Shown here one piece after another: positions 1 to 36,636 of a stretch of 36,636 bases of DNA (positions within the stretch are counted from its first letter, which is position 1; each line of letters begins with the position of its first letter). Source of the DNA: a virus. Position numbers and translations under genes: made by a program. Under the pieces are notes generated by a model. That model was not told where the DNA came from. It did no database searches and saw only the letters and a list, made by a program, of their open reading frames with translations. The DNA is taken from the IMG/VR virus record IMGVR_UViG_3300036853_000216, positions 1-36,636 of that record, one strand, 5' to 3'.

Positions 1-15
1 ATTTGTTAACGAAAC

Positions 16-50
16 AAAAGGCTCTTAGGGACAATCCAAGAGCCTTTTTA
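16..50 (+). terminator. Rho-independent terminator at the contig junction
   Basis: An 11-bp stem (16-26 with 38-48, AAAAGGCTCTT/AAGAGCCTTTT) closes an 11-nt loop and runs into a T-rich tract (TTTTTATTTTT). The stop codon of the 53-aa gene (36376-36537, equal to position 28 here) lies at the top of the left arm. It should end or reduce transcription coming from the cro-side genes before the initiator gene. Confidence 0.85.
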
Positions 51-76
51 TTTTTGCTATTTAAAACGGAGATCTG

Positions 77-112
77 ATGAAAAGATACATGTTCATTGTA
101 TCAACAGCTTAG
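77..112 (+). CDS. Possible 11-aa leader peptide
   Basis: A short frame, MKRYMFIVSTA, follows a good Shine-Dalgarno (CGGAG at 67-71) with normal spacing. Its stop codon lies inside a perfect 7-bp hairpin (104-120). This is the layout of a translated leader or attenuator, but the peptide is too short for coding statistics and no controlled gene is proven. The call rests on the ribosome binding site and the hairpin only. Confidence 0.25.
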   Translation: MKRYMFIVSTA

Positions 113-120
113 TAAGCTGT
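104..120 (+). promoter_or_regulatory. Stem-loop after the leader peptide
   Basis: ACAGCTT (104-110) pairs perfectly with AAGCTGT (114-120) around a 3-nt loop. The stop codon of the 11-aa frame overlaps the loop. No U-run follows, so it is not a simple terminator. Confidence 0.5.
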
Positions 121-137
121 AAATGGGGTAGGCATCC

Positions 138-308
138 ATGCCGAAAAAATGGAGTAAATGTGAAGTTTGGCGACGGAACATTTACTACCTACCTCTACCA
201 AAGGAGGATATGAGGAAGTCGTATTATAACAGGCTCCTAGTAAAAGAAAACTGCATACCGCCCAAAATAATACAAAATTTATATCTCTCCTCAAAAGTCG
301 CCAAATAG
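138..308 (+). CDS. Small basic hypothetical protein (56 aa)
   Basis: The frame encodes a lysine- and tyrosine-rich 56-aa protein beginning MPKKWSKCEVWRR. A purine-rich GGGGTAGG lies just upstream of the ATG. It sits 36 bp before the initiator gene in the same direction. I do not recognise the family; the charge suggests nucleic-acid binding, which is inference. The complementary strand (109-294) is also open and would encode a peptide with a lipobox-like LLGAC, but that frame lacks a convincing start codon. I prefer the plus-strand gene because of direction and ribosome binding site. Confidence 0.5.
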   Translation: MPKKWSKCEVWRRNIYYLPLPKEDMRKSYYNRLLVKENCIPPKIIQNLYLSSKVAK

Positions 309-344
309 TTCCCCTTGTTGTTTAAAATCTAAAGGAGTTGGATT

Positions 345-1181
345 ATGTCAATTGAGAAGTTAAGCGATTTGTCAAAATGTTATCCAGAAGAAAACCCCTA
401 CACCCAGGTATTGAATTCAGTTATTGAGCATATTAAAGACAGTGATGCTTTTCGAATGTATTGCTATCTCTCATCAAAAAGCCGTGATTGGCATGTCGCC
501 AAAGAATGGACAGCCAAACAATGCGGTATCGGTGAGCGCAAAGCCAAACAATGCTGGTCATATTTAGAACGCTGCGGTTTATTGGAGTATATTTCCCTAC
601 GTAATGAGAGCGGCAAATTTATAAAACATGATATGCGTATCTTAAACGGCACCCGCTTCAAATCTGACGAACCTTTCCTAAAATCCACAGGTGCAGAAAC
701 TGCACCACTGGAAAAGTTATCCACAGATGACCCTATCCACAGGTGCAAAAACTCACCGAGTGGAGAAACGACACGTGTGGATTTTGCACCCCTACTAAAT
801 AAAGATTTAACCAATAAAGATTTTGAAACGAAAAAAAGAAAAAGCTTTTGTGCTGCGCAAAAAAAACCCAACAGCGAAAAGCTCAAAAACCAAAAATCTA
901 AAAGCGACTACCGCGAGGCCAACGCCGCAAAGCACAGCTTTGCCGAATCGAAAAACAACGCCGCCGCCTCCCAAGAAGCCATGGCTCGCGAAGCCAAGCA
1001 CATTGAAGAGCATGAAGCTATCAAGCGGGCGCCCATGCCAGCCGCCTTACGGGACATGATTAAGGGCATGAAACATAAACAATATTGGGGATTGCCAAAA
1101 TATGGAAGCCAAGGAAAGATGCCAACGGATGGTGGTCAAGCTCGGGATGAAGTACGGGGTACCTCCCAAGCTCATTGCTGA
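345..1181 (+). CDS. Replication initiator, lambda-O-like winged-helix protein
   Basis: This 278-aa protein has an N-terminal winged-helix domain at about residues 20-100 (the recognition region is near WTAKQCGIGERKAKQCW), of the kind found in phage O-type initiators. A long lysine- and alanine-rich, probably flexible C-terminal half follows. The middle of the gene carries repeated GGTGCA and DnaA-box sequences followed by AT-rich DNA, which is the arrangement of the lambda origin inside O. The ribosome binding site is AAAGGAG at 330-336. The last 20 or so residues overlap another frame (1102-1338) and read less naturally, so the true C-terminus may differ. It probably recruits the host replisome, because the genome has no DNA polymerase. 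Confidence 0.7.
   Translation: MSIEKLSDLSKCYPEENPYTQVLNSVIEHIKDSDAFRMYCYLSSKSRDWHVAKEWTAKQCGIGERKAKQCWSYLERCGLLEYISLRNESGKFIKHDMRILNGTRFKSDEPFLKSTGAETAPLEKLSTDDPIHRCKNSPSGETTRVDFAPLLNKDLTNKDFETKKRKSFCAAQKKPNSEKLKNQKSKSDYREANAAKHSFAESKNNAAASQEAMAREAKHIEEHEAIKRAPMPAALRDMIKGMKHKQYWGLPKYGSQGKMPTDGGQARDEVRGTSQAHC
682..840. other. Predicted replication origin inside the initiator gene
   Basis: The block has ATCCACA repeats at 683-689, 719-725 and 735-741. The second lies in a perfect DnaA box, TTATCCACA (717-725), and the third in CTATCCACA (733-741). An inverted TGTGGAT lies near 776-782. GGTGCA occurs at about 690 and 742, and its inverse TGCACC at about 701 and 785. The DNA from about 795 to 840 is very AT-rich and could be the unwinding element. 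Function is inferred from this layout. Confidence 0.65.
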
Positions 1182-1338
1182 ACGGCTCTTGAGCCAGGAT
1201 GACAAAACGGATATGTTACAAGGGCAGATTTCGTACGAAACACTGGATGCGCATGTCGCAGTTTGGAAGCATTATGGTATGTGCCATTACGCAAACGGAA
1301 CAGGAAAGCCGTACGAGCATCGAAGGTTGTACCCATAG
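1102..1338 (+). CDS. Hypothetical protein (78 aa) overlapping the initiator end
   Basis: The 78-aa product begins MEAKERCQRMVVKLGMKYG and has balanced composition, so it looks like a real protein. It overlaps the end of the initiator gene by 80 bp in another frame and has no strong Shine-Dalgarno. Translation may be coupled to the initiator, or a frameshift could join the two. I see no recognisable domain. Its position after an O-like gene is where lambda has a helicase loader, but the size and sequence do not support that role. Confidence 0.55.
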   Translation: MEAKERCQRMVVKLGMKYGVPPKLIAERLLSQDDKTDMLQGQISYETLDAHVAVWKHYGMCHYANGTGKPYEHRRLYP

Positions 1339-1388
1339 GGTTACCATTACCCTAGATGAGAAAACGTAACCACGGGCAAATTTAGCCC
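1336..1388 (+). promoter_or_regulatory. Structured leader of the cold-shock gene
   Basis: TAGGGT (1336-1341) can pair with ACCCTA (1349-1354). Alternatively GGTTAC (1339-1344) can pair with GTAACC (1366-1371); the two cannot form together. A third hairpin is GGGC(AAATTTA)GCCC at 1374-1388. Bacterial cspA mRNAs are known to use temperature-dependent leader folding, so switching here is plausible but inferred. Confidence 0.4.
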
Positions 1389-1411
1389 CTTATTGATAGG
1401 ATGGAACGCAA

Positions 1412-1612
1412 ATGCAAAATGGACGTGTTAAATGGTTTAACGATACAAAGGGTTTTGGGTTTATTGAGTCACAGGAAAGCGATTATTTTGTACACTTTAA
1501 GGAAATCCAGGGGTCGGGTTTTAAGAGTTTGAAGGAAGGGGAACGGGTGACCTTCGAAGCGGGCGAGTCTCCGAAGGGGCCGGTGGCAAAGAACGTGACG
1601 GTGATACGCTAG
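1412..1612 (+). CDS. Cold-shock domain protein (CspA family)
   Basis: The 66-aa protein is one complete cold-shock domain, a five-stranded OB fold that binds single-stranded RNA and DNA. RNP1 is KGFGFI at residues 13-18, RNP2 is YFVHF at 25-29, and the GRVKWFN start is typical. The length matches bacterial CspA proteins. AGGATGGA just upstream is the ribosome binding site. The gene follows the replication genes and ends 4 bp into the convergent gene at 1609. A role in phage mRNA translation or host takeover is inference. Confidence 0.93.
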
Positions 1613-2016
1613 CCGTGAAGCGCGACGCCGTAGTGGTGATTTGCAGGCGTTGAATAGCCGTGGTCTGAGTTAAAATCAGACAAAGCGTCATCGATGAGTT
1701 CCCGCATCGCGGGGATGAGGTAGCTCGTCACGCCTTCACGCCAGACGCGGTTAAATTCTATCGCCTCATCTTTATCGGTTGAATTAGCAAGATAGCGGGT
1801 GAGTGCTGGGCGCATTTTTGTTTCCCAGCAAGGGTTATCCGCGCCGGTGGCTTCGCTTGCGTAGGCTTCTTCATGGGTTATCAACAGAGCGGCAAATTCG
1901 TGCTGTACAAAATCCGGTAAGTCAGTGGCATCTAGATTGTAAAATACGTCAACGTCGTTGAACTCCGCGTAATGCTCAACACATTCGACGGCAAATTTCT
2001 TGATTATTTTGTTCAT
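1609..2016 (-). CDS. Hypothetical acidic protein (135 aa)
   Basis: This is the last gene of a three-gene leftward cassette. The start is supported by AAGGACATAAT before the ATG, beginning 10 bp after the stop of the preceding 51-aa gene. The product is acidic, mostly helical by composition and rich in Asp, Glu and Ala. It shows no membrane segment or known catalytic motif. Its 3' end overlaps the cold-shock gene tail-to-tail by 4 bp. I do not recognise the family. Confidence 0.75.
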
Positions 2017-2025
2017 ATTATGTCC

Positions 2026-2181
2026 TTATTCTGAGCGTTGGCAAGCTGTTGTGTTTTCGTGGTAGGCGTCACATAGGGGGCACCACACGTCATCATTTGC
2101 TAATACGGGTCGTCCGTTAACCCATTTACTCATGTTTATTCTTTCAAATAGTACCGGTTGTGATATAGTTTTGTTAGACAT
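2026..2181 (-). CDS. Small zinc-finger-like protein (51 aa)
   Basis: A 51-aa frame starting MSNKTISQPVLF has a strong Shine-Dalgarno (AGGAGA, 7 nt before the ATG). The C-terminal half has Cys34-x2-Cys37, His41 and Cys47, which could hold a metal ion. It lies between the 95-aa and 135-aa genes of the leftward cassette. No function is assignable. Confidence 0.65.
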   Translation of the reverse strand: MSNKTISQPVLFERINMSKWVNGRPVLANDDVWCPLCDAYHENTTACQRSE

Positions 2182-2216
2182 GATATTTCTCCTAAGCAGA
2201 GTTTATTAATGTTGAC

Positions 2217-2245
2217 GGGTTAGAGGTCTGAACCCCCTCTAACCC
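2217..2245. other. Perfect 10-bp stem-loop between small leftward genes
   Basis: GGGTTAGAGG (2217-2226) pairs with CCTCTAACCC (2236-2245) around a 9-nt loop. It overlaps the stop codon of the upstream leftward gene. No T-run follows on either strand, so it may be an mRNA stability or partial termination element. Confidence 0.6.
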
Positions 2246-2526
2246 ACCTTGTTTTCATCCCATTTCCCATTTGTTATTTCATCAAATAAAATGGGTTTTA
2301 TTTTTAAGACACGTTTATCTAATGTTTCTTTTTTGTTTTGCTCTAATTCAATTAATCCCGTGTCTTCATTTATTGAATATATTTGTTTCGGGATGTGTGC
2401 AATAACTCGCATAGAACTTGTATTTTTTTTGTCAATATATTCATAAATTATGATCTCTCTATTACTATTTAACATAGTTGCTTCTACTTTTTCATCACCA
2501 AAAATTGCTAATACTCTCTTTGCCAT
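2239..2526 (-). CDS. Hypothetical early protein (95 aa)
   Basis: The start at 2526 (MAKRVLAIFGDEK) is chosen because GAGG lies 8 nt upstream and because a promoter with an operator-like spacer (2561-2589) then sits just before it. A longer frame to 2592 would run through that promoter. The product is about 95 aa with mixed charge and alternating hydrophobic residues that suggest beta structure. No HTH is seen, so it does not look like the missing repressor. It is the first gene of the leftward cassette and shares its operator motif with the cro region. Confidence 0.7.
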   Translation of the reverse strand: MAKRVLAIFGDEKVEATMLNSNREIIIYEYIDKKNTSSMRVIAHIPKQIYSINEDTGLIELEQNKKETLDKRVLKIKPILFDEITNGKWDENKVG

Positions 2527-2560
2527 TTTGTTTACCTCTGTATCGTTAGTTGATAAAAGC

Positions 2561-2589
2561 ATTCTATCAACACTTGTAAGGTATGTCAC
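2561..2589 (-). promoter_or_regulatory. Leftward promoter with Cro-type operator in its spacer
   Basis: Read on the minus strand, -35 is GTGACA (2589-2584), the spacer is 17 bp and -10 is TAGAAT (2566-2561). The spacer contains the 13-mer TCAACACTTGTAA (2567-2579, plus-strand reading), which recurs exactly at 34682-34694 in the cro promoter. Confidence 0.6.
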
Positions 2590-2596
2590 CACTTAA

Positions 2597-2659
2597 TATA
2601 ACAATATTTGAAATATTTTGTCTTATTCACAAACAGTTGTAAGTTATGATATTGTTATA
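2597..2659. repeat. Perfect 11-bp inverted repeat in a divergent intergenic region
   Basis: TATAACAATAT (2597-2607) and ATATTGTTATA (2649-2659) are exact inverse copies separated by 41 bp of AT-rich DNA. They flank the region between the leftward cassette and the late genes. A protein-binding pair is possible. Confidence 0.6.
2626..2655 (+). promoter_or_regulatory. Possible rightward promoter for the packaging genes
   Basis: TTCACA (2626-2631), an 18-bp spacer and TATTGT (2650-2655) give a weak sigma70 match. The spacer holds CAGTTGTAAG, one mismatch from the CACTTGTAAG operator half-site seen nearby. An overlapping TATGAT at 2645 has no well-placed -35. Confidence 0.3.
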
Positions 2660-2700
2660 GGCTTAAAGGATTAATCCATTCTTAAAAGGGAGCTATAAAC

Positions 2701-2886
2701 ATGAATGACGTCAAAGATTACACAACAGCCGATGGGGATGAAGGCAATACACACTATAACGGTGTGCCCTCTTCTTACGGCAAGCGCGTTGAAGAACAGA
2801 ACAAAATGCAACCTAAATACTGCGAGCCAGGCGAAGCTGGCGGCGATATGAAGGGTGAGAAACGGAACGTACAAGCAGGACCATAA
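2701..2886 (+). CDS. Small hydrophilic protein (61 aa) before terminase
   Basis: The 61-aa product is highly polar, rich in Gly, Glu and Lys, with no hydrophobic core. AGGGAG precedes the ATG at good spacing. It opens the rightward late unit, 31 bp before the small terminase gene. No domain is recognised, and the composition suggests a disordered protein. Confidence 0.6.
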   Translation: MNDVKDYTTADGDEGNTHYNGVPSSYGKRVEEQNKMQPKYCEPGEAGGDMKGEKRNVQAGP

Positions 2887-2917
2887 TTGTGCAAACCGAA
2901 CACTAAAAGGGTTATTT

Positions 2918-3277
2918 ATGGTAATGCCTCTCAAATATAAACCAGAAATGTGTGCAATAGCTGAGGAGGTTCTTTCCAATGGGGAGAGCCTTGCAGCTAT
3001 TTGTGCGGAGTTAAATATTGGTCGGACGACTTTGTATGAATGGCGTGATAGTAATCCAGAATTTAGAAATGCTATCGAACGCGGCTTGCAGAAAGCGCAA
3101 CGACGATGGGAACGAATAGGCATGGATGGCATAGAGGGTCATTACGAAAAGTTTAACGCTGCCCCGTGGATATTCACCATGAAAAATAGATTTCGTGCAG
3201 ATTATCAGGAAGATAAGGAAGCAAAAACCGAATCGACCGCAATCATAGAAAAGCTTATAGATAAACTGGCGGAATAA
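2918..3277 (+). CDS. Terminase small subunit
   Basis: The 119-aa product has an N-terminal HTH (about residues 18-45, with SLAAICAELNIGRTTLYEWR) followed by NPEFRNAIERG, the usual start of phage small terminases. It would bind the packaging site and hand DNA to the large subunit. The start at 2918 is chosen because AAAAGGG lies 6 nt upstream; a longer frame to 2855 lacks this. It lies directly before the large terminase apart from two tiny genes. The C-terminal part is helical and charged. Confidence 0.85.
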   Translation: MVMPLKYKPEMCAIAEEVLSNGESLAAICAELNIGRTTLYEWRDSNPEFRNAIERGLQKAQRRWERIGMDGIEGHYEKFNAAPWIFTMKNRFRADYQEDKEAKTESTAIIEKLIDKLAE

Positions 3278-3279
3278 TC

Positions 3280-3417
3280 ATGGATGATATGTTTGATTTC
3301 GAATGCAATCATTGCCAATGCGGCTATGACCGTGGCGAAGGTAAATTTAGTCGACAGTTAGATGCATGGGTCTGCGAAGCATGTTTTGAAGAGTTAAACG
3401 AACAAAGCAGAAAATAG
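3280..3417 (+). CDS. Small cysteine-rich protein (45 aa)
   Basis: The 45-aa frame starts just after the small terminase stop. It carries Cys9-x2-Cys12 (followed by Cys14) and Cys32-x2-Cys35, a zinc-ribbon spacing. It has no strong ribosome binding site and may be translationally coupled. It and the next small gene sit between the two terminase subunits. Confidence 0.55.
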   Translation: MDDMFDFECNHCQCGYDRGEGKFSRQLDAWVCEACFEELNEQSRK

Positions 3418-3422
3418 GCGTA

Positions 3423-3593
3423 ATGATGGATAACGTAGTGCCGTTACATACCAGTAATTTTATCGTGTATTGTGGTTGTGGAAATGATCGATATTTTGTC
3501 CATGCTCAAATGGCACAGCCATTGAATTTAGTATGCACAGCATGTTTGCACATTATTGATACTCTCAAGGTTCAATTTAACGATGAAAAATGA
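3423..3593 (+). CDS. Small cysteine-rich protein (56 aa)
   Basis: This 56-aa frame (MMDNVVPLHTSNFIVYCGCG) ends inside the start of the large terminase gene, an 11-bp overlap that suggests coupling. Cys17 and Cys19 in the first half and Cys38-x2-Cys41 in the second could bind zinc. The function is unknown. The ATG at 3423 is 6 bp from the previous stop. Confidence 0.55.
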   Translation: MMDNVVPLHTSNFIVYCGCGNDRYFVHAQMAQPLNLVCTACLHIIDTLKVQFNDEK

Positions 3594-5106
3594 AGATAAA
3601 TTGCTCGCAATTTTGAAATCATTACCCGCATTTGCTAAAAATTTCTTGATTATCCATGACAAAGCAGGCGTTGAACGTTACCTCGAAATGAATAGGGCGC
3701 AGCTCTATATTCACGAACGATTAGAGGCGCAGCTTAAAGCGACTGGGAAGGTTCGTGCTTTGATATTAAAAGGAAGACAACAAGGCGTTAGTACGATGAT
3801 TTTAGCGCGTTATTTTCATAAAATCATTACGAATAAAGGTAAGCAAGCATTCATCCTAACGCATTTATCGGATGCGACACGCGCAATCTTTGGAATGACA
3901 AAGCGATACAGCGAGAAGCTGGAGCCGCTTTTATTCCCACAACCTGACAAAAAAAATGACAATACGTTGATGTACAATGGGCTAGGCTCTGGTTATCGCG
4001 TCGGCACGGCGGGGTCAGTTGAAGTCGGCCGCGGCATGACAAACCAATATTTGCATTTGTCCGAATATGCGTTCTACAAAGATGCGGCCAAAATCGGCAT
4101 GGGATTGTTAAACACGGTTGCTGAAATCCCAGGGACAGAGGTGATTAAAGAATCAACGGCGAATGGGATCGACAATGATTTTTATCTGGACTGGAAAGAA
4201 GCAAAGAACGGTAAGACCCGCTATCAAGCAATCTTTGTGCCGTGGTATTGGCAAGATGAGTATTGCATCGATGACCCTAACTTCAAACCAACGGATGAAG
4301 AGCGTGATTGGCTCGAAAGATTTGGCTCAAATGGTTTAAAGATCGGTCACCTGGCGTGGCGTCGCATTAAACTCCAGGATATCAAAGGCGATGAGGAACA
4401 AAGGTGTCGAAAGTTTAGACAGGAATATCCATTTACGGATGATGAGGCTTTCTTGTCATCCATTACTGATACGTTTATCAATGTTGATTGCGTGATGAGG
4501 GCGCGTCAAAATCGTGTATCGAGTGATTCCGCATTGGTGATTGGCGTTGATCCGGCGCGAAAGGGTGATGATCGCACGGCAATCATTCGTCGTCGCGGAC
4601 GTCGCGCCTATAAACTTGAAACGCATTACAATATTGATTTGATGGAATTGGCCGGCATTTTAAAACGGATTATTGATAGTGAAAGGCCACGGCGAGTTTG
4701 TATTGATTGCATCGGCATTGGCGCAGGTGTCGTCGATCGTTTGCGCGAATTAGGATATGATTTTGTAGAAGGCGTGAATGTTGCACGCAAAGCAAGCGAG
4801 CCTCTTAAGTTCCGGAACCTTCGCGCCGAACTCTGGTCAATGATGCGTGATTGGTTTTTGCAAGAGAGCTTAGTCGAGATACCCGATAGCGATGAATTGC
4901 AGACAGACCTAACCTGTTTGGGGTATAAATATGATTCAAGTGATAAACTGGTGATCGAAAGTAAAGACAAAGCCAAAGAACGTGGCTTATTATCACCAGA
5001 TACAGCGGACAGTTTGATGCTTACCTTTTACGGGGGCGAGTATGTAACGGAGGGCGGTTATGAAGCAAACCGGCTACCTGAACATACGTATGGAAAGTTT
5101 ATATAG
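3583..5106 (+). CDS. Terminase large subunit (packaging ATPase and nuclease)
   Basis: The 507-aa protein has the two domains of a headful or cos terminase motor. The N-terminal ATPase shows a Walker A variant (KGRQQGVST, residues 63-71) and Walker B with catalytic Glu (YLHLSEYAF, Glu161). The C-terminal RNase-H-like nuclease shows Asp323 (GVDPARKGDD), Asp375 (CIDCIGIG) and Asp473 (SPDTADS). The start at 3583 gives a normal N-terminus; the longer frame to 3556 adds nine residues without support. It cuts concatemeric DNA and drives it through the portal encoded next. Confidence 0.95.
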   Translation: MKNEDKLLAILKSLPAFAKNFLIIHDKAGVERYLEMNRAQLYIHERLEAQLKATGKVRALILKGRQQGVSTMILARYFHKIITNKGKQAFILTHLSDATRAIFGMTKRYSEKLEPLLFPQPDKKNDNTLMYNGLGSGYRVGTAGSVEVGRGMTNQYLHLSEYAFYKDAAKIGMGLLNTVAEIPGTEVIKESTANGIDNDFYLDWKEAKNGKTRYQAIFVPWYWQDEYCIDDPNFKPTDEERDWLERFGSNGLKIGHLAWRRIKLQDIKGDEEQRCRKFRQEYPFTDDEAFLSSITDTFINVDCVMRARQNRVSSDSALVIGVDPARKGDDRTAIIRRRGRRAYKLETHYNIDLMELAGILKRIIDSERPRRVCIDCIGIGAGVVDRLRELGYDFVEGVNVARKASEPLKFRNLRAELWSMMRDWFLQESLVEIPDSDELQTDLTCLGYKYDSSDKLVIESKDKAKERGLLSPDTADSLMLTFYGGEYVTEGGYEANRLPEHTYGKFI

Positions 5107-5132
5107 TTGACAATCAACTTGGGATAAGTTGA
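5105..5132 (+). promoter_or_regulatory. Two mutually exclusive hairpins upstream of the portal gene
   Basis: TCAACT(T) at 5114-5120 can pair upstream with AGTTGA (5105-5110, 3-nt loop) or downstream with AAGTTGA (5126-5132, 5-nt loop). The second hairpin ends 8 bp before the portal ribosome binding site AAGGA. A translational control role is inferred. Confidence 0.45.
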
Positions 5133-5150
5133 CAAATAACAAGGAATGTT

Positions 5151-7502
5151 ATGGCCAAACTCAACGAGAAAATGGCAAGAAGTGCGCGCATCGCATTTGA
5201 AAAATTCTATGAGAATTTCAAGCAAAACATCGACCTCTATCATTTAATGCACGATTTTGTGCTTGGCCAGCAATGGTCTGAAGAGGAAGAAGACGATATG
5301 TTGAAGACCTATCGAAAGATAGCTTTAACATCTAACAAGCTTGGCACGATGGCCAATTCCCTCTTAGGCGAGCAACAGCAAAACACGCCGCAATTGCAAG
5401 TCGTCCCAATGACCGGATGTAATGAAAAGGTAGCGCAACTCCGCGAAATCATCACAAAAGACATTATGTTTTCAACCTCCGCCGCCATTGCCTATCAAGT
5501 CGCGGGTTCGCAAGCCGCAATCGGTGGCTATGGTGCTTTTTGTGTCGGTACTGATTACAACCATTCGCGTTCCTTTAACCAGGATATTCAATACTGGTAT
5601 TTCAGAGATGCAACGCGATGTTATTGGGATCTAGGCGCCGACATGGTTAACAAAACGGACGGTATGCATTGCGGGTACTTAACACGCATGACGCGCCAGA
5701 AATTCCGCCAAACATACGGCAAAGAAATTGAGCAAAATATTTTAAATTCAGCGAGCGTCACACAAAGCAAAGAAGAAATAGCGCTAGCTGTGCAGCCAAA
5801 TGAATCTGGCAATCCGTTTATGTGGGCGGATGAGGAAGGTATCACCATCATTGATCATTATGTGCGCACATTCGAAAAAGACACGTTGTATAAATTGTCG
5901 AATGGTAATGTGGTTAATCAACAAGAAATGGATGAGTTGATCGAGAAGTCGCATGTCATTAATGCGCGAAATGCACGCACGGAGTCCGAATTACAAGCGA
6001 CGGATGAATACGGCAATCCTCCTTCGGATACTAATGAACTCGCATCCCAACTTTCACAAATGGGGCAGGGTGGTGGTGCGCCGGAAGCACCACAAATGCG
6101 GACGATGGCGGGACAAGCTTACAATCCAGAGGGCTATGGATTGGAAGGCGACCACGACATATTACCGCAAGATAAAGGTGTGGATATTGTGCCAAACGCA
6201 GCGCCGATGCCGAAAGAAAATGATAATACGATCATGCTTTGGGATGAAGGCGAGCCGGTTAGGATTGAGGAAAAGCGACCCTCCAAAAAATCCAAAATCA
6301 TACACTATCGTTTTGCGGGTGATTATGAGCTTGATCGAACGGAATGCCCGAGCGAGCAATTACCGCTTGTCTTTGTTGATAACAATAGCTATTACAATAA
6401 AGTTGGAAAGCAAATCACACGCTCATTCTTTGGTGACTGTCGTGATACGCAAAAATACATTAATTACCTCCGCACGCAATCAGCCTACATTCTGAAAGTA
6501 AGCAGGTATGACCAATGGATTGGACCCAAAACCGTTGTGGCAAGTCTTGATACTCGCCGTAATTGGGCTGATCCAACAAATATGCAAGGGTTACTTGCTT
6601 ACGATAAAGACCCCGACGGCATGAAACCGGAGCAAATTAGACCGCCCGAGTTGTCTCAATCGCTCTTTCAGCAATACGAACTCGCCATTCAAGATCTATA
6701 TACATCGACGGGATTATATCCCGCGCGCATGGGTAATAATGGTGATGAAGCAAGTGGTGCGGCTATTGATGCGCGTACTCGCCAGGGAAGTTATGCAACA
6801 TTTGTTTATTTCAACTCGATTAATCGTGCGATTGCAACCGGTGGCGAGATCGTGAATGAGATGATCCCCCGTGTTTACGACACTGAGCGCGTGATGACGC
6901 TTATGATGCCGGACAAAGGTATTCAAAATGTGACGATTAATAAAGAAATGGATGAGTACGGCGAATCCGTTGAAAACGATATCCGGAAAGGTACTTACCA
7001 AGTCAGATTAAAACCTGGCCCATCGTACGAAGGCCAAAAAGAAATGGCGCTTCAATCGTTACGTGAAGTCATACAAGTTGACCCGACCACATTTAATTTG
7101 GTTGCTGATTTGTATGCGGAAAACTTGCCATTGCCTAATACACTTGAGATTAAAAACCGTCTCAAGACCTTGGTTAATCCTGCGATTATTGAAGCGGGCA
7201 AAACGGGTGACATGCCGCAACAGCAAGGGCCAACCCCTGAGCAAGAGCAATTGCAGGCGACCATTCAATATCAGCAACAGCAATTAGCTATCAAACAGCA
7301 AGAGTTGGCATTAAAAGAAAAAGAATCTCAAGCAGAGATCCAATTAGAGCAAATGAAACTTGAAATCGCAAAACTGGAACTCGCAAGCGCAATGGAAGAA
7401 AGCAAGATGCGGTTTATGTCTGAAACGCACCGCACTCAAGCTAATCAGAACATTGCGCATGCGGATAATTTGGTCAAGATTTTAACGTCAAAAGTGTCGT
7501 AA
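5151..7502 (+). CDS. Portal protein, P22-type
   Basis: The 783-aa product is the size of P22-family portals (about 725 aa). It lies between the large terminase and the scaffold, as in P22. Twelve copies would form the DNA channel at one capsid vertex and dock the terminase and tail. Residues about 690-755 form a Gln- and Glu-rich coiled coil, matching the C-terminal helical barrel of P22 portals. A low-complexity Gly-, Pro- and Asn-rich stretch at about 275-355 looks like an insertion in the wing or stem. AAGGA lies 5 nt before the ATG. Confidence 0.88.
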   Translation: MAKLNEKMARSARIAFEKFYENFKQNIDLYHLMHDFVLGQQWSEEEEDDMLKTYRKIALTSNKLGTMANSLLGEQQQNTPQLQVVPMTGCNEKVAQLREIITKDIMFSTSAAIAYQVAGSQAAIGGYGAFCVGTDYNHSRSFNQDIQYWYFRDATRCYWDLGADMVNKTDGMHCGYLTRMTRQKFRQTYGKEIEQNILNSASVTQSKEEIALAVQPNESGNPFMWADEEGITIIDHYVRTFEKDTLYKLSNGNVVNQQEMDELIEKSHVINARNARTESELQATDEYGNPPSDTNELASQLSQMGQGGGAPEAPQMRTMAGQAYNPEGYGLEGDHDILPQDKGVDIVPNAAPMPKENDNTIMLWDEGEPVRIEEKRPSKKSKIIHYRFAGDYELDRTECPSEQLPLVFVDNNSYYNKVGKQITRSFFGDCRDTQKYINYLRTQSAYILKVSRYDQWIGPKTVVASLDTRRNWADPTNMQGLLAYDKDPDGMKPEQIRPPELSQSLFQQYELAIQDLYTSTGLYPARMGNNGDEASGAAIDARTRQGSYATFVYFNSINRAIATGGEIVNEMIPRVYDTERVMTLMMPDKGIQNVTINKEMDEYGESVENDIRKGTYQVRLKPGPSYEGQKEMALQSLREVIQVDPTTFNLVADLYAENLPLPNTLEIKNRLKTLVNPAIIEAGKTGDMPQQQGPTPEQEQLQATIQYQQQQLAIKQQELALKEKESQAEIQLEQMKLEIAKLELASAMEESKMRFMSETHRTQANQNIAHADNLVKILTSKVS

Positions 7503-7517
7503 CCAAGTGAGGGAAGC

Positions 7518-8462
7518 ATGGGTCATATTAGCAGTATTGATGATTTGTTGGCAGGGGTCGGGAATTCACAGCAACCAATGACACCGGAACACAAAGATAA
7601 AATCGTGGAGGAAGAGACTGAAAAGGAGCCAGTAGAAACACCAGACTATGACGATGGATCGGAGCAAGAAGAAAGTGAGCCGGTTGAGACGGATGAGCCA
7701 TCCGATGATCGACCCGAAACGGAGTCAAAATCGGATCATTCGGAAGAAGAGTTTGACGAATATGGGAACGAAAAAGAGCGTATCTCGCCAGGCATGAAAG
7801 AGCGCCTTGATCGAAAAGAAAAGCAACACCAACGCGAGATGGAGCAACGTGAGCAAGAAATCCAGACATTGCGCCAACAGTTGGCAAACCAAGGTGCAAG
7901 TCGTGAAGTCCAGAAAGCGGCGGCTGATTTCAAGTATGACCCGAATGATGAAGCGTCATGGCAACAGCAATTGACGGATTTTGTGAAGCATACTGTCTCT
8001 AATATGCAACGCGAAGAAACCGAAAAAACGAGACAAATACAAGAAGAGTCAGTGCAGCGTGAGTTTCACACGAAATTCACGCAAGGCATGAAACGCTTCG
8101 ATGATTTTCGTGATGTTGTCTCCCGCCAACCCATTGATGATGCCATGACATTGGCATTACGCGGCATGGCTGACCCGTCGGCGTTTATTTATGCGGCAAG
8201 TAAACGTCAACCTGAAGAACTGAAACGTATCTCAGAATTAAAAGACCCATACGCGCGCATGGTTGAAATGGGCAAGCTTGAGGAGAGAATGCGCCGTACG
8301 AAATCATCGACCAAAGCGCCGCGCCCGTTGGGTCGCACGCGCGAAGATTCCGTGCAGAAAGTACAGCCGAAACAAAAAGAGAGGACGGGCGATGATTTGT
8401 TGGCGAATGCGGATGCCAAACGAATTGCGACTGTCAAAAGTCGTTTAAAAGGTAATCGATAA
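7518..8462 (+). CDS. Scaffolding protein
   Basis: The 314-aa product is close to the P22 scaffold length (303 aa). Its first 90 residues are strongly acidic and disordered (Glu-, Asp- and Ser-rich), followed by a coiled coil at about 90-125 (KERLDRKEKQHQREMEQREQ). The C-terminus is basic, as needed to bind coat protein. It guides procapsid assembly and is then removed. No protease motif is seen. It lies between portal and coat as expected. Confidence 0.85.
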   Translation: MGHISSIDDLLAGVGNSQQPMTPEHKDKIVEEETEKEPVETPDYDDGSEQEESEPVETDEPSDDRPETESKSDHSEEEFDEYGNEKERISPGMKERLDRKEKQHQREMEQREQEIQTLRQQLANQGASREVQKAAADFKYDPNDEASWQQQLTDFVKHTVSNMQREETEKTRQIQEESVQREFHTKFTQGMKRFDDFRDVVSRQPIDDAMTLALRGMADPSAFIYAASKRQPEELKRISELKDPYARMVEMGKLEERMRRTKSSTKAPRPLGRTREDSVQKVQPKQKERTGDDLLANADAKRIATVKSRLKGNR

Positions 8463-8473
8463 GGAATCTAAAT

Positions 8474-8677
8474 ATGTTAGGTAGAATAGCACAACAACCA
8501 TTAATGCCATGTGAGGCACCACGTCCTTTGCATTCGGAGGATAAATGGCAGCGTAATGAAATGGAAGATATGAAAAGAGCGATTGAATTATTATATGAGT
8601 TCCGCGAAAAGCTTTTTAAGTTACACCCTGTTGCATTCGAAGCAATCGACCAAATGCTACAACGCCCACGCTACTAA
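8474..8677 (+). CDS. Hypothetical protein (67 aa) between scaffold and coat
   Basis: The product is a small helical protein (MLGRIAQQPLMPCEAPRPLH), with an amphipathic second half. AAGGAATC lies upstream. It sits after the scaffold gene and before the coat promoter. Small proteins here can be decoration or assembly factors, but this one matches nothing I know. Confidence 0.65.
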   Translation: MLGRIAQQPLMPCEAPRPLHSEDKWQRNEMEDMKRAIELLYEFREKLFKLHPVAFEAIDQMLQRPRY

Positions 8678-8683
8678 TCTTAA

Positions 8684-8752
8684 AACCGATTCGGTTAATA
8701 ATTTGATCGAATCGGTTAACATTTGACAAATCCCCGAATACAAGACTATGAT
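8684..8752 (+). promoter_or_regulatory. Coat gene promoter with upstream direct repeats
   Basis: The promoter has a perfect -35 TTGACA (8723-8728), an 18-bp spacer and -10 TATGAT (8747-8752). Upstream, TCGGTTAA occurs at 8691-8698 and 8712-8719, 21 bp apart, so both copies face the same side of the helix. The first is part of the dyad AACCGATTCGGTT (8684-8696). The layout suggests an activator or repressor site. Confidence 0.7.
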
Positions 8753-8801
8753 TTCTCTTGATGCGTAAGGGATTCCGTCACCCACTAGATAGGCGCGTAA
8801 A

Positions 8802-8856
8802 TTGTCGTCCGCCGGACAAATGAGATGTAAAAAGGCGCTCGTAAGAGCATTTTTTT
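8802..8856 (+). promoter_or_regulatory. Structured coat mRNA leader with attenuator-like hairpin
   Basis: TTGTC (8802-8806) pairs with GACAA (8815-8819). Further down, GCTC-GTAA-GAGC (8837-8848) is followed by seven Ts (8850-8856), with AAAAA (about 8829-8833) able to extend the stem. The second element is a weak intrinsic terminator in the leader, so it could attenuate transcription, or simply limit read-through from upstream genes. Confidence 0.45.
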
Positions 8857-8883
8857 CCAATTATTTGTTCAGGGAGAACAATA

Positions 8884-10128
8884 ATGGCGAATCTATTTAG
8901 GGAAACTCAATATGTTCTAGATGACGTGTTCGTGCGCTTCTGGAACAGTTTATCTTTTGCACGAACAGCTAATCGCAATCTTGAAGGCGATTTCAAAAAT
9001 TTAAAATTCGCAACTGGCCAAACCTTAGATTATCGTTTAGAAGAACGCTACTTAGGCGGTGAAGGTGCGAGTGCAACATCCGAAGCCCGCGTGCAGGTCA
9101 TTAGACCTCTTTCTATTACCAAACAATTCCGCATCATGCTCGAATACACAGGTTTCAACCTGACATTTGATCGTGCGCGTGATGAACCGTATTTAGAAAT
9201 GGCAAATGCGCCCCGCGCAAAACGCTTAGGTAACTTAGTTGAAAGATTTATTGCATCTGAATTTCAAACCAAGACCTATCAAGCGGTTGGCACACCAGGC
9301 GTTCCTGTTGATTTGAACACTATTTTAACAGCGGATGCGTACATGACAGAACTTGCGATCCCTGAAGATGGCAAGCGTTTTGCTGGCGTTAGTCCACGTG
9401 TTGCCGCAAATATTTCCGATGACCTTTTCAATGTATTCAATAGCACCGTTAACACCGGCGCATTGATTGACGGGTTTGTCGGGCATTTAAGCGGGTTTGA
9501 TTTCTTCAAAACAAACTTCCTAACACGTCAAATTGCGGGTGCCGGTCAAGCGGGTGGTAGTCCTCCGGCTGGATTCCTCTTGGCTGGTATCGTAACCAAC
9601 GGACCTATTGTCGATGGCAATACCATTGAAGTGAATGGTTTGGGTCAAGCGCCTGGTACGGTTGTGTTTAACCTTGGCGATATCATCGAAGTGGATGATG
9701 CCAGTGAAGTATTCATGGTTAATCCATTAACCTATGAGCCACTCTCACAACGCGCTCAGTTTGTTGTAACCGCACAGGTTATTTCTGCTGATGGTGACAC
9801 GGCTATTATTCCGGTGAACCCAACCATTGTAACCGATGGCGCACGTCAAAATATTTCGCAACCCATTCCAAATGGTGCGCAAATGTTATTGAGAGCATCA
9901 CATAACGTGTCTTTGGCATACCACACACAAGCCATTGTGTTTGCGGCTCCTCCAATCAAGGAATTGCGTGGTGGGGTGGAAGCAGTGACCCGTTACTCTG
10001 ACCTTTACAAGTTAGCAATGACCTACACACTCGGCGCTGATATCCGAAATTACGAGCAATTAGATCGTATTGACGTAATTTGCGGCGTGGCTATCAATCC
10101 TGAGTTTGCAGTTCGTATCTGTTCGTAA
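8884..10128 (+). CDS. Major capsid (coat) protein
   Basis: The 414-aa product is the size of P22-family coat proteins (430 aa) and lies right after scaffold and portal with its own promoter. The sequence is beta-rich and even, with no cysteine-rich or catalytic motifs. The segment around 70-110 (EARVQVIRPLSITKQFRIML) fits an HK97-fold P- or A-domain strand, but I cannot confirm the fold by eye. AGGGAG lies 8 nt before the ATG. The Gly- and Pro-rich region at about 215-260 may be a surface insertion like the P22 I-domain. Confidence 0.85.
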   Translation: MANLFRETQYVLDDVFVRFWNSLSFARTANRNLEGDFKNLKFATGQTLDYRLEERYLGGEGASATSEARVQVIRPLSITKQFRIMLEYTGFNLTFDRARDEPYLEMANAPRAKRLGNLVERFIASEFQTKTYQAVGTPGVPVDLNTILTADAYMTELAIPEDGKRFAGVSPRVAANISDDLFNVFNSTVNTGALIDGFVGHLSGFDFFKTNFLTRQIAGAGQAGGSPPAGFLLAGIVTNGPIVDGNTIEVNGLGQAPGTVVFNLGDIIEVDDASEVFMVNPLTYEPLSQRAQFVVTAQVISADGDTAIIPVNPTIVTDGARQNISQPIPNGAQMLLRASHNVSLAYHTQAIVFAAPPIKELRGGVEAVTRYSDLYKLAMTYTLGADIRNYEQLDRIDVICGVAINPEFAVRICS

Positions 10129-10141
10129 GCGTTCAATGATG

Positions 10142-10157
10142 CCCCCCGAAAGGGGGG
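10142..10157 (+). other. GNRA-capped C6/G6 stem-loop after the coat gene
   Basis: CCCCCC (10142-10147), a GAAA tetraloop and GGGGGG (10152-10157) form a very stable hairpin right after the coat stop. No U-run follows, so it more likely protects the coat mRNA 3' end or dampens read-through than terminates fully. Confidence 0.7.
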
Positions 10158-10175
10158 TTCACTTTAAGGAAATGA

Positions 10176-10460
10176 ATGATGAAAGGAACACCCGCCGTCT
10201 ATTTAGGCCGAATTGTAAATAAAGAAAAGTTTTGTGCATTTATCTATGGCGCGAACGGAGAAAAGAAACTCGTTAAATCATGGGATGAGTTTGAATCCTG
10301 TATGCAATCCGGACTTTGGTTTGCAACAAAGCAACATGTAGAAGAGATAACGGTCGCGGCTCCTCCTATTGCTACACCAAAGCCTAAACCGAAAGCAAAG
10401 CCGAAAATGGAAAAGCCAAACAAGTTAGATGCTATGGTGTTTGAAGTCACCGGAGAATAA
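10176..10460 (+). CDS. Hypothetical head-associated protein (94 aa)
   Basis: The N-terminal 55 residues look like a compact beta domain (MMKGTPAVYLGRIVNKEKF), followed by a Pro- and Lys-rich linker (about 62-80, repeated KPK). AAGGA precedes two in-frame start codons (10176 and 10179), and either could be used. It lies between coat and the gp4-like gene. It could be a head or neck accessory protein. The family is not recognised. Confidence 0.65.
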   Translation: MMKGTPAVYLGRIVNKEKFCAFIYGANGEKKLVKSWDEFESCMQSGLWFATKQHVEEITVAAPPIATPKPKPKAKPKMEKPNKLDAMVFEVTGE

Positions 10461-10463
10461 ACG

Positions 10464-11408
10464 ATGGCTACGACGGTTCGTGATTTTATCTTTCAAATGT
10501 ATCGCCTGATTTCGGCTTCAAATCCTGTGATTCCATTACACGGGGATGATGAGCAATTGGCGATTAAAGTCATGAATCAGATTTTAACGCGGTATGCGTC
10601 AAACGGATTGATGTTACCGATTGCAAAAACCTTTTCGGTTGATATTAATTTAGGGGTGCAAGAGATTTGGTTCACCGCACCGAATTATGTGGGACCAGTC
10701 ACGACGCAAACGGAAACGGTTACTTTAACCGCCGCATCCAATTCAATTACTGTTGTCGATGGATCGATTTACAGTGTTGGCGATGGTGTTTCGGGTGGTG
10801 GTATTCCACTCGGCACAACTATTTCAACTATCGTTGGTAATGTTATTACGATGAGTTTGAATGCAACGATTAATGGTGCATCCGTCTTGACGTTTTCACA
10901 TGAGATTCCAACACCGAGTATTGCATACATAAAACAAGGAAGGCTCGCTAATTTAGACAGCGCATGGCTCACTCTGAGTGGCGTGACCTATCCGTTAATT
11001 GATAAAAGCAGGGACGAATATTTAGCGGCATGGAAATATGAGCCTTTACAAGGCTTGCCGCGCTTTATTATGACATTCCCCGACGTGAATTTGGTGAAAG
11101 CGCGTTTATATCCTGCGCCCAGCCAGTTTTTTACATTCAGTTGTCGTGGGAAATTTCAGCAAACCATACTGACCTCAAGTGATACTTTGACTGATTTACC
11201 GGAGTATCAAGAGTTATTTTTACTGTATGCGGTTGCGAAATACGTTTGTAAGTTTAAGGGAAGAAGCAACGCATGGACGCAAGATTTAGAGGATGATTAT
11301 AAAGATCTTAAAGCCGAAATTGAGGCAGCATCTGAAATCAACCTCTCGATTGCAGGTGACGAGCAGTCGTTATTAAATGGTGCATGGCGTACTAGGGCGG
11401 GTATCTAA
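10464..11408 (+). CDS. Tail accessory / head-completion protein, P22 gp4-like
   Basis: The N-terminal part (TVRDFIFQMYRLISASNPV, then GDDEQLAIKVMNQILTRYASNGL) resembles the helical start of P22 gp4 adaptors, which close the portal after packaging and hold the tail. The C-terminal part (YQELFLLYAVAKYVCKF) resembles the matching gp4 helix. At 314 aa it is longer than P22 gp4 (166 aa), in part because of an inserted beta domain at residues about 83-146. The same module appears in the collar-domain protein at 17160. The gene starts four bases after the previous stop. Confidence 0.75.
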   Translation: MATTVRDFIFQMYRLISASNPVIPLHGDDEQLAIKVMNQILTRYASNGLMLPIAKTFSVDINLGVQEIWFTAPNYVGPVTTQTETVTLTAASNSITVVDGSIYSVGDGVSGGGIPLGTTISTIVGNVITMSLNATINGASVLTFSHEIPTPSIAYIKQGRLANLDSAWLTLSGVTYPLIDKSRDEYLAAWKYEPLQGLPRFIMTFPDVNLVKARLYPAPSQFFTFSCRGKFQQTILTSSDTLTDLPEYQELFLLYAVAKYVCKFKGRSNAWTQDLEDDYKDLKAEIEAASEINLSIAGDEQSLLNGAWRTRAGI

Positions 11409-13195
11409 TGCGAGAAAGAGCACCCATTTCAGAAATACAACCCGTACCGATTTTTTGTTATTACGACAAACAGCGGTTTACGCAGTTTGGTGCAATGGAT
11501 TGCGCGAATTGGTACGGCATTTCTGTTGATTCGGGAAAGAAAAAACAAGCGCTCTATCCAACCATGGGTCGTCAGCACATTAATTTTTTGAATGAAAACC
11601 GTTTGATCTTTAACGCGGAGCCACGCTTTCAAAAAAAATCGATAAATTTTCTTTATGTTGTGGATGGCACTGTCGTTTACCAATACGACCGATTTTATAA
11701 CCGTAAAATTCTACCGATGAGTGTCACACTCGGTACGCCAATTTGGTTTGATACGCTGGCTGTGGGTACGATCGTTTATAACATGATGACAGATGGTAAT
11801 AATATTTTTGTTATCAAAGAAGACGGCACGAATGTAACTGTTGAGACAGTCACAGATCCTAATGCGCCAGGTGGTGCAACGACCGGTGGTAAGCCGCTTT
11901 ATGTTGTCGCATTTGGAAATCGTTTTGCAGTGAGTGTTGCTGACACGCCGGATTTTTATTTAACGCAAATTGATCTTGCTGGTACTGCAAATACTTACTT
12001 TACCATTAATGGTGCTGCACTCAATGCGCGTGCATCAGGCATCATTAGACAATTTGCAGTGTTACATAATCAGCTTTACATGTTTTCTGATTACACGACA
12101 GATGTGTGGGCGAACATTAATACGCAAATTACAGTCGGCACTGTCACGACAGAATTTCCGTGGAAATTAAATTCATCTTATAATTTTGATTATGGAATTG
12201 CAGATCCTAATTCGTTAGCAATTGGATTTGGTATGATGGTGTGGCTCGCTAAAAATGCAGATGGATTAGTTTCATTTATGATGAGTACGGGTCCCGCACC
12301 AGAGGATATCTCATCACAAGCAATTAATGTCTTACTCGAAAACTCTACGCATCCAGATAGCGTTGCGCCGTTTTTATTTACGGAAGTGGATGCCTTTTTA
12401 TATCAATATGAAAATACGATTTTTTATCGTGCGTCGGCTGGTATATTTGTTGGATTTGGTGATTTAGATATTGGAGACAATGCAAATTGCATTGAATTTA
12501 ATTTCGAAACAAAAACGTGGGGACGCTGTATTGAATTAAACGGCGAACGAAATCGGATTAAAAAACATGTGTATTTCAATAATACGCATATTGTGAGTGT
12601 TGAAAATGATCCTGCGCTTTATCAGATGGCGGGAAACATTTATCACAATGAATTGCGAAATACATTGCAAGCAAATCCACAAGCGCCGGATGCGTTTTTG
12701 AAATATCCGATGCGCTATGAGTTAGTGACAAAGCAAATATTTTTAGATGACTATGCGGAATTTGAGGATTTATATGTCGAGATTGATTTTGTCTTTGGGA
12801 ACAAAACTTTTTATCAAAGTTGCGCTCCTTTTATTAATACTACGTTTATTGTGGACGAATCGAGTACGCCCAGTGCTCCGATTTATATTCTCTCGGAAGA
12901 TGGTAAATATCTTATTACCGAAGGCTCCAATATTCCGTCGTTTGATGACAACCATTATTGTGATTTGTTTAAGCCTTACCTCGAGCTTTATTATTCTGAT
13001 GATGGCGGCGAAACTTTCTTCCCCGCAGACTTACGAGAATTCAGCCCCCTTGGAAACTATCGATGGCGAATGCGTTGGTACGAGCTTGGATGTTCAAGGA
13101 ATCGGTGTTACCGGCTAGTAGCTGTTTCCTCTGCACCGATCGTGGTATTAGGTGCAGTGCGCCAAACGCGCCGTGTCTCGGGAGGGGCTAACTAA
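11408..13195 (+). CDS. DNA-stabilization / tail plug protein, P22 gp10-like
   Basis: The 595-aa protein is larger than P22 gp10 (472 aa) but has the same framework. It has an N-terminal MDCANWYGISVDSGKK region like the gp10 NADYIDYLPVN segment, a beta-propeller-like middle, and a C-terminal YRWRMRWYELGCSRNRCYRL end like the gp10 GRIRRLIGF end. It would form the hub ring below gp4 and carry the tailspikes. It overlaps the previous stop by one base (TAATG), so the two are translationally coupled. Confidence 0.78.
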   Translation: MRERAPISEIQPVPIFCYYDKQRFTQFGAMDCANWYGISVDSGKKKQALYPTMGRQHINFLNENRLIFNAEPRFQKKSINFLYVVDGTVVYQYDRFYNRKILPMSVTLGTPIWFDTLAVGTIVYNMMTDGNNIFVIKEDGTNVTVETVTDPNAPGGATTGGKPLYVVAFGNRFAVSVADTPDFYLTQIDLAGTANTYFTINGAALNARASGIIRQFAVLHNQLYMFSDYTTDVWANINTQITVGTVTTEFPWKLNSSYNFDYGIADPNSLAIGFGMMVWLAKNADGLVSFMMSTGPAPEDISSQAINVLLENSTHPDSVAPFLFTEVDAFLYQYENTIFYRASAGIFVGFGDLDIGDNANCIEFNFETKTWGRCIELNGERNRIKKHVYFNNTHIVSVENDPALYQMAGNIYHNELRNTLQANPQAPDAFLKYPMRYELVTKQIFLDDYAEFEDLYVEIDFVFGNKTFYQSCAPFINTTFIVDESSTPSAPIYILSEDGKYLITEGSNIPSFDDNHYCDLFKPYLELYYSDDGGETFFPADLREFSPLGNYRWRMRWYELGCSRNRCYRLVAVSSAPIVVLGAVRQTRRVSGGAN

Positions 13196-13491
13196 TGACA
13201 CTCTTTTTAGACCGAATCGATGCCGTGCCCATTGCGAGCAACAAAGATTTTGACTCGCAGTTTTTACAATGGCTATGGGTATTAGTGGATTCACTCAATG
13301 AAAACTTAGCGGATATTCAAAACGCATTTAATTTGTTAACTGCGATGAGTTATACCCAAGCGCAAATTGTTAATATGAATCTAGCAGGTGACTTAGAGAA
13401 TGGGGTCATCCTGTATGACACCACCAACGATGAATATGTAGGACGACAAGCCGGTGTACTTGTAAAGTTTACAACGGCGGCTTATCCATAA
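13195..13491 (+). CDS. Small tail protein (98 aa), gp26/needle position
   Basis: It overlaps the gp10-like stop (TAATG). The first 55 residues are helical (FLQWLWVLVDSLNENLADI, a possible short coiled coil), and the rest is beta-like (GVILYDTTNDEYVGRQAGVL). P22 has the needle gp26 at this point in the order; this protein is much shorter, so a needle role is only a positional guess. Confidence 0.6.
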   Translation: MTLFLDRIDAVPIASNKDFDSQFLQWLWVLVDSLNENLADIQNAFNLLTAMSYTQAQIVNMNLAGDLENGVILYDTTNDEYVGRQAGVLVKFTTAAYP

Positions 13492-13501
13492 GGAGTGTGG
13501 T

Positions 13502-14140
13502 ATGGGCTTATTCGACATGATAGACAGCTTTTTGAATCCCCAGGAAGGGTATGATAAAGCGAAAAATCAATTAGACAAATACTATAAAGAAGGCCAAGGT
13601 TACCTTGCGCCCTATAGTGAGTACGGCAAAACGGCTTATGGTGATTTAACAGGCGCTATGCACCGTCTATTAAATCCGGAGGCACTCCAAAATCAATGGA
13701 TTAAAAGTTACACGGAATCGCCAGCCGCCAAAAATGCGGAAGGTATTGCTCGTCAAGAGGGACTGGATGCGGCAAGCAGTATGGGCTTGTTAGGCTCCAA
13801 TACCGCTCTGAATGCGCTCCAAGGCGGTACGAGCAAAATCGCAATGGCTGATCGTCAAAATTATTTAGATAATCTCATGCAAAAATATCTAGCGGGCACC
13901 GGCATTGCGGGTAATATTTTCAATACGGGTGCGGGAGCGGCAGGCACATTAAGCGGTAATGCCATGACAATGGCACCTAATTTTGCTGAGATGGCTTTCG
14001 GTAAAGAGAATGCACCAGGCGACCTTTTTGGTAAATTGCTTGGTACAGGCATCGGCCTATATACTGGTAAATATGGACAGCCTGCAAATAGCGCAGGTAA
14101 TGCCGGTAGCAGTGCAGCGAGTTGGTTTTTGGGAGGCTAA
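13502..14140 (+). CDS. DNA ejection protein (gp7-like position)
   Basis: The 212-aa product starts MGLFDMIDSFLNPQEGYDKA and has the helical N-terminal region of phage internal virion or ejection proteins, then a Gly- and Ala-rich low-complexity C-terminal half. It is the first of three consecutive genes in the gp7-gp20-gp16 position of P22. Such proteins are carried inside the capsid and are released with the DNA to span the host envelope. AAGGAG lies before the ATG. Confidence 0.65.
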   Translation: MGLFDMIDSFLNPQEGYDKAKNQLDKYYKEGQGYLAPYSEYGKTAYGDLTGAMHRLLNPEALQNQWIKSYTESPAAKNAEGIARQEGLDAASSMGLLGSNTALNALQGGTSKIAMADRQNYLDNLMQKYLAGTGIAGNIFNTGAGAAGTLSGNAMTMAPNFAEMAFGKENAPGDLFGKLLGTGIGLYTGKYGQPANSAGNAGSSAASWFLGG

Positions 14141-14143
14141 CAC

Positions 14144-15382
14144 ATGGCTTTAACTATACCCATGCCGGAATTATCGGGCGATGCCTTACTAAAAGGCATT
14201 TCAACCGGTGGCAATTTAATTCATCAAATGATGTTGAATAAATACTACAACACGTTGCATCCCTCCGGCGATGTGGCGAATGCCATGTATGTCGAGCAAT
14301 TACGTAATCAATTTGGCGAAAATGATCCGCGCTATATCCAAGCAAAGCGTGCTTATGATTTGGCGATACAAGGTAGACAGTCTTTAATCGATTACCGTGA
14401 TGTTTTAAATCAGTTGGCGGGGATTCGTAACACTACCACTACGGGCAAAGAACTAGCTGAATCACAAGGCAAAGGCGCGCAAGACATATTAGATCGTCGG
14501 AATGCAAGCCGAAACCAAGGATCTGCTCGGACCGGTGGTGGTGATAATTCAGGTTATGAATACGATCAAAATGGCAATAATGTCATGGCTAGTCCGCAAG
14601 AAGTGAATGATATTTTGGATAAAAGAGCGGCGGCTGGTGGTGCTTCTACGTCGAGCACAACCCCGACAGGCAATCCGCGCACGCCCGCTGAGCGTGAAGT
14701 CTATATGCGGAAGATAAACAAAGAAACAGGCGATGCGGACGCGAGAAAAAGAGAGCGTTTTGCAGAAAATATCGATATCACCCGAAAATCGATTGATCCG
14801 GAAGATTTAACGCGCTATTCAGGATTGAAAGGCACCGGCAATTATTTGTATGAGGCGGGACAATCTGTTTTAGGAAATCCGTCACAAGAATTTGTTAATC
14901 ATAATAATGCGGTTAATGCAGCATCGTTATTAGCAAAACAAGTGCGTCAATTTTATGGTGAATCGATTCAAGCGCCTGCTATGAAAAAATTGGAGGCTTT
15001 AACCAATCCGTCTACTTGGTATAAAAACCCTAAAATAGCCCAAGCACAATGGGATCAATTTAATAAGATTTTGGATGCGGAAACGGCGACTTACAAAAAA
15101 TATGGAACCTCGCCGATACAACTAGGCGGACTTGATTTTCAAAATGGCAAGTTTGTTGTTGGTAAAGCCGCGGATCAAGCAACGAATGGAAAGCAGGCCA
15201 CAAATAGCGGAAATGAAGGCGGTTCGTTTGATTTATCGAAAGTGATACCACAATTAATGAAAATCAATCCAAACTATACGGAAAAAAATATTAAGCAAAC
15301 AGCGAAAGAAAATAACATGACGGTCGATGATGTGGTTAATCGGTTATTCATGAAAAATGCGAAGAAAGGGGCTAAAAAATGA
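14144..15382 (+). CDS. DNA ejection protein (gp20-like position)
   Basis: The 412-aa product is Ala-, Asn- and Gln-rich with helical ends. The middle (about 115-190) is low-complexity, with Gly, Ser and Thr. No lytic transglycosylase motif is visible. It starts after GGGAGG and its stop overlaps the next start (ATGA), so it is coupled to the third ejection gene. Assignment rests on position and composition. Confidence 0.6.
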   Translation: MALTIPMPELSGDALLKGISTGGNLIHQMMLNKYYNTLHPSGDVANAMYVEQLRNQFGENDPRYIQAKRAYDLAIQGRQSLIDYRDVLNQLAGIRNTTTTGKELAESQGKGAQDILDRRNASRNQGSARTGGGDNSGYEYDQNGNNVMASPQEVNDILDKRAAAGGASTSSTTPTGNPRTPAEREVYMRKINKETGDADARKRERFAENIDITRKSIDPEDLTRYSGLKGTGNYLYEAGQSVLGNPSQEFVNHNNAVNAASLLAKQVRQFYGESIQAPAMKKLEALTNPSTWYKNPKIAQAQWDQFNKILDAETATYKKYGTSPIQLGGLDFQNGKFVVGKAADQATNGKQATNSGNEGGSFDLSKVIPQLMKINPNYTEKNIKQTAKENNMTVDDVVNRLFMKNAKKGAKK

Positions 15383-16773
15383 ATCTATTGGAAGACGACT
15401 CCCCAGGCATTAATCTCTTAGCTGACAATGCGCCGGAGGCAACACCGGCACCTGGAAATCGCTCGTTTTATGATTTATCGAAAGCCGATCAAATGAAGGC
15501 TCTGGATTTAGCACGCCAACAAATTTCCGAGCAATACCCGAATATGCCAAATTGGTTGCGTGATTTGATGCTGACCATCACGCCAAAAGATCAAAGCCCC
15601 CGATTAGCGCGTGTGGCGCAGGAATTACAAGGCGGCACGAATTTTATTCCATCCGCTGTAGGGGGTTTATTGCAAGGTGCATCTCTTCCTATGCGTGGTA
15701 TTGCATCCTTCATCCCTGGAAAAGTCGCTGAGGATTTTGTTAACGCGCCGAATTATGAGGGTATGTTCCCAGCACCCATGACAGGAAGTGACAAAGCAAT
15801 TCAAAATTTAAGCGAATTTACCGGTTCTTTAGGCGGATTAGGTAAATTATTTTCTGGCTTAAAGTATGCAACACAAGCAGCAAAAGTGCCGAAAGTATTA
15901 CAGAATGCGCTTGCTTTAACGGGAACCGGTGCAATTGCAACACCTGGCGATGTTAGAGACAAAATATTAGGTGCGACGGGTTCGTTGGCACTCGGTGGTG
16001 CGGGTAAACTCGCTGGCATGACTGCTTCAAAAATCGCTGAAAAGGTACCTGCTTTTTTACGCGGATTGACGAACGATTCAACGCTTGAAAGTCTCGCTCA
16101 AGCCGTGCAAAAACCCCATGACATTATGAGTAATACAGCGAGTAAATTATATGACTTCGTGAAAAAGAGTATTAATCAACGTAATTTATCGATACCGGTG
16201 AAACAACAATATTTAGATGATGCAAGAGCGATGTTACCCAATACGCGGGCGAGCGAACAATTAATTAATAAAGCGTCGAATGGCGATTATAGCGGTGTAC
16301 ATGATTTGCAGAGCCAGCTTTATAAGAAGGGGACGAAAGCGTTAACCTCAGATGATGTTGCAATTAATAATCAAGGTGAGGAAATATTAGATTTAAGGAA
16401 TAAAATTAATGATGACCTGCGCAGTCATTTAATTCAGAATGGACATGCGGATATTGCACATGTATTGGATCAAGCGCGAGATGTACATAAGAATTTAATG
16501 CAAACATATTTTAATCCGAATTTACCGAAAAGCATTGGGAAATTGGTACACAGTGATACACGATTAATACCGGAAAATTTGGCGACTGTGTTTGACCAAA
16601 ATTCAGTGCCAATGAAACGATTTTTGCAAAAACATCCGGACGTTTCAAAAGAAGCAAGAGGCGTCCAAGAAAAAGAAGCTGCAAAAAAAGCATTAGGTAA
16701 AATTTTTAGTGGAACAGCAAAAATTGGCGGTACAGCTTATGTAGGAAAATCGCTTTTTGATTTACTGAAATAA
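15379..16773 (+). CDS. DNA ejection protein (gp16-like position)
   Basis: The 464-aa protein has Gly- and Ala-rich amphipathic hydrophobic segments at about 88-115 and 140-215 (for example SLGGLGKLFSGLKYATQAAK). Such segments are typical of virion proteins that insert into the host membrane during DNA entry. The second half is charged and helical. It is coupled to the preceding gene by a 4-bp overlap. Its 3' end overlaps the tail of an antisense small gene (16762-16917). Confidence 0.6.
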   Translation: MNLLEDDSPGINLLADNAPEATPAPGNRSFYDLSKADQMKALDLARQQISEQYPNMPNWLRDLMLTITPKDQSPRLARVAQELQGGTNFIPSAVGGLLQGASLPMRGIASFIPGKVAEDFVNAPNYEGMFPAPMTGSDKAIQNLSEFTGSLGGLGKLFSGLKYATQAAKVPKVLQNALALTGTGAIATPGDVRDKILGATGSLALGGAGKLAGMTASKIAEKVPAFLRGLTNDSTLESLAQAVQKPHDIMSNTASKLYDFVKKSINQRNLSIPVKQQYLDDARAMLPNTRASEQLINKASNGDYSGVHDLQSQLYKKGTKALTSDDVAINNQGEEILDLRNKINDDLRSHLIQNGHADIAHVLDQARDVHKNLMQTYFNPNLPKSIGKLVHSDTRLIPENLATVFDQNSVPMKRFLQKHPDVSKEARGVQEKEAAKKALGKIFSGTAKIGGTAYVGKSLFDLLK

Positions 16774-16917
16774 ATCAGGCGGGATATCCCGATAGGCTGT
16801 TGTAGAGTGATCTTGGTTTGCTTTTTTCATGGATTCTTTGGCAGAGTCAGCGGCATCATCTGCGATCCATTGAATCAAACCAATTAACATACAGATAACA
16901 AAAATAATGTGTAACAT
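16762..16917 (-). CDS. Antisense small membrane protein (51 aa)
   Basis: A 51-aa frame on the opposite strand of the late region starts MLHIIFVICMLIGLIQWI, one transmembrane helix at residues 1-18, followed by an acidic and polar tail (ADDAADSAKESMKK). GAGG lies 8 nt before the ATG on the minus strand. The 3' end overlaps the ejection gene by 12 bp. It could be a holin- or spanin-like lysis factor or a membrane regulator, but sequence alone does not decide. It has no neighbour on the same strand. Confidence 0.6.
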   Translation of the reverse strand: MLHIIFVICMLIGLIQWIADDAADSAKESMKKANQDHSTTAYRDIPPDLFQ

Positions 16918-16992
16918 GGTGATACCTCAAAAGTTGATATATTAATAATTGAAAGATCAAAAAGCAAGCATTAATTGACAAGGAGTCTAAGA

Positions 16993-17142
16993 ATGCCGCT
17001 AGTTAAAGGTCAAAAAGCAAAAACACGGTCTGGGTTTTCTGAGAATATTCGGCGTGAAGTGGCAGCCGGCAAGCCTCAAAAGCAAGCTGTTGCGATTGCC
17101 TATTCACAGGCTCGACAAGGAAAAAAAAGACCTAAAAAATAA
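16993..17142 (+). CDS. Small basic protein (49 aa)
   Basis: The product begins MPLVKGQKAKTRSGFSENIR and ends in Lys and Arg runs. The GKPQKQAVAIAYSQA segment is a pattern I know from short basic proteins encoded by many phages; their function is not known. AAGGAG lies 7 nt upstream. It sits immediately before the collar-domain tail protein. Confidence 0.75.
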   Translation: MPLVKGQKAKTRSGFSENIRREVAAGKPQKQAVAIAYSQARQGKKRPKK

Positions 17143-17159
17143 TTGATAAGGATATCAAG

Positions 17160-18776
17160 ATGGCATTAGGAATTAGAGGGCCAAACCCAATTTGGTCTGA
17201 AGTTGATTTGCAGGGAAAACTATTTGATGACACATTTTGGTTGTTTGTGTTAGAAAATGAAATCCCTTATGTCCCTGCGACCGTATTTCATGATCCGGAC
17301 TTGAATGTGCCCTGGTCGAACCCCATACAATTTCTAGGCAATGGTACTTTACCCGTTGATATCTATTTTGAAGCTGACAAGGTTTATCGGCTTGAATTTC
17401 GCCAAGGGCCGACACAACAAGATCCACTCATTTATGAAGTTGATAATTATGTCGCAGGTACGGGCGGTTCAACGCCGGTTGATACGATTGCGTTTGCATC
17501 GAGTAATGAAGTCACTAATCCCCAATTTGCATTGTTTAGTTTACAAAATCCATCGAGCTTTAACACAACTGATCCTGACCCGATCGATATTGGTGCGGGA
17601 TGGCAATTATTACTGTCTGGAACAGGCACTTGTACGATTAACCAAGTGCCTTTGAATAGTAGCAATATAAATCCGTCGAATGCGCCTTATGCACTACGCT
17701 TAACGATGAATGGCTGGACGGATGTTAAGTTACGTCAGCGCTTCGAACAAAATGGAATGCTGTGGGCTAATAAAATTGTATCAACAGCATTGACTGCATT
17801 TATCACAGGCGCGCCCCAATCAGTATCAGCTACTCTAGTTGATTCAAATAGCTCAGTCTTAGCAACAGTATTGCCTGTGACGTCTATCAATGAAGCATGG
17901 AATGAATATACAGGCCATGCGCAATTGCCAGCGACAACAAATCCGAATACACCACCGGCGGCTTATATCGACTATTTGCTACATATACCGAGCAATATCG
18001 ATGTTTACTTAACAAGCATTCAATTGGTAGTCCAAGACTTACCAGTTGAGCCGTCCTTTGAACAAGACTCAATTAATCGTCAAATCGACCATAGCTATAA
18101 TGCGGCTTATCCCATTGTGCCTGTCGGCGCCATTATTGATTTTGGCGGCGTGGCGGTGCCAGAGCATTATTACTTATGCGATGGCACAGCCGTTAACCGT
18201 GCCAGAAATTATTTGTTGTTTCAGGCATTAACAACGACTGACACAGTAACTTTGACGAATGGCGTTAATACATTTTTATCAAATAATTTTGCGAATTATC
18301 ATATTGGCATGGCGTTGGAAGGCACAGGCATTCCAGCGGCGACGACTATTACTAACATTGTTGGCACAACGATTACGATGTCAGCGAATGCAACAGATAC
18401 TGGCCCCTCTGCTGTCACCTTTTTTATGTGGGGTGATGGCGACGGGTCAACGACATTTAATTTACCTGACTTACGCGGTTATGCGACAGCGGGCGCGAAT
18501 GGTACTGTATTGGGTGCGGGTGTTGTAAACGGCGTAGGTTTGAAGGGCGGTAGCTCAACACATACGTTATCGCTTGCTGAAATGCCAGTGCATAGTCATG
18601 GACCGCTTGCGGGTGGGCTTGGATTTAGAGTGCAAGTGGCGACAGGTGGTACAGTGGATGGCACCAGTGGAACGGTCAATCGTTATGACGCTGGGACAGG
18701 TAATGCTGGCAGTGGCGCGGCACATAGTATTGTGCAGCCAACCGCAATGGTTAAAAAATGTATTCGATATCAATAA
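17160..18776 (+). CDS. Tail fibre protein with a split phage collar domain
   Basis: The 538-aa protein has an N-terminal region like P22-type tail-attachment domains (IRGPNPIWSEVDLQGKLFDD, then YVPATVFHDPD). Its C-terminus is a phage tail-collar domain: VPVGAIIDFGG at about 322, LFQAL at about 353 and STTFNLPDLRG at about 430. A 64-residue beta module interrupts the collar fold between LFQAL and GDGDGST; the gp4-like gene carries a similar module. It probably binds the tail hub by its N-terminus and a receptor or other fibre by the collar tip. Confidence 0.78.
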   Translation: MALGIRGPNPIWSEVDLQGKLFDDTFWLFVLENEIPYVPATVFHDPDLNVPWSNPIQFLGNGTLPVDIYFEADKVYRLEFRQGPTQQDPLIYEVDNYVAGTGGSTPVDTIAFASSNEVTNPQFALFSLQNPSSFNTTDPDPIDIGAGWQLLLSGTGTCTINQVPLNSSNINPSNAPYALRLTMNGWTDVKLRQRFEQNGMLWANKIVSTALTAFITGAPQSVSATLVDSNSSVLATVLPVTSINEAWNEYTGHAQLPATTNPNTPPAAYIDYLLHIPSNIDVYLTSIQLVVQDLPVEPSFEQDSINRQIDHSYNAAYPIVPVGAIIDFGGVAVPEHYYLCDGTAVNRARNYLLFQALTTTDTVTLTNGVNTFLSNNFANYHIGMALEGTGIPAATTITNIVGTTITMSANATDTGPSAVTFFMWGDGDGSTTFNLPDLRGYATAGANGTVLGAGVVNGVGLKGGSSTHTLSLAEMPVHSHGPLAGGLGFRVQVATGGTVDGTSGTVNRYDAGTGNAGSGAAHSIVQPTAMVKKCIRYQ

Positions 18777-18786
18777 GGATGATGAT

Positions 18787-19125
18787 ATGGCTATTAAATA
18801 TAATGCGAATTACCTTGAAACAATGCCTTTTAGCGATGTGTGCGTGCAGTTTAATTTAGCCTCCGCCGTTGCACAAACGTATACGGTGCCAGGGTCTGAT
18901 ACAACCTTTTATCAAGCGTATTTTGAATATGCGTCAAATGCAAATGTCTTTGTTTGCAATAATGGAACGGCCGCGGCTCCCGTTGGCGGGACGAAGACGA
19001 CAACGCAATATAGTGAGTTTAAACCAAAAAAACGCTATGTGCGTGGTGGCGACGTGTTGTCATTAGTGACACCTGATACAAACGCATACGTTGGCGTTTC
19101 ATTGCGGGAGATTCAAGGAAGTTAA
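18787..19125 (+). CDS. Beta-rich small tail/virion protein (112 aa)
   Basis: The start at 18787 (MAIKYNANYLET) is preceded by AAGGATG and lies 10 bp after the collar protein stop; longer frames would overlap that gene. The product alternates hydrophobic and polar residues as in a small beta sandwich. It lies between two large tail proteins, so a fibre cap or linker role is possible, but I do not recognise it. Confidence 0.65.
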   Translation: MAIKYNANYLETMPFSDVCVQFNLASAVAQTYTVPGSDTTFYQAYFEYASNANVFVCNNGTAAAPVGGTKTTTQYSEFKPKKRYVRGGDVLSLVTPDTNAYVGVSLREIQGS

Positions 19126-19148
19126 ACTATTCACAAAAGGACATTGTG

Positions 19149-21884
19149 ATGGTAGACACTATTAAGTTTAGCCAAATGACGAATGCTGGCGATATCAACA
19201 ATAATGATATTATGCCGAGCCTACGTAGCGCCGAAAATGTGATTTTAAATAATCCGTGGACTTTTTTGCCACCAGGCACCACGGCACAAAGACCTACGCC
19301 ATCTAGCACGGTTAATTATCGTTTACGTTTTAATACAGACAATCAACTTTATGAGTATTACGATGCGGTATTAGGTGCCTGGACGCAATTACAAGAAAGC
19401 GCTTTTACTGTGGGTCCTTTTGTTACCTATACAGCGGATCCGTCTATCCCAGATGCCCAAAATCTCGGTCTTTTATCAAATGGAATTTTAAAACAAACAA
19501 TTTCATTAGGGGTAGCAACCCTTGATATTGCAGCGCCTGGCACTGATTATTGGGCGCCAGGGGATGCGCTCACACGTACACAAGTGCCGCTTGTGGGCGA
19601 CGATGTTACTAATAAAACCTATGTGGATTCCATGGTAGGTGGCGCCGTTACCTCCGTCGAAGGAACCGCTAATCAAGTATTGGTAAATGGTACATCCGGC
19701 AGCCCACAAACAGGCGCCCTTGTTTTAACACTACCCCAAGATATTGGCACGACGAGTGATGTTTTATTTAAAACACTTAACGCAAGTGACTCTGTTGCTG
19801 CGGGTTTGGTTGCAGGCAATGCCAGTAATTATCTTATTTCTTACTCTCCAACTGCATCATTAGGGTTATTAAGGCTTTCCTGCGCTGATAATGCAGGAAA
19901 CTTTATCGGCACCATTACAAACTTATCGTTGAGCGCATCGAGAACATGGTCATGGCCGGATGCGACCGGCACAATTTCTTTAACCAGTGATTTGACAGCC
20001 TACCTGCCATTAGCAGGCGGCACAATGAGCGGTGATATTAATTTGAATAACGCGCAACGTGTAACGGATGCGCTTGACCCTGTACAGCCGCAAGATTATG
20101 CAACCAAGCGTTATGTAGACCAAAACGCATTAAATGGAACCTCTGTTTATGCGGCATCGGCTGGCAGTCTTGGCACTGTTACTCAAGCAGGTGCTGGTAT
20201 TGGTGCGACATTAACAAATGCAGGCACACAAGCGACATTTGCGCTAGATGGTGTTAACCCGCCTGTCGGTACCAATGTATTAATTAAAGATACTGCGACA
20301 GGCATGACGTCTGCAAATGAAGGAATTTATACAGTAACAGATGCGGGTTCGGGCGCTACAGACTGGGTATTAACGCGTGCAACCACATACGATACACCAT
20401 CGGAAATTAATAATACTGGATTAATCTTAATTCAAAATGGTTCCACGTTAGCGGGAACCGCTTGGTATAATACAACGACTATTGCAACAGTTGATACCAC
20501 AGCATTTAATTACCTTCAGTTTGGCAATATTATTTTGCCTCTGTCATTAGCAAATGGCGGCACGAACGCATCATTAACAGCTTCAAATGGCGGTATTTTT
20601 TATAGCACAGCAACGGCGGGTGCGATCTTAGCAGGTACCAATGCTGCGGGTCGAATGCTTCAGTCCGGCAATTTAACCACACCAAGTTGGTCAACAACCA
20701 CTTATCCCGCAACGAATGCTATTAATACGATTATGTATGCTTCTAGTGCGAACGTATTAGGTGTAATAACACCTGTTAATAGTGCGGTTTTGATTTCAAG
20801 CTCTGGAGGCGTGCCAAGTTTTAGCACAACTTTACCATCTGGCTTAACCATACCATCACCCATTATTAATCAAATAAATGATGCTAATGGAAATGAAATG
20901 TTAGTTTTTACAGCCGCAGCAAGCGCTGTAAATTACATAGAAATACTTAATTCATCAACAGGAAATCCGGTTCGAATTAAGGCTTCCGGAGATGATGCGT
21001 CTATACAGATTGGATTTTATCCGAAAGGCGGTCAGATAATATATTCAGATTATACTGGCACAAATTCTGCTAAAACATATTGGTATAATGCAGCTACTAC
21101 ACATTATACGTCATTAACAGTAGCTAGTGCACAGGCTGCAAATTTAGAATTAACATTACCGGGTGCGGATGGATCTGCAGGTACAGCATTAGTTACAAAT
21201 GGATCTGGCGTTTTATCATTTAGTGCTAGCAAACCTATAACTCGCGTTATTAAGCAATTATTTACTGGTAATGGAACTTATACCCCAACATCAGGTATGA
21301 CTTATTGTATTATCGAAGCCGTTGGTGGAGGTGGTGCAGGTGGTGGCGCAACTAGCTCTGCTGGTCAATCAGGCGGTGGTGGTGGTGGTGGATCGGGTGG
21401 TTATGCACGTTTAATTGCAACTGCAGCAACCATTGGTGCATCTCAAACTGTCACAATTGGTGCTGGCGGTACGGCAGGAACCGCTGGCAACAATCCCGGT
21501 AACAATGGTGGCGACACTAGTGTTGGAACACTTTGTATTGGTAAAGGTGGCACAGGTGGTAATGGCACAGCAGGCGGTAACGGTGCCGCTGGTGGTGCTG
21601 GTGGTGTAGCTGGAACAGGGGATATTACTTTTCAAGGTCAATTTGGATGGGATGGTCAAGGCGGCACCATTATCACTTATCCCGCTGTTGGGGGACATGG
21701 TGGTAATTCAATGTTTGGTACAGGTGGTCGCGGCGTTTCGGCGGTCGCTAATGTGACCGGACAAGCTGCTGTTATATATGGTGGTGGCGGTGGTGGTGGT
21801 ATTTCATTAAATGCCGCTGGTGCTGTTCAAGGTGGTGTTGGTACCGCTGGTGTAGTGTTCATTACAGAATTCGTTAGTGCTTAA
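19149..21884 (+). CDS. Large tail fibre / adhesin with Gly-rich tip
   Basis: This 911-aa protein is the best candidate for the receptor-binding fibre. Residues about 290-325 contain the fibre repeat GGTMSGDINLN...DYATKRYVD, common in trimeric phage fibres. The C-terminal 200 residues are a glycine-rich domain beginning near FTGNGTYTPTSGMTYCII, a family found in phage adhesins where polyglycine loops form the tip. The ATG at 19149 has AAAGGA at 7 nt; the GTG at 19146 is less well spaced. Confidence 0.78.
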   Translation: MVDTIKFSQMTNAGDINNNDIMPSLRSAENVILNNPWTFLPPGTTAQRPTPSSTVNYRLRFNTDNQLYEYYDAVLGAWTQLQESAFTVGPFVTYTADPSIPDAQNLGLLSNGILKQTISLGVATLDIAAPGTDYWAPGDALTRTQVPLVGDDVTNKTYVDSMVGGAVTSVEGTANQVLVNGTSGSPQTGALVLTLPQDIGTTSDVLFKTLNASDSVAAGLVAGNASNYLISYSPTASLGLLRLSCADNAGNFIGTITNLSLSASRTWSWPDATGTISLTSDLTAYLPLAGGTMSGDINLNNAQRVTDALDPVQPQDYATKRYVDQNALNGTSVYAASAGSLGTVTQAGAGIGATLTNAGTQATFALDGVNPPVGTNVLIKDTATGMTSANEGIYTVTDAGSGATDWVLTRATTYDTPSEINNTGLILIQNGSTLAGTAWYNTTTIATVDTTAFNYLQFGNIILPLSLANGGTNASLTASNGGIFYSTATAGAILAGTNAAGRMLQSGNLTTPSWSTTTYPATNAINTIMYASSANVLGVITPVNSAVLISSSGGVPSFSTTLPSGLTIPSPIINQINDANGNEMLVFTAAASAVNYIEILNSSTGNPVRIKASGDDASIQIGFYPKGGQIIYSDYTGTNSAKTYWYNAATTHYTSLTVASAQAANLELTLPGADGSAGTALVTNGSGVLSFSASKPITRVIKQLFTGNGTYTPTSGMTYCIIEAVGGGGAGGGATSSAGQSGGGGGGGSGGYARLIATAATIGASQTVTIGAGGTAGTAGNNPGNNGGDTSVGTLCIGKGGTGGNGTAGGNGAAGGAGGVAGTGDITFQGQFGWDGQGGTIITYPAVGGHGGNSMFGTGGRGVSAVANVTGQAAVIYGGGGGGGISLNAAGAVQGGVGTAGVVFITEFVSA

Positions 21885-21907
21885 TAATGAGTTATTGTAA
21901 TATTTTT

Positions 21908-21933
21908 AAGATACAAACATAAGCGTGTATCTT
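21908..21933 (+). other. 8-bp stem-loop in the gap after the fibre gene
   Basis: AAGATACA (21908-21915) pairs with TGTATCTT (21926-21933) around a 10-nt loop. T-rich DNA lies on the upstream side (TATTTTT), so it may act as a terminator for the minus strand, but no U-run follows on the plus strand. The surrounding 148-bp gap holds no credible gene. Confidence 0.45.
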
Positions 21934-22032
21934 GTAATTAAGGTTTAGCTATGAAGTTTAACCTGTCTTTACCTTAACCATGAGAATGTTTACACTTTAA
22001 TAGGAATTTTTAAAACAACATGGAGAAGTAGA

Positions 22033-22281
22033 ATGTCGGACGTAAAAGAAGTAAGTATATTAGAACAATACAAGCAACAACACGCTATGTTTTGCGCCCA
22101 ACGGGATCAAGTTCAAAATAACTATCAGCAATTACTTGGTGCGATTTATGCGTGTGAAACCATGATAAAGCAGTACGAAGAAAACCTTAAAAAAGCTGTA
22201 GAAAATGCTGCACGTGATCTTAATAAAGGAGTTATTAAAGATGGCGAAGCTAAATGCGAAACAGAGGAACAAGCTGCCTAA
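22033..22281 (+). CDS. Small coiled-coil protein (82 aa)
   Basis: The product (SILEQYKQQHAMFCAQRDQVQ) is a continuous helical heptad pattern for about 60 residues with a charged C-terminus. Its stop overlaps the next gene by 41 bp in another frame, and GGAGAAG precedes the ATG. It may be a chaperone or assembly factor for the fibres on either side. That role is positional inference. Confidence 0.65.
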   Translation: MSDVKEVSILEQYKQQHAMFCAQRDQVQNNYQQLLGAIYACETMIKQYEENLKKAVENAARDLNKGVIKDGEAKCETEEQAA

Positions 22282-22465
22282 AAGCGATTTTGGGTTGCCA
22301 GGTTCTGAAAAATATCCGATGCCAGATAAAGCACATGCTGCGAATGCAAAGGCACGTGCTAGCCAAATGGTAAACAAAGGTAAATTGTCTCCTTCTTCAA
22401 AAGCCAAAATAGATGCGAAGGCCAATCGTGTACTTGACAACGGTCATCGTGGGTCGGAAGGATAA
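22241..22465 (+). CDS. Small basic phage protein (74 aa)
   Basis: The start is set by AAAGGAG before ATG 22241. The sequence has the motif KLPKSDFGLPGSEKYPMPDKAHAANAK..., known from short phage and prophage proteins (a DUF6582-like pattern; the name is from memory and uncertain). The second half is helical and lysine-rich. The function is unknown. Confidence 0.65.
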   Translation: MAKLNAKQRNKLPKSDFGLPGSEKYPMPDKAHAANAKARASQMVNKGKLSPSSKAKIDAKANRVLDNGHRGSEG

Positions 22466-22493
22466 TGAATTTTAATCAAATGGACTTGTCTAT

Positions 22494-22982
22494 ATGGGTA
22501 TATTAAGTATTACGAGAGATTGGGGAAGTGATCCTGCCATTGTACGCATACAGACAAGCGATTCATTAGCGACTGTTGCTACAACGGGTTATTTGGCGGA
22601 TCAAGCCGCAACTATTAGCGCCATAAATAATGGCACATTTCAGTGGGTAAATAGCGATACCGTCTTAGTTGTCGCAAGTGACGGCTGGGGTTTATTCACA
22701 ATATCAACGGATCAATTATCATTAAATCCTTTCTCCTCTGGCGGTGGCAGCACTGTATTTTCAGGTATTGGTCCTGATTTAGGTGGTCAAGGCGCAGGCC
22801 CACTCTCTTTCGCGGTGCCAGGGTTGCTTGCTTTTAATCCGATTGTTGTCAGTATTTTTAGTAGTTCTAATCCTGTATATGTTATTCAGTGCCGCTGCAC
22901 ACAAGATGGCGTCGCGGAAGTTACACTTAACGCAGATCCAGGGCTGAATCTTACGTTAAATTATATAGCGACTAATACATAA
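22494..22982 (+). CDS. Tail-associated protein with shared N-terminal domain (162 aa)
   Basis: The first 80 residues are clearly related to the start of the protein at 23514: both have the pattern D(P)-x-IV-x-I...T-x-x-GY...NNG-x-(F/W)-QW-x-x-(S/T)D-x-V(L)(V/I). The C-terminal 75 residues differ, with a Gly-rich hinge then a hydrophobic beta stretch. It resembles a virion module with a common anchor and a variable end. The Shine-Dalgarno is weak (GGA). Confidence 0.65.
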   Translation: MGILSITRDWGSDPAIVRIQTSDSLATVATTGYLADQAATISAINNGTFQWVNSDTVLVVASDGWGLFTISTDQLSLNPFSSGGGSTVFSGIGPDLGGQGAGPLSFAVPGLLAFNPIVVSIFSSSNPVYVIQCRCTQDGVAEVTLNADPGLNLTLNYIATNT

Positions 22983-22999
22983 TTAAGAGGAAGCAAGGG

Positions 23000-23167
23000 A
23001 TGAACTTAATTTCAAATTGCATTATCTCACTTGTTATCAAAACTCTTGAAGATCAATTTGCAAAAAATGAACCTCAGTTAAAACAAGTATTTTTACTTGA
23101 AGTTTTAACTATCACTAAAGAAATTATTGAATGGCTTGAGTCTAAAGTGGAGACTAAACAATCATGA
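23000..23167 (+). CDS. Small helical protein (55 aa)
   Basis: The product starts MNLISNCIISLVIKTLEDQF. Helices alternate with charged residues, and AAGGGA lies 1 bp before the ATG along with AGAGG further up. The stop overlaps the next start by 4 bp (ATGA). No family is recognised. Confidence 0.6.
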   Translation: MNLISNCIISLVIKTLEDQFAKNEPQLKQVFLLEVLTITKEIIEWLESKVETKQS

Positions 23168-23274
23168 AAAATAAACAAGCTAAAAAGATTCCAGAAAAAA
23201 ATATTAAGAACATGAATTCCAAAGAACCGAAAATGGAAAAGAAAAAAATGCCAATGAAAAAAGCGCGTAAATAA
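23164..23274 (+). CDS. Very basic Lys- and Met-rich peptide (36 aa)
   Basis: The 36-aa frame is nearly half lysine (MKNKQAKKIPEKNIKNMNSK) and is coupled to the preceding gene by ATGA. Such short polylysine proteins are common beside phage tail genes, and the role is unknown. Confidence comes from the tight coupling. Confidence 0.5.
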   Translation: MKNKQAKKIPEKNIKNMNSKEPKMEKKKMPMKKARK

Positions 23275-23289
23275 TTAAGGAGCGAAATC

Positions 23290-23493
23290 ATGGCTTATGA
23301 TGATGCGTCAAAAAAAAATATTGAAGTACGTGAAGGAAAAGAAAATTATGCGGGTCATGATGAATTGATTGATCGCGCAGGGGCATGCGGAAAATATGGC
23401 GTTCGCACTGATGCAGCCGCCGAAGGCGTTGGCTACTTAGGGATGGATGATTTAGACCGTATCCGACGCAAACGATTAAATAAACAAACTTAA
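23290..23493 (+). CDS. Hypothetical protein (67 aa)
   Basis: AAGGAGCG lies 7 nt before the ATG. The sequence (MAYDDASKKNIEVREGKENY) is polar with a Gly-rich middle and a basic end (RRKRLNK). It looks like a soluble small protein of unknown function, in line with the other small genes between the two related tail proteins. Confidence 0.65.
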   Translation: MAYDDASKKNIEVREGKENYAGHDELIDRAGACGKYGVRTDAAAEGVGYLGMDDLDRIRRKRLNKQT

Positions 23494-23513
23494 TAACTTA
23501 AGGAGATAAGGGA

Positions 23514-24344
23514 ATGTCTATTACAGCGATAGGACGTTATTTTGTAGGTGACCCAAACATTGTTGCGATTGTGACGGACGATGATTTGGCAGCGATTACG
23601 ACGGCAGGTTATTTCACAACTGATCCAATCAAATCACAAGTTGAATTATTAAATAATGGGGAATGGCAATGGCAAGATACCGATATGGTATTGATTTCTT
23701 ATGCGCCTGATTTCCTTGTTAACTGGTTTAAATACGATGCTGCAAATGGAACTTTTGTAGCAAATCCCGCAGCGGGTGGTTTAAGTAATACATTGTTAGA
23801 TGGCCGTATCTTTGTAGGTAATGGCGCTAATATCGCAACCGGCGTTGTAATGTCTGGTGATACCACCATCACCAATGCAGGTGTTGTCGCAATCGGCGCA
23901 AACAAAGTATTGTCCTCAATGGTATCTCCGTTGTTATTAAAATATATTGCAGTGCCAGTTTCTGCTGCTGAATTTAACGGTATGTATGACACTCCTAAAC
24001 AGCTTATTGCTGCTGCGGGTGCTGATACACAAATTATCGTTGAACAAATGGCGTTGGCTATGACATTCGGTGCTGCGCAATATGCGGCGGGCGGTGTCGT
24101 TGCAGCTCAATACGATTCAACAGTTCACGGTGCGGGTGTATTAGCAACAGCGACTGAAGCCGCGGCTGACTTTACCGGTGCTGCTGCAAGCACGACATTC
24201 AGACAGAATGCGAGTGTTGCTGTTGCGCCATTTGCTACGACCGTTAACAAAGGTATTTATCTTTCTAACCAAACCGCAGCATTTACAACAGGCGATAGTG
24301 ATTTTGTCGCGCATGTTTGGTATCGCGTTATACCAACAGTCTAA
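23514..24344 (+). CDS. Tail fibre-like protein with shared N-terminal domain (276 aa)
   Basis: Residues 1-90 are paralogous to the N-terminus of the 22494 protein. Residues about 100-140 have the fibre beta pattern (GRIFVGNGANIATGVVMSGD). The C-terminal 140 residues (AAEFNGMYDTPKQLI, then GVVAAQYDSTVHGAG) resemble a C-terminal domain I associate with virion structural proteins. It is probably a second distal tail or decoration protein. A strong terminator follows 8 bp after the stop, ending the structural unit. Confidence 0.7.
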   Translation: MSITAIGRYFVGDPNIVAIVTDDDLAAITTAGYFTTDPIKSQVELLNNGEWQWQDTDMVLISYAPDFLVNWFKYDAANGTFVANPAAGGLSNTLLDGRIFVGNGANIATGVVMSGDTTITNAGVVAIGANKVLSSMVSPLLLKYIAVPVSAAEFNGMYDTPKQLIAAAGADTQIIVEQMALAMTFGAAQYAAGGVVAAQYDSTVHGAGVLATATEAAADFTGAAASTTFRQNASVAVAPFATTVNKGIYLSNQTAAFTTGDSDFVAHVWYRVIPTV

Positions 24345-24351
24345 CGTGTAT

Positions 24352-24377
24352 AAGGCCCTTCGGGGCCTTGTCTTTTT
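24352..24377 (+). terminator. Rho-independent terminator with UUCG tetraloop
   Basis: AAGGCCC (24352-24358), loop TTCG, GGGCCTT (24363-24369) and a T5 run at 24373-24377 form a textbook terminator. It separates the structural genes from the lysis and accessory genes, which start 13 bp downstream. Confidence 0.92.
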
Positions 24378-24389
24378 ACAGGATGTAAA

Positions 24390-24797
24390 ATGACAGATAA
24401 TGAATTAAAGGCATGGATAAAAAAATGTGAAGCGTTACGACTTCGCATGTATGTTGATACAACCGGAAACCCTACTATCGGTTGGGGTCGCAATCTCACT
24501 AACGGCATAAGCGTCGATGAAGCAGACCTTATGTTTCAAAATGATTACAGCAAAGCAATTTCTGAATTAACGCATTTTAAATGGTATAGCATGCAACCAT
24601 TAGGCGTTAAAGCCGCTCTTATTAACATGGCTTTTAATTTGGGCATTGAAAAATTGCTTGGCTTTAAAAAAATGATCGATGCGTTAACTTTTAAAAATTA
24701 TTCATTAGCCGCTATCGAAGCATTAGATAGTCTTTGGGCAAAACAAGTTGGAGAACGTGCAAAAGATGTTGCCATGTTGATTAGGGAGGGTAAATGA
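24390..24797 (+). CDS. Endolysin, T4-type lysozyme (GH24)
   Basis: The 135-aa enzyme has the GH24 triad Glu14, Asp23 and Thr29 in CEALRLRMYVDTTGNPTIGWG, with the same spacing as T4 lysozyme (11, 20, 26). It cleaves the N-acetylmuramic acid to N-acetylglucosamine bond of peptidoglycan. It has no signal peptide or SAR anchor, so it should need a holin for release. It is slightly shorter than T4 lysozyme (164 aa) and seems complete. The gene overlaps the next one by 4 bp. Confidence 0.93.
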   Translation: MTDNELKAWIKKCEALRLRMYVDTTGNPTIGWGRNLTNGISVDEADLMFQNDYSKAISELTHFKWYSMQPLGVKAALINMAFNLGIEKLLGFKKMIDALTFKNYSLAAIEALDSLWAKQVGERAKDVAMLIREGK

Positions 24798-24928
24798 AAA
24801 CATTATCGAAACTTTTTTGTCGTTATCTAAATTGGCATTCGTATGCGGTGAGTTGGTGTAATCAACTAGAATGTCATCATTGCAGTGCTTGTGGTCATAA
24901 AGAATTTATTTATGATGAAGCTGCGTGA
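24794..24928 (+). CDS. Small cysteine-rich protein (44 aa)
   Basis: The ATG overlaps the lysozyme stop (ATGA). It contains Cys-His-His-Cys and Cys-Gly-His near residues 27-36, a likely zinc site. A further Trp/Tyr-rich stretch (YLNWHSYAVSW) lies before it. Its stop overlaps the next gene. No function is known. Confidence 0.5.
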   Translation: MKTLSKLFCRYLNWHSYAVSWCNQLECHHCSACGHKEFIYDEAA

Positions 24929-25298
24929 ACGTGTTGACCACATAAATACAGTTAATTGGTTCAAGCATCATTTCCCAGAGCTTGAAGATGATTTTCATCA
25001 TTTTGCGAATGAACGGCGTTGCTCTCCTCAAGAGGGGCGAATGCTGAAACGCATGGGCGTAAAAAAAGGCGTGCCCGACTTCTTTCTAGCCTTCCCACAA
25101 AACGGCAAATGTGGGCTTTGGATTGAGCTTAAATCAGGAAATAACAAACCGAGCAAAGAACAGGAAGCGTTTCTCGATCGAAAAACACAGCGCGGGTATG
25201 AATGTGCATGTGTTTGGGGGACGGAGGCGGCGCGGGAAGTCATCAATATTTATCTTAAGGAATACGTTCTACATAGAACAGAATTGAATAGCCTTTAA
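24912..25298 (+). CDS. VRR-NUC family nuclease (128 aa)
   Basis: The C-terminal half shows the VRR-NUC signature: GVPDFFLAF (Asp56), then LWIELKSG (Glu72, Lys74) and KPSKEQEAF. This is a PD-(D/E)XK fold used on branched DNA. Start codons at 24912 and 24915 are both possible; the upstream frame to 24885 would overlap the previous gene. The 3' end overlaps the convergent methyltransferase gene by 30 bp. Phage VRR-NUC proteins are often stand-alone; the role may be DNA branch resolution or exclusion, which is inference. Confidence 0.85.
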   Translation: MMKLRERVDHINTVNWFKHHFPELEDDFHHFANERRCSPQEGRMLKRMGVKKGVPDFFLAFPQNGKCGLWIELKSGNNKPSKEQEAFLDRKTQRGYECACVWGTEAAREVINIYLKEYVLHRTELNSL

Positions 25299-26015
25299 GA
25301 AAACATAAGCAATTTGTGGCACTATAGCATTACCTAAGCTTTTAATTCTGTCCATCCGATTGGGTAACCCATCATTGATTCGCATAAATCCGGCATTAGC
25401 TTGGATGAATTCATAAGCTGACATATTCTGCCAAGGCTTAGGCTTGAGTTTTTCCCATTCTGATTGTAACGCCGCCATGTTCCCGTTTTTGTTTTCTTGT
25501 AAATATCGTTTTTTCCAATCACTTGACCGCACGTCGCATCGCTCGCAAGTACGGTTGGCAATAATCCATAACCTGTCACGTCGGTGCGGAGCGTTCGCGG
25601 CACAAGCTGGAATAATAAATGATTGTGTTTCGTAATTTTCTCTTTCCAAATCAGAGAGGATGTTATCGAGTTCCATTGCCACAACTCCAACAACATTTTC
25701 CGCAACAACCCAATTGGGCTTACAACTTCGGATAAGTCTAAGCATTTCTGGCCAAAGATATCTGTCATCATTAATTCCTTTTTTTTTACCTGCAACGCTA
25801 AATGGTTGGCATGGAAAACCGCCAGTTATAATGTCAACAGCTTGATGAAAATGAAAATTTTTAATGTCATTATGAATAGGTATGTTAGGAAAATTCTTTT
25901 GTAATACCTTTTGACAGAAAGAATCTTTTTCGACAAATTGGATTGTTTCGATACCAGCCCATCGTGCAGCCAAAGAAAACCCGCCGATTCCTGAAAATAA
26001 ATCCAACATTCTCAT
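25269..26015 (-). CDS. C5 cytosine DNA methyltransferase
   Basis: The 248-aa enzyme carries the family motifs in order: I DLFSGIGG (5-12), IV GGFPCQPFSVAG (catalytic Cys69), VI ENV (106-108), VIII RRDRLW (145-150), and a C-terminal LGNAIVP (227-233). It transfers a methyl group from S-adenosylmethionine to cytosine C5. It is short for the family (usually 300-400 aa), so the target-recognition region (about 155-215) is compact. It lies on the strand opposite to the nuclease gene, with no matching restriction enzyme besides that VRR-NUC. Confidence 0.93.
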   Translation of the reverse strand: MRMLDLFSGIGGFSLAARWAGIETIQFVEKDSFCQKVLQKNFPNIPIHNDIKNFHFHQAVDIITGGFPCQPFSVAGKKKGINDDRYLWPEMLRLIRSCKPNWVVAENVVGVVAMELDNILSDLERENYETQSFIIPACAANAPHRRDRLWIIANRTCERCDVRSSDWKKRYLQENKNGNMAALQSEWEKLKPKPWQNMSAYEFIQANAGFMRINDGLPNRMDRIKSLGNAIVPQIAYVFLKAIQFCSM

Positions 26016-26077
26016 TTACTTTTTCCATATAGACATTATATTGCTTATTCTAATAGAAACAGCGGATAGATAATACA

Positions 26078-26350
26078 ATGACCGTAATTGCTTTTGATAC
26101 ATTGGCTTATGCTAATAAATTGAAGGATGGCGGCATGGAAGCAAAACTCGCAGACATTCAGGCAGAAGAAACTGCAAAAATATTGACGGATCTCGCAATA
26201 AATCAACTCGCAACGAAACAGGATTTACATGTTTTGAAAACGGATATTATTAATTTAAAAAGCGATTTGTTGCGTGAGATTCACAATAATATGTGGAAAA
26301 TTGTTGGCTTGCTTGCAGGTTTGCAAGGGTTGTTTCATTTTATAAGATAG
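26078..26350 (+). CDS. DUF1640-like coiled-coil membrane protein (90 aa)
   Basis: The product has a coiled coil in the middle (ATKQDLHVLKTDIINLKSDLLREI) and a C-terminal hydrophobic helix (WKIVGLLAGLQGLF), which is the DUF1640 arrangement known in many bacteria and phages. A holin role is possible for a helix so placed near the lysozyme, but it is not established. Dyad and promoter sites before the ATG are not clear. Family assignment is from the overall pattern. Confidence 0.65.
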   Translation: MTVIAFDTLAYANKLKDGGMEAKLADIQAEETAKILTDLAINQLATKQDLHVLKTDIINLKSDLLREIHNNMWKIVGLLAGLQGLFHFIR

Positions 26351-26599
26351 TTTATGGCTGACGATACCGAAACGCACAGCGAATCTATTGCTTGCGATAG
26401 ATTGTAGGGAAAATAGGCCGCCAGTTTATGGAGCAAAAGAGCATTGACCTAAGAGGCGTTGTGCGCGTCCTAATATGGTAGCTCGTCACAACGCGCCCAA
26501 TATGGTAGTTGGAGCCTAATAGACCAACAGTGACTTGCTCCACCAATTATACTAACTTTATTACATGATATTTTTGTAACAAAGTTGATACAAGTTTAT
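26351..26599 (+). promoter_or_regulatory. Non-coding region with repeats and competing hairpins
   Basis: No frame longer than 17 codons with a start is credible here. The 9-mer AGTTTATGG occurs at 26349, 26423 and 26593. AATATGGTAG occurs at 26472 and 26499. AATCTAT/ATAGATT (26382-26403) and GCGTTGTG/CACAACGC (26456-26494) are inverted repeats. TGGAGC at 26429 and at 26510 can each pair with GCTCCA at 26537, so the two folds exclude each other. Together with the next element it is the largest non-coding stretch of the genome. Confidence 0.6.
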
Positions 26600-26769
26600 G
26601 GCAATCGCGGCGTTGACAGCGAAACGCGAATAGTCATTAAGGAAACTTTCAGCCTTAGTGATATTTTTGGATAAATCGTGATGAAAGTAGGACTTGCGCA
26701 TACCCCCTAGAGCGATTGCGCTCAACTGCTTAAAACGATCCCTAGCCGGTGCAAATCCGGCCGATTGCC
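26600..26769 (+). ncRNA. Candidate structured RNA with a tRNA-like end
   Basis: An 8-bp helix GGCAATCG/CGATTGCC (26600-26607 with 26762-26769) closes a 170-nt element. Its 3' end abuts GCCGG-TGCAAAT-CCGGC (26745-26761), a 5-bp stem with a 7-nt loop stacked directly on the closing helix, as in a tRNA T arm on its acceptor. Inside are GCGTT/AACGC (26610-26627), CATTAAGG/CCTTAGTG (26635-26660) and GAGCG/CGCTC (26710-26723). No CCA, no canonical T loop (TGC where tRNA has TTC), and no full tRNA fold. It ends 21 bp before a secreted-protein gene, and a T-run follows. Confidence 0.4.
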
Positions 26770-26790
26770 TTTTTATTCAAAGGAAAACCG

Positions 26791-27195
26791 ATGTTAAAAA
26801 AAAGTTTACTAGTAATGATAGCATTACTTCCCGCTATCTCTCATGCTATACCAACCGCGAAAGCTGTTGCAAATACACAAGGCGTCACCACTCAAATACT
26901 AGCGCCAACTGAAATTTATGGTGGTTATGGAATTAACTTAACAAACGACACAAAAAAATCACAACTATTTTATTGGACACTGACTTTGTGTCCGTTAACA
27001 CAGCCAGAGCATTGCCAAGTTTTTCAAGATCATACTGCGCTCTATCCGGGGCAAAAATGGAGTAAAGCTTATACCTTGCATTCAACAATTGTGTTTCGTG
27101 CCATTGGTAGCAAACCAATAAATGTCAAAACGGAAATTACAGGCGCTGCTTATTCAATAGCAGAATCAACGCAATATGTGGACGTACATTACTAA
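26791..27195 (+). CDS. Secreted/periplasmic protein (134 aa)
   Basis: The start at 26791 gives a classic Sec signal peptide: MLKKSLLVMIALLPAISHA with a likely cut after SHA, and AAAGGAAAA lies upstream. The frame could be extended to 26749 but would run into the T-arm hairpin. The mature part (about 115 aa) is beta-rich with one likely disulfide (Cys-Pro-Leu...His-Cys). I know no matching family. For a phage, an exported protein suggests a role at the host envelope, such as superinfection exclusion, which is inference. Confidence 0.8.
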   Translation: MLKKSLLVMIALLPAISHAIPTAKAVANTQGVTTQILAPTEIYGGYGINLTNDTKKSQLFYWTLTLCPLTQPEHCQVFQDHTALYPGQKWSKAYTLHSTIVFRAIGSKPINVKTEITGAAYSIAESTQYVDVHY

Positions 27196-27575
27196 TGACA
27201 AAGAAAACCCGCTTGATTCCGTTTGATTTACAAAAAGCATTGAATGGCGCAAAAGTAGTTACAGGACATGGTGAAACATTGATAGAATTGCATTATTTTG
27301 AAAAAAGAACTCATTCAAAATTAGTTGGCGTTTTCAAGTCAGAAAGATCAGCTATATATGCTTTCGAAGACGATGGTAAACACTTTCATACAGAATATAA
27401 TTTATATATTGAAGAAGAACTCGAAGAAAAAACTTTCTATGTGAATGTTTACAAAGAAGGGCATGGATTTAATACGCATGATACTCTGCCTGCTGCGCAA
27501 AGGGGCGCTGATAGAAATTTAGGATCGTTAGGCATTTTAAAAGTCACTTACACCGATGAGGATTTGATTAAATGA
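27195..27575 (+). CDS. Phage hypothetical protein (126 aa)
   Basis: The start overlaps the secreted-protein stop (TAATG). The beginning TRLIPFDLQKALNGAKVVTG is a pattern shared by a widespread set of phage proteins of unknown function, in which PFDL..A..G..V.T.(D/H)G recurs. The rest is charged with alternating strands and no catalytic motif. The stop overlaps the next ATG by 4 bp. Confidence 0.75.
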   Translation: MTKKTRLIPFDLQKALNGAKVVTGHGETLIELHYFEKRTHSKLVGVFKSERSAIYAFEDDGKHFHTEYNLYIEEELEEKTFYVNVYKEGHGFNTHDTLPAAQRGADRNLGSLGILKVTYTDEDLIK

Positions 27576-27742
27576 TAGCTCCGTGCACACAAAACACAGA
27601 CCGCGAATGCAGGCCGGAAGATTGTTGTTTGAAAAAACCAAAATGCGAAATATGTGATGACCAAGGCTCGTATTATGTCCACGGTATCATAGAGGTTCCA
27701 ATTAAATTTGAATGTGAGTGCAATGCGAAGGAAAAATCATGA
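27572..27742 (+). CDS. Cysteine-rich protein (56 aa)
   Basis: Eight cysteines (5, 13, 18, 19, 25, 28, 48 and 50) give paired CxxC-like motifs, suggesting one or two bound zinc ions. It overlaps the flanking genes by 4 bp on each side (ATGA), so all three are translated as a coupled set. The function is unknown. Confidence 0.65.
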   Translation: MIAPCTQNTDRECRPEDCCLKKPKCEICDDQGSYYVHGIIEVPIKFECECNAKEKS

Positions 27743-27939
27743 TACTCGAACAATTAGCAAGAATATGTCATGAAATAAGAATGTGTGAGTTTCAGTTTAA
27801 TATACCTCCTTATGTTAATGACCATAATGAATTAAAGGCATCTGCAATAGAACATAAAACTCAACGTGAAAATAATATTGCTGTCAATTTGTATAATATT
27901 GTAAAAAAATATGCTTTGGAGCAGAAAAATGAAATTTAG
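27739..27939 (+). CDS. Hypothetical protein (66 aa)
   Basis: It starts at 27739 (MILEQLARICHEIRM) in a coupled ATGA; the frame to 27718 would add a few residues without support. The product is helical, mixed-charge, with no recognised domain. It is the last rightward gene before the convergent leftward operon. Confidence 0.6.
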   Translation: MILEQLARICHEIRMCEFQFNIPPYVNDHNELKASAIEHKTQRENNIAVNLYNIVKKYALEQKNEI

Positions 27940-27949
27940 TTGGCGAATC

Positions 27950-28002
27950 GGGCGCAGTTTAAAGCGCCCCGAATCTCATTAGCCTAAACTGTCCGCGGAC
28001 AG
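27950..28002. other. Two dyads between convergent transcription units
   Basis: GGGCGC-AGTTTAAA-GCGCCC (27950-27969) and the perfect 14-bp palindrome CTGTCCGCGGACAG (27989-28002, flanked by AAA and GTTT) lie between the two convergent genes. No U-runs follow, so they may be weak bidirectional terminators or protein sites. Confidence 0.45.
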
Positions 28003-28031
28003 GTTTGCCGTCCTTTGCTTTCGCATTGTCT

Positions 28032-30380
28032 TTATACTTTATCATCACAATCCACTTTATAAAATTCTTTTCCCTCTGAATTTTTGAATTTTTCTATTTC
28101 AATTTGCCAACGGCCATTGGGAATTAATTTTACATAACGATATTCTTTTTTTTGGATTCGTTCTAAATCATTTTCAGATAGAGAACATCGGAGTTGATAT
28201 ATTTTTTTCATTTCTATTTTAGAATGATTAAGATACTCATAGTACGCATATAGTTCGACACGGAAATTTTTAAATCGTCGGCCAAATTTATTCTGAATGA
28301 CTTCATTATTAAAAACTTGGAATTTTATGATTTCTCCCCATTTATCATTAATATAGTTAAAATTGGATCTATCTAAGAATAAATAACGTCTTTGATCCTG
28401 CGTTAGTCTAGGTGCATCATTCACGAATGATTTCATTTTATTATTATCATCTACTAAAATTTTTGTCGGTGTTTCGAGAACATAAATATCTTTGTTTGTT
28501 CCATAATTTTTAACATAACGACGATACTGCGCTGCTGTTCCTAATCGGTATTCATCTTTGATTAACTGAAATGAATCATTTTCTTGGACAAGATATTCAA
28601 AGGTTATTTTGTTTCTTATGTTACACATTTCGTGGAATGGATAGATGACGTCTAATTCTCGTAATTTTTCTCCTTTGATATGGTCAAAATATTTTTTAAC
28701 TATTTTTAGTTGACCATTTTTCGTTTCAATACATTCAATTTTTCTAGGTGAATAAAGTTGTTCTGATTCAATAACGTTTTTTAAAAACCGAATATTTTGC
28801 AAATTATTAGGTGCTTCATGAGGGTGCATGAAATGTAATTTTGCAATCGTATGATAAAAAAATCTTACTGATTTTTCTGTGCTTAACAAAAAGCTTTCTT
28901 TTACATCTAATGCAGGATTATCAATTTCATAAATAATTTCAAATCGTGGAAACCCATTCATGACGGATAATGAATAACTGGTGCCTTTTACATTGAAAAA
29001 AACATTATCTCTATTTGATGCGCTTTCTTTTAAGTGTCGATTCGGATCAAGCAATTCGATCTTACATTCCCGACAATATCGCGCAACGATATCATTTTTT
29101 GCAGAACATCCGTGACAATCTTTCCACTCGAACCAATGGTCACAACGCTTGTCATTTGATATACCAATACAACGTCGTGCGTCGAGTGTATTTAAAGTAT
29201 TGCAATCAAAACATTCAATACAATAATCAGGATCATTCGTTTTTGGTTGAATGGCTTTATTGATAATCGGGTTATCAATATCGCCGTGGCGCTCAAGATT
29301 GCCAGCATAATCCAAAATGAGGCAGTCTGTTTTTCCATCGGCAAGGCGCAATCCACGCCCCAAGCATTGCATATATAAAACAAGGGATTCAGTAGGCCGC
29401 ACAAAAACAACAGTATCAAAAGACGGAACATCGACGCCCGTACATAACACATTTACATTCACCAAATATTTAAGAATGCCCGCTTTTGCTTTTTCAATAT
29501 ATTCTTCGCGTAATTTATCCGGCGTGTCACCAATAATAATTGCTGTTTCATCGGGCGGTAACCATTCAGCACACTCATAACAATGTTTAATGCTCGATGC
29601 AAAGATAAAAGCGCCTTTGCGTTGTTTCACAATTTCCACGATTTCTGTCATGATTTTTCCAGTTAATCGTGGTGTTTTATGAATGGCTTCATCGAGTTCG
29701 GATGTATTGAATTTCCCCATTGCATTCAATTTGATTTGGTTAAAATCATACTGCAATGATTTATCATGATAACCCCATATAGGCGGCGTTAAATAGCTTT
29801 CAGAGATCAACCATTCGGCGGTGACGGCACAAACTTCTTCTTTGAAAAAAAGATCCTCTCCGACAATCGTGTGACCTTTGCCACGATAGGGTGTGCCTGT
29901 TAATCCAACAAAACGGAGTTTATGTTTTAGCTTCACTGCAAGATTTGTATAATGATTGAAGATACGCATATACATCGTGCTTTTATCATTAAAGTTAATA
30001 TTGTGACATTCATCGACTATAATCAAATTAAAGGGAATGCGTGACAATTTCATGTTGACGCGAATGCTTCCAAAAACAGACATAGGCGATGCAAAAATAA
30101 TTGGCTCTGAGGTATCACGACGATTAAGAGCGGCGCAATAAACGCCAGCATGACCGCCTTGTGCAATATAAGTCTCTGCATTTTGACGGATGAGCGTACT
30201 GTTCATTGTGAGACAAAGAGCGCGCCATCCTGCTTGCTCTATAAGCCTTAACAGCTCTGCAATGATAAGTGATTTGCCCGCGCCAACGCTCGCGTTTACC
30301 AATAATGGATAATCGGTTTCTTTTAACCTTACCCGTAGTTTGTCTAAGACTTCCTGTTGATAGGGTCTAAGTGTTTTCAC
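28032..30380 (-). CDS. SF2 DEAD/DEAH-type helicase with zinc-finger cluster
   Basis: The 782-aa protein is a superfamily-2 helicase. It shows Walker A SVGAGKS (about 31-37), DECH (123-126), TGTPYRG (161-167) and QCLGRGLR (338-345), the RecG/UvsW-like set. A run of cysteines at about 387-440 (CxxC pairs at 387/390/393, 422/425 and 436/439) suggests zinc ribbons. The C-terminal 340 residues match nothing I know. As the terminal gene of the operon containing the recombination genes, it could unwind or remodel replication and recombination intermediates. No polymerase is encoded. Confidence 0.82.
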   Translation of the reverse strand: MKTLRPYQQEVLDKLRVRLKETDYPLLVNASVGAGKSLIIAELLRLIEQAGWRALCLTMNSTLIRQNAETYIAQGGHAGVYCAALNRRDTSEPIIFASPMSVFGSIRVNMKLSRIPFNLIIVDECHNINFNDKSTMYMRIFNHYTNLAVKLKHKLRFVGLTGTPYRGKGHTIVGEDLFFKEEVCAVTAEWLISESYLTPPIWGYHDKSLQYDFNQIKLNAMGKFNTSELDEAIHKTPRLTGKIMTEIVEIVKQRKGAFIFASSIKHCYECAEWLPPDETAIIIGDTPDKLREEYIEKAKAGILKYLVNVNVLCTGVDVPSFDTVVFVRPTESLVLYMQCLGRGLRLADGKTDCLILDYAGNLERHGDIDNPIINKAIQPKTNDPDYCIECFDCNTLNTLDARRCIGISNDKRCDHWFEWKDCHGCSAKNDIVARYCRECKIELLDPNRHLKESASNRDNVFFNVKGTSYSLSVMNGFPRFEIIYEIDNPALDVKESFLLSTEKSVRFFYHTIAKLHFMHPHEAPNNLQNIRFLKNVIESEQLYSPRKIECIETKNGQLKIVKKYFDHIKGEKLRELDVIYPFHEMCNIRNKITFEYLVQENDSFQLIKDEYRLGTAAQYRRYVKNYGTNKDIYVLETPTKILVDDNNKMKSFVNDAPRLTQDQRRYLFLDRSNFNYINDKWGEIIKFQVFNNEVIQNKFGRRFKNFRVELYAYYEYLNHSKIEMKKIYQLRCSLSENDLERIQKKEYRYVKLIPNGRWQIEIEKFKNSEGKEFYKVDCDDKV

Positions 30381-30688
30381 CTTTCATCCTCATTACATCC
30401 GTTTTTTACCCATTCCACGGCACGCTGGTGACCTTCTTCGGCTTCTTGCCACGTGGTATATCTATCCATGTAAATATCTTTGCCGTCTTTATCAAAAACC
30501 ATTGTTTCAAAAACTAGAGGAGGGCCACCAAAATAATTATGATCTAGGCCAAGCCAAACTGTAGAAATGCGATTATCATTAATTTCACTCTTCGCAACGC
30601 TTTCAATTTTTTCAAATTGTCCCGCCCATTCCATAAGACTGCATGGTCTATAAGTATGATCTGGATTTAATAAATACGTATCTGACAT
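30377..30688 (-). CDS. Hypothetical phage protein (103 aa)
   Basis: The start at 30688 (MSDTYLLNPDHTYRPC) is set by AAGGAAAAAA before the ATG. A longer frame to 30745 is less likely. The sequence has SLMEWAGQFE and a WQEAEEGHQRAVEWV end, a pattern seen in small phage proteins of unknown function. It overlaps the helicase start by 4 bp. Confidence 0.75.
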   Translation of the reverse strand: MSDTYLLNPDHTYRPCSLMEWAGQFEKIESVAKSEINDNRISTVWLGLDHNYFGGPPLVFETMVFDKDGKDIYMDRYTTWQEAEEGHQRAVEWVKNGCNEDER

Positions 30689-30713
30689 TTTTTTCCTTAT
30701 ATCACGTAAGTTT

Positions 30714-30890
30714 TCATGGCATCGGTGGTAATGGTTTATTTTCATAAACGACGGCTTGAATAGCCTTCATCCACCAATCACGATCTTTTTTTTCTGCTTG
30801 GTGCATGATTATATGCGTACCTATTCCTAATAAAGTTAATGCACGATAATTTGTATCAATTAACTCTTGCACGTTTATTTCTTTAGTCAT
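30714..30890 (-). CDS. Small hypothetical protein (58 aa)
   Basis: The start (MTKEINVQELIDTNYRA) has AAGGAAAAAC upstream and overlaps the stop of the 40-aa membrane protein by 4 bp. The first residues resemble a short helical regulator, but no HTH is convincing. Function unknown. Confidence 0.6.
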   Translation of the reverse strand: MTKEINVQELIDTNYRALTLLGIGTHIIMHQAEKKDRDWWMKAIQAVVYENKPLPPMP

Positions 30891-31009
30891 TGTTTTTCCT
30901 TGGTTTGGGCTAAAAGTATCATAAATAAATAAGTCCATTTCGACCAACCACACCAGCCTACAAGGTAAGTAGTTCCAATTACTAATACGCAGTAATAAAT
31001 ATATTTCAT
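30887..31009 (-). CDS. Small membrane protein (40 aa)
   Basis: A 40-aa frame (MKYIYYCVLVIGTTYLVGWC) overlaps the upstream and downstream genes by 4 bp each (ATGA). The first 19 residues form one clear transmembrane helix; residues 23-35 may form a second. The tight coupling on both sides supports a real gene despite its size. Role unknown. Confidence 0.6.
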   Translation of the reverse strand: MKYIYYCVLVIGTTYLVGWCGWSKWTYLFMILLAQTKEKQ

Positions 31010-31320
31010 CGGAAATTCACCGGTCGCATTTCACCTAAGTTACGCTTAATTCCGTCCAAAACTTTTTGCCACGCATCGACAGTAATGTGCATGATTTGTG
31101 TTGCGCTTACTTCGTGATGACCAGTTTGCAGATATTTATCGATTCCTTTGATAGATGCGCTAATCATGTTATATAAAGCAATTTCCATGAAGTCATGAAT
31201 ACCACCGCGTTTGGCATGATCGAATTTTTCGATAAATTCTTTAAGGAATTGATGCGCATTTATTATTTCTTCTTGGGCTGTGATTTGGGTTGAGCCGTTT
31301 GCTTTGCTTAATTCATTCAT
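31006..31320 (-). CDS. Hypothetical helical protein (104 aa)
   Basis: The product (beginning MNELSKANGSTQITAQ) is helical and mixed-charge with no known motif. It overlaps the genes on both sides by a few bases, so it belongs to the leftward operon. No membrane segment is seen. Confidence 0.7.
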   Translation of the reverse strand: MNELSKANGSTQITAQEEIINAHQFLKEFIEKFDHAKRGGIHDFMEIALYNMISASIKGIDKYLQTGHHEVSATQIMHITVDAWQKVLDGIKRNLGEMRPVNFR

Positions 31321-31513
31321 CGGTTTTACCTTCTAAAATAATCTTTAATATTTCTCTACATCTTTTGATAGCAAGCATATATGACATACTCATATCACTG
31401 TTTTTTTCAGGGTCTTCCTTTAGAACGGCAACGGCTGCCTTCATGTCAAAATCAGTTAGTGAATTAAACATTTCTAAAATAGTTTTTTTATATTCAATTA
31501 TGTTGATTGCCAT
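31313..31513 (-). CDS. Hypothetical helical protein (66 aa)
   Basis: The start at 31513 (MAINIIEYKKTILEMF) has GAAGAAT upstream. Longer frames to 31636 lie inside the neighbour and are less likely. The product is helical, and overlaps the upstream gene by 20 bp. Function unknown. Confidence 0.6.
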   Translation of the reverse strand: MAINIIEYKKTILEMFNSLTDFDMKAAVAVLKEDPEKNSDMSMSYMLAIKRCREILKIILEGKTDE

Positions 31514-31775
31514 AATATTCTTCAATTTCCTCACGCACCGATAATCGAATAAGTTTGATTTTTCTACCACTTTCTTTTGCAATCTCTTTTGCAAGTGGTT
31601 TGAGTGATTCCATGCGTGCTTTGTCAGCGCATACAAAAGGCATGAAAACTATGTCACCCATTAGTTGGACTGTTTGACCAATAATTCCTTCGCCTTTTTC
31701 ATCGACGGAAACGAAGGCATAAACTTCATCAATGCGTTTTAATTGATTGGGATGGTTTAAATAAACTTTACTCAT
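31494..31775 (-). CDS. Hypothetical protein (93 aa)
   Basis: The product begins MSKVYLNHPNQLKRID, with an alternating-strand first half (VYAFVSVDEKGEGIIGQTVQ) and a basic helical end. It overlaps genes on both sides. No motif identifies it. Confidence 0.7.
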   Translation of the reverse strand: MSKVYLNHPNQLKRIDEVYAFVSVDEKGEGIIGQTVQLMGDIVFMPFVCADKARMESLKPLAKEIAKESGRKIKLIRLSVREEIEEYYGNQHN

Positions 31776-32169
31776 TTGGTAATTCCAATAAATTATTTTC
31801 TAAAAGATAAACAAGCATTTTTGCGCGGGCATTGGCTTCTGTTATCTCTTCCTCATAAAATTCATTTCCATATCTAACTAGCCAATGACAAATTCTATTA
31901 GCTGGTTCGCAATGTAAAAATATAGGTTTATGTTTTTTGATACACCATATACTTATGGGAAGCATTTCGCCAAGTTCCGCTGTGGTATAGGCAGCATAGT
32001 TATAAGCGCCAATTCCTTCACTATCTGGCTCAAAACTTTCTCTAAGTTTAATAAAATCAAAACCGGTTTTAATAATCGAAATCCAAATAAATAAACTATT
32101 TTGTTTTACCCCAAGCTCTTTTAATCGCTTGGATAATTCTAACGAACAAACTTGGTTTTCTAGGTTCAC
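31768..32169 (-). CDS. Phage hypothetical protein (133 aa), GTG start
   Basis: The start codon is GTG at 32169, with AAGGGG 11 nt upstream. The N-terminal NQVCSLELSKRLKELGVKQ and the later AYTTAELGEMLP and ANARAKMLVYLLE are a pattern I know from a widespread phage protein of unknown function. The beginning overlaps the zinc-finger gene by 74 bp. Confidence 0.78.
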   Translation of the reverse strand: MNLENQVCSLELSKRLKELGVKQNSLFIWISIIKTGFDFIKLRESFEPDSEGIGAYNYAAYTTAELGEMLPISIWCIKKHKPIFLHCEPANRICHWLVRYGNEFYEEEITEANARAKMLVYLLENNLLELPNE

Positions 32170-32308
32170 GTTTTAAGCACCCCTTATTTTGGCAAACAAC
32201 ACAATCAAAATAAATTTCATCTTGATTTTCATCGTACTCAATCCTTAATTTCGTTCTTATTTCGCAAAAGCTCATGCAAAACGGACAAATTATTTCAAGC
32301 ACTTTCAT
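32096..32308 (-). CDS. Zinc-finger-like protein (70 aa)
   Basis: The ATG overlaps the nuclease stop (ATGA). Cys8-x2-Cys11, Cys15, and a second CVVC near residue 37 with a nearby Cys form a likely zinc site. The C-terminus (FVRIIQAIKRAWGKTK) is a basic amphipathic helix. It overlaps the next gene by 74 bp in another frame. Function unknown. Confidence 0.65.
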   Translation of the reverse strand: MKVLEIICPFCMSFCEIRTKLRIEYDENQDEIYFDCVVCQNKGCLKREPRKPSLFVRIIQAIKRAWGKTK

Positions 32309-32958
32309 TTGTGACAAACCTTATTAAATTTACACATCTTGCATTGATACCAAAGTGGTGAGCCATTTATCTTTGGAGGTGCCACTTGCGCATTTGAAAT
32401 CATCAACGCTTTTTGTTGAAGCTTTTCATAATATGGCGCATCAAATATAACTAATTCGTCGCACAAGTCGCTTGTATCTTTGTTTAATACTAAGATATGT
32501 GCTTGATGAATGCCGCTCATTCCCATATACGATTGTAATTGCGCATAATACTGTGGATTCCACGTTCGTAAACCTTTTTTTACGAAAATAAGATAACTTG
32601 CATCTTTGGCGGTTTTTATTTCGATGATGGCAAACGGTTTGCCGTTTTTCATCCAGATTGAATCAACATGGCCTTTGAAGTAGGGCATATCTTTTGCTTC
32701 AAATTGGTTTTGTGGCTGTTCGATTTCAATGCCTGCTTCCTGCAACCAATTTAAAATTGTCCCTTCCAAGACGCGCCCAATTATCCACGTGCGGCGTATT
32801 TTGGTTGGCACCTCTGTTGCTTGTACGCCTTTAAATTCATACCAGATCTGTCTTAAGCAATCCGATCCAATTAATGACGCTCCAATGTAGTCGCGGGTTT
32901 GTCTATCATCCCGCGACTGGATTTTTTCTATTTTTTTACTTAACAGATTTTTACTCAT
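32305..32958 (-). CDS. Cas4-like PD-(D/E)XK exonuclease with Fe-S cysteines
   Basis: The 217-aa protein has the RecB-type nuclease motifs GHVD (Asp99), IIEIKT (Glu113, Lys115) and YYAQLQSY (Gln140 region). Cys34 together with Cys206, Cys209 and Cys215 gives the four-cysteine pattern of Cas4/AddB-type iron-sulphur clusters. It probably resects DNA ends 5' to 3' for annealing by the neighbouring Sak4-like ATPase, a phage recombination module. No Cas1 or CRISPR array is present. Confidence 0.8.
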   Translation of the reverse strand: MSKNLLSKKIEKIQSRDDRQTRDYIGASLIGSDCLRQIWYEFKGVQATEVPTKIRRTWIIGRVLEGTILNWLQEAGIEIEQPQNQFEAKDMPYFKGHVDSIWMKNGKPFAIIEIKTAKDASYLIFVKKGLRTWNPQYYAQLQSYMGMSGIHQAHILVLNKDTSDLCDELVIFDAPYYEKLQQKALMISNAQVAPPKINGSPLWYQCKMCKFNKVCHK

Positions 32959-32970
32959 GATTTACTCATT

Positions 32971-33513
32971 TTAGAATGGGACGTCATCGAAATTTTCTAC
33001 CGTTTGATTGCTTGCCATGTTTTTAATAGAAGATTTCGCAATGACCGGCAAACCTATTCCGGTTTCGCATTTAAAATCTTTTGATGTATGCACTTCAGCG
33101 ACCCAATTGTATTGTTTGCCTTTGTCATTCATCTCTGTTTCACGGATTTTAATGCCTGCAATTTTTCCCAAAAACATCGCCAAGTCTTGGTCACTCGGTG
33201 GGTTGTTATGTTTTGGTTTCAAGTTGAATAATTGATAGAGTAACTTCAACATGTTTAACGCACGATGACGTGTCTTTGCGTCGCCATCGTATACTTTTAA
33301 TTTTTGCTGCACTTTCTGGCCTCTGAAATCGCCATCTTGTAATTCCCATTCAATATTCAGATATTTAGAACCTGAATCTTTGTACTCTTGGTTTGTGAAG
33401 CTCCCGATTTTAGCGAGCGCCTTTGTTCCATCAGGTATTTGCATGAATGATTTTGCAAACGCATCTTCTGCTTTACCGGTTACTTCTCCAACTTCTGATT
33501 CCCAAAAACTCAT
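32971..33513 (-). CDS. SSB-like protein (DUF669-type)
   Basis: The 180-aa product has a body consistent with an OB fold, with a start like that of DUF669 proteins (MSFWESEVGEVTGKAEDAF). It ends in FDDVPF, the acidic-hydrophobic tail by which SSB proteins recruit partners. It would coat single-stranded DNA for the exonuclease and recombinase encoded on either side. The gene is spaced 2 bp from the Sak4 gene stop. Confidence 0.72.
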   Translation of the reverse strand: MSFWESEVGEVTGKAEDAFAKSFMQIPDGTKALAKIGSFTNQEYKDSGSKYLNIEWELQDGDFRGQKVQQKLKVYDGDAKTRHRALNMLKLLYQLFNLKPKHNNPPSDQDLAMFLGKIAGIKIRETEMNDKGKQYNWVAEVHTSKDFKCETGIGLPVIAKSSIKNMASNQTVENFDDVPF

Positions 33514-33515
33514 AA

Positions 33516-34181
33516 TTAAGCTCCTACATTAAAGTAATTTTCAACAGTGTTTTTTACGGTGATTAAATCGTTTGGTATAAATTGATCTTCAAACATATCA
33601 ATCGGTGACTTCGCCATGTATTGGTCATCACGTTGTGTCTGAAATTTATATTCGCCATCAATGACGCGAGAATGCAAAATCGTCGTGAATAATCCTTCGA
33701 TTGTGATTTTTTCATCGAGTAATTTTCCAATGGTTTTGCATTTTGAGAAACCGGATGCGTCAACATCACTGTGAGACAAAATAAATGTCGAGAGTGACGC
33801 GCGCGCGGTCATACATGCGTTAATCGTGGTCCAACCGTGATTGGCAATTTCTGAAAATTTATCAAATCCCCTCTCAGAAACACGACGCATAAATTCATAC
33901 GCTAAAATATATTGCCAATCATCCACAACAAGCGTTGTAATTTCGGGGCGCTCTTTGCTGACCATTTCAATACATTTCACAATATGATCCCAATTATCAC
34001 TTGCAAAATAATTCCCTTGTTTATTTTGTTTATTGCAAGGTTGATAACTCTTTTTAAACGATTTAAACGGTAATGGTTTGTCTAATACATTAATAATAAA
34101 AGTTGTTTTTGGATCTAAAGTTCGCAGGGAAGTGGATTTACCACTCCCTGACTGACCGATAATCAATACTGTGTTACTCAT
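33516..34181 (-). CDS. Sak4-like RecA-core ATPase (recombination)
   Basis: The 221-aa protein is a single RecA-type ATPase domain: Walker A GQSGSGKST (9-17) and Walker B VVDDWQ (85-90). Such short RecA-like proteins next to SSB and exonuclease genes are Sak4 single-strand annealing proteins in phages. It would anneal and pair phage DNA ends. It follows the 142-aa gene without a gap. It has no partner for DNA import or packaging, which supports recombination as its role. Confidence 0.8.
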   Translation of the reverse strand: MSNTVLIIGQSGSGKSTSLRTLDPKTTFIINVLDKPLPFKSFKKSYQPCNKQNKQGNYFASDNWDHIVKCIEMVSKERPEITTLVVDDWQYILAYEFMRRVSERGFDKFSEIANHGWTTINACMTARASLSTFILSHSDVDASGFSKCKTIGKLLDEKITIEGLFTTILHSRVIDGEYKFQTQRDDQYMAKSPIDMFEDQFIPNDLITVKNTVENYFNVGA

Positions 34182-34610
34182 TTAGCATCTCTCCTTGATT
34201 GTGACGCTTGCCTTACCTGGCTTTTTGTCGATTAATTCCACCAATGCTGCCTTCACTTTCTTAGGCGCATCTTCTAAATACTTATCGCATAATCTTTTAT
34301 CGACAGAATAGGCGATAGATTCTTTAATCGGGTTAAATTGATCTGGAATCGAAAGACTGCCTGATTCATACAATTTTTTATTGAGTGAATAAACAAAAGG
34401 TGTTTTAATCTCTACTTTCCAAGTTTCATACTCGTATGAGCGTTGGCCTTCGTGAGAGTGACCCATCGCTAGTATAATGGAATCGGTTAATTCTTCTTTT
34501 CTTAAAGACAGTCTCGCTAACTGCTTATTAACCTTTTCCAATTCTTTAATGTTATCCGCTAACCCGTGTTCGAATTTAATTGCGTTATTCATATCTTCAA
34601 AGCTTTGCAT
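34182..34610 (-). CDS. Early hypothetical protein (142 aa) upstream of Sak4
   Basis: The N-terminal half is a coiled coil (DNIKELEKVNKQLARLSLRK); the C-terminal half (FVYSLNKKLYES, later KPGKASVTIKE) is a pattern I associate with phage proteins encoded just before annealing ATPases. It is the first gene of the leftward operon, 46 bp downstream of the -10 of the Cro-controlled promoter. Ribosome site AGAGGT. Function unknown. Confidence 0.72.
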   Translation of the reverse strand: MQSFEDMNNAIKFEHGLADNIKELEKVNKQLARLSLRKEELTDSIILAMGHSHEGQRSYEYETWKVEIKTPFVYSLNKKLYESGSLSIPDQFNPIKESIAYSVDKRLCDKYLEDAPKKVKAALVELIDKKPGKASVTIKERC

Positions 34611-34656
34611 ATTTACCTCTTTAGTTTATGTACTGCGTCGGTAGTGACGTAAGGCT

Positions 34657-34685
34657 AGAATATTACAAGTCTTGTAATTTGTCAA
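34657..34685 (-). promoter_or_regulatory. Leftward early promoter with palindromic operator
   Basis: On the minus strand the promoter reads -35 TTGACA (34685-34680), a 17-bp spacer and -10 TATTCT (34662-34657). The spacer is almost filled by the perfect palindrome ATTACAAGTCTTGTAAT (34662-34678). This is the place where Cro or CI would bind to block transcription of the recombination operon. Confidence 0.72.
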
Positions 34686-34700
34686 CACTTGTAATAAAAT
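34672..34700 (+). promoter_or_regulatory. Rightward cro promoter with operator in its spacer
   Basis: The promoter has -35 TTGTAA (34672-34677), a 17-bp spacer and -10 TAAAAT (34695-34700). The spacer includes TCAACACTTGTAA (34682-34694), also present at 2567-2579. Its -35 overlaps the palindrome of the divergent leftward promoter, so one bound protein could affect both. Confidence 0.65.
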
Positions 34701-34728
34701 ATTTTTACGATTAAGGAGGAAGTAGCAA

Positions 34729-34905
34729 ATGAAACCTAAAGATGTGAAAAATTACTATGGATCTCAGTATCGATTCCATAAAATAACGGGCATGTCGGCG
34801 GCCACGCTCGGCAATTGGCTAAAGTGGGGGTATGTGCCGGAAGACGCCCAATATAAATTGGAACGAATTACAAAAGGCGAGCTTAAAACGCAATGGACTA
34901 AATAA
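34729..34905 (+). CDS. cro: Cro-like DNA-binding regulator (58 aa)
   Basis: The 58-aa protein (MKPKDVKNYYGSQYRFHKITGMSAATLGNWLKW in two parts) has the small HTH fold of P22-type Cro: MSAATLGNW is the recognition helix region, and the tail YKLERITKGELK matches the end of P22 Cro. AAGGAGGA is a strong ribosome site. The gene is the first rightward gene from the divergent promoter region with palindromic operators. No CI-like partner is seen on the other side, so the switch may be lytic only, or the repressor is of an unknown kind. Confidence 0.85.
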   Translation: MKPKDVKNYYGSQYRFHKITGMSAATLGNWLKWGYVPEDAQYKLERITKGELKTQWTK

Positions 34906-35069
34906 TGAATGAGTTAATAAAAGCAATTGAAGAAATGTGTTTGGCAGTCGATGAATTTGCAAAAGAACACATTACGCCAAATACACCATTATTTAATTTA
35001 CAACAAGATATGATTGCCAACGTTAAACGCTATAGGGAAAAAAAGGAAGTGAGTCGTGAAGAGAATTGA
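34905..35069 (+). CDS. Small helical protein (54 aa) downstream of cro
   Basis: The ATG overlaps the cro stop (TAATG). The product (MNELIKAIEEMCLAVDEFAK) is a helical, acidic-then-basic small protein. Its end overlaps the next gene by 14 bp. It is not a repressor by any visible motif. Function unknown. Confidence 0.65.
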   Translation: MNELIKAIEEMCLAVDEFAKEHITPNTPLFNLQQDMIANVKRYREKKEVSREEN

Positions 35070-35286
35070 TATTTGCTCCCACTGTGGAAGTCAATGTTAT
35101 TGCGTTGAATGTGAAAAAGGAAAATTTAATCGTCCATTAGTTGTTAAGTATTTTAATCAAGAAATGCCAATCATTGTGCATCGTTGCGAAGGTTGTAATA
35201 CTGAATTGTTTCGATCGATGACTTATGAGCAAAAAACGTTGTACCGAAATTATTGTTTAATGTGTGATGAATTAAAGGGAAAATGA
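35056..35286 (+). CDS. Zinc-ribbon protein (76 aa), GTG start
   Basis: The GTG at 35056 is used because AAGGAAG lies upstream and no better start exists. Cys8-x2-Cys11, Cys16, Cys19, later Cys44-x2-Cys47, and Cys67/Cys70 give several CxxC-type pairs. This suggests two zinc ribbons. The function in the early unit is unknown. Confidence 0.7.
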   Translation: MKRIDICSHCGSQCYCVECEKGKFNRPLVVKYFNQEMPIIVHRCEGCNTELFRSMTYEQKTLYRNYCLMCDELKGK

Positions 35287-35618
35287 TGATGGTTGATGAG
35301 AGCAAAAAAGAATTGGCATTTATCGAATTGAAATCTGCAATCGTAAAATTAATGTTTGATTTTACAGATAAGTATTCTGCGAAAGGTGAAAATTGTATTT
35401 ATCCTTATGCAGGTGAGGTTTTAGTGGATGTATTAGTCACATGTTTATCTGAAGCAGAATATGTAATTGTAAGTGCTCCACGATTTACTTCAAAACAAAT
35501 CGATCATATCTGCTATCAAATAGGCGATTGGTATTTGATGATGAAGCCGTTATTGGAAGGACAGCATAATCTAGGGTATATGAAAGAAAAACTTAAAATT
35601 ATGATTTGCGGAGAATAA
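35283..35618 (+). CDS. Hypothetical early protein (111 aa)
   Basis: It starts at one of three in-frame ATGs at 35283-35291; AAAGGG precedes them and the first overlaps the previous stop. The product (VDESKKELAFIELKSAIVK) is helical with no recognised motif. It is part of the cro-side unit. Confidence 0.65.
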   Translation: MMMVDESKKELAFIELKSAIVKLMFDFTDKYSAKGENCIYPYAGEVLVDVLVTCLSEAEYVIVSAPRFTSKQIDHICYQIGDWYLMMKPLLEGQHNLGYMKEKLKIMICGE

Positions 35619-35620
35619 CA

Positions 35621-36004
35621 ATGGATACCGTTTTAGATGTTAGTTTGAGATCTTATCAATTAAGTGCAAAGCTCAGTAAAAAATTGCTAATCTCACAATT
35701 ACTTTTGTTAGTTTTTAATATCACAATTCTTTTCTTTGATTATTATTTATTTATGACAACACCATCTAAATTGACGAGTGTTTCGTTTGGTGCGATGTTA
35801 GTCACTTGCCTTTGGACGATTGTTTGGTCTTTACAAACTTGGTCCGAATGGCGCGGGGATTTATCGAATATTGAATTTATAATACAACTTAAAGAGCAAA
35901 CATTAGCATCCCAGGAAATGGAAAGTTTCTTACAAGCAAAAAATGAATATGAAAGATTAATTAAAACGCTTAAGGAAAAGCAAACTCATGAGCAAAGAAT
36001 ATGA
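35621..36004 (+). CDS. Two-helix membrane protein with coiled-coil tail (127 aa)
   Basis: The start at 35621 (MDTVLDVSLRSYQLSAK) is preceded by GGAG. Two transmembrane helices are seen at about 23-47 (LISQLLLLVFNITILFFDYY) and 56-77, followed by a coiled coil (about 85-120). It lies in the early unit, not next to the lysozyme. It could be a membrane-anchored regulator, an exclusion protein or a holin-like protein; none is proven. Confidence 0.65.
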   Translation: MDTVLDVSLRSYQLSAKLSKKLLISQLLLLVFNITILFFDYYLFMTTPSKLTSVSFGAMLVTCLWTIVWSLQTWSEWRGDLSNIEFIIQLKEQTLASQEMESFLQAKNEYERLIKTLKEKQTHEQRI

Positions 36005-36197
36005 CACCGTAATAGAAGCCAGACGCACCATGAAAGCCCACATTCAATTTTTAGAGGCTCTCTTAAAACATCTCAAAGGTCACGATAAAAACCTGCGCAC
36101 CAAAGCCGTCATAACGGCTTGGTGTTTGCATCGCTACTTTACTAACTCTCTCATGAAAGAAGTTGAAGCCGTTCTTAGAGAGGAGTTAGCGTCATGA
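35988..36197 (+). CDS. Small helical protein (69 aa)
   Basis: AAGGAAAAG lies upstream, and the ATG overlaps the membrane gene's end by 17 bp. The product is basic and helical (RRTMKAHIQFLEALLKHLKG). It overlaps the next gene by 4 bp (ATGA). No motif is recognised. Confidence 0.6.
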   Translation: MSKEYDTVIEARRTMKAHIQFLEALLKHLKGHDKNLRTKAVITAWCLHRYFTNSLMKEVEAVLREELAS

Positions 36198-36325
36198 TCT
36201 ATCAATTGAAACGCTGGTATCGCATTTGGCGTTGCCAGCTATTCCACACCCAAAAAGACCATCTCTACAATAAAAGATTTATCGGATGCCGCGAATGCGA
36301 CGTTTGGCGTCTAGTGCAGCACTGA
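36194..36325 (+). CDS. Small Cys- and Trp-rich basic protein (43 aa)
   Basis: The 43-aa frame is coupled to the preceding gene by ATGA. It has Trp/Arg-rich halves (RWYRIWRCQLF; GCRECDVWRL) with Cys14, Cys32 and Cys35, a possible metal site. The function is unknown. Confidence 0.5.
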   Translation: MIYQLKRWYRIWRCQLFHTQKDHLYNKRFIGCRECDVWRLVQH

Positions 36326-36375
36326 AATTTGCGATAAGATAAAACCAATTTAAGGACAAAGACTTAGGGGTATGA

Positions 36376-36537
36376 ATGGAAATTGACCTATATGCTAAAG
36401 CTGTCTCACTTTTGGAGGGAGTTGCCAACTCTCTACATGAGCGTGACCCAAAATGTTTAATTTGCTTTAGCACGAATGAAGTGCAAGTCGTAGAGCAATG
36501 GTTAAAAGAATTTGTTAACGAAACAAAAGGCTCTTAG
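36376..36537 (+). CDS. Hypothetical protein (53 aa) spanning the contig junction
   Basis: The ATG at 36376 follows AGGGG; the frame ends at the TAG at 36535-36537, which equals position 26-28 of the window. The product (MEIDLYAKAVSLLEGVANSL) is helical. The stop lies in the left arm of the strong terminator that follows, so this gene closes the cro-side unit. Function unknown. Confidence 0.6.
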   Translation: MEIDLYAKAVSLLEGVANSLHERDPKCLICFSTNEVQVVEQWLKEFVNETKGS

Positions 36538-36636
36538 GGACAATCCAAGAGCCTTTTTATTTTTGCTATTTAAAACGGAGATCTGATGAAAAGATACATG
36601 TTCATTGTATCAACAGCTTAGTAAGCTGTAAATGGG
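36510..36636. repeat. Terminal direct repeat (circular contig overlap), right copy
   Basis: This is the exact right-hand copy of bases 1-127. Removing it closes the circle at about 36,509 bp. The gene from 36376 and the terminator cross the junction without a break, which shows the join is natural. Confidence 0.95.
36525..36559 (+). terminator. Rho-independent terminator (right copy)
   Basis: This is the same 11-bp stem and T-rich tail described at position 16, seen in the repeated right end. In the circular genome there is only one copy. Confidence 0.85.

Follow-up and report, generated by a model that had tools for sequence, protein, structure and literature searches.

Why should a leftward promoter beside the terminase genes of a phage carry in its spacer the same 13 bp as the promoter of its cro gene, and would one regulator read both? 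The question arises in the window (the whole stretch of DNA analysed here, 36,636 nucleotides), where TCAACACTTGTAA occurs exactly at 2567-2579 and at 34682-34694, with no other copy. The initial annotation had placed each copy in the 17-bp spacer of a promoter, and reading of the sequence confirms this: the first lies wholly within the spacer of the leftward promoter P3, with three small leftward open reading frames downstream as annotated, and the second lies in the spacer of PR, where it also overlaps the -35 box of PL (TTGACA, 34685-34680; Table 1). The two sites had also been regarded as distant, which does not hold: a direct terminal repeat of 127 bp (1-127 = 36510-36636) indicates a circular contig of 36,509 bp, so that the sites lie ~4.4 kb apart and flank the rightward early genes. 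The genome is podovirus-like, encoding portal, scaffold, coat, head-closure, ejection and tail proteins. The rightward early unit ends with a cold-shock protein gene (phrog_729, 1412-1612), convergent with the P3 unit, and many relatives have rightward ORFs of 65-68 aa at the corresponding place. Elsewhere, a C5 cytosine DNA methyltransferase gene (25269-26015, minus strand) lies beside endolysin-like genes.

Table 1. Promoters, putative operators and genes of the P3 and cro-proximal regions, with positions in the window.
Feature	Position	Strand	Sequence or product	Context and basis
Third gene of the P3 unit	1609-2016	-	135 aa	Relatives in the P3 units of G003, G004, G012 and G016
Second gene of the P3 unit	2026-2181	-	51 aa, Cys-rich (CPLC..H..C, zinc-ribbon-like)	Relatives in the P3 units of G003, G004 and G012
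First gene of the P3 unit	2239-2526	-	95 aa	No family above cut-off, no database relative
P3, leftward sigma70-type promoter	2561-2589	-	-10 TAGAAT (complement of 2561-2566), spacer 2567-2583 (17 bp), -35 GTGACA (complement of 2584-2589)	Sequence and operator-blind search in relatives
Putative operator O1 of P3	2565-2579	.	TATCAACACTTGTAA, core CAA-N3-TTG	In the spacer; contains the 13-mer
Putative operator O2 of P3	2584-2598	.	TGTCACCACTTAATA, degenerate	19 bp from O1; overlaps the -35
Putative operator O3 of P3	2599-2613	.	TAACAATATTTGAAA	15 bp from O2
PL	34657-34685	-	-35 TTGACA (34685-34680), 17 bp, -10 TATTCT (34662-34657)	Same layout in relatives
Putative cro-proximal operator	34663-34677	.	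TTACAAGTCTTGTAA	In the PL spacer, within a 17-bp palindrome (34662-34678)
PR, drives cro, overlaps PL	34672-34700	+	-35 TTGTAA (34672-34677), spacer 34678-34694 (17 bp), -10 TAAAAT (34695-34700)	Sequence; relatives
Putative cro-proximal operator	34680-34694	.	TGTCAACACTTGTAA, with the 13-mer	In the PR spacer and over the PL -35; 17 bp from TTACAAGTCTTGTAA
Cro	34729-34905	+	58 aa, P22_Cro family (PF14549)	Profile match, fold match

Repetition of the 13-mer is not significant by itself. The window holds 53 13-mers that are present twice on one strand, which puts the bare repeat at chance level, and we dropped it as evidence. The annotated view that the placement in both spacers is unlikely to be chance stands, and the case now rests on this placement and on the conservation of the sites in relatives. 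The 53 repeats, which arise by chance or from gene repeats, and the fact that TGTCAA in O2 is the -35 box itself (TTGACA backwards) would fit a first alternative, in which the shared sequence reflects nothing more than two strong sigma70 promoters whose spacers happen to be similar. The P3 array and the cro-proximal sites are predicted to be quasi-palindromic CAA-N3-TTG operators, and at both PL and P3 one operator occupies the spacer and the next covers the -35. The spacer and the -35 of a sigma70-type promoter are the classic positions for repression by blocking of RNA polymerase. Beside cro, PL and PR diverge and overlap, and the operators occupy the spacers of both, in the window as in relatives, so that tandem operators lie within divergent early promoters; the divergent unit of the window begins with a phrog_2480 protein and a Sak4-like ssDNA annealing protein. 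At P3, O1 comes out as the best match genome-wide, whether searched with the cro operators of the window itself (14/15) or with a matrix trained on other phages, relatives carry an intact TGTCAA-N3-TTG at the 19-bp offset of the window's O2, and CAA-N3-TTG at the O3 offset is seen in L022, L030, L044, L045, L049 and L139 and is absent in other relatives.

The leader of the PL transcript contains a very strongly conserved element (34635-34651), which on the plus strand reads GCGTCGGTATTGACGT in most relatives and GCGTCGGTAGTGACGT in the window. It could fold a small CGUC/GACG hairpin, folding alone being non-significant, and it may act as an RNA signal, nut-like or otherwise. It is absent from phages whose cro region is replaced, e.g. 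G011 and G013.

Conservation in related phages had been named beforehand as a point at which the proposal could fail, and the relatives keep both the operators and their layout. We fetched 16 contigs by way of related Cro proteins and 67 by way of related terminases, and examined the complete or near-complete records. An operator pair with 17-bp spacing lies upstream of cro in 19 of 24 genomes (the pairs of G009 and G015 having been chosen by hand), which fits the predicted binding of Cro beside its own gene. P3 was found upstream of the terminase genes in ~23 related phages. When whole genomes were scanned for pairs 19 bp apart with a leave-one-out matrix of the cro-proximal operators of other phages, the best pair of the window outside the cro region was the 2565-2598 site (18.8 vs 14.1 for the next), and 18 of 28 records had their best pair in the equivalent position, 0.8-3.6 kb upstream of terL. 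When each phage was queried with its own cro operators, 15 of 24 genomes gave the best genome-wide pair between cro and terL, the expectation being 15% (P=2e-7).

Because searches that use the operators risk circularity, we also searched for the promoter blind to them, by locating the first rightward gene upstream of the terminase genes (the 61-aa family) and taking the best leftward -35/-10 upstream of it. The operator-blind site coincided with the operator-derived site in 22 genomes, and the consensus at the syntenic place in relatives is TTGACA-17-(T/C)ATANT. Across these 22 genomes, the P3 spacer agrees with the phage's own cro operators at 10.27 positions and with those of other phages at 8.48, an excess that 0/200,000 permutations reached (p about 5e-6), and a control taken from downstream of the P3 -10 gave no own-operator excess (p=0.99). 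In a wider set of 54 terL loci, many of them incomplete, the spacer of the best leftward promoter contains CAA-N3-TTG in 25. A spacer is free of sigma70 constraint, and both this count and the closer match to a phage's own operators argue against two strong promoters with spacers similar by chance. The layout recurs in BMAG01000039.1 (L139), an independent contig that comes from a bacterial genome project and bears the label Gammaproteobacteria bacterium BBSC-SA01, which suggests a gammaproteobacterial host; it carries the cro operators and, at P3, three operators at 19- and 15-bp spacing. G018 has P3-type operators and none recognisable beside its cro, and G025, G027 and G029 have no clear operator pair at P3.

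The 61-aa protein used in this search (VKDYT.ADGDEGNTHYNGVPS; 2701-2886 in the window) heads the rightward terminase unit in 28/28 records examined and had no match in PHROGs, Pfam or NCBIfam. By terL, the named phages that come closest are Pseudoalteromonas H6/1 and Vibrio 1.182.O, at an identity of only 42-43%. H6/1 gave a marginal Cro-profile match (E=0.005), 1.182.O was judged for Cro by annotation alone, and neither served as a reference. Annotation of their early regions (L140 / L141) lists HTH and antitermination-like proteins and an Arc-type protein; with such different early regulators annotated there, the arrangement around Cro may be confined to the present uncultivated group.

The strongest sign of one sequence-specific regulator for both regions comes from four phages, G013, G011, G008 and G015, in which the operators are altered at cro and at P3 alike. 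G013 carries TAGCAATAGTTGC and TAGCAATAATTGCTA, 17 bp apart, at both places. In G011, the cro-proximal form is TGGG-N7-CCCA, and TGGCCAGACTGCCCA falls exactly within the spacer of P3 (leftward TTGACA-17-TATCAT), the P3 spacer TGGGCAGTCTGGCCA having been replaced in step with the cro-proximal TGGGCAGTGTGCCCA. The corresponding sequences beside cro and at P3 are TGTCAATGCTCGACA and TGTCAAGAGTCGACA in G008, and GTACAAGTCCTTG and GTACAAGTACTTG in G015. The P3 sites of these four phages were first spotted with their own operators, and the operator-blind search later chose the same sites. Replacement of the spacer in step with the cro operators, as in G011 and G013, is hard to reconcile with chance similarity between promoters, a reading to which we give very little credence. 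The matrix, own-operator and operator-blind searches and the covariation thus support the proposal, made in the initial annotation, that a single regulator would control units on both sides of the early region.

Several observations point to Cro as that regulator. The cro gene stands immediately downstream of the cro-proximal operators in the window, and operators lie directly ahead of a Cro-family gene in nearly all of 24 genomes. The window's protein matches PF14549 with 34.1 bits (cut-off 30.2) over residues 2-55, and P22 Cro (1rzs) was matched with the family profile at E=1.2e-5. Its AlphaFold model (pLDDT 89.7) has four helices and aligns with the N15 Cro-DNA structure 6on0 at a TM of 0.92 and with P22 Cro 1rzs at 0.78. 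It is suggestive that changes in the recognition helix (residues 24-33 in the model; HSSLGLW in G008, HRSLGRW in G011) would account for the change of operator, and the correlation between operator and recognition helix, with overall Cro divergence allowed for, is r=0.23 (partial Mantel, p=0.057). The weakness of this statistical link and the many small proteins without assigned function are what one would expect if another regulator, host-encoded or an unrecognised phage protein, read both operator places. A host factor is unlikely, as the operators differ among similarly organised phages; the position of the operators ahead of a Cro-family gene and the failure of searches in 23 genomes to find an S24 repressor or an above-cut-off HTH_3 protein also stand against this alternative, which we judge improbable. 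The adjacent Cro, of P22/N15 type, is the most likely regulator, and by the sequence evidence it would autorepress PR and PL and shut off P3.

The S24 and HTH_3 searches likewise yielded no CI-type prophage repressor gene divergent from cro, and no tyrosine (PF00589) or serine (PF00239) recombinase was found in the 23 genomes. A lambda-type lysogeny switch is therefore unlikely, and these phages could still encode a repressor of an unrecognised kind.

The region to the right of P3 needs separate consideration. The initial annotation had taken CAGTTGTAAG at 2634-2643 for a weaker copy of the operator. It sits between a DnaA-box-like TTATTCACA (2623-2631) and an extended -10, TGATATTGT (2647-2655), after which come a palindrome at 2668-2677 (GGATTAATCC in the window, ATTAATCGATTAAT in relatives) and the first rightward gene. 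The DnaA-box-like TTATNCACA occurs to the right of P3, at <=250 bp, 14 times in 23 genomes against 0.34 expected, and relatives retain the whole block without a clear operator at the place homologous to 2634-2643. Given these flanking elements and relatives, 2634-2643 is best read as part of the rightward terminase control region and probably belongs to a separate rightward control element; we dropped it as an operator, 2584-2598 and 2599-2613 being the better sites. The element as a whole (2623-2677) is possibly a rightward or late promoter, or a replication-related site.

This conserved element adjoins the P3 array, and a rightward candidate promoter, TTGTAA (2574-2579) -17- TATAAC (2597-2602), overlaps it. 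The P3 operators might therefore act mainly on rightward terminase and late transcription, with Cro as an early-to-late switch or a roadblock and the leftward unit as a secondary target. The rightward -10 at the array, however, is poorly kept in relatives, whereas the leftward -35 and -10 are near consensus in nearly all, and several phages have their terminase genes 2-3 kb away. We consider a mainly rightward role unlikely, and favour the leftward promoter P3 as the principal target of Cro at this locus.

Behind the conserved promoter, the P3 locus is, to judge from the encoded sequences, a variable early locus of mostly small proteins that differ between phages. The first leftward ORF in relatives often begins ~30-40 bp from O1. 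A direct search of viral contigs found no relative of the first gene of the window's unit, and the third has none among named phages. Matches in Pfam, PHROGs, NCBIfam and PADLOC were unconvincing for all P3 genes except the first gene of G011, which has a DnaJ domain (PF00226); G018 encodes a similar protein. Families of the unit are marked by F(A/V)xECVxHYA and KWVNGRPVL..WCPLC in the window's clade and by YDLMAEDLDVW and WFDTEQEARFAAIGH in other phages.

A model that accommodates these data is one in which a Cro-like repressor of the phage controls PL, PR and the early promoter P3 through operators at each promoter, and we put its probability at roughly 0.8. On infection, all three promoters would fire early. 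A Cro dimer would bind through its HTH to the pair of operators spaced at 17 bp between PL and PR, and so repress its own gene and the leftward recombination operon. The same protein would bind the P3 pair or triple (19-bp and, in some phages, also 15-bp spacing), shutting off the small, variable gene unit beside the terminase genes. As it accumulates, Cro may turn down PL, PR and P3 at the same time by sterically hindering RNA polymerase. What we observe are the sites, where they lie, their conservation and covariation, and the lack of a recognisable CI or integrase; Cro as the binding protein, repression and timing are what we infer.

In lambda and P22, the rightward early operon opens with the gene for Cro, a small HTH repressor that regulates its own expression via tandem quasi-palindromic operators inside early promoters; Cro also represses leftward early transcription. 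The window resembles these OR-OL systems in the family of its Cro (P22_Cro, PF14549) and in the arrangement of gene and operators. It differs from them in three respects: a single region with two operators serves both PL and PR, the searches found neither CI nor integrase, and ~4.4 kb away, beside the terminase genes, there is a third promoter with operators. In N15 and phiKO2, a repressor has operators next to cro as well as at a second place, OL, which lies upstream of repA; the remote operators are sites for the prophage repressor (CB in phiKO2), and phiKO2 Cro binds only OR3 upstream of cB (PMC4997575). The window shares with them operators at cro and at a remote locus, and a modelled Cro that matches N15 Cro (6on0). 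Unlike in phiKO2, its remote operators correspond to those beside cro, and we recognised no protein of the CB type. In the L5/Bxb1 mycobacteriophages, repressor sites occur at several genomic places with a consensus that varies between phages together with the repressor, and L5-type stoperators are numerous and mostly outside promoters (PMC6550527); they are described as asymmetric (PMC9283540). Here too the operator sequence differs between phages at several places, but the operators are quasi-palindromic, the candidate regulator is Cro-like, and two promoter regions provide the only strong matches in the window (18.8 vs 14.1), unlike a stoperator-type regulon. Phage regulons with multiple operators are thus already known; what is new here is a proposed Cro-type regulon with a third promoter adjacent to the terminase genes and without a recognisable CI. 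We found no description of a Cro-operated promoter of this kind in the open-access subset of the literature searched.

Our analysis turns a sequence coincidence between two sites into a testable regulon. It also provides a natural set of Cro proteins and matching operators, apparently outside the CI/Cro lysogeny setting, in which joint change of specificity in a repressor and several of its sites can be studied. Tentatively, and with less conviction than for the regulon itself, we envisage a widespread phage family without recognisable CI or integrase in which Cro could be the master regulator of three promoters, one of them for fast-changing host-takeover cargo beside the packaging genes. Repressor and operators might then have switched specificity together several times (CAA-N3-TTG, TGGG-N7-CCCA, GCAA-N3-TTGC, TGTC-N7-GACA), leaving a natural series of separate Cro/operator sets, and binding at P3 could also time the change to rightward late transcription. 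The three P3 genes of the window have no known relative in the libraries searched, and the conserved P3 marks a variable early locus in a large group of uncultivated phages, a place in which to seek host-takeover or anti-defence genes.
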